A stretch of 35,401 nt of DNA from Hydrogenimonas thermophila (GTDB taxonomy: Bacteria > Campylobacterota > Campylobacteria > Campylobacterales > Hydrogenimonadaceae). The notes under the pieces were generated by a model. The model was not told the DNA's origin and ran no database searches. It was given only the letters and a program-made list of their open reading frames with translations. Positions 1 to 35,401 of this stretch are shown in pieces. The stretch lies in NCBI RefSeq assembly GCF_900115615.1, contig NZ_FOXB01000023.1, positions 1-35,401 of the forward strand, in the 5' to 3' direction. A program made the position numbers and the translations under genes. Within the stretch, counting starts at the first letter, position 1. Each line of letters starts with the position of its first letter.

Positions 1-91
1 CAGCTAACACAACTGTCTTTATGCTAACACAACTTTTATAACTTTTTCATCCTCTTTTGAGTGATGAGAAGTTATAAATGTATTATAGGAG
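1..91 (-). repeat. Left copy of 91-bp inverted repeat (putative IS110-type end)
   Basis: Bases 1-91 are the exact reverse complement of 35051-35141; base x pairs with base 35142-x. The match stops at 92/35050 and may continue beyond the left edge of the window. It contains two 12-bp direct repeats (GCTAACACAACT at 3-14 and 23-34) with a 20-bp period. The other copy runs straight into an IS110-family element, so this is probably the same end of a second, oppositely oriented copy. The histidine kinase gene is cut at its inner edge. Confidence 0.8.
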
Positions 92-1215
92 AGACAAACA
101 ATGAAAACAAGCCTGTTTTATATACAAAAAATATGGAAAATCTCCACTTTCCAAAAGAGTTAGATATTGGATTTCAAGAGATAGAGATACCGTTTATCAG
201 TCAAGAAGATGAAGTAGCAGTTCTGGTCAATCAAGTAACTGTCAATAATAAAAGATACAAAATTGTCATTGCAACACCTATTGAAAAGATTGATGATACA
301 ATAGAGATATTTATTGGCTGGTTACTGTTTGCAGGTTTACTTCTGTATGTGATTGCACTTATTTTAGGTTATAGAGTAATTACGCGTGTTCTATCTCCAG
401 TACGCACAATAACTCAAACAGCACAAACCATCTCCAAAAGCAATCTTTCAAAACGGGTTCCACTGCCAGATAGAGAAGATGAGTTTTATCAACTTGCCAA
501 AACATTCAATACAATGCTTGAACGGCTTGAAAAAAATTTTGATAAAATTAACCGTTTTAATGTAAATGTATCCCACGAACTCAAAACACCACTCACTATT
601 ATTCGCGGAGAGATTGAAGTAGCTCTTTTAAAAGATCGCTCCATCAAAGAGTATAAAACAGTTTTACAAACTATTTTAGAAGAGACAAAGACTATTCAAT
701 CAATTATAGAGACACTGTTATTGCTAAGTAAATCAGATACAAAAGCTCTAAAAAAGCGTATGTTACCACTATCTCTAGATACTCTTATTCTTGAAGCAGT
801 AGAAGAGAAGCGTCAAAATGCTAATGAACAATCAATTAATATTGTAATAAAAGAGTTAGAGTCTGTAACTATTGTTGGAGAACCGACACTTCTAAAAAGA
901 GCTATCGCCAATATAATAGATAATGCCATAAAATACTCTCCCCCTAATACCAATATAGAAATCACTCTAAACAATAGTAGTGACACAATTTTAATGATTA
1001 AAGATAGTGGATATGGCATACCATATGATCATATAGACAAAATTTTTGATCCATTTTTTCGCATAGAATCAACCAATGAGAAAAGAGTCCAAGGACAAGG
1101 ACTTGGACTCTCCATTGTTCAGTGGATTGTAAAATTGCATAATGCAAAAATCAATATAGAGAGTGAAGTTGCAAAAGGAACTATTTTTAAAATATATTTC
1201 AATAAAAATAATTAA
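61..1215 (+). pseudogene. 5'-truncated sensor histidine kinase (HAMP-HisKA-HATPase)
   Basis: This is the C-terminal part of a two-component sensor kinase. Counting from the GTG at 61, the reading shows a remnant of a periplasmic domain (about 11-80), one membrane segment (about 82-103), HAMP (about 104-156), H box SHELKTPL with His172, N box around N284-N288, DSGYGIP (315-321) and GQGLGLSI (345-352). The catalytic core is intact. The first membrane segment and most of the sensor domain are missing. An in-frame TGA lies at 58-60, and codons 1-10 are made of the 91-bp repeat, so the natural start has been replaced. The AGGAG at 87-91 points to an ATG at 101 that is out of frame and gives only about 20 codons. 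The kinase is probably not made, or is made as a fragment from an internal start. No cognate response regulator is visible; it would lie to the left. Confidence 0.8.
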
Positions 1216-1240
1216 TGCTTATATCCATAAGCAGTTAATT
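1212..1240. terminator. Hairpin between convergent genes, likely bidirectional terminator
   Basis: TGCTTAT (1216-1222), loop ATCC, ATAAGCA (1227-1233) form a perfect 7-bp stem, with TTAA on both sides able to extend it past one bulge. It fills the 23-nt gap between the convergent kinase remnant and the biotin carboxylase gene, touching both stop codons. The U-tracts are short in both directions. Confidence 0.5.
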
Positions 1241-2696
1241 AAACTCTTACATTAAGTTTACTACTCTTTATTTTCTCTATCATCTTTGTAATTTCATCAA
1301 TTTTTTTCTCCTCCTCCAATAGACAGTTTACTGCTTGAAGGTTAAAAGTTTCAAGTTTGTTGTTAAGATAAGATGTATCAAACCGCCTTGCAATAAAGTC
1401 TTTGTCTCTGACTATCTCTCTATGTAATGGAATATTTGTTTTAACTCCTTCAATATAGAATTCATCTAATGCGCGTCTTGCCTTGTTAACTGCACCTTTC
1501 CAATCTAATGCCCAAACAATAAGCTTGCCTATCATAGAGTCGTAGCAAGGATTGATAGTATAACCTGTATAGACTCCAATATCCATTCTCACACCAGGAC
1601 CACCAGGTGCTAAAAACTTTTTTATTTTACCGAATGAAGGGAAAAAACCATTATTGGGATCTTCTGCATTGATGCGAAACTCTATAGAGTATCCTCTAAA
1701 ATTCAACTCCTCTTGTAAAAAAATAAGTTTATCACCCTCTGCAATCTCTATCATTCTTTGAATAATATCTATACCACTGATCATTTCAGTAACAGGATGT
1801 TCTACTTGAACTCTGGTATTCATCTCAATAAAATAGATATTATCTTTATCATCAAGCAAAAACTCCATTGTTCCTACACTCTCATAACCTAAACGAAACA
1901 TTGCTTTTGTAGCAATTCTATAAAGTTCACGTCTTACTTCATCGCTTAATCTTGGGCTTGGAGCAATCTCAATTACTTTTTGATGACGACGCTGTATTGA
2001 GCAGTCACGTTCGCGTAAATGTACGACATTACCATATTTGTCAGCGATAATTTGAATCTCTATATGGCGAGGATTATTGACATACTTCTCAATAAAAACA
2101 TCACCTTTACCAAAAAACTTTTTTGCTTCATTTACAGCAGACTCAAACAGTTCTTTAAAATCCTTCTCTTCAAGTACGATGCGCATACCTCGCCCACCGC
2201 CTCCAAATGCCGCTTTTATAATAACAGGAAAGCCAATCTCTTTAGCCGCTTTAAGTCCCTCTTCAAGACTATTTATTGGCTCTTCAGTTCCTTCTATAAC
2301 AGGAACACCAACCTCTTTCATCGCCTTTTTTGATGCTGTTTTATCTCCAAAGAGTGCAATATGTTCTGGTTTTGGACCAATGAATATGATGCCATTTTCT
2401 TCACACATCTGCGCAAACTCTGCACTCTCTGATAAAAATCCATACCCAGGATGAATTGCATCGCATCCACTCTTTTTTGCCAAAGAGATAATTTTTTCTG
2501 CATCAAGATATGCTTGAATAGGATCACCAAGTATAGGGTAACACTCATCTGCCTTTCTTATCCATACTCCGTCAATATCTACCTCTGAAAATATTGCAAC
2601 ACTCTTTTTTCCAAGCTCTTTACAGGCTCGAATAATACGCATAGCTATTTCGCCACGGTTAGCTATGAGAATTTTTTTAATCTCTCTTCTTTTCAT
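1239..2696 (-). CDS. pycA: Biotin carboxylase subunit, probably of a two-subunit pyruvate/2-oxoacid carboxylase
   Basis: ATP-dependent carboxylation of biotin on a separate carrier subunit. The order is the N-terminal biotin carboxylase domain (NRGEIAMRIIRA near the start), ATP-grasp with the glycine loop GGGGRGM (about 165-171), catalytic EMNTRVQVEHPVTE, and the C-terminal lobe. At about 485 residues it exceeds usual AccC (about 445-450) by a C-terminal tail, matching the length class of stand-alone PycA subunits; Campylobacter carries both types. It could still serve acetyl-CoA carboxylase or a 2-oxoglutarate carboxylase, because no biotin-carrier or carboxyltransferase gene is beside it. 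Two ATGs stand in tandem (2697-2699 and 2694-2696). The Shine-Dalgarno AAGGAAG at 2707-2701 leaves 1 nt before the first and 4 nt before the second, so I chose the second. The family call is firm; PycA versus AccC is moderate. Confidence 0.9.
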   Translation of the reverse strand: MKRREIKKILIANRGEIAMRIIRACKELGKKSVAIFSEVDIDGVWIRKADECYPILGDPIQAYLDAEKIISLAKKSGCDAIHPGYGFLSESAEFAQMCEENGIIFIGPKPEHIALFGDKTASKKAMKEVGVPVIEGTEEPINSLEEGLKAAKEIGFPVIIKAAFGGGGRGMRIVLEEKDFKELFESAVNEAKKFFGKGDVFIEKYVNNPRHIEIQIIADKYGNVVHLRERDCSIQRRHQKVIEIAPSPRLSDEVRRELYRIATKAMFRLGYESVGTMEFLLDDKDNIYFIEMNTRVQVEHPVTEMISGIDIIQRMIEIAEGDKLIFLQEELNFRGYSIEFRINAEDPNNGFFPSFGKIKKFLAPGGPGVRMDIGVYTGYTINPCYDSMIGKLIVWALDWKGAVNKARRALDEFYIEGVKTNIPLHREIVRDKDFIARRFDTSYLNNKLETFNLQAVNCLLEEEKKIDEITKMIEKIKSSKLNVRV

Positions 2697-2725
2697 CATA
2701 CTTCCTTTGAAAAAGATTTACGACA

Positions 2726-2731
2726 ATTATA
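2726..2731 (-). promoter_or_regulatory. -10 box for the biotin carboxylase gene
   Basis: TATAAT on the minus strand, 30 bases before the start codon, with the Shine-Dalgarno between them. No convincing -35 is present, which is usual for sigma-70 promoters of Campylobacterota. Confidence 0.45.
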
Positions 2732-2808
2732 GGTGAATAGCAATCTCTATTTCTCATCTAAAAATGCTTAAAATATATTCTAAAAATGCCAATATAGTTA
2801 TCTATTTT

Positions 2809-2817
2809 TGCTATAAT
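2809..2817 (+). promoter_or_regulatory. Extended -10 promoter of the AraC-type regulator
   Basis: TGCTATAAT is a perfect TGn-TATAAT extended -10 preceded by a T-run. Transcription from it should begin about 2824, which is the A of the chosen ATG, so the message would be leaderless or nearly so. Confidence 0.5.
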
Positions 2818-2823
2818 GAAAAT

Positions 2824-3693
2824 ATGAAAAGAGAAACACAAGAGCGAAATATTAAAATAGCTAATGATATAATGTATTACATCTATACTCATATTGACCT
2901 AAATATCGATATAGAAGAGTTAAGCAGTATGGTGCATGTAAGCAGATTTCATATGCAAAGAATTTTTAAAGAGGTTTTTGGCAGAAATATCTATGAAACT
3001 ATAAAATTTATACGTCTTGAAAAAGCTGCAAATCTGTTACTGGTAAATCGTCTCTCTACCATATCATACATCGCAAATCAGTGCGGATATACATCTCAAA
3101 CCTCATTTATAAAAGCATTCAAACAACGTTTTTTAATGACACCTACTCAGTGGCGTTTAGGCGGATATAAGAGATATTCTCACAATATATTGATGCAATC
3201 TGTCGAAGCGGTACACTCTGATGCAGACTTTTCAACGATTGAGCCTAAGATTGTAAAACAGCCTGAAATTAGAAGTTACTATATTCGCCATAATGGATAT
3301 AATCGATCTATTAAACAGAGTTGGCAAAAACTTCAAGCGTTCGTTCTTTCAAATGGCATTGAAAACTATCAGCAAATTGGACTTTACCATGACAATCCAA
3401 CTATCAAACCTTTAGATCATTGCCAATATGTTGCCTGCATAGCTACAAACAGAGTTATAGAAAATACTCAACTACCACAATTTAAAATTGCCGACGGCGT
3501 ATATGCTAAATTTGATATTGAAGGGTGCTATGGCGACGATTTAAAATTTATTCACTGGGTTTATAATGAGTGGTTCCCAAAAAATGGTTATGAAACAACG
3601 CCAAAACCATCTTATGCTATCTATCAAAGAAACGGTTTCTTGGAAGATGATGGAAGGTTTAAAATGAGTTATTATGTCTCTATAAAAATATAA
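2824..3693 (+). CDS. AraC-family regulator with GyrI-like effector domain
   Basis: A transcription factor of 289 residues from the ATG at 2824. The N-terminal AraC/XylS DNA-binding unit (about 10-108) has two helix-turn-helices: IDIEELSSMVHVSRFHMQRIFK, followed by the second-helix region ISYIANQCGYTSQTSFIKAF. The C-terminal half (about 125-289) resembles the GyrI-like small-molecule domain of Rob/SoxS-type and BmrR-type regulators. An ATG at 2764 is in frame but has no Shine-Dalgarno and lies upstream of the -10 box, so it is not used here. The gene is divergent from the biotin carboxylase gene, and its TAA directly abuts the stop codon of the convergent GH57 gene with no bases between. Ligand and targets are unknown; the divergent neighbour is the first candidate. 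Confidence 0.85.
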   Translation: MKRETQERNIKIANDIMYYIYTHIDLNIDIEELSSMVHVSRFHMQRIFKEVFGRNIYETIKFIRLEKAANLLLVNRLSTISYIANQCGYTSQTSFIKAFKQRFLMTPTQWRLGGYKRYSHNILMQSVEAVHSDADFSTIEPKIVKQPEIRSYYIRHNGYNRSIKQSWQKLQAFVLSNGIENYQQIGLYHDNPTIKPLDHCQYVACIATNRVIENTQLPQFKIADGVYAKFDIEGCYGDDLKFIHWVYNEWFPKNGYETTPKPSYAIYQRNGFLEDDGRFKMSYYVSIKI

Positions 3694-5709
3694 CTACTTA
3701 ACAACCTCTAAACTACCCTTTAACCTCAACTGCTCTTTAAATGGTACAATTACCATTAAACTGACTCCTTGCGTCATTAGCTCATACCCATCTTCACTTT
3801 GAGAAAGAGTTTTAAGTGGTAGGGCAAATAGTGAGAAAAAGTGATCAAGTGAAAATATTATATTACGCTTAGTATATGGATCGCTTAGAGTAAACTCTTT
3901 TAACTCATTGCATCTTATACCGTCGCCTATAACTTTTTGGTTGAGATAAACATCTTTCAAATTGGCAAAATGGAGATTTAGTTCAAGACCGTACTCATAA
4001 ATATGTGGGCTTTCGCTTTTAAGCTCTATTTTAAAGTCAACTCCGTTATCTAACGGTCTATAACTCTTTTTCAGATGAGATGGATAGGTTTGATTATCGA
4101 AAATAGCACCATAACGCTCAAAGAGTAGCCTCTTTTTGCCTATCTTTACATCAAATGGTTGATTGGTAAAATCGGAAAACTCCCTAAAACTGCACTCTAT
4201 GAAACTCTTTAAATCAAGTGTATGATCGCTTATATGATCTATAAAAGAGTTTTTAAGATACCAGTCATAAACTAATGCATCTTTTAGATCCTCTTCAACC
4301 TTATCTAAACTGTTATGAATATTTAAAGTGCCGTCACCACTATGATCACCACTTTCAGATTCAAGAATCTTTTTATGATACGCCTCTTTGCGACGTGTCA
4401 AAACATTTTGAAAGTTAAATGCACTCTTTCTGTCGTCAAACTCGATCAATTGACCGCCATAACGACTATCAAACCTCATTATCACCTCTTTCTGCACCAT
4501 CTTGACCTCATCATAACCGTTAAGATCGATGTCTGCACACTCTATAGCAACCTTTTTGGCATATCGTATATTTTCGCAATTTATAAGGTAGCGGTAGGCA
4601 TTATCGCGCAGATGGGGCAGATAGATACCACCAAAAATACCATGCCAAAAGAGATCATTGGTTTGAAGTGCATATAGGTTTTCAAGAAAGTCAGACTTTT
4701 TTGTACGAACTTTAGAGATCTCGATCATACGTTTATGTAGCCGATTTGACTCTTCATACTTTACAAAGAAGTTTTTCCAAACTCCACCTTTTAGAAACTT
4801 TACCGCATCTTGATCAGATATCTGCTCTTTTAAAGCCTTCAATTGCAAAGCATCACTTGCCTTCAAACTCCACTCTCCCATCTCATAATATGAGACATTT
4901 GGAAGATAGGCGATCCCTTTTGGACGGTGCGAATGAAAATATTCGCCAAAATGCATTGTATTAATCGACTCATCACTCAAAATCGCATCTATAAACTCTT
5001 CAAGCCAACCTTGCTCATATACCCAGTGATGCGTCTTTCGCCACAATCCAAACTTTTCAACATCATCAAAGATAATTGCTGAACCGCCAGGTGAATTAAC
5101 ACTGCTCTTAATTGCTCTTATCGCTTCATCTACCGGTTTAAAGGGCAGTGCATAACGTAGTTCTTGAGAGATAGGAAATAGTGCAATCGACTCTCCGCTC
5201 TCTTCTGTATTGTAGTAACCATCCAAACGATCTTTATCAAACCCTGCTGAGATAAAGTGGTAATCATCTACAATGCTATATTTGATATTAGATTTAACAA
5301 GATCGGGAATAAGTCCCGCCTCCCAGATCCGCTCGGTAAGCCATAACCCTTGCGGTTTTTGTTTAAAGAAATGTTTAATACTACGATTGAGCCTTTTAAT
5401 TTGAGCAACTCGATCTTTTGATGGTATAGCACTAAGAATCGGCTCATAAAATCCAGCCGTAAAAAGCTCAATACTCCCCTCTTTTGCAAGCCACTGCATA
5501 TCGGCAAAGAGTTTAGGATAGTTTTGCTCAATGGTTTCAAGAAGCCACCCGCTACAATGAACACTAAAACGAAATTCCGGAAACTTACGCATCAGTGCAA
5601 AAAATGGTGTATAGCAGGTTTTAACTGCACGATCTATTGTCTCTTTAAAGTTGTCAACCGGTTGATGCATATGTACGCCAAACAGTAGAGCAATACTCTC
5701 TTTTCTCAT
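3694..5709 (-). CDS. GH57 4-alpha-glucanotransferase
   Basis: Transfers alpha-1,4-glucan segments between chains (amylomaltase reaction), helping remodel or mobilise storage glucan in the cytoplasm. The GH57 barrel shows VHMHQPVDN at 12-20, the nucleophile motif GLWLTERIWE with Glu126, and the acid/base region IFDDVEKFGLW with Asp215/Asp216. The C-terminal half (about 300-671) matches the beta-sandwich extension found in this subgroup. At 671 residues it matches Thermococcus litoralis-type 4-alpha-glucanotransferase, about 659 residues. It is the last gene of the run from pfkA, 8 nt after the other GH57 gene. The Shine-Dalgarno is weak, so translation may be coupled. An alpha-amylase role is the main alternative. 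Confidence 0.85.
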   Translation of the reverse strand: MRKESIALLFGVHMHQPVDNFKETIDRAVKTCYTPFFALMRKFPEFRFSVHCSGWLLETIEQNYPKLFADMQWLAKEGSIELFTAGFYEPILSAIPSKDRVAQIKRLNRSIKHFFKQKPQGLWLTERIWEAGLIPDLVKSNIKYSIVDDYHFISAGFDKDRLDGYYNTEESGESIALFPISQELRYALPFKPVDEAIRAIKSSVNSPGGSAIIFDDVEKFGLWRKTHHWVYEQGWLEEFIDAILSDESINTMHFGEYFHSHRPKGIAYLPNVSYYEMGEWSLKASDALQLKALKEQISDQDAVKFLKGGVWKNFFVKYEESNRLHKRMIEISKVRTKKSDFLENLYALQTNDLFWHGIFGGIYLPHLRDNAYRYLINCENIRYAKKVAIECADIDLNGYDEVKMVQKEVIMRFDSRYGGQLIEFDDRKSAFNFQNVLTRRKEAYHKKILESESGDHSGDGTLNIHNSLDKVEEDLKDALVYDWYLKNSFIDHISDHTLDLKSFIECSFREFSDFTNQPFDVKIGKKRLLFERYGAIFDNQTYPSHLKKSYRPLDNGVDFKIELKSESPHIYEYGLELNLHFANLKDVYLNQKVIGDGIRCNELKEFTLSDPYTKRNIIFSLDHFFSLFALPLKTLSQSEDGYELMTQGVSLMVIVPFKEQLRLKGSLEVVK

Positions 5710-5717
5710 AAACTAAC

Positions 5718-7208
5718 TCACTTCAACTCTGTAATTGGGAAAAAGAGTTCAGACGGCGGTGTCACATCCATCAATTTGTAAATCTCTATCAAATGGTTAC
5801 GAAATAGTTGATCAAACTCTTTGGCATACTCATTATGGTGTTCATTGCCATACCACCAGAACCAATCGGAAGATTCGCTTATGAGAAAATGATTGGTAAT
5901 TTCACTCCGTACTCTGCTTGAAACTCTTTTAATATGGCAACGATAATCCTCTTTTGTTTTATAAATAAGCTCCCACGCCCTACTCTTTTGCGGATGAGCC
6001 ACCCACGTATCAAAGTTTCCATCTATCCAACTTCCAGAATGCAGACGCTTAAGCCTTTTTACCAGCCTCTCTTTTGCCAACTCATCCATTGTTACAGTTT
6101 GACAATCGTCTGCCTCATCAAGCTGTCGGTATAGTTCACTTAAAAAGTCATATCCACTCTTTTTATAAAACTCCCAACTATTTTCTCCATCAAGAATGAC
6201 TGAAACTTTTGGATCTTTCTCTTTTTTCTCAATTTGCCTAAGATGTAAAATAAAGTTATCTACCGCATCTTTAGCACTCCAATAACGATAGCTAAATGCA
6301 ATCAAATCGCTAAGCGTTCGATCTCTAAATGCGATAAAGAGATCATTAAAATGGTGACACTTATAGAGTTCATTTCCACTCTTCTTCCCCAACGATTTAA
6401 ACAAAATCTCTTCATCTGTAGCAATCCAGCGAATACCGTAAGATTTATATAGTGCTACACTCTTTTCATCTACTGCACCTTCAGCTGGCCAAATCCCTAT
6501 AGGAGATTTACCAAACACCTCTCTATATAGTTCTATTGCACGTTTAACCTGCTCTTTAGCATCAGATAGAAGTAACTTTTTCTCTAACAATAGCGGCAAA
6601 ATCGGGTGGTAATATGGTGTTGTTGACAATGAGATTTGTCCACTCTCTTGAAGCAACTTATAAAAAGGTAGAATTGTTGGAATAAAACTCATCAGTACAT
6701 CAAGTAACTCATCTTTATCTTCCAAGCTGAAATCTTTACCCTTGTTGATCAACTGCTTTACAGTTTCATTATGTTGTCTAAGGTAATTCCCACACCAAGA
6801 GAGCATAAAGAGAACTTCAAGCTCTATAAATTCACTATCATCAAGACTCTCTTTACCATAAAGCTCTGCATATCTAAAAAAGGGCTTTACCATCGTCTCA
6901 AACTGCGGTGAATTGCAGATTTTCATTACCCAAGTACGCTCATAATTAGAGAGTTTACTTGGATCTTTTCTCCATAAAGAGAGAAAGAGATCGCACTTAT
7001 AACCACACTTTTCATAAAGCAGTAACTGCTCAATCAATGTGGGCGTAAGATTAAAAGTTGCTTTGAGAGATGGAAAGTTTGAGAGAAGATATGGCATATC
7101 ATAGTAGTCTTTAATCGAATGCAAAAAGACCCAGGGCATCACCATCACACCAGATATATTACGATAATCCGGTTGATGCATATGCCAAAAGAGTGAAAGT
7201 TTAATCAC
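5718..7208 (-). CDS. GH57 family alpha-glucan hydrolase (amylase/amylopullulanase-like)
   Basis: A GH57 retaining enzyme acting on alpha-glucans. FWHMHQPDYR at 7-16 is the family's first conserved region, GIWPAEGAVDE carries the probable nucleophile Glu243, and VSVILDGENSWEFY carries the probable acid/base Asp340. This pattern fits the COG1449/amylopullulanase branch rather than the glucanotransferase branch next door. The gene starts with GTG at 7208, whose bases overlap the TAA of the upstream gene by 8 nt. The HMHQP motif so close to the N-terminus supports that start over the internal ATGs. No signal peptide is present, so it acts in the cytoplasm. The precise bond specificity cannot be read from the sequence. 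Confidence 0.8.
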   Translation of the reverse strand: MIKLSLFWHMHQPDYRNISGVMVMPWVFLHSIKDYYDMPYLLSNFPSLKATFNLTPTLIEQLLLYEKCGYKCDLFLSLWRKDPSKLSNYERTWVMKICNSPQFETMVKPFFRYAELYGKESLDDSEFIELEVLFMLSWCGNYLRQHNETVKQLINKGKDFSLEDKDELLDVLMSFIPTILPFYKLLQESGQISLSTTPYYHPILPLLLEKKLLLSDAKEQVKRAIELYREVFGKSPIGIWPAEGAVDEKSVALYKSYGIRWIATDEEILFKSLGKKSGNELYKCHHFNDLFIAFRDRTLSDLIAFSYRYWSAKDAVDNFILHLRQIEKKEKDPKVSVILDGENSWEFYKKSGYDFLSELYRQLDEADDCQTVTMDELAKERLVKRLKRLHSGSWIDGNFDTWVAHPQKSRAWELIYKTKEDYRCHIKRVSSRVRSEITNHFLISESSDWFWWYGNEHHNEYAKEFDQLFRNHLIEIYKLMDVTPPSELFFPITELK

Positions 7209-9717
7209 CGATTAGTCTGCTATATTTGTTATAGATTTGATTACCCAACTCTTCATCTAAAGCTTGAATGTAGAGATTAAGATGCTCATTATATTGATCA
7301 GGAATCATTAAAACCCAGTCTGTTTTACTCTCCCAAATCTTTACGCCATCTATAGATGAACTCCTTTTATCTTTGGCATACTCAAGGAATTTCCGCATAA
7401 TTTTGCCCTTTAAAGATTGTGGACAGGGAACTTGGTAAGTTGCATAAAAAAAGCGAGACATCTCTTTAGCGACATTGGAGAGTTTAACCTTATGACGTGC
7501 CAAAAGCTCCATAATCTTCAAACTTGCATACATAGCGTCACGATGAAGAGCAAACTCAGTAAAAGCGTAGTTTCCATCTATGGTAGCAATAAGATCAAAC
7601 TCATTAAGAGTTTCTGATTTAAAGTTAGCATACTTTCCACGCTCTATAATGAGATATTTAAATAGTTGATCCATAAGATCAGGTGCCCAAGTTGGAAGAA
7701 AAACGTGCATTTTTCTCTCTTTTAATTCAGCCTCCATATTCATCAACTCTAAAACAGCGATCAAAGCTTCTACCTTATTTAGCACCTCTCCCCTGTCTGT
7801 AACAAGTGTTAGAGACTGACCGTGCGGATCAATAAGTATGCCCATATTTAAACCCAAATTTTTGACAATATCAGAGATATCCTTCTTCGATTTCATCTTA
7901 TAGTGTTCAATATTGGCAAGCTTTTTCTCATCTTTATATGTATTTAACATAATGTTGTCGATCTGAAGATTTGTAATCATTTGAGGAAAAAAATCTTTAG
8001 TTATACCAAACATCAGATCTACCGCTACGCGAAAACCACTATTTTTAATAGTTTTACCATCTATTGAACTCTCTAAAGCATCTTTATAGTTTTGGTACTC
8101 ACTCTTGCTGTAGAAATCTCTCTCATAGATATTACCAATTTGAGAGTAGTCAACTCTTCTAAAATCCTCTTTGAAAAAGCTCTTCTCAATTCTCTTTGCA
8201 CTATTGTGATCAAGCCTGAGACCCTCTTCATTATATAGCGTGATCTCAATATTGGCAGGATCGCTTAAACTTTTACGAAAATAGGCTCCAGCTATAATAT
8301 TTTCATCACTCTGAATATTGTAACGAAGCAGAGATGGGGGAACTGCGTGCAAGTCCAACACATCAACCCCTGCTGAGAGAAGTCCTCCTACAAATGCCCG
8401 TTTGATCATACGTGGACTCTTATCATAATCGCGTCCTATAAGTACACAACTTCCAATTGGCAATTGAGATCCAAACGCCTCTGCTATCTTACAAGCCATT
8501 CCACAGCTTATCTCAACATTACTCTTTCCTACAATGCTTCCGCTCTCAAAAATGGCATTTCTATATTTTGTACCTAAAACGATACTATTATTTACAATAG
8601 CGGTCGGCTCTATCTCCTTTTCTGGCCAAACCGTAACATCCTGCTCAAAAGTTGCAAGTTTTCCAATGTCACAACCCTCTGCAAGAATCAGACCAGCTTT
8701 TGCCGTTACGCTATCTCCTATTTTATTGTCATTACATATTACAGCATTATCTAACACTACACTGTTACCTACTGAAATATCATCCCAAAAGATTGAGTTT
8801 CGTAAGCGACACCCTTTTCCAAAAGTTACATTATCGCCTACTACTACATTATGAAGCCTACTCCCCTCACCAACTGTTACATTATCGCCAATTACGACAG
8901 TATCTACAATATTTATATTAGCATCAACTTTACTGTTGCCGGTCATATAGAGTGTTCCTTCAGGATACTCAATCTTTCTTCCGGAGATTTGAAACTTTAA
9001 CCTTCTATTCGATATATCATCATATAGATCACGGTAACTCTCAGGATTACCAACATCGCGCCAATACCCTGTAGCGTTATAGCCTAAAAGATCTACACTC
9101 TCTCTCATCAGTAAAGGAAAGAGATCTTTTGCAAAATCAAAACTCTCTCCAACGGGAATATAATCAAGAATCTCCGGCTCTATCACATAGATTCCTGTAT
9201 TGATAGTATCGCTAAAGACCTCTCCCCAACTCGGTTTTTCCAAAAACTTCTCTATCTTTCCATCTTCATTTGCTATAACCACACCAAACTGCAAAGGATT
9301 CTCTACAGAGGTCAATGTAATAGTAAGTTTGGAATCTCTCTCTTCGTGATAGTCCAAAATCTCTCTAAAATCAAAGTCTGTAACAAGGTCACCGCTGACA
9401 ATCATAAAAGTGGTATCTAAAAACTCTCTTCCAAACCCTACAGCTCCTGCTGTTCCATAGTCATCATCAGGAACTACATATTGAATCTTTACTCCCCACT
9501 TACTGCCATCTTGAAAATACTCTTTTATTATTTCAGGTTTAAAGTAAAGAAGTATCACTATATCATCAATGCCTGTTTCAATGAGTCTATTTAATGTATG
9601 CTCCATCATTGGTAGATTCATTATTGAAAGCATCGGTTTAGGGACAGAGTTTGTCAACGGTTGAATGCGGGTACCAAACCCGCCTGCCATCATTACAGCC
9701 TTTATATTTTTGGACAC
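7201..9717 (-). CDS. Sugar nucleotidyltransferase fused to degenerate phosphomannomutase-like domain
   Basis: A three-part protein of 838 residues. First, a nucleotidyltransferase (about 5-235) with the pyrophosphorylase signature AGGFGTRIQPLT and PKPML at 11-30, and Asp110 in VSGDLV. Second, hexapeptide repeats forming a left-handed beta-helix (about 255-390). Third, a phosphohexomutase-like part (about 400-838). In the third part the phosphoserine loop, normally T-A-S-H-N-P, reads YFRKSLSDPAN (479-489), and the metal loop, normally DGDxDR, reads DPHGQSL. The mutase activity is therefore probably lost. Proteins of this build are usually called mannose-1-phosphate guanylyltransferases, but the nucleotide and sugar are not readable. 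The start is GTG at 9717, with GGAAA about 7 nt upstream, 15 nt after pfkA. Its place among glucan genes suggests a role in glycogen precursor supply or control. Confidence 0.85.
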   Translation of the reverse strand: MSKNIKAVMMAGGFGTRIQPLTNSVPKPMLSIMNLPMMEHTLNRLIETGIDDIVILLYFKPEIIKEYFQDGSKWGVKIQYVVPDDDYGTAGAVGFGREFLDTTFMIVSGDLVTDFDFREILDYHEERDSKLTITLTSVENPLQFGVVIANEDGKIEKFLEKPSWGEVFSDTINTGIYVIEPEILDYIPVGESFDFAKDLFPLLMRESVDLLGYNATGYWRDVGNPESYRDLYDDISNRRLKFQISGRKIEYPEGTLYMTGNSKVDANINIVDTVVIGDNVTVGEGSRLHNVVVGDNVTFGKGCRLRNSIFWDDISVGNSVVLDNAVICNDNKIGDSVTAKAGLILAEGCDIGKLATFEQDVTVWPEKEIEPTAIVNNSIVLGTKYRNAIFESGSIVGKSNVEISCGMACKIAEAFGSQLPIGSCVLIGRDYDKSPRMIKRAFVGGLLSAGVDVLDLHAVPPSLLRYNIQSDENIIAGAYFRKSLSDPANIEITLYNEEGLRLDHNSAKRIEKSFFKEDFRRVDYSQIGNIYERDFYSKSEYQNYKDALESSIDGKTIKNSGFRVAVDLMFGITKDFFPQMITNLQIDNIMLNTYKDEKKLANIEHYKMKSKKDISDIVKNLGLNMGILIDPHGQSLTLVTDRGEVLNKVEALIAVLELMNMEAELKERKMHVFLPTWAPDLMDQLFKYLIIERGKYANFKSETLNEFDLIATIDGNYAFTEFALHRDAMYASLKIMELLARHKVKLSNVAKEMSRFFYATYQVPCPQSLKGKIMRKFLEYAKDKRSSSIDGVKIWESKTDWVLMIPDQYNEHLNLYIQALDEELGNQIYNKYSRLIGD

Positions 9718-9732
9718 TACGATTTCCTTTTT

Positions 9733-10692
9733 TTAATCTAACTTATTCAACATACCAAGAAGCTCCGGATTTATAGTATATCTATTATCTACAACTTCAC
9801 TAATTTCACACATTCCATATTGACCATTTTTAATAACCACAACTTTGTTGGAAGATGTGTTTGCAAGCAGATGATCAACTGCACGAATAGTAAACTCAAA
9901 TGCAAGCATTCGATCATAAACTGTTGGGCTTCCACCTCTTTGGATGTGCCCCAAAACTGTTATGCGACTCTCCATACCTACACTATTTTCGAGCCACTGT
10001 GCTATCTCATTTGTCTTTTTAGTTCCCTCAGCAACAATAGATAAGATATAGTTTCTACCATTTGCTATCTCTCTTTTTAAATGCTCTTCAACAACGCTTT
10101 TATTAAAATCTACTTCAGGAACTATACATATCTCAGCACCGCTGGTTATGGCTGAAACAATGGCAAGATAACCGCAATCGCGCCCCATTACCTCAACAAT
10201 AAATGCACGGCTGAATGTAGAGGCTGTATCGCGTATCTTGTCCAGTGCATCGCGTATGACATTTAAAGCTGTATCTACGCCAAGACAGATATCTGTTCCA
10301 TATATATCGTTATCTATGGTTGTCGGAATCCCAACAAAGTTGAGGTCAAACTCTCTACTCATAAGATCCATAGCCCTAAAAGATCCATCACCGCCAAGAA
10401 CAACAAGACCAGTAACATCACTCTTAACAAGATTTTCATAAGCCTGTTTCCTATACTTATATTCATAAAATCGTTTAGATCTTGATGAGCGAATAATCGC
10501 ACCACCACGATGGACGATCCCCGCTACATCTTTATGTGTAGCCCTCTCTATCTGCCCATCTATTAAGCCCTCCAACCCGTTATATACAAAGTATGGAATT
10601 TCACCTTTTTCATAAACATAATCTACGAATCTCTTAATTGCAGGATTCATCCCCGGCGCATCACCGCCCGAACACATTATTGCAAGTGACAT
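9733..10692 (-). CDS. pfkA: 6-phosphofructokinase
   Basis: Phosphorylates fructose 6-phosphate to fructose 1,6-bisphosphate, committing hexose phosphate to glycolysis. It has the usual short-form length (319 residues). Motifs in order: SGGDAPGMN (8-16), GGDGSF (100-105; Gly103 after the Asp is the ATP-type residue), PTTIDNDI with catalytic Asp127, EVMGRDCGY (167-175), GHIQRGGSPT. Residue 124 is Thr, where the E. coli enzyme has Gly and PPi-dependent enzymes have Lys, so phosphoryl-donor preference is probably ATP but not certain. AAAGGA lies a suitable distance before the ATG. It heads the run pfkA, nucleotidyltransferase fusion, GH57, GH57. Campylobacter and Helicobacter lack this enzyme, so its presence is a distinguishing trait. 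Confidence 0.92.
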   Translation of the reverse strand: MSLAIMCSGGDAPGMNPAIKRFVDYVYEKGEIPYFVYNGLEGLIDGQIERATHKDVAGIVHRGGAIIRSSRSKRFYEYKYRKQAYENLVKSDVTGLVVLGGDGSFRAMDLMSREFDLNFVGIPTTIDNDIYGTDICLGVDTALNVIRDALDKIRDTASTFSRAFIVEVMGRDCGYLAIVSAITSGAEICIVPEVDFNKSVVEEHLKREIANGRNYILSIVAEGTKKTNEIAQWLENSVGMESRITVLGHIQRGGSPTVYDRMLAFEFTIRAVDHLLANTSSNKVVVIKNGQYGMCEISEVVDNRYTINPELLGMLNKLD

Positions 10693-10758
10693 ATAATTCC
10701 TTTTTTACAAAATATAACAAATAAATTGTAATATATGGAATCTTTTAACAGCTGAAAT

Positions 10759-10764
10759 ATTATA
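10759..10764 (-). promoter_or_regulatory. Candidate -10 box for pfkA
   Basis: TATAAT on the minus strand, giving a leader of about 60 nt before pfkA. No matching -35 was found. It lies in the 165-bp gap shared with the divergent toxin-antitoxin promoter. Confidence 0.35.
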
Positions 10765-10809
10765 AATTTTTATTGCAGAAAAAGTGCAGGAGTTTTCAGA
10801 TTAATTTGG

Positions 10810-10838
10810 TTGACAACTTGACATATAAAAGATATAAT
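10810..10838 (+). promoter_or_regulatory. Perfect consensus sigma-70 promoter of the toxin-antitoxin operon
   Basis: TTGACA at 10810-10815, 17 nt, TATAAT at 10833-10838: both boxes and the spacer are exact consensus. A second TTGACA at 10818-10823 has too short a spacing to serve the same -10. AGGAGG at 10846-10851 follows at once, 6 nt before the ATG, so the leader is only a few bases. No other gene in the window has a -35 like this. Confidence 0.75.
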
Positions 10839-10857
10839 CCAAAAAAGGAGGTTTAAT

Positions 10858-11103
10858 ATGCAAACTATTCAAGTAGCTGAATTGAAGTCTCACTTTTCAG
10901 ACGTCTTAAAAAGTATAAAAAATGAGGGTGAACAATTCATTATCGAATATGGTAAACAACATGAAAAAGTAGCTATGCTAATTCCTTATGACAAAAATAT
11001 AGAGATTCAAAATCAAAGGGAGTTTGGATTGTACAAAGGTAAAGGTGGGTTTTCTATAAAAGATGATTTTGAGATGAGTGATGAAGAGTTATTAGGAATA
11101 TGA
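10858..11103 (+). CDS. Phd/YefM-family antitoxin
   Basis: An 81-residue antitoxin of a type II toxin-antitoxin pair. The N-terminal half has the Phd/YefM pattern (IQVAELKSHFSDVLKSIKN followed by a hydrophobic, DNA-binding dimer core). The acidic C-terminal tail (KDDFEMSDEELLGI) is the kind that wraps a PIN toxin. It is expected to neutralise the toxin and repress its own promoter. AGGAGG sits 6 nt before the ATG, making a strong translation start. The gene overlaps the toxin by 4 nt (ATGA). It is placed as a plus-strand insert within minus-strand sugar genes. Confidence 0.85.
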   Translation: MQTIQVAELKSHFSDVLKSIKNEGEQFIIEYGKQHEKVAMLIPYDKNIEIQNQREFGLYKGKGGFSIKDDFEMSDEELLGI

Positions 11104-11501
11104 AAAAATATCTTATCGATACTCATATATTTTTATGGCTCGTTTTTGATCCAGAAAAAGTTAATACCAAGAAACTTGAAATACTAAAAGATCCGCAAAA
11201 TAAAATTTTTATTGCAAGTATTTCATTTTGGGAGATATCTCTCAAATACAATCTTGGTAAACTTAGTCTTAGTGGACTAACCCCTGATGAATTACCAAAA
11301 GTAGCTCAAAAGATGGGGATCGATACCTTAGAGATTGAAAAAGAGGTAATGGCTAGTTTTTATAAGCTTCCTAAAGTTCAAACCCACAAAGATCCATTTG
11401 ATCGAATAATTATTTGGCAATGTATTAATGACAATATAACACTTATTTCTCAAGATCGAAAATTTAGTGAATATGAAAGTTTTGGTTTAAAAACTTTTTA
11501 A
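11100..11501 (+). CDS. PIN-domain toxin (VapC-type ribonuclease)
   Basis: A 133-residue PIN-domain protein, a metal-dependent ribonuclease toxin. Acidic active-site candidates are Asp7 (YLIDTHIFLW), Glu45 (ISFWEISLKY), Asp98/Asp101 (HKDPFDRII) and Asp119 (ISQDRKF). The set is complete, so it should be active. It belongs to the PIN branch that pairs with Phd-type antitoxins. Its ATG overlaps the antitoxin stop, so translation is coupled and the antitoxin is made first. Its stop codon lies only 3 nt from the stop of the convergent phosphorylase-like gene, with no terminator in between. Confidence 0.85.
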   Translation: MKKYLIDTHIFLWLVFDPEKVNTKKLEILKDPQNKIFIASISFWEISLKYNLGKLSLSGLTPDELPKVAQKMGIDTLEIEKEVMASFYKLPKVQTHKDPFDRIIIWQCINDNITLISQDRKFSEYESFGLKTF

Positions 11502-11504
11502 TTT

Positions 11505-13142
11505 TTAAAAATATAGCTTTTCATAGTACTCATCAGCCATTCTGGATGAGTCAAAATATGCCAAAATGTCATTCATAGCATTTTTGGCTATCATAAGCCA
11601 CTCTTTCTCATTTTCATAATAGGTAGGAATAATAGTGTTTTCCAACTTTTGCATCATAGTAAGATAGTCCAATCTATCGATCTCATCATTTGGAAGTGAA
11701 GGGTCAGAGTGAGGAATAGTAAAAGAGTTTACTCCATCTTTTTGAAACTCTGCATGCCATCCATCATCAATAGAAAAGTGGATTGAAGCGTTAATTCCAG
11801 CAGTCATTCCACTGGTTCCGCTTGCTTCTCGCCCCCATCTTGGAGTATTTAGCCAAAGATCACTTCCCTGCTTGAGAAGTCTAGAGAGTCTAAGCTCATA
11901 TCCTGTAAGAATTGCTACATTTTTAAACTCTTTACTCATCATTATGAGATCATTAAACATATGTACAGCTCTATTGTCAAGAGGGTAAGGCTTTCCTGCC
12001 CAAATGATCTGAACAGGACGATCTCTGTTTGAAACAAGCTCTCTAAAACGCTCCATATCATAAATCAAAAGCCCTGGACGTTTATACTCGGCAAATCTTC
12101 TTGCCCATACTATTGTCAATATATCTGGATCAAACAGTTTACCTGTCTGATCTGCAACCTCTTCAAAGAGTCTATATTTCAAATGCTTTTTTCGCCCTAC
12201 AAGCTGATAATCTTCATGCTCTTGCATCCAACTCATCAACTGTTTATCTGCCCAGTAACGCATATTTTGAGCATTTGTAATACTTATGATTTCACACCTG
12301 CCTTTAACATCCTGCCACATCTCATTTGCAACACTTTTATGTATCTTTGAAACAGCATTAGCACGTTTCGATGTCTTTAATGCACCAACAGTCAAAGAGA
12401 AGTGTTCATCATAATAGTCCAATTTTTTCTGCATATCTTCTACACTGAAACCGTTGAAAAATCCCATTCTAAAAAGCAAATATACATTATGCTCCTCATT
12501 ACCAGCCATCTCTGGAGTATGTGTTGTAAAAACAACATATTTTTTCAAATTTTCAAGATTTGAATACCTCTTCATTAACTCAAAAACAAGAGGTAAAGAG
12601 TGTCCTTCATTCATATGATAAACATCAACATCAACACCCATAGCCTCAAGAACTTTAACACCACCTATTCCAAGTACAATCTCTTGAGCTATACGAGTCT
12701 CTTCGTTTGCATCATAGAGCTTATGGCAAATAGTTCTAGATAGATGATCATTTTCAAAGCAGTCAGTTGTTAAAAATATAACTGGGGCTGTGTCAAATGT
12801 AGTTGCAGGTAGAAGATAGGCTTTAACAGTTACAGGTTTTGAGTTTATTGTTACCTCAACCTTTATGCTAGTATCTTCTAAGAAGTAGTAAAATTTACGT
12901 TTATAATCTATTTTAAGCGTATTATCTTCGTGTCTGCTCTGATCATAGTAGCCATAACTCCAGAGCATTCCAACGCCTATAAGCTTCTGCCTTCTGTCAT
13001 TGGCACTGCGCATATGTGAACCGGCAAGAAACCCCAATCCACCTGAGTATGTCTTTAGAGCCTGATCAATTGCAAACTCCATTGAAAAATATGCTACTTG
13101 GCAACTAAACTCTTCAGCAACTGTGTATGGGTAGAGGTCCAT
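11505..13142 (-). CDS. GT35 alpha-glucan phosphorylase-like protein lacking the PLP lysine
   Basis: A 545-residue member of the short glycogen/maltodextrin phosphorylase group, which normally releases glucose 1-phosphate from alpha-glucan using pyridoxal phosphate. Conserved parts: VAYFSMEFAI and YSGGLGFLAG at the N-terminus, HMNEGHSLPL (176-185), FTTHTPEMAG (205-214), WARRFAEYKRP (346-356), IWAGKPYPLD and EASGTSGM (439-446). The residue after SGTSGM is the Schiff-base lysine in working phosphorylases; here it is Thr447, codon ACT read on the minus strand at 11804-11802. All other landmarks look intact. Either the protein acts without covalent PLP (another transferase, a hydrolase or a glucan-binding regulator), or a different residue holds the cofactor. 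It lies 5 nt after pgi, in one operon. The Shine-Dalgarno is weak. Confidence 0.85.
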   Translation of the reverse strand: MDLYPYTVAEEFSCQVAYFSMEFAIDQALKTYSGGLGFLAGSHMRSANDRRQKLIGVGMLWSYGYYDQSRHEDNTLKIDYKRKFYYFLEDTSIKVEVTINSKPVTVKAYLLPATTFDTAPVIFLTTDCFENDHLSRTICHKLYDANEETRIAQEIVLGIGGVKVLEAMGVDVDVYHMNEGHSLPLVFELMKRYSNLENLKKYVVFTTHTPEMAGNEEHNVYLLFRMGFFNGFSVEDMQKKLDYYDEHFSLTVGALKTSKRANAVSKIHKSVANEMWQDVKGRCEIISITNAQNMRYWADKQLMSWMQEHEDYQLVGRKKHLKYRLFEEVADQTGKLFDPDILTIVWARRFAEYKRPGLLIYDMERFRELVSNRDRPVQIIWAGKPYPLDNRAVHMFNDLIMMSKEFKNVAILTGYELRLSRLLKQGSDLWLNTPRWGREASGTSGMTAGINASIHFSIDDGWHAEFQKDGVNSFTIPHSDPSLPNDEIDRLDYLTMMQKLENTIIPTYYENEKEWLMIAKNAMNDILAYFDSSRMADEYYEKLYF

Positions 13143-13147
13143 AAAAG

Positions 13148-14401
13148 TTATTTCTTAAATTTATCTGCAAGAATACGCTTGCCTAGCTCAACTCCTGGTT
13201 GATTGTAAGTATCTATATTTAGTATTGCTCCAGTAAGCGAGGTTAAAATTTCATAATATAAAATCAACTCTCCTATGTTTGTTTCACTTAATTTATCTAA
13301 AATAATTGCATCAACAGGAACACCCTGCTGTGCAATTGCTTCACGAGTTGCATCACACTCTGCATTGATTAGCTCATTAAATGTGTGTCCATTTACAAAG
13401 TCGCACTTTTGGATACCCTCAAGCGTTATATCCGGAATGAGAATATCATTTTCAAAATCTTCTATCTTTATGAAAGTTACAGTTTTATCTATTGGTCCTT
13501 CAATAATAAGTTGCAAAAAGGAGTGTTGATCTATAGAGCCAATCTGTCCTAGAGGAGTTAGACCTACTCTATTTCCACTTTTATCTATTTTTCCAAGTGA
13601 TTCTCCCCATAACTGAACATACCACTTAGTAAAATCATCAAGAAATGATGCATATGCAAAAAGAACATTCATTCTATATTTTTCCCAATTGGTTGCAATA
13701 AAAGCAGCTTTAAGAAGAATATGATCCTCTTCTCTGTTAAAAAAACGACGAACTATTTTTGCTCCACCCTCTAAAATAGAGCAGCAATCATAACCAGCAA
13801 GAGTCAAAGGAACAATACCAACTGCACTTAAAACAGAGAAGCGACCTCCTACATTGTGAGGAATGGTATATACCTTAATTCCATATCTATCTGCAAAGCG
13901 GCAAAGTACAGACCCCTCATCTGTTATGGCTATTAGACGATCTTTATCATCTCCATTTAGATCAAGATTAAAATGCGATATAACTACTTTAAAAAGAGAC
14001 ATAGTTTCAATTGTAGAACCAGATTTTGATATAACAATAAAGATAGTCTTCTCTTTATCCATTGAGGCAAACTTTTTAGAGATTTCTACAGGGTCAGGAT
14101 TTTCAAAAAAGATCAATCTTTTTGCTTGAGGATATTTGTGTCTTAACATAGAATCTATCGCTTTAGCTCCGAGTGAAGAGCCTCCTATGCCAATTACTGC
14201 TATTGTGTCACTATTTTTTATAGTTTCAGATGATGACAAAGCCTCTACTTCAGTTACTATCATTTTAGAATCTTCAGGAAGATTATAGTAACCAGCTACT
14301 CCATTTTCACACTCTTCTACAACTCTACAAAATGCTTCATCCATTAAATTACTTATATTTTCATCTATATTAAACTCAAAATCTCTTTGAAACTTGACCA
14401 T
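13148..14401 (-). CDS. pgi: Glucose-6-phosphate isomerase
   Basis: Interconverts glucose 6-phosphate and fructose 6-phosphate. It has the short bacterial form (417 residues): GIGGSSLGAKA (71-81), SKSGSTIET (125-133) for phosphate binding, NVGGRFSVLSAVG, LWGESLGK with the catalytic Glu, DQHSF, and QPGVELGK with the C-terminal Lys near 409. AAGGG lies about 6 nt before the ATG. It heads the pgi to phosphorylase-like operon and joins glucan breakdown products to Pfk further along the same strand. Confidence 0.93.
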   Translation of the reverse strand: MVKFQRDFEFNIDENISNLMDEAFCRVVEECENGVAGYYNLPEDSKMIVTEVEALSSSETIKNSDTIAVIGIGGSSLGAKAIDSMLRHKYPQAKRLIFFENPDPVEISKKFASMDKEKTIFIVISKSGSTIETMSLFKVVISHFNLDLNGDDKDRLIAITDEGSVLCRFADRYGIKVYTIPHNVGGRFSVLSAVGIVPLTLAGYDCCSILEGGAKIVRRFFNREEDHILLKAAFIATNWEKYRMNVLFAYASFLDDFTKWYVQLWGESLGKIDKSGNRVGLTPLGQIGSIDQHSFLQLIIEGPIDKTVTFIKIEDFENDILIPDITLEGIQKCDFVNGHTFNELINAECDATREAIAQQGVPVDAIILDKLSETNIGELILYYEILTSLTGAILNIDTYNQPGVELGKRILADKFKK

Positions 14402-14431
14402 TTAAAACCCTTAATGAAACAAATTAAATGT

Positions 14432-14437
14432 ATTATA
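14432..14437 (-). promoter_or_regulatory. Candidate -10 box for pgi
   Basis: TATAAT on the minus strand, about 30 nt before the pgi start, in the 159-bp gap divergent from mgtE. No -35 was recognised. On the other strand of the same gap TAAAAT near 14514-14519 is a weaker candidate -10 for mgtE. Nothing else was seen in the gap. Confidence 0.4.
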
Positions 14438-14560
14438 CTTATATATAACCTTTGATTTTATAAAAGATTTAACTAATCAATATACGTTATTAATGAAATA
14501 TTCATCAATTTAAGATAAAATCACAAACAAAAGAAAGAAAATGTTACAAGAAGGTAATTA

Positions 14561-15952
14561 GTGGCTGATAATAGAAAAGATAGAGAAGCAAATAAAACGA
14601 TTGATGATTTAATTGTAGATATAGAACGTAGAATAAAACTTTTTCAGGAAGGTATAGATGAGAATGCTCAAGCATATGAGATTGCAGAGCTTCTTGAAGA
14701 GGTACGTGAGCTAAATAAAGAAAGATATATTGAGCTACTTAAATCATTCCCTGAAGATCTTAAAGCAGATGTACTCTCAGAGCTTTCAAAAAATGCTCAG
14801 GAAGATGCTTTAGAGGCAATAGATGCCAAAGAGTTGGCAGATATCATTGAAGAGATGGATACTGACGATGCTGCCGATATTGTTCAACAAATTGAAGAGT
14901 TAGATGAGTCCAAAGCAAAAAAGGTTCTAAATGAGATAGATGAAGCTGAAAGTAAAGTCATTCGTGCACTCATCAGCTATGATGAAGATGAAGCTGGTGC
15001 TTACATGCAAACTGAGCTCTTTAAAGCTCATATTGATGAAACTATAGGTGAATCTATAAAACGCCTTAAAGAGCTAAAAAATAGAGAAGAGCTTGATAAT
15101 GCATATCATGTATTTATTGTAGATAATAAAAACCGTTTTTTAGGCATGATGCCTATGGAAGATCTGGTTTTGCAAGGACCTAATGAAGTTTACAGAAATG
15201 TTTTGGAAAAAGAGGGTGCTCTTACTGTCACAGTTAAACCAAATGATCCTATTGACAAAGTTATTGAGCTTGCTGGTAACTACAATATGAACGTCATCCC
15301 TGTTGTAGATAATTGGGGGATTCTTCTTGGTCGTATTACGGCAGACGACATTTATGATTTGATGGAGAAACAAGCAACCGATCAAATCTATGGAATGGCT
15401 GGTGTTCAAGAAGAGTCTGAAGAGAGTGAAAATATCATTAAAGCAGGAAAAACACGTGCATTTTGGCTGGGAGTTAACTTAATAACTGCTATAGCAGCTT
15501 CTGTTGTCATTGGATTATTTGATTCAACAATACAATCAATTGTTGCTTTAGCTGTACTGATGCCTATAGTAGCCTCTATGGGTGGAAATGCCGGTACTCA
15601 GTCACTAACAGTTACTGTACGTCAGTTGGCTCTGGGAGACATTGATCCAACTGAGGCTAAACAGGTAATAAAAAAAGAGGTTCTGCTCTCTTTGGGCAAC
15701 GGTTTAGTTTATGCAGTTGTTATGGGACTCATAGCCTACTTTTGGTTTAATATGCCAATGCTTGGCGTAGTAATTGGTCTATCTATGATAATAAACCTCT
15801 TCTTTGCAGGTTTTTTTGGTGCACTGATCCCATTGGTACTAAAGGGATTGGGAATAGATCCAGCAGTTGGTTCTTCTGTTTTACTTACAACTGTTACAGA
15901 TGTTGTAGGTTTTTTCAGTTTTTTAGGACTTGCAACTCTTATTCTTCTTTAA
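14561..15952 (+). CDS. mgtE: Magnesium transporter MgtE
   Basis: An inner-membrane Mg2+ channel gated by its own cytoplasmic domain. The N-terminal acidic helical domain (about 1-130) contains the repeated DALEAIDAKELADIIEEMD / DAADIVQQIEEL pattern that senses Mg2+. A CBS pair follows (about 140-265), then the plug helix and five membrane segments (about 300-463). The pore signature GGNAGTQ starts at residue 341. The length (463) is normal. It starts with GTG at 14561, with AAGGT shortly upstream. It is the first gene rightwards from the divergent pgi and appears monocistronic. Confidence 0.93.
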   Translation: MADNRKDREANKTIDDLIVDIERRIKLFQEGIDENAQAYEIAELLEEVRELNKERYIELLKSFPEDLKADVLSELSKNAQEDALEAIDAKELADIIEEMDTDDAADIVQQIEELDESKAKKVLNEIDEAESKVIRALISYDEDEAGAYMQTELFKAHIDETIGESIKRLKELKNREELDNAYHVFIVDNKNRFLGMMPMEDLVLQGPNEVYRNVLEKEGALTVTVKPNDPIDKVIELAGNYNMNVIPVVDNWGILLGRITADDIYDLMEKQATDQIYGMAGVQEESEESENIIKAGKTRAFWLGVNLITAIAASVVIGLFDSTIQSIVALAVLMPIVASMGGNAGTQSLTVTVRQLALGDIDPTEAKQVIKKEVLLSLGNGLVYAVVMGLIAYFWFNMPMLGVVIGLSMIINLFFAGFFGALIPLVLKGLGIDPAVGSSVLLTTVTDVVGFFSFLGLATLILL

Positions 15953-15998
15953 ATTAGAAAAAACTGATCTGCACTAACCATACATCAAAGTTTGCTAC

Positions 15999-16025
15999 CA
16001 GCTCCAATATTCTTATATGGAGCTG
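15999..16025. terminator. Strong hairpin after mgtE
   Basis: CAGCTCC (15999-16005), a bulged A, ATAT, loop TCTT, ATAT, GGAGCTG (16019-16025): an 11-bp stem with one bulge, about 47 nt after the mgtE stop. No run of T follows on either strand, so it is either an atypical terminator or an RNA-stability element. The rest of the 203-bp gap holds the next promoter and nothing else I could recognise. Confidence 0.4.
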
Positions 16026-16068
16026 ATTAGTAAATTTAAATAATTCTAATCTAATTTTCACTTCCATA

Positions 16069-16077
16069 TGGTATAAT
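16069..16077 (+). promoter_or_regulatory. Extended -10 promoter of the HAD/hybrid-kinase operon
   Basis: TGGTATAAT is a perfect TGn-TATAAT box. It predicts a leader of about 70 nt before the ATG at 16156. No -35 was seen. Confidence 0.5.
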
Positions 16078-16155
16078 CGAAAGCTTAAAATAATAATAAC
16101 TCAGTGAATAATTTATATAAGGTTGAGTTAAAAATAAATAGTTAGTAGGTTTTAA

Positions 16156-16626
16156 ATGGCAAGTATACAAATACCAAATTATGGGCAATTGAATATAAAA
16201 CATATTGTATGTGATTATAATGGTACAATTGCAAAAGATGGTAAATTAGCTCCAGATATAAAAGATATTTTTAAACTTCTTTCTGAAAATTATAATGTAC
16301 ATGTCATTACTGCAGACACTTTTGGAACTGTTAAAAAAGAGCTTGAATCAGTTGATATTACAGTTAAAATACTCTCTAGTTCAGATCATACTCAAGAAAA
16401 GGGTGAATATATAAAAGCCTTGGGCTCTAAATATTGTGCTTCAATCGGAAATGGTAATAATGATGTAAAAATGCTTCAAGAATCAGCAATCTCTATAGCT
16501 GTTATAGGTGATGAAGGTTGTGCAACATCAACTCTAATGAAAAGTGATATAGTCTGCAAATCAATAACTGATGCTCTATTGCTTTTTATAAAGCAAAAAC
16601 GTCTTATAGCTACACTAAGGAGTTAA
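16156..16626 (+). CDS. Small HAD-superfamily protein, P-type-ATPase-like
   Basis: A 156-residue soluble HAD fold resembling the phosphorylation domain of P-type ATPases (COG4087 type). Motif I reads CDYNGTIAKDG, with the nucleophile Asp20 kept but Asn22 where phosphatases have the second Asp. Motif IV is IGNGNNDVKML (97-107), with Asp103. The replaced general acid is usual for this small family and suggests slow dephosphorylation, or a phospho-carrier or binding role; the substrate is unknown. The gene ends 4 nt before the hybrid kinase and carries that gene's Shine-Dalgarno (AAGGAG), so the two are an operon. Confidence 0.7.
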   Translation: MASIQIPNYGQLNIKHIVCDYNGTIAKDGKLAPDIKDIFKLLSENYNVHVITADTFGTVKKELESVDITVKILSSSDHTQEKGEYIKALGSKYCASIGNGNNDVKMLQESAISIAVIGDEGCATSTLMKSDIVCKSITDALLLFIKQKRLIATLRS

Positions 16627-16630
16627 AACA

Positions 16631-19630
16631 ATGAAAAGTCTCTTTTTTATAAATAAAAAAAATCGTTTTAAAGATATTGTTTCTAATATGCAAAAAAAAG
16701 AGTGTAAAAATCTACTTATACATCTGCATAGCAGTGATGGTAAAAAACTTAAAAAGAGACTTGAAAAACTTCATAAAGCTTTTCCAAATGCAAAAATATT
16801 TGCAACAATTGAAGAAGAAAAAGAGAAAGAACCATTAATTGCATTTATATGTTTAGATGATTTTAACAGCATTGAAACAATCTTTTCATCAGATTGTAAA
16901 GATAATTTAGACAAATGTTTAGAATTAGAAATAACTGCTGTTTTATCATTTATTAAAGAGTACTCAGAAAATGGACAAAATTCACAGCTTCATATTCTAA
17001 AACAGTATAGAGATGCTGTAGACCACGCTATGATTGTATCTAAAACAGATAAACGTGGTGTTATTACATATATTAATGATAATTTTTGCAAAATAAGCGG
17101 TTATACTAGAGAAGAACTAATAGGAAAAAGCCATAATATAGTACGACATCCAGATACTCCAAAAGAGACTTTTAAAGAAATGTGGCAAACTATACTAAGT
17201 AAAAAACCTTGGCACGGAATTATAAAAAATTTAAGAAAAGATGGAACAGACTATATTGTAGATGCAATAATTTACCCTATTCTTGATACTTCGGGGGAAA
17301 TTACAGAATTCATTGCACTTAGAAAAGATATTACAGAGCAGATACATGATAAAGAGAAGTTAGAAGCAAGAGAAGCTGAACTTCAAGCAATTTTAAATAA
17401 TCAAGACTCTATTGTACTATTTGTCTCACAAAATGATGGTATTTTAACTATCAATAAACGTTTTTTTGAATATTTTGATTTTAAAGATACAGATGACTTT
17501 AAAGAGAAACACTCTTGTATCTGCGATCTTTTTATTGAAGAGGAAGGTTATATATACCCAAAAGCTCGTGAAGATTGGCTGGAATTTGTATCTTCAAATC
17601 CTGAAGAGAGACACAAAGTAAAAATGCGTGATAAAAATGGGAAAATTCGCACTTTCCTACTAAAAGCAAATCAGATAGAAAATGATGGCAGGTTTGTTGT
17701 AAATTTAAGCGATATTACTCCACTTGAAGAGGCTTTGATTCAGGCAAAGTTAATGGAACATACCAAATCTATGTTTGTTGCTAATATGAGCCATGAAATA
17801 AGAACTCCTTTAAACGGCATCTTAGGATTTACCGAACTGCTTCTTAAACATCCTGTTGACAGTCAAATAAGAAGATATTTAGAGATAATTCACAAAAGTG
17901 GAAAAACACTCCTTGGAATTGTAAATGATATTTTAGATCTTTCTAAAATAGAGAGTGGCAAAATGGAGCTTAGTCCTATTCCTGCAGATATCTGTAAAGA
18001 GTTAGAGTCTGTTGTAGCCATTTTTGCTGCAAAAGCAAGAGAGAAGCATATATCTTATACTGCATTTATAGATCCAACTATTCCAAAAACAATAATTTGT
18101 GATATTCAGAGACTAAAACAGGTTTTAAGCAACTTAATTGGAAATGCTGTAAAGTTTACACCTGAAAATGGCAAAGTTGAAGTTTTAATTAAAACTATTA
18201 AAAAAGAAGACAATCGCATTAAACTACATTTTGAAGTCAAAGATAGCGGTATAGGTATAAAAGAAGAACAAAAATCAAAAATTTTCGATCTCTTTTCACA
18301 AGCAGATAACTCAATTAGCAGAGAGTATGGTGGAACTGGTCTTGGTCTGCCAATCAGTGCCAAATTTATTGAGATGATGGGTTCACATATAGAAGTAGAC
18401 TCAGAACCACAAAAAGGATCTACATTTTGGTTTGATATTTGGTTTGATATAAATGACGCTTCTTTGTCTATTGGTTCTCTTGAATCAATTGAAGAGAGTG
18501 TAAATATAGTATTTTGTAAGCACACTCCTGAAGATTGCATTATGTTTGAAACAATAAAGAATTATCTTGAAGCTTGGGGAATATCTTGGACCACAAGAAC
18601 ATCTTGTGACGATATTCCTTTTGATACAGCATTTCTTTTTATTACACCTGATACATTTGAAAAAGGTGATAAAGAGAATATGCAAAAGCTTTTGGAACAG
18701 TTTCCAAGTCTTCAAATTATTTGGGTTGAATCTTCCAGCTCAATAAAACCACCAGAAGATAATAGAATACATAAACTTGAAATGCCAGTTGTAGGTTCAA
18801 CTCTTTTTGATCTACTTGCTGCTGGACTTGGAGACAATTTTACAAAAGCTTCAATTTCAGAAGATAATATATATAATGGAAATTATAGTGGTAAAGTTCT
18901 TGTAGCTGAAGACAATCCAGTCAATCAAATGCTAATTTCAGAACTACTTAAAGATAGAGGTATTGATGCAACAATAGTAGAAAATGGTATAGAAGCTCTT
19001 GATGAACTAAATAGAAATCAGTATGATTTAGTTCTAATGGATGTAAATATGCCTAAGATGGATGGCATTGAAGCAACAAAAAAACTTAGAGAAAGTGGTT
19101 TTAAAACTCCAATTGTAGCATTAACCGCAAATGTTATGGCTGAAGAGAAGTCAGCATATATGAAAGCTGGAATGAATGATCATCTCTCAAAACCAATAGA
19201 AACAAAAGCTTTAGATATAGTTCTTCAAAAATTTCTAAATACCACAAATATAGAAGAAGAAGTTGAATCTATAGAGTTTGATGATATAGATTATGATCAC
19301 CTTGGTGAATCATTAGGATTAAAAAATAGAAAAATTTTAAGAACACTGTTTGCTCAATTTTCAAAAAGTGTTGATTCTTTTTTAGAAGATTTAGAAAGTG
19401 CTATTAACTCTAAAAATATTGAAACACTGAAAGATGTAATTCATCGAATCAAAGGAGCAACAGGGAATATGAGATTTGAAAATTCATTTACTCTCTGCAA
19501 AGAGCTTGAAAAAGAGCTATCTTCACATAATGAAATAAATAATAGAGTAAAAAATATGATTACAAAACTGATGGCACAACTATGGGATCTGCAAAATAAG
19601 ATAGAGCTACATCTCAATAAGGAAGGGTAA
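16631..19630 (+). CDS. Soluble hybrid histidine kinase (PAS-PAS-HisKA-HATPase-receiver-HPt)
   Basis: A 999-residue multi-step phosphorelay kinase without membrane segments. The N-terminal domain (about 1-115) is of uncertain type, possibly a shortened FIST-like sensor. A PAS of the energy-taxis kind follows (about 128-240, GYTREELIGKSHNIVRHPD), then a second, divergent PAS (about 245-365). HisKA has His388 in ANMSHEIRTPLNG; HATPase has N501-N505, DSGIGI and GGTGLGLPIS. A receiver-like segment without a recognisable phospho-Asp (about 635-745) precedes a true receiver with Asp804 (LVLMDVNMPKMDG) and an HPt domain with His938 (VIHRIKGATGN). No DNA-binding output is present, so a separate regulator must receive the phosphate. 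Its 3' end overlaps the convergent receiver gene by 24 nt, which makes that protein a candidate partner. Confidence 0.88.
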   Translation: MKSLFFINKKNRFKDIVSNMQKKECKNLLIHLHSSDGKKLKKRLEKLHKAFPNAKIFATIEEEKEKEPLIAFICLDDFNSIETIFSSDCKDNLDKCLELEITAVLSFIKEYSENGQNSQLHILKQYRDAVDHAMIVSKTDKRGVITYINDNFCKISGYTREELIGKSHNIVRHPDTPKETFKEMWQTILSKKPWHGIIKNLRKDGTDYIVDAIIYPILDTSGEITEFIALRKDITEQIHDKEKLEAREAELQAILNNQDSIVLFVSQNDGILTINKRFFEYFDFKDTDDFKEKHSCICDLFIEEEGYIYPKAREDWLEFVSSNPEERHKVKMRDKNGKIRTFLLKANQIENDGRFVVNLSDITPLEEALIQAKLMEHTKSMFVANMSHEIRTPLNGILGFTELLLKHPVDSQIRRYLEIIHKSGKTLLGIVNDILDLSKIESGKMELSPIPADICKELESVVAIFAAKAREKHISYTAFIDPTIPKTIICDIQRLKQVLSNLIGNAVKFTPENGKVEVLIKTIKKEDNRIKLHFEVKDSGIGIKEEQKSKIFDLFSQADNSISREYGGTGLGLPISAKFIEMMGSHIEVDSEPQKGSTFWFDIWFDINDASLSIGSLESIEESVNIVFCKHTPEDCIMFETIKNYLEAWGISWTTRTSCDDIPFDTAFLFITPDTFEKGDKENMQKLLEQFPSLQIIWVESSSSIKPPEDNRIHKLEMPVVGSTLFDLLAAGLGDNFTKASISEDNIYNGNYSGKVLVAEDNPVNQMLISELLKDRGIDATIVENGIEALDELNRNQYDLVLMDVNMPKMDGIEATKKLRESGFKTPIVALTANVMAEEKSAYMKAGMNDHLSKPIETKALDIVLQKFLNTTNIEEEVESIEFDDIDYDHLGESLGLKNRKILRTLFAQFSKSVDSFLEDLESAINSKNIETLKDVIHRIKGATGNMRFENSFTLCKELEKELSSHNEINNRVKNMITKLMAQLWDLQNKIELHLNKEG

Positions 19631-20512
19631 ATCAGTATTGTTTTTGTGTCTTTTTAGTGTTGTGTGAGAACGAGCCAAAATTGCATAAGGTGTATCTGAA
19701 GGTTTAGTAGCATTTGCAACTATCAAACAACGTGCATTTTTAGAGAGTTTTTGAGATGAATTTATATTTCGTAAAAGTGTTAAAAGCATAGTTTCAAGCT
19801 CTTCACGCCTTCTATTTGGTACTAAAATTCCAAAATGTGCTCCATATAATCTTGCTATTATATCTGATCTGTATGAGTTATCAACAACTATTTTAGATAC
19901 TTCTTGAAGTATTCCTTCGGCTGTACGGTGACCAAGCAGAGTATTTATCTTCTCTAAACTTGTAACATGAAGATGAACTAGCCAAAAATCTGTACCATTT
20001 TCAATAGCTTGCTTCAATCTTGCCTGAAGATATACTAAATTATATACTTTTGTTAAAGGATCTGTAATAGAGAGTTGAGCAAGACGCGATTGTTTATCTT
20101 TTAACTCTTGCATTGTTGCTCGAAGTTTAAGATGTGTACGAACACGTGCTTTCAACTCTTCACCATTGAATGGTTTATTTATATAATCTGCCCCTCCAAC
20201 TTCAAAAGCTTTTGTAATATACTCAATACTATTTTGAGCAGTAAGAAATATAATTGGTATATCACAAGTTTTTGGATCCTCTTTTAAAAGTTTACATACT
20301 TCAAATCCATCTATGCCTGGCATATTTATATCAAGGAGAACCAAATCAATATTTCGGCCATATATCCCTTTTATTGCCTGTTGTCCATTCTGAGCAAAGC
20401 TTATTTTAATGTTTTTCATCTCTTTTAAAAAAGCTGCAGCCAACTCAATATTCATACGTTCATCATCAACAATAAGCACATTAAATTGATTCTCTTTCTC
20501 TTTTGCCATCAT
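19607..20512 (-). CDS. Response regulator with degenerate GGDEF domain
   Basis: The N-terminal receiver (about 10-125) has the acidic pair Asp16/Asp17, phospho-acceptor Asp61 (LVLLDINMPGIDG) and Lys113 (NKPF). The GGDEF-like domain (about 147-298) starts normally (SITDPLTKVYN), but the active-site GGDEF is replaced by YGAHF (223-227). It therefore should not make cyclic-di-GMP; it may bind a nucleotide or act as a phosphate sink or scaffold. It follows galE by 9 nt on the same strand and converges on the hybrid kinase gene, sharing 24 bp. A tandem ATG at 20509 is an equally possible start. Confidence 0.85.
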   Translation of the reverse strand: MMAKEKENQFNVLIVDDERMNIELAAAFLKEMKNIKISFAQNGQQAIKGIYGRNIDLVLLDINMPGIDGFEVCKLLKEDPKTCDIPIIFLTAQNSIEYITKAFEVGGADYINKPFNGEELKARVRTHLKLRATMQELKDKQSRLAQLSITDPLTKVYNLVYLQARLKQAIENGTDFWLVHLHVTSLEKINTLLGHRTAEGILQEVSKIVVDNSYRSDIIARLYGAHFGILVPNRRREELETMLLTLLRNINSSQKLSKNARCLIVANATKPSDTPYAILARSHTTLKRHKNNTDLPFLIEM

Positions 20513-20521
20513 TTAACTCTT

Positions 20522-21529
20522 TTACTTACTATTATAACCGTATGGATTTTTTGATTGCCATCGCCAACTATCTTCACACATCTTTTTTAAATCAAACTTT
20601 GCTTCCCACCCAAGCAACTCTCTTGCTTTAGATGGATCAGCATAACAAGAAGCAATATCACCAGGGCGACGAGAAACTATCTTATATGGTACTTTTTTTC
20701 CTGATGCATTTTCGTAAGCTTTAACAACATCAAGCACACTGTACCCCTCTCCTGTTCCAAGGTTTACAGCTTCACACATATTTGATTTTAGAGCTTCAAG
20801 TGCTTTAAGGTGTCCAAGAGCTAAATCAACAACATGAATATAATCACGAACCCCTGTCCCATCGTGTGTATTGTAATCTCCTCCAAAAACATTCAAATAC
20901 TCTCTTCTTCCAACAGCAACTTGAGATACAAACGGCATAAGGTTATTTGGAATACCTTGAGGATCTTCACCTATCATTCCACTCTCGTGAGCACCTACTG
21001 GATTAAAATATCTTAAAATCATAATTCCAAAACTCTTATCTGATCTATACAAATCTCTTAATATCTCTTCTATTACAAGTTTTGTCTGTCCATAAGGGTT
21101 GGTTGTACGAAGTGGATGATCTTCAGTTAAAGGAAGCTTCTTGGGATCTCCATATACAGTAGCAGAGGAGCTAAATACTATCTTCTTTACTCCCACATTT
21201 TGCATAGCTTCTAGTAGTCTTAATGTACCGCAAACATTGTTGTCATAATACTCAAGAGGTTTTTCAACAGACTCACCAACCGCTTTTAATCCTGCAAAAT
21301 GTATAACAGCATCACAACCATCCAATGCTGACTCTAATTTAGCCCTGTCTCTTATATCGCCCTCTATAAACTCAATATTTTTACCAGTTATCTTCTCTAC
21401 ACGATTAATAGCCTCTACACTGGAGTTGGAAAGATTATCATAAACAACTACATTATATCCAGCTTCAAGAAGTTCAACACAAGTGTGCGAACCAATATAA
21501 CCAGCTCCACCTGTAACAAAAATTTTCAT
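20522..21529 (-). CDS. galE: UDP-glucose 4-epimerase
   Basis: Interconverts UDP-glucose and UDP-galactose for surface polysaccharide or galactose use. A 335-residue extended short-chain dehydrogenase: NAD-binding GGAGYIGS (7-14), the SSSAT segment (120-124), catalytic Tyr146 and Lys150 (NPYGQTK), [11 protein letters not shown], and [12 protein letters not shown] lies about 8 nt before the ATG. It is followed at once by the degenerate GGDEF response regulator, an unrelated function that probably shares its transcript. Confidence 0.93.
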
Positions 21530-21544
21530 AAAAGTATCTCCATA

Positions 21545-21574
21545 TTTATACTTATAAGCGTATTATTTTAGCAA
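21545..21574 (-). promoter_or_regulatory. Candidate promoter for galE
   Basis: TTGCTA (21574-21569), 18 nt, TATAAA (21550-21545) in the 52-bp gap between batD and galE. Both boxes are near-consensus, so galE can be transcribed apart from the bat operon upstream. Confidence 0.4.
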
Positions 21575-21581
21575 TATTTTA

Positions 21582-23156
21582 TTAAACCCCTCTTTTGCTA
21601 TCACCACTCTCCTCTTCAATCTCTTCTATAATCTCTGCCAATAACTTTTTATCTATACGGTGAGATGCACCTTTAAACAGGTTCTCTTCTAGCTTCTTTA
21701 CAGCATCTTCAATTTGTGGATCGTCTTTAATATATGGCAATAGAAGTTCAAAAAGCTCTTTTTCATCTTTGGCTTGTCGTATAGCACGAGCTTTACTACT
21801 TAAAGATTTCATAGATACTCTGTTTTGTCTAAACTTTGATATACCAAAAGCAGATAAAACTCCTACTGCCAGACCTATAATAAACATAAGCCAACCTGAA
21901 GCTGTCTGCTCTTTTTGTGATAACATTGCACTACCTACGTTATTCTCTTTATCTTTACTATCTTTTTTAACCACTTCAGGTTGTTTAACTATTTTTTGCT
22001 CTATGTTAGTATCTGCTTTTTTACCACCTTTGACAAAAATTTTAATTGGCTCACTCTTAATCTCAGTTGGCTGATTGGTTTCAGAATCTACAAATTTAAG
22101 AGTTAATGAAGGAATAGTAAAATTACTCTCTGCAACTACTGTAATAGTTTGCATAAATGTTCCGCCATACTTTCCGTTACTTATGCGTGTATCTATTTTT
22201 GGTTCATCAGCATAGACTACTGCATCAGGAATATTTAGATCAAACTTTTTAATATCATCAATATTTCCATACCCATCTATGCGAATGCCTACTTTAACTG
22301 GCTTGTTTGCTTCAACCTCCTTTTTATCTACAGTAACGCTTATATCAAATTTTCCGTAAAGCTCTAAACTGTTTGGAAGTGGCTTGACTTCAATTGAGAG
22401 AGTGTTAGAAGCAATGCGTTTTGTTTCAAGTCTTGCAAACATTGTGTTAAAGAAATCATCATTAAAAAATGGATCATTCCCAAATGGTTGCTTAACTGCC
22501 ACACGCCTTGCCAATTTAGCAGTCAAAGGCTCCAATTTAAAGTTTCCTGCTTTTTGAGGGAAAATTATATATTTAACTTTTTTAACAATATAATTACCTT
22601 CAACATACTCTTGAACATTACCTACCTGTTTTATCCAAAAGTTGGAAAATTCAGGAGACTCTACTTGGCTCTCTACATAATTTTTATCTCTTCTATACTT
22701 TAAAGTTACAGTTAGATTCACAGGTTCTCCAACATGAACTTCTCTTTTATCTACACTCATTGTAAGTATGGCATCACTTCCAGCTGATGAAGTTGCAACT
22801 TTTGTTACTTTAACTTTAATAGGATCTGTCTTATAAGTTTTACCATCAATTTTTAGTTCAAATGATGGAATGGTTACATCTTTCATTGGAGCGAAAGTGT
22901 AGCTTTTACTTAAACTTTTGGTTATATTGCCATTAATAATAGAGATATTAGAGCGCTGTGCAGTCCCTAAAACAGGAAAATTATCAATAGAGTTAATAAC
23001 AGGGAAATCTATATTTTCACCCTCGGCTGTAATTGTAAATGTTACTGTATCGCCTCTAGTTACCTCTCTCTTATCTACACTTACCTGAACATTTGAAGCA
23101 ATGAGCCATACAGGAATTAGAAATAGAGTTATTAACTTACCAAGGATGTTTCTCAT
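21582..23156 (-). CDS. batD: BatD-family membrane protein (oxygen-tolerance operon)
   Basis: A 524-residue envelope protein. It has a Sec signal peptide (about 1-20), a long extracytoplasmic part of repeated beta-sandwich domains (VSVDKREVTRGDTVTFTI, then MSVDKREVHVGEPVNLTV and ISVTVDKKEVEANKPVKV mark three similar units), a membrane helix (about 420-442) and an 80-residue acidic cytoplasmic tail. It is the last gene of the moxR-bat run. Its start lies 20 nt inside batC, a larger overlap than the 4-nt couplings in the rest of the operon, with GGAG just upstream. It is thought to work with the VWA proteins BatA/BatB in envelope-stress tolerance; the molecular function of the family is not settled. 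Confidence 0.88.
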   Translation of the reverse strand: MRNILGKLITLFLIPVWLIASNVQVSVDKREVTRGDTVTFTITAEGENIDFPVINSIDNFPVLGTAQRSNISIINGNITKSLSKSYTFAPMKDVTIPSFELKIDGKTYKTDPIKVKVTKVATSSAGSDAILTMSVDKREVHVGEPVNLTVTLKYRRDKNYVESQVESPEFSNFWIKQVGNVQEYVEGNYIVKKVKYIIFPQKAGNFKLEPLTAKLARRVAVKQPFGNDPFFNDDFFNTMFARLETKRIASNTLSIEVKPLPNSLELYGKFDISVTVDKKEVEANKPVKVGIRIDGYGNIDDIKKFDLNIPDAVVYADEPKIDTRISNGKYGGTFMQTITVVAESNFTIPSLTLKFVDSETNQPTEIKSEPIKIFVKGGKKADTNIEQKIVKQPEVVKKDSKDKENNVGSAMLSQKEQTASGWLMFIIGLAVGVLSAFGISKFRQNRVSMKSLSSKARAIRQAKDEKELFELLLPYIKDDPQIEDAVKKLEENLFKGASHRIDKKLLAEIIEEIEEESGDSKRGV

Positions 23157-23919
23157 TATCTGCTCCTTTATTTTCTGTTTGCAATGGAAGCATCAGTGTA
23201 TGAATACCTCTTTGATTTAAAACTTTGTTCCACTTTCTAACCTCCATATCACTGATTGGTTCATCTTTTTTTATAACTCTGCGATTTTGCTCTTTTTTTT
23301 CATCTCTTTTTGAGTCAGATTTTTTCTTCTCTTGTTTCTCTTTCTTATTTTGTTCAGATTTCTCTTTTTTATCTTTTTGCTGATCTTTTTTGTTATTTTT
23401 TTGGTTTTGGTTCTGTTTATTACTTCTATTTTTTTGATCACCTTTTTTATTTTGATCACTATTTTGTTTGGAATTTTTATCTTTACTGTTTTGACTTTGT
23501 TTTTTATTTTGTTGATTTTGTTTTTTTAATTTTTTAAGTAGTTCAAGATTGAACCTTGTATCTTTATCTTCTCTAATTTTAAGAGCCGCTTCATACATAT
23601 TTATTGCATCATCAAACTTTTTTAGATTTGCATAGCAATTTCCCATATTATGAAGCTTTTCAAACTGCAGATTTTTTGAAGAGATAGATTTAAAAAGTGT
23701 CAGAGCTTCTTGAAATTTGCCTGCTTTATAGAGTGCATCTGCTGCATTAAATTTTGCTTCATCATTGCCCTCTTTGGCTATTTTTGCATAAAGCTTAGCA
23801 GCTTTTTCATAATTACCGCTCTCATAAGCATTTTTTGCTTCATCTAGAGTTTGAAAATCAAAGATTGATGCATTTAAAAATTGTATTAAAATAAATAGTA
23901 ATAAAATTACTTTTTTCAT
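23137..23919 (-). CDS. batC: BatC-like TPR protein with long Lys/Asn/Gln-rich tail
   Basis: A signal peptide (about 1-17) is followed by TPR repeats (about 22-125; YESGNYEKAAKLYAKIAKEG, ALYKAGKFQEALTLFKSI, MGNCYANLKKFDDAINMYEAAL). Then comes an extreme low-complexity, highly basic stretch (about 130-218) made almost only of Lys, Asn, Gln, Asp, Ser and Glu, and a conserved-looking end (DMEVRKWNKVLNQRG). The tail is probably disordered and could bind anionic envelope polymers. The gene overlaps batB by 4 nt and batD by 20 nt. The frame is open through the tail, so the composition is not a frameshift artefact. Confidence 0.82.
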   Translation of the reverse strand: MKKVILLLFILIQFLNASIFDFQTLDEAKNAYESGNYEKAAKLYAKIAKEGNDEAKFNAADALYKAGKFQEALTLFKSISSKNLQFEKLHNMGNCYANLKKFDDAINMYEAALKIREDKDTRFNLELLKKLKKQNQQNKKQSQNSKDKNSKQNSDQNKKGDQKNRSNKQNQNQKNNKKDQQKDKKEKSEQNKKEKQEKKKSDSKRDEKKEQNRRVIKKDEPISDMEVRKWNKVLNQRGIHTLMLPLQTENKGADNEKHPW

Positions 23920-24881
23920 ACTCTACTCCATTTAGGAAGTGAAGAAAAGCTCATAAGAAAAAGAATTATTGCAAGCATCAAAGGGATTTTAAATAACTCT
24001 TTTCTATCTCTAATGACATCCTCTTTTATCTCTCCTGAATGCAAACTATCTTTAATAATCTCTGCTAACTCCTTTGCATCTGCAGACTTAAAAGAGAACT
24101 CTTTATAAACACCACCGGTAGCTTCAGCCAAACTTTTAACAGCCGAGTTAAGATGAGTAATAACCACATCTCCATTCTCATCACGTACAACATCTCTGCC
24201 AATTTTCATTACTCCACCCTTATCAGTTCCGACAGCATAGATGAAAACTTTAATTCCTTCTCTTTTTGCAAAATCAATCTCTTTAGAAAAATCTTTTTTA
24301 TCTCCTCCATCAGTAAAGATAAGCAGTGCTTTTTTCGTACGGTTTTTAAGAAGATTTTTTGTAACCTCTAAAGGAGCCATCATATCGGTTCCCTTTAAAG
24401 AGATATAGTCAAGTCCCATATGCTTAACCAAATATCTCAAAGATGCATAGTCACTTGTCAAAGGTGCCACAAGAAAAGCGCGAGAGCTAAAACCTATTAC
24501 TGCAATGCGAGTATCTTTTAAATTTTCAAGAAGATCAAAAAATTTTCTTTGAGATAGCGAAAAACGGTTAGGGTAAACATCATTTGCAAACATCGATCTT
24601 GATATATCAAATGCTACAACCAAATCAGTTGTTTCACTTTTTACCTTTATCTCACCATTGTCTATTACAGGACGAGCCAATGCTACAATTCCAAGTGCCA
24701 AACTAGCAAGCAGTAGAGCTTGACGGTTACGCCTGCTCATTCCACCACCTTTAGCAACCATCTTTTCATAAAGTTCCGGGGTAAAATAGTTTTTTAATGC
24801 ATCTTTACTTTTACCTAAAAGTACCCACAACAGTGGAATCAAAAGCAGTAAAAACAGAACATAAGGATATAAAAACTGCAT
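23916..24881 (-). CDS. batB: BatB-like von Willebrand factor A membrane protein
   Basis: A 321-residue VWA protein anchored by N-terminal membrane helices (about 5-22 and 54-72) and a C-terminal helix (about 296-315). The MIDAS metal site reads VVAFDISRSMFAND (Asp92, Ser94, Ser96), with Arg in place of the usual Gly before the second Ser. TDGGDKKD carries the later MIDAS Asp. It starts immediately after the batA stop and overlaps batC by 4 nt. It is expected to pair with BatA in the membrane and to be handled by the MoxR ATPase. Confidence 0.87.
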   Translation of the reverse strand: MQFLYPYVLFLLLLIPLLWVLLGKSKDALKNYFTPELYEKMVAKGGGMSRRNRQALLLASLALGIVALARPVIDNGEIKVKSETTDLVVAFDISRSMFANDVYPNRFSLSQRKFFDLLENLKDTRIAVIGFSSRAFLVAPLTSDYASLRYLVKHMGLDYISLKGTDMMAPLEVTKNLLKNRTKKALLIFTDGGDKKDFSKEIDFAKREGIKVFIYAVGTDKGGVMKIGRDVVRDENGDVVITHLNSAVKSLAEATGGVYKEFSFKSADAKELAEIIKDSLHSGEIKEDVIRDRKELFKIPLMLAIILFLMSFSSLPKWSRV

Positions 24882-25775
24882 CTACCAACCCCTTCTTTTT
24901 CTAACAACAACCAAAACAACCATCAACAAAAGAGCCATACTCAAAGGCCACATATAGTAGTAACTCTTTTTAACATACTTGTTTCCCTTAATATCACTCT
25001 TTTCAAGCTGATCAATCTCTTTATAAATCTCAATTAGCTTTTGTTTAGAATCAGCTTCAAAAAACTTTGCACCTGTATCTTTTGCTATTTTTTCAAGTAC
25101 ATAAGGATTATAATCTCCTCTTGCACCTATACCGATGGTATAGACTTTTATTCCATACTTTTTAGCAGTATTTATTGCCACTTCTAAAGGTACACTGCCG
25201 GCATTGTCCATACCATCAGTCAATAAAATAGCAATTTTATTTTTTGCTTGAGAATCTTTAAAAAGCTTGGTACTCATAAAAAGTGCTTCATACAGAGCTG
25301 TTCTTCTAGTACCGGCAATACCAACATCAACCTTTTTAAGAAGACGTAAAAGAGACTCTTTATCGTATGTCAGTGGTACTGCAACATAGGCAAAATCTGC
25401 AAATATTGTTAAACCAAGCTTATCGTGTTTTCTTGCTTTGACAAACTCTGTAACAATCTCTTTTACTATCTCAAATTTATTGCTTTGAGACATTGAGCCA
25501 CTTGCATCAAGAATCAGAGATATTTCATACCCTTTATCGTTTTGAATGACAACTTCATTTTTAACTACAGGACTAGCAAGTGCAGTTACAAGTAAAAAAA
25601 AGGCTGTAAACTTAAGAAAATTAAACCAGGTTGTACGCTTTTTACTTACGTCTTTTAAGCGTTCACTTCCTGGAAACCAAATGCTTTCAAAGCGTGGTTT
25701 GCACCATCTGTTGCAGATAAAATATAGAATAAGAGTCAAAAAAGCTAAAGGCTCTTCAAAAGTAAAACCACTCAT
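24882..25775 (-). CDS. batA: BatA-like von Willebrand factor A membrane protein
   Basis: A 297-residue VWA protein with membrane helices near the N-terminus (about 8-22 and 52-70) and at the C-terminus (about 272-291). It has a canonical MIDAS, LILDASGSMSQSN (Asp90, Ser92, Ser94), with LLTDGMDNAG as the later loop. The VWA domain faces the periplasm. It overlaps the upstream DUF4381 gene by 4 nt and abuts batB. The BatA/BatB pair differs mainly in the MIDAS motif (DASGS against DISRS). Confidence 0.87.
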   Translation of the reverse strand: MSGFTFEEPLAFLTLILYFICNRWCKPRFESIWFPGSERLKDVSKKRTTWFNFLKFTAFFLLVTALASPVVKNEVVIQNDKGYEISLILDASGSMSQSNKFEIVKEIVTEFVKARKHDKLGLTIFADFAYVAVPLTYDKESLLRLLKKVDVGIAGTRRTALYEALFMSTKLFKDSQAKNKIAILLTDGMDNAGSVPLEVAINTAKKYGIKVYTIGIGARGDYNPYVLEKIAKDTGAKFFEADSKQKLIEIYKEIDQLEKSDIKGNKYVKKSYYYMWPLSMALLLMVVLVVVRKRRGW

Positions 25776-26176
25776 TTTATAAACCTGCCTATAAACTTTT
25801 TCATATTCAATCTATCTTGTTCACTAAGTTTTGGTACATCTTTTTTATATTTATACTTTTCTAAATCTTTTTGCAAATTTTCAAACTCTTGCAACATCTC
25901 TTGATCATCACCTATTAAAACAGGTAGATACTCATCAAATGTATATACTGCCATTTTTGAGTCTGTAAAATCTATTTTTTTAAGCTTCTCTTTTACTTCA
26001 AGTACAGGATCAAAACGTTTGCGTCGCTTAGAGCCTCTTTTATATTTAAACCAATAAACAAGTGCCAATAAAAGCAAAAAAATAGTAATAATAAGAGCTA
26101 AAAACAACCAATAGGAAGAGTCTGGAACTTCTACAGGTGGTTTAATATCTTTTAACTGAGCTAGCTCATCTTTCAT
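25772..26176 (-). CDS. DUF4381-type single-pass membrane protein
   Basis: 134 residues: a short periplasmic N-terminus rich in Pro (LKDIKPPVEVPDSSYW), one membrane helix (about 23-43), a basic stop-transfer patch (KYKRGSKRRKR) and a cytoplasmic helical tail. This is the build and position (between the DUF58 and first VWA genes) of DUF4381 proteins in MoxR operons. The function is unknown. It overlaps both neighbours by 4 nt. Confidence 0.75.
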   Translation of the reverse strand: MKDELAQLKDIKPPVEVPDSSYWLFLALIITIFLLLLALVYWFKYKRGSKRRKRFDPVLEVKEKLKKIDFTDSKMAVYTFDEYLPVLIGDDQEMLQEFENLQKDLEKYKYKKDVPKLSEQDRLNMKKFIGRFIK

Positions 26177-27000
26177 TTAAGCAACTCCCTGAGTTTAATA
26201 AAAGGATCCTCATTAGTATAAATTTTTACAAAAGGGATGCGATTTTTTTTAAAGTGAGTAAATAGTTCAGTATCGTGTCTTTCAAGCTCCTCTTTAAAAG
26301 ATAAAATAACACTATCATCAATATCTAAACTATTATGACTCTTGCTGACTGGATCGATTAGATCATATTCACCAAACAGTTTTGGATCCTCTTCAAAACG
26401 ATCTCGTACAATTACAGCATAAACTTCATGTTTTCTTGCAAGCAAGCTAAAATCAGGCAAATCATAAAAATCTCCAAGAAGTAAAACAATAGATCGTTGT
26501 TTTATAGCATTTAATAGATAGTTAGAGAGTTCATTAAAATCAGCACTACGACCAATTACATCTAAATTTAAAGCATACTCAAGTGTTTCATAAACACTGT
26601 TTGCTGATTTAGTAGGTTTGAAAAATCGATCTAAGTTCTCATCAAAAAATATTGTTGTAACTCTATCTGAATTTTTTATGGCAGAAAAACTAAGCAAAGC
26701 CATGACTTCTGCCATAACTTCCTGTTTTTGTCTTTGTGAACCAAAATAGATACTACCACTTGAAATAAAACATATAACAATATTAAGTTCACGCTCTTCA
26801 TTAAAGACATTGACATAAGGCTTTTGTTCTCTGGCTGTTACATTCCAGTTAATTTTTCGTACGTCATCTCCATATGCATACTCTTTCAACTCACGAAAGT
26901 CTATGCCATTCCCCTGAAAGACTGATACATTATTACCAATATTTTGACCAAAAAGCCTTCGTTTTGTCTTGATTAAGAGCTCTTTTACCTTCTGTTTCAT
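26173..27000 (-). CDS. DUF58 protein of the MoxR operon
   Basis: 275 residues, cytoplasmic. The DUF58 signature DFRELKEYAYGDDVRKINWNVT region (about 31-52) is followed by a degenerate VWA-like fold (VICFISSGSIYFGS; LLLGDFYDLPD) whose MIDAS is incomplete. DUF58 proteins accompany MoxR ATPases and are presumed adaptors between the ATPase and the membrane VWA proteins. It overlaps moxR and the DUF4381 gene by 4 nt each. Confidence 0.85.
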   Translation of the reverse strand: MKQKVKELLIKTKRRLFGQNIGNNVSVFQGNGIDFRELKEYAYGDDVRKINWNVTAREQKPYVNVFNEERELNIVICFISSGSIYFGSQRQKQEVMAEVMALLSFSAIKNSDRVTTIFFDENLDRFFKPTKSANSVYETLEYALNLDVIGRSADFNELSNYLLNAIKQRSIVLLLGDFYDLPDFSLLARKHEVYAVIVRDRFEEDPKLFGEYDLIDPVSKSHNSLDIDDSVILSFKEELERHDTELFTHFKKNRIPFVKIYTNEDPFIKLRELLK

Positions 27001-27944
27001 GGTAAACGTACAGCCTTTTGAACAGCTTTTATGATGGTCTCACTTGTAATGCCTTCTGCTTCAGCTTTATAGTTCAAAATGATTCGGTGACGCAAAACGC
27101 TTTCAAGTACTTCAGCTATATCAACAGGACTGACATAATCTTTACCTCGTATAAGTGCAACAGCACGACTTGCACGATAGAGATCTATAGAAGCACGTGG
27201 ACTTGCACCAAACTCTATATACCCAGCCATATCATTTAAACCATACTCACTAGGAAAACGTGTAGCAAATATGAGTTTTAGCATATACTTTTGCACAGCA
27301 TCATCTACATGTATATTATCAAGCTCTTTTTGCATATTTTCTATATCTTCTTTACTAGCTACTTGAGAAATTTCACCAAAACCTTTTTTTGCTACTCGGC
27401 TTACAATCTCAAACTCTTCATCAATAGAGTTATACCCTACATTGACTTTGAGCATAAAACGATCAAGCTGTGCTTCAGGCAAACGGTAAGTACCCTCTTG
27501 TTCTACAGGGTTTTGCGTAGCCATTACTAAAAATGGACGCTCTACTTTAATAGAACTGTCAGCAATAGTAACTTGCTTCTCTTGCATTACCTCTAACAGT
27601 GCAGACTGCACCTTTGCAGGAGCACGGTTTATCTCATCAGCCAAAAGCAAATTTGTAAATATAGGTCCTCTTTTAACCTTAAACTCTCCACTCTTTTGAT
27701 CATAAATTTCAGTACCTGTTATATCACTTGGAAGAAGGTCTGGAGTAAATTGAACTCTTTTAAAGTTCAAGCCAAGAGCCTTAGACAATGCATTAACTGC
27801 TGTTGTCTTAGCAAGTCCAGGCACTCCTTCTACCAAAAGATGCCCTTCACATATAAGTGCAATAAGCATTGCATCAACCAAATGTTCATGACCTACAATA
27901 ACTTTACCAACCTCTTTTTTTATATCTTCTATTATCTGATTCAT
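26997..27944 (-). CDS. moxR: MoxR-family AAA+ ATPase
   Basis: A 315-residue chaperone-like ATPase, first gene of the seven-gene bat operon. Walker A is GVPGLAKTT (40-48); Walker B is LLLADEINRAP, with Asp103/Glu104; sensor 1 is ATQNPVEQEGTYRLPEAQLDRF; the C-terminal lid is typical. AAAGGAAAT lies close before the ATG. It probably remodels or activates the BatA/BatB proteins with help from the DUF58 protein. Confidence 0.92.
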   Translation of the reverse strand: MNQIIEDIKKEVGKVIVGHEHLVDAMLIALICEGHLLVEGVPGLAKTTAVNALSKALGLNFKRVQFTPDLLPSDITGTEIYDQKSGEFKVKRGPIFTNLLLADEINRAPAKVQSALLEVMQEKQVTIADSSIKVERPFLVMATQNPVEQEGTYRLPEAQLDRFMLKVNVGYNSIDEEFEIVSRVAKKGFGEISQVASKEDIENMQKELDNIHVDDAVQKYMLKLIFATRFPSEYGLNDMAGYIEFGASPRASIDLYRASRAVALIRGKDYVSPVDIAEVLESVLRHRIILNYKAEAEGITSETIIKAVQKAVRLP

Positions 27945-27996
27945 AGATTTCCTTTAAAATATTTATAAATTGATACACTGAATTTTTTTGTATGAA

Positions 27997-28002
27997 ATTA
28001 TA
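27997..28002 (-). promoter_or_regulatory. Candidate -10 box for the moxR-bat operon
   Basis: TATAAT on the minus strand, about 53 nt before the moxR start, with a good Shine-Dalgarno in the leader. No -35 was seen. It is the only promoter candidate found before galE, consistent with one long transcript. Confidence 0.4.
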
Positions 28003-28059
28003 GTAGTCTATTGTAAAACCATAACTAATTAAAAGTAAATGAAAGGTAAACAAAGAGAG

Positions 28060-28093
28060 AGCCAAAAGTTTTAATATTACTAAACTTTTGGCT
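28060..28093 (-). terminator. Intrinsic-type hairpin at the end of the MscS gene
   Basis: AGCCAAAAGTTT and AAACTTTTGGCT form a perfect 12-bp inverted repeat around a 10-nt loop. Read on the minus strand, the first arm is the last coding codons plus the first stop bases of the MscS gene. The second arm is followed by a pyrimidine-rich CTCTCTTTG instead of a clean U-run. Confidence 0.55.
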
Positions 28094-30038
28094 TTTCTGA
28101 AATAGCTTTAAAGCTTTTTTCCACATTTTCAGGATCAAAATAGATAGATTGAGAAGGAAATGCAAACTCAAGGTTATTTCTTTCTAAAATCTCCCATATT
28201 TTAAGTAAAACATCCTGTTTAATTTCAAGCCACTCTTTCCAAACAACAGTTTTTGAAAAAGTATAGATCAAAATATTTATAGAAGAGTCAGCAAATTCAT
28301 CTAAATAGACTAATAGCGTTGTTTTTATACCATATTTGTCTTCTATGGAAACAAGTTTTTTCTCACGTTTAGATTTTACAATTACCTTTTTATCAACTCT
28401 TTTTGGAGTTGCAATTCCAGGATGAGATTCAAGCATGGCCGCTATTTCATCAATAGCTTTCATTACACTCTCACGGCTTGCTCCATAACTGACACCAATG
28501 TGCATCTTAATGCGTCTACCAACACTTCTTTTGCTCCAATTTTTGATATATGAGTTTGCAAGGTTGGCATTTGGTACAGTTATAAGTGCATTGTCAAATG
28601 TTCTTATCATTGTACTGATAAACCCTATCTCAACAACAGTACCTTCTACATCTTTTGTCTCTATCCAATCACCTTGAGAAAATGAGTTGTCAAAAATTAT
28701 CTTTAAAAGTCCAAAGAAGTTACTTAATGTATTTTGAGCAGCTAACGCTACAGCCAAACCTCCAATACCTAAAGAGGCAAGAAGACCGGTTATGTTAACT
28801 CCCATACGCACAAGAAGCATAAAACCAGCAATTATAACTATTGTTACTTTTACTATAGAAAGAATTAAATTTACAAGCTCCTGCCGTAAATGTCTGTTTT
28901 TTAGTTCATCTTTTTTAAAAAGGTACTCTGTAAAAATAGAATCTACAAGAATTAAAAGAATATAGACAATAATTCCTAAATAAAGGGCATATAAAAAGAG
29001 AATAAGTTTTTCTGGCAATGCAGATGGATATAACAGTACTTCAAGCCCAAGCTCAAAACCAAAAGCAATAACTAAAATTAGAAAAGGACGACGAATACCA
29101 TTTAAATTAGCCAATAAAAGGTCATCTACTGCATCCTCTTTTTTAATTATCTGTTTTTTTAAAAATGCATAAATGCGATAATATATAAGGTAACTTGCAC
29201 TCCAAGCAAAAAGCATAATAAGAACAAAAAGTACAAGTCGACCCATATCAAGATGTATATATCTAAGTGTTGTATTGATTTTAGCAAAAGAGCTGATTGA
29301 GTTTATATTATCAATCATAGAGTTAAGATTTAGAATTGCTGTTAAAGAGCGATATTTAAGAAGTGTTGGATTGGACAAAAGATAGTCTAAAAAATCTTGA
29401 TAAAAATCTACCTGCACACGAAGTTCGAGATAGTTTGAAACAATTTGCTGTGATATTTGATTGTTATCATTTTTAGATAACTCATAAAACTTTTTAAAAG
29501 TGCTAATATCAATAGTTTTAAGCCAATCTCTCTCTTTTTTTATAATTGATTCAATTGCTTTAGCATCTAATTTTGTCCAGTTTTCTGCCAAATTTACAAA
29601 AAAGTTGTAAATATGCTCCTTTGTCTGTAGTGTAGCAAGAGCTATTTTATCTCTTGTAACAGCAACTTTATATCCATATTTACTATTTACAGTAATCCTT
29701 GTCTTCAACTTAGCTCGAATTGAGTCAACCTCAGAAGAGTTATAATATGGATTATTTCTACTTTTAACCTCATAAGGTTTCTCTTTAATCAAAGCTATGA
29801 GTTCATTAAATTTTTGAACACGTTTATCGATCAGTTTTGTTACATCCTCTTCTGAAGTCTGCATTTTTGTTTCATTTTTGGTAATATTGGAATCTTTTAT
29901 GGGTTCTAAAACTTTGGATTCAACTATTTTATGAGCATACAGCTCGTTTTGTATATCTATAAAAGTCTGCCAAAATGAACTTGATGCTAATAGACAAGTA
30001 ACTAGTAAAAATGGAAACAGCAGATTTATTTTTTTCAT
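28080..30038 (-). CDS. MscS-family mechanosensitive channel, multi-helix type
   Basis: 652 residues from the ATG at 30038; the TTG one codon earlier is less likely. It has a signal peptide (about 1-20), a helical periplasmic domain (about 25-255), then several membrane helices (about 263-290, 314-335, 343-367, 387-411). The pore-lining helix of MscS type reads LGIGGLAVALAAQNTLSNFF (about 421-440). The beta domain follows (SFSQGDWIETKDVEGTVVEIG, then LITVPNANLANSYIKNWS) and the alpha/beta cytoplasmic vestibule. It is larger than E. coli MscS (286) and resembles the YnaI/MscK-like group. It probably releases solutes on hypo-osmotic shock. It lies 18 nt after purU, likely on one transcript; the Shine-Dalgarno is poor. 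Confidence 0.88.
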   Translation of the reverse strand: MKKINLLFPFLLVTCLLASSSFWQTFIDIQNELYAHKIVESKVLEPIKDSNITKNETKMQTSEEDVTKLIDKRVQKFNELIALIKEKPYEVKSRNNPYYNSSEVDSIRAKLKTRITVNSKYGYKVAVTRDKIALATLQTKEHIYNFFVNLAENWTKLDAKAIESIIKKERDWLKTIDISTFKKFYELSKNDNNQISQQIVSNYLELRVQVDFYQDFLDYLLSNPTLLKYRSLTAILNLNSMIDNINSISSFAKINTTLRYIHLDMGRLVLFVLIMLFAWSASYLIYYRIYAFLKKQIIKKEDAVDDLLLANLNGIRRPFLILVIAFGFELGLEVLLYPSALPEKLILFLYALYLGIIVYILLILVDSIFTEYLFKKDELKNRHLRQELVNLILSIVKVTIVIIAGFMLLVRMGVNITGLLASLGIGGLAVALAAQNTLSNFFGLLKIIFDNSFSQGDWIETKDVEGTVVEIGFISTMIRTFDNALITVPNANLANSYIKNWSKRSVGRRIKMHIGVSYGASRESVMKAIDEIAAMLESHPGIATPKRVDKKVIVKSKREKKLVSIEDKYGIKTTLLVYLDEFADSSINILIYTFSKTVVWKEWLEIKQDVLLKIWEILERNNLEFAFPSQSIYFDPENVEKSFKAISEKPKV

Positions 30039-30056
30039 CAAATATTAACTACCATT

Positions 30057-30899
30057 TTAATCAAAAATAACTGTTTTGTTTGCATAAACAAAAATCTTAT
30101 CTTCAAGAGCAAGTTTAAGCGCTTTTGAAAGTACAATTTTTTCTACATCTCTACCTGCTCGTTGCATCTGTTTCCAATCCATCGTATGATTAATTGGAAT
30201 TGTATCTTGTGCAATAATAGGCCCTTCATCTAGATTATTGTTAACAAAGTGTGCCGTCGCTCCAATGATTTTTACACCACGATCATAGGCTTGTTTATAT
30301 GGATTTGCACCTATAAATGCAGGTAAGAAAGAGTGATGAATATTTATTATACGCTCTTCATAGGCTGATACAAACTCAGGTGTAAGAATTCTCATATACT
30401 TAGCTAAAACTATATAGTCAATATCACCAAACTGCTCAAGAGCTTCAAGAATTTTAGCTTCATGCTCTGCACGTTGCAAACCTTCATGACTAACACATAC
30501 ATATGGAATATCAAACTTTTCTACTAAAGATCTAAGAGAGTCATAGTTAGAAATAACACCTAAAATTTCAGCTTCTAATTCATTAGCTTCATGGCGTATT
30601 AAAATATCTCCTAAACAGTGACTCTCTTTAGTAGCCATCAATACTATACGTTTTGGTCTAGGCTCAATAAGACGTATATTTGCCTTATTAGGCAAATAGT
30701 TTTCCAGCTCCTTTTTTAATGCATCAGGATCAAATTTTCCACTAACTTCACTACGCATAAAAAATTTACCATTTTGAGCATCAACAAACTCTCTGTTATT
30801 CTCTACATTGAGTCCAAAATCATAAAATGTTTTACTTATTTTATATACAAGACCTTTTTCATCTTTACAATCTATAAGCACACGATAATACTTGGTCAT
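30057..30899 (-). CDS. purU: Formyltetrahydrofolate deformylase
   Basis: Hydrolyses 10-formyl-tetrahydrofolate to formate and tetrahydrofolate, balancing one-carbon pools and feeding formate to purine synthesis. 280 residues: the N-terminal ACT domain (about 5-80) binds the amino-acid effectors, and the formyltransferase fold follows. The catalytic triad by homology to PurN is Asn186, His188 (INIHHSFLPAF) and Asp224 (NNLDEGPIIAQD). AAGGGC lies a few bases before the ATG. Confidence 0.93.
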   Translation of the reverse strand: MTKYYRVLIDCKDEKGLVYKISKTFYDFGLNVENNREFVDAQNGKFFMRSEVSGKFDPDALKKELENYLPNKANIRLIEPRPKRIVLMATKESHCLGDILIRHEANELEAEILGVISNYDSLRSLVEKFDIPYVCVSHEGLQRAEHEAKILEALEQFGDIDYIVLAKYMRILTPEFVSAYEERIINIHHSFLPAFIGANPYKQAYDRGVKIIGATAHFVNNNLDEGPIIAQDTIPINHTMDWKQMQRAGRDVEKIVLSKALKLALEDKIFVYANKTVIFD

Positions 30900-30934
30900 T
30901 TAAGCCCTTTATTCTATATGTTTCAAGTTTAGTA

Positions 30935-30940
30935 ATTATA
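30935..30940 (-). promoter_or_regulatory. Candidate -10 box for purU
   Basis: TATAAT on the minus strand, 36 nt before purU. No -35 was found. The rest of the 195-bp gap (30900-31094) is AT-rich and holds only the hairpin listed next. Confidence 0.4.
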
Positions 30941-31050
30941 CAATATACCTATTAATACTTCTCATAACTTTTTATTTTTAAATTTAGGTGATTTTACAAG
31001 AAAGTTCTATTTTTTGTAGATAATTTTCAATTTTTATAAGAGATACTATT

Positions 31051-31090
31051 TATAATAGCACTAAACGCTTTATTGTTCAGTGCTATTATA
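31051..31090 (-). terminator. Perfect 12-bp hairpin after the CZB chemoreceptor
   Basis: TATAATAGCACT (31051-31062) and AGTGCTATTATA (31079-31090) are exact reverse complements around a 16-nt loop. The stem begins 4 nt after the receptor stop codon. No good U-run follows, so termination may be partial or Rho-assisted. Confidence 0.5.
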
Positions 31091-31094
31091 AAAA

Positions 31095-32537
31095 TCAAAC
31101 TGTAGAGATATCAATATCTTCTCCAACTTTTTCAGATAATTGGTCCATTAATGAGAATAACTCTTCACTATACTTTTCTGCTTCTTTGAATCTATCAATA
31201 ATAGTATCTTTGTTCTCTAGATTTAGTGTATTTTCACCATCTTTAATTAACTCAAGGTTTTTATCTATAAATTCATGAAACTTTTTATGTGCATCACCCA
31301 TTTTTCTAAAAATATCAAGATTTCCAAAAAGCTCTTTTCCTTTTCCATGATACCACTTTCCAAAGTCGCATGTTTCATAATTTGTATGCAATATTTCATC
31401 TGCAACACTTCCATTAACAACTGCAGAGTATGCTCTTGATTTAAACATAATATGGTTTATTTTAAAGACTTCCATAAATATTGAAAAGCTTCCTTTATTG
31501 GACTCTTTTGCAACAGATAGAAGATTTGAGTTAAATTCATTCATAGTTTCTGCAAAATTTTTCATTGTATTACTAGATTTTTCTGCTACTTTATTAATAT
31601 TTTCTGCATTAGTCTGAATATTTGATGATTGCTGTTGTAATGATTTAATAGTTATAGTTATTTCGCCAGTTGCCTTTTGTGTTCTCTCAGCCAAATTTCT
31701 TACTTCATCAGCAACAACAGCAAAACCACGGCCATGCTCACCAGCTCTTGCTGCTTCTATAGCTGCATTAAGTGCAAGAAGATTCGTCTGATCTGCAATA
31801 TCTTTAATTAAAACAACAACCGAGTTTATTTGATTTACATTTGAGTTTAAATTGTCTATGGCTTCAGTTGTATCTTGAACCAATACACTAAGATTCTCTA
31901 TATCTTCATTTGCCTCTTTTACTGCATTTAAAGTTTCTGTAGATGTTTTATATGCTTCACCTGTTTTTGTAGAAGAGAGCCTTACTACCTCATCAAGTTT
32001 TAAAACATCATTGGTAATATATCTCATACTACCTTTTAAACCATCATTAATTTTTGAAAACTCTGTAGATAAAATCCCCATAGTCTGGTACTTGGCATTA
32101 GCTTTTAAAGCTTCAATAGCTTTTTGAATAGCTTCCAAACTATCTTTAAACTCTCCATGCAATCCACTTGAAAAGAGATTTCTTTCATAATCTCCATTAC
32201 TGACTGCCTGTATGGTATATTTAGTCTCCCTTAAAATAACTTCCATCTGATCAAGAGCATTATTTAGATGCCAAGCTACTCTCTCTAGTTTTGTCTCATT
32301 TTTATCTAATTTAACTCTATCGGTCAATTTACCTTCAGAAACATTTTTTAGAACATAGTCTATTTGGTTTAATAGTTCTGAACTATCATCATTTTTAGAA
32401 TTTTCAATTGGTACAAAATAGAGAATAACAGACAATAAAAATATTACTGCTGCTGCAATATACTCAGTAATGTATACTAAATAGAGCGCACTTAATACTG
32501 CAATAGCTAAAAATGATATTACCTTTACATTTTTCAT
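31095..32537 (-). CDS. Methyl-accepting chemotaxis protein with CZB domain (CetA-like)
   Basis: A 480-residue receptor without a periplasmic sensor domain. Two closely spaced membrane helices (about 5-24 and 26-44) are followed by HAMP-like segments (about 50-145). The signalling hairpin tip reads [20 protein letters not shown] and [20 protein letters not shown]. The C-terminal zinc-binding CZB domain has probable ligands His362, Cys390 (CDFGKWYHG), His397 and His421. Lacking its own sensor and overlapping the PAS gene by 4 nt, it fits the split Aer arrangement known as CetA/CetB in Campylobacter, where the PAS protein supplies energy or redox input. The CZB domain would add zinc or oxidant sensing. 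Confidence is high for the receptor, moderate for the CetA role. Confidence 0.88.
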
Positions 32538-33088
32538 AGCTTGGCTCCCATTTGAAGACTCATTACCAATGTGTTATAAGATATCTTATGCTCTTTTAAA
32601 AAATTTTGCAGAAGCTTTAAGGATGCATCCATTCCACCCTTTCTCTCTTCATCAACAAGTAATCTATAAATTGGTTCAATCTGTTCTATTGCTGATCTTG
32701 GTGGCTTTCTTCTAAAAGAGGTATATCCAATAATATTACCACTACTATCATAATCTGGTGTTATATATGCAAAAACCCAGTAAAAACCACCATCTTTTCT
32801 CAAATTCTTTACAAATCCAAAAAACTCTTTCCCATTTTGAATTAAATCCCAAGCTAACTTAAATGCTATTCTTGGCATATGAGGATGCCTAATTAAATTA
32901 TGATTTGCCCCCATCAACTCTTCATGGGTATAACCTGCCATCTCCATAAATACTTCATTAAAGTATGTGATATAACCTTTTTTATCTGTTTTCGATACAA
33001 TAAAATCGTTATCATCCATAATCTTTTCATTTGATGTAATATTTTTAGGAGCATCAAGTTTGCTCAGTCTCCTTCTTTTTGACTCCAT
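32534..33088 (-). CDS. PAS-domain energy-taxis protein (CetB-like)
   Basis: 184 residues from the ATG at 33088, chosen because AAGGG sits 7 nt upstream; the longer reading begins with TTG at 33118 and has no Shine-Dalgarno. One PAS domain (about 25-140 of the chosen frame) of the Aer type: [60 protein letters not shown]. Aer-type PAS domains bind FAD. A short helical C-terminus is probably the receptor-binding part. Its stop overlaps the CetA-like gene by ATGA, so the two are made together. Its PAS is also similar to the first PAS of the hybrid kinase at 16631. Confidence 0.85.
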
Positions 33089-33203
33089 ATCTGCACCCTT
33101 TCTTTTAAGACTTAACAATTACAGCAATTTTCCCACTCCAACTCCATTAGCAACACTGTAATTTTAATTTTAAATAAAATAAAAATACTAGCACTAATAG
33201 TTT

Positions 33204-33228
33204 ATTATAAATGAGATAAAATTTATCT
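33204..33228 (-). promoter_or_regulatory. Candidate promoter with palindromic operator before the CetB/CetA-like pair
   Basis: TATAAT on the minus strand at 33209-33204. The palindrome AGATAAA-n-TTTATCT at 33214-33228 sits in the spacer just upstream of it. The rest of the 149-bp gap is AT-rich with nothing else recognised. Confidence 0.35.
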
Positions 33229-33267
33229 GAAATAAATGTTAATTAAATTATTTACATCAAAAACTTG

Positions 33268-35040
33268 TTAAGTTTTAAACTTATCTGTCTCCTCTTTTAA
33301 TGAGGTAACAACATTATGTAATGTGTTTGATACCTGACTCAAGTTATTACCAACCTTTTCTGATATCTTAGCTTGCTCAATAAGCTCTTTTGAAACTTCA
33401 GTTAAAGACTTTACATTTATATCTATTTTTGTTGTCTCTTTTCTAGCATTTTCAACCTTTTCAATAGTTCTATCTAAACTTTCCATAGTATTGTTAGTCT
33501 CATCTGCTAGCCCTTGAGTTATTTCACATATTTTTACACTCTCTTGAGAATTTTCCTGAATTTGACTCTCTATTTCTATAATTCCCTGTGTAACCAAAGA
33601 TATAACTGCGTCAATCTCACTTAATGATTTTTGAGTCTTTTCAGCTAATTTTCTAACTTCATCTGCTACTACAGCAAACCCACGGCCATGCTCTCCAGCT
33701 CTTGCTGCTTCTATAGCTGCATTTAGTGCAAGAAGATTTGTCTGATCTGCAATATCTTTAATAATTCCTATAATCTCTTTAATTTGTGATGAGCTTTCAG
33801 TAAGTTCAGAAGCTTTATTTGCTAAATTCATCTCTTTTGAAGAGGCTTTTTTTATCTCTTCAATAGTTCCAAGTAATGAACTAACATTTTTACTTAAGTT
33901 CTCTTGAGTATGCTTGATATCTTCGGATGTCGAGAATATACTCTCTTTAACACTCTCCAGATTTTCTTTTATATGACTTGTAAACTCATTATTTTTTTCT
34001 ATTAAATTTGTCTGAGTATTAATAGTCTCTTTTATAGTTTCTGATGCTTTTTCAACATCACTTCCTACATTTGCCGATAAAGATGTAGTACTTTTCAATT
34101 TATCTACTATATTTTGAATCTTTTCAATAAATATATTCAAGTTTTCAGCTATAGCACCAGCCTCATCTTTTGAAGAAATATTGACTCTTTTTGTTAAATC
34201 CCCATCTCCTTCAGCTAAATCTTCTGTTATATCTTTCAGTGTAACCAAATCTCCTCTTAACTTTTTTACAATAAAAGCATTATAAGCAAAGATCAATACA
34301 ACTATCAAAATGAAAACAATTAAAGCATATTTAAATGTATCAATCATTTGAATCATCTTCTCTTTTTCAGAAGCTAAATCTATTTTAACTCCCAGGTAAC
34401 CGCCACTCTCTCCCTTTTTCCAATGAGTATGACATTTTATACAATCATTATGAACTGGTAGATTATAGTAGGCTACAACATATTTACCATCTTTTTTAAA
34501 AGCCATTCTTTCTTTATTGAATTTTAAATTTTTTGGAATTGAATAGTGGCATCTTGCACAATTTCTATCTTTTGGATGTAATTTTTTATACATACACTCT
34601 GTAATTTTTGAATCTTTAATATTTTTATAAAACCAATCACTTCTCATCCATAGACCATTTGTCTGATCAAAATATTTAATATTTGGATTAAAAAATTTTC
34701 CGTCTTTTCGTACAAAAGGTAGTCCTACACTCTTTTCACCTATTTTATACATCATAAGACCATCTCTACTGCTTGCAAAAACATCTTTGACTCCATCAAT
34801 TGTTTTAAGCCCTTCTACAACTTCTTGAAATGAGTGTCTCTGACCTTTTTCAATAGAACTTTTAGAAAATGTTATATATGACTTAAGTATGTTGTTAGCA
34901 TATTCATTTGCCTTTTTATCTACCAAGCTATCTGCAAAATTATTTAAATAAATCAAAATACCAAATGCTAAAACACCTAAAATAACTAAAGGTATAACAA
35001 TAATTTTAAAAAATAGTGCTGATTTAAGAAAATCTTTCAT
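33268..35040 (-). CDS. Chemoreceptor with periplasmic di-haem c sensor domain
   Basis: 590 residues. TM1 (about 12-31), a periplasmic sensor (about 32-236), TM2 (about 237-257), HAMP (about 258-310), then a methyl-accepting signalling coiled coil with the tip [20 protein letters not shown] and [20 protein letters not shown]. The sensor contains two c-type haem attachment motifs, CARCH (161-165) and CIKCH (200-204), in the correct compartment for cytochrome c maturation, plus an unpaired Cys149. It resembles Tll0287/DUF3365-type haem sensors but has two sites. Expected input is redox state or a small haem ligand. AGGAGG at 35055-35050 gives a strong start; its upstream half lies inside the 91-bp repeat. 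It is transcribed toward the CetB/CetA-like pair. Confidence 0.9.
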
Positions 35041-35050
35041 AACTTATATC

Positions 35051-35141
35051 CTCCTATAATACATTTATAACTTCTCATCACTCAAAAGAGGATGAAAAAG
35101 TTATAAAAGTTGTGTTAGCATAAAGACAGTTGTGTTAGCTG
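35051..35141 (+). repeat. Right copy of 91-bp inverted repeat
   Basis: Exact reverse complement of bases 1-91. It contains AGTTGTGTTAGC twice (35108-35119 and 35128-35139), spaced 20 bp, about two helical turns, like a protein-binding pair. It lies between the haem chemoreceptor start (11 bp away) and the IS110-type leader. The chemoreceptor's Shine-Dalgarno straddles its edge. Confidence 0.85.
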
Positions 35142-35182
35142 CTTTTTGCAATTCACAGTCAATGGCACAAATTAAAGATCTG

Positions 35183-35290
35183 TTTGTCCTTGTCAGAAGA
35201 TGACCCAACAAAGCCTATCTAATTTGGGCTAGCTAACTCACCTATGAAACGCTATTGGAGAGCTTATGTTCTACCGTTCTATAGAGTTAG
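35183..35290 (+). ncRNA. Candidate bridge-RNA region of the IS110-type element
   Basis: The leader upstream of the transposase folds into consecutive elements: TTTGT/ACAAA (35183-35187 with 35208-35212) enclosing GTCA/TGAC (35192-35195 with 35201-35204); AGCC/GGCT (35212-35215 with 35227-35230); and CTAACTC/GAGTTAG (35233-35239 with 35284-35290) closing a 44-nt loop. Several IS110 elements encode a bridge RNA in this place, with stem-loops whose large loops pair with target and donor. The RNA ends are not known, and the helices are short, so this rests largely on position. Confidence 0.35.
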
Positions 35291-35342
35291 GAGGCTGTGA
35301 GCACAACCCAAATATCAAGCAATCAAGAAGGAGTTATGTTTT

Positions 35343-35401
35343 ATGTACTATGTTGGCATAGATATTGCAAAGAAAAGTCATGTTGCTTGTATTATGAGAG
35401 A
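35343..35401 (+). CDS. IS110-family transposase, N-terminal 19 residues
   Basis: The reading MYYVGIDIAKKSHVACIMR runs off the window end. VGIDIAKKSH is the first strand of the DEDD (RuvC-like) domain of IS110/IS1111 transposases, and its Asp is the first catalytic acid. AAGGAG lies about 10 nt before the ATG. An ATG at 35336 is out of frame. Confidence 0.75.
   Translation, partial: MYYVGIDIAKKSHVACIMR

Follow-up and report, generated by a model that had tools for sequence, protein, structure and literature searches.

A GT35-like protein of Hydrogenimonas thermophila has threonine in place of the lysine that holds pyridoxal phosphate (PLP) in glycogen phosphorylases, and it belongs to a subfamily that lacks this lysine throughout. 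To our knowledge, PLP is needed by every studied member of the glycogen phosphorylase family. We tentatively propose that these proteins form a deep subfamily of the GT35 fold without canonical PLP anchoring and serve as alpha-1,4-glucan enzymes of glycogen turnover, most likely phosphorolytic.

Threonine at the PLP-lysine position of a GT35-like protein

The window, which is the whole 35,401-nucleotide stretch of DNA analyzed, encodes a 545-amino-acid (aa) protein that a genome search identified as the sole GT35 of its 2.44-Mb genome. Plus-strand positions 11802 to 11804 read AGT, so that the coding strand has ACT and residue 447 is Thr, in the context R438-E439-A-S-G-T-S-G-M446-T447-A. Alignment with E. 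coli MalP and GlgP placed T447 on MalP K646, which is named as the PLP lysine in a review (PMC11046441).

11505 to 13142, minus strand: GT35-like protein of 545 aa without the PLP lysine (TIGR02094, PF00343, AlphaFold pLDDT 91)
11802 to 11804, minus strand: codon ACT for Thr447 at the PLP-lysine position, equivalent to MalP K646 (codon read and alignment)

A preliminary description of this DNA had pointed out the threonine, and the alignment and codon confirm it. The motifs listed there (NEGHS, HTPE, RRFAEYKR, and AGKPYP) were also found in the 545-aa protein, and its phosphate- and glucan-site motifs are intact. A single sequencing error had been considered unlikely; this judgment holds, as AAA and AAG each lie two base changes from ACT and 106 relatives carry Ser, Thr, or Ala at the same position.

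The protein scored 419.1 bits against TIGR02094 (cut-off, 191.7) and 42.5 bits against PF00343 (cut-off, 27), the only Pfam family found in it, and the GT5 glycogen synthase model TIGR02095 gave no match at an E value of 0.001. An AlphaFold model built with 38 relatives (pLDDT 91, pTM 0.90) had as its best solved match the Segatella copri glycogen phosphorylase (9l6i_A; Z 34.6, 532 residues, rmsd 2.2), followed by MalP (Z 32) and ADP-bound starch/glycogen synthases (Z about 31). Membership of GT35/TIGR02094 is indicated by scores above the family cut-offs, the GT-B fold, the catalytic Glu, and the basic phosphate-site residues; the canonical PLP-binding lysine is absent, both here and in the relatives.

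With TIGR02094/GT35 phosphorylases, such as S. copri 9l6i and the Thermococcales maltodextrin phosphorylase, the clade shares the fold over 532 residues, the catalytic Glu, both anion sites, and about 31% identity, whereas it differs in having Ser, Thr, or Ala for the PLP lysine, an altered pocket lining, and no N-terminal extension, and in forming a separate clade. The GT-B fold and the phosphate-site Arg/Lys, Glu, and His are also common to the classical GT35 enzymes (E. coli MalP, GlgP, and rabbit muscle glycogen phosphorylase), but the clade lacks their PLP lysine, is about 250 residues shorter, and is only 19 to 22% identical to them. GT5 glycogen synthase (GlgA) has the same fold, a similar size, a donor-site Glu with Arg/Lys, and no PLP. 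Its sequence kinship with the clade is, however, very weak, the clade profile scoring 963 against K-bearing GT35 and 74.7 against GT5; the K-bearing GT35 profile itself scored 82.0 against GT5. An intermediate between GT35 and GT5 was ruled out by this comparison. Because the PLP lysine is absent, "phosphorylase" is unfit as a functional name, and we propose "GT35-like protein, PLP-lysine-less subfamily."

The lysine-less proteins form a subfamily

Relatives were collected with a pattern independent of residue 447. Scoring of the column equivalent to MalP K646, a check suggested in the preliminary description, gave Ser in 52, Thr in 51, Ala in 3, and Lys in none of 106 distinct pooled relatives from Campylobacterota, Bacteroidota, and Pseudomonas-like bacteria; a first set of 62 sequences had 40 Ser, 20 Thr, and 2 Ala. 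Across the 106, Thr is encoded by each of its four codons and Ser by codons of both blocks. Lys occupies this column in 43 of 45 other GT35s read, and the remaining two, which carry Ala and Ser, probably belong to the lysine-less clade and miss one collecting motif pattern. Long GT35 paralogues of sister genomes and of Bacteroidota also have the lysine. In the tree, the lysine-less group makes up one side of a branch with an SH-aLRT of 99, and pairwise dN/dS values of about 0.03 to 0.04 (three pairs with unsaturated dS) indicate purifying selection. The absence of Lys from 106 relatives with varied codons means that Thr447 is neither chance nor error, and together with the low dN/dS it rules out a sequencing error or a pseudogene. 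One Campylobacterota genome (G050, locus L065) has its lysine-less GT35 split into two frames by TAA, which reflects either gene decay or a misassembly.

The substitution therefore marks a subfamily, as the preliminary description had suspected. The same text had tentatively associated it with "other short GT35 proteins," which is correct as to its breadth but not as to size: the lysine is present in two open frames of only 569 and 614 aa (L238 and L239), which shows that shortness is not a marker of lysine absence; these frames also rule out shortness as its cause. No report of a PLP-lysine-less GT35 was found in the literature searched, which consisted mainly of openly accessible papers.

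GT35 was found in 113 of the 299 genomes of the order that were searched, as the short lysine-less type in 102 and as the long type only in 11. Among the matches listed from a named genome collection, the short type occurs in Hydrogenimonas, Nitratiruptor, Sulfurovum, Sulfurimonas, and Sulfuricurvum (Campylobacterota), in Pontibacter, Rufibacter, Chryseobacterium, Sediminibacterium, and Spirosoma (Bacteroidota), and in Pseudomonas/Halopseudomonas.

Conserved and clade-specific active-site residues

Conservation was scored in an alignment of 41 lysine-less and 24 K-bearing rows. Residues G34-G35, H208, N290, R348, R349, Y353, K354, K384, Y415, E439, T443, and S444 are invariant in all 41 lysine-less rows and in the K-bearing GT35s, and W297 is present in 41/41 and 23/24 rows, respectively. 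T443 and S444 lie at the PLP-phosphate loop. In MalP, K534 and K540 coordinate the PLP phosphate and the substrate phosphate (PMC11046441).

11802 to 11828, minus strand: motif E439-ASGTSGM-T447, with E439 equivalent to MalP E638, the catalytic-site Glu (E439, T443, and S444 in 41/41 and 24/24 rows)
12078 to 12101, minus strand: R348-R-F-A-E-Y-K-R355, basic residues for phosphate and PLP-phosphate binding, equivalent to MalP K534, R535, and K540 (R348, R349, Y353, and K354 in 41/41)
12519 to 12521, minus strand: H208, equivalent to MalP H346 (invariant)
13038 to 13043, minus strand: G34-G35, glycine loop, which we take to be rabbit G134-G135 (invariant in 41/41 and 24/24)
11895 to 11897, minus strand: E416, clade specific, beside Y415 (E in 41/41; N, D, or G in K-bearing enzymes)
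11883 to 11885, minus strand: S420, clade specific (S in 41/41; A or G in K-bearing enzymes)
11871 to 11873, minus strand: K424, clade-specific Lys and candidate relocated PLP anchor (K in 41/41; V, I, or T in K-bearing enzymes, I in MalP)

The sites for the substrate phosphate and for the PLP phosphate have thus both been preserved, and the anchor alone is missing. A second group of positions is invariant or nearly so in the clade and different in K-bearing enzymes, namely, E211, A291-Q292, V345-W346, W381, P385, E416, S420, and K424. We assume that E416, S420, and T447 correspond to R649, A653, and K680 of rabbit phosphorylase, which surround PLP, and that K424 lies one helical turn past the A653 equivalent. 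Such a coordinated change points to a changed ligand rather than to decay or mere loss of the anchor.

An ordinary phosphorylase would be retained if the PLP lysine had moved, and K424, on the helix that bears the A653 equivalent and with the distribution given above, is the best candidate; K83, K107, and K335 are further clade-specific lysines. The preliminary description had named such a lysine in another place as a finding that would refute its reading, and K424 is a candidate for it. We consider relocation very unlikely, since we know of no precedent for a moved PLP lysine in GT35 and K424 is presumably two helical turns from the phosphate end of PLP. The loss of an essential catalytic group with retention of the binding residues would also be expected of a noncatalytic regulator kept solely for binding glucan or phosphate. 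This reading is just as improbable: across two phyla, neither the catalytic Glu nor any part of the anion network varies, and most genomes of the order with a glycogen synthase have no other GT35.

Gene neighborhood and co-occurrence with glycogen synthesis

The gene lies among genes of glucan and hexose phosphate metabolism.

13148 to 14401, minus strand: glucose-6-phosphate isomerase (PGI), 5 bp upstream of the GT35 gene (PF00342, NF003016)
9733 to 10692, minus strand: 6-phosphofructokinase (PFK; PF00365)
7201 to 9717, minus strand: nucleotidyltransferase-phosphohexomutase fusion, 838 aa (PF00483, PF02878, PF02879)
5718 to 7208, minus strand: GH57 enzyme, amylase-like (PF03065)
3694 to 5709, minus strand: GH57 4-alpha-glucanotransferase-like enzyme (PF03065, PF09094, PF09095)

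The context that had been described, an operon with pgi beside two GH57 enzymes and Pfk, is upheld for PGI, which is adjacent and on the same strand, but not for PFK, which is separated from the GT35 gene by an antitoxin-PIN pair. This pair (positions 10858 to 11501, plus strand) consists of a predicted antitoxin-like open reading frame of 81 aa and a PIN-domain toxin (PF01850), lies antisense between the two genes, and is preceded by a perfect TTGACA-17-TATAAT promoter-like site. As only 3 nt separate GT35 from PFK in L083, the nearest named relative, the pair was apparently inserted recently and split the operon. The 838-aa fusion, common beside lysine-less GT35, joins a nucleotidyltransferase, left-handed beta-helix repeats, and a phosphohexomutase. 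Elsewhere in the window genome are two GlgA paralogues at separate places (L247 and L248), one with GlgB by pyruvate dehydrogenase and lipoate genes and the other with a ROK kinase. Their presence rules out that the GT35-like protein stands in for a missing glycogen synthase in this genome.

In 63 distinct Campylobacterota loci, the neighbors include GH57 amylase-like enzymes (37 loci), the nucleotidyltransferase-phosphohexomutase fusion (29), GH57 glucanotransferase (19), PGI, GlgA, and ROK kinase (17 each), PFK and phosphoglucomutase (14 each), and GH57 branching enzyme (11), as well as GAPDH, GlgB, PGK, and PK. The usual gene upstream is that for PGI or ROK, the latter being directly upstream in 11 loci. 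Three loci, L043 (4918 to 7578), L050 (5609 to 8170), and L101, encode natural fusions with a ROK domain N-terminal to GT35; the domains are PF00480 and PF00343 in L043 and L050. This conserved glycogen and glycolysis neighborhood and the strong purifying selection support the earlier supposition that the protein is in use.

Genome sets for GlgA and GT35 were compiled by hand from search listings. Across the order, GlgA is encoded in 94 of 102 genomes with lysine-less GT35 (odds ratio 143, ignoring kinship). Among the matches listed for the 109 GlgA genomes of the order, the lysine-less type is the sole GT35 in 69 and the long GT35 occurs alone in 9; at least 25 of the 109 have both the lysine-less and the long K-bearing type, which indicates that the two are not simply interchangeable. 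Outside Campylobacterota, 24 genomes with lysine-less GT35 were considered, of which 13 have a full GlgA and 12 have GlgE; in 23 of 24 Bacteroidota/Pseudomonas-like genomes, the sole GT35 is the lysine-less type. Genomes without GlgA often carry GlgE, and the protein thus follows alpha-glucan, whichever route is used for its synthesis. In a sample of 198 Bacteroidota genomes, with GT35 type inferred from score and length, the long K-bearing type was found in none of the 24 with the short profile, compared with about half of the sample. Its absence beside lysine-less GT35 is the pattern of a phosphorylase stand-in. Bacteroidota with lysine-less GT35 also carry a 260- to 310-aa GT5 N-terminal half (PF08323) without a C-terminal domain, e.g., in Pontibacter (L203, 5609 to 6415).

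Proposed chemistry

The lysine-less clade probably works on glycogen without a PLP cofactor. The proposed reaction would be retaining phosphorolysis (or its reverse) of an alpha-1,4-glucan, with one phosphate in the normal substrate site (R349 and K354). The PLP-phosphate site (R348, T443, S444, and K384) would be filled by diffusible phosphate, by an organic phosphate, or by PLP that is only loosely held, and this putative occupant would replace the anchored cofactor. The substrate, the use of two phosphate groups, and the phosphorolytic direction are what we infer from the retained sites and the genomic setting. GT4 trehalose phosphorylases are not known to need PLP, and glycogen phosphorylase reconstituted with pyridoxal works when a dianion is added. 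The former, which are retaining GT-B phosphorylases outside GT35, use phosphate itself as the proton donor (PMC8950772) and offer a model for PLP-free phosphorolysis, a likeness drawn from the literature alone, as the clade differs from them in family and substrate. Phosphorolysis with diffusible phosphate or loose PLP is the least demanding chemistry. The preliminary description had argued for a different chemistry. This may be so, but the retention of all substrate- and PLP-phosphate residues and the occurrence as the only GT35 in most GlgA genomes of the order would also be expected of phosphorolysis without anchored PLP. Counting against phosphorolysis are the block change of the pocket and the ROK neighbors and fusions (17 of 63 loci and three fusions), which suggest a glucose product.

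The remodeled PLP-ring pocket between intact anion sites would also suit an NDP-glucose-dependent alpha-glucan glucosyltransferase, whose donor would place its nucleoside in the former PLP pocket and one phosphate in each anion site, an arrangement known from other retaining GT-B enzymes. Residue 447, which presumably corresponds to the second Glu of E-X7-E, is specifically Ser or Thr in 103 of 106 relatives and not just any small residue. The nucleotidyltransferase-phosphohexomutase fusion in 29 of 63 loci, the structural match to ADP-bound synthases, and an NDP-sugar-dependent proto-GT35 proposed in the review (PMC11046441) are consistent with this reading. However, GlgA is already present in nearly all of the order's genomes with lysine-less GT35 (94 of 102), kinship to GT5 is no greater than that of K-bearing GT35 (74.7 versus 82.0), and no known nucleotide-binding signature was identified in the clade. 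We therefore regard nucleotide-sugar transfer as possible but unlikely.

We hold the same view of a glucose-releasing hydrolase or disproportionating enzyme, which would cut glucan without phosphorolysis and pass glucose through ROK kinase to PGI and PFK. Such a route accords with the ROK genes directly upstream or fused to GT35, with the ROK proteins being closest to allose kinase/glucokinase models (under their cut-offs), and with PGI, PFK, GAPDH, PGK, and PK as neighbors. Against it, the complete conservation of the phosphate sites would have no purpose in hydrolysis, glucokinase genes accompany ordinary glucan pathways too, and in the window genome ROK adjoins GlgA and not GT35.

Discussion

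The origin of the missing lysine was approached with trees. A free quick tree with a GT5 outgroup joined the clade to the long K-bearing GT35s with a support of 90; this placement would mean that the lysine was lost. An alternative tree, with all Lys-bearing GT35s opposite the clade plus GT5, was not rejected (p-AU 0.67) and scored 5.3 log units above the free quick tree; under this arrangement the branch could be PLP-free from the outset. Long branches are involved in this comparison. That the clade is a surviving branch of this kind, split off before PLP capture and still using a nucleotide sugar or free phosphate, we consider distinctly unlikely. If true, it would be the ancestor type postulated for glycogen phosphorylase: according to a proposal in a 2024 review, the nucleotide of an NDP-sugar-dependent proto-GT35 was replaced by PLP (PMC11046441). 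This idea could be tested on the clade, as could the capacity of the phosphorylase fold to function without anchored PLP, for which the clade is a natural experiment.

In databases, members of the clade are named "alpha-glucan family phosphorylase," a label that leads metabolic models to assign a PLP-dependent reaction that is not feasible for the clade in the known way. The lysine-less branch spans bacteria from hydrothermal-vent species to Chryseobacterium. As the lysine-less type is often the sole GT35 in chemolithotrophic Campylobacterota, glycogen use in many of these organisms should be reread.
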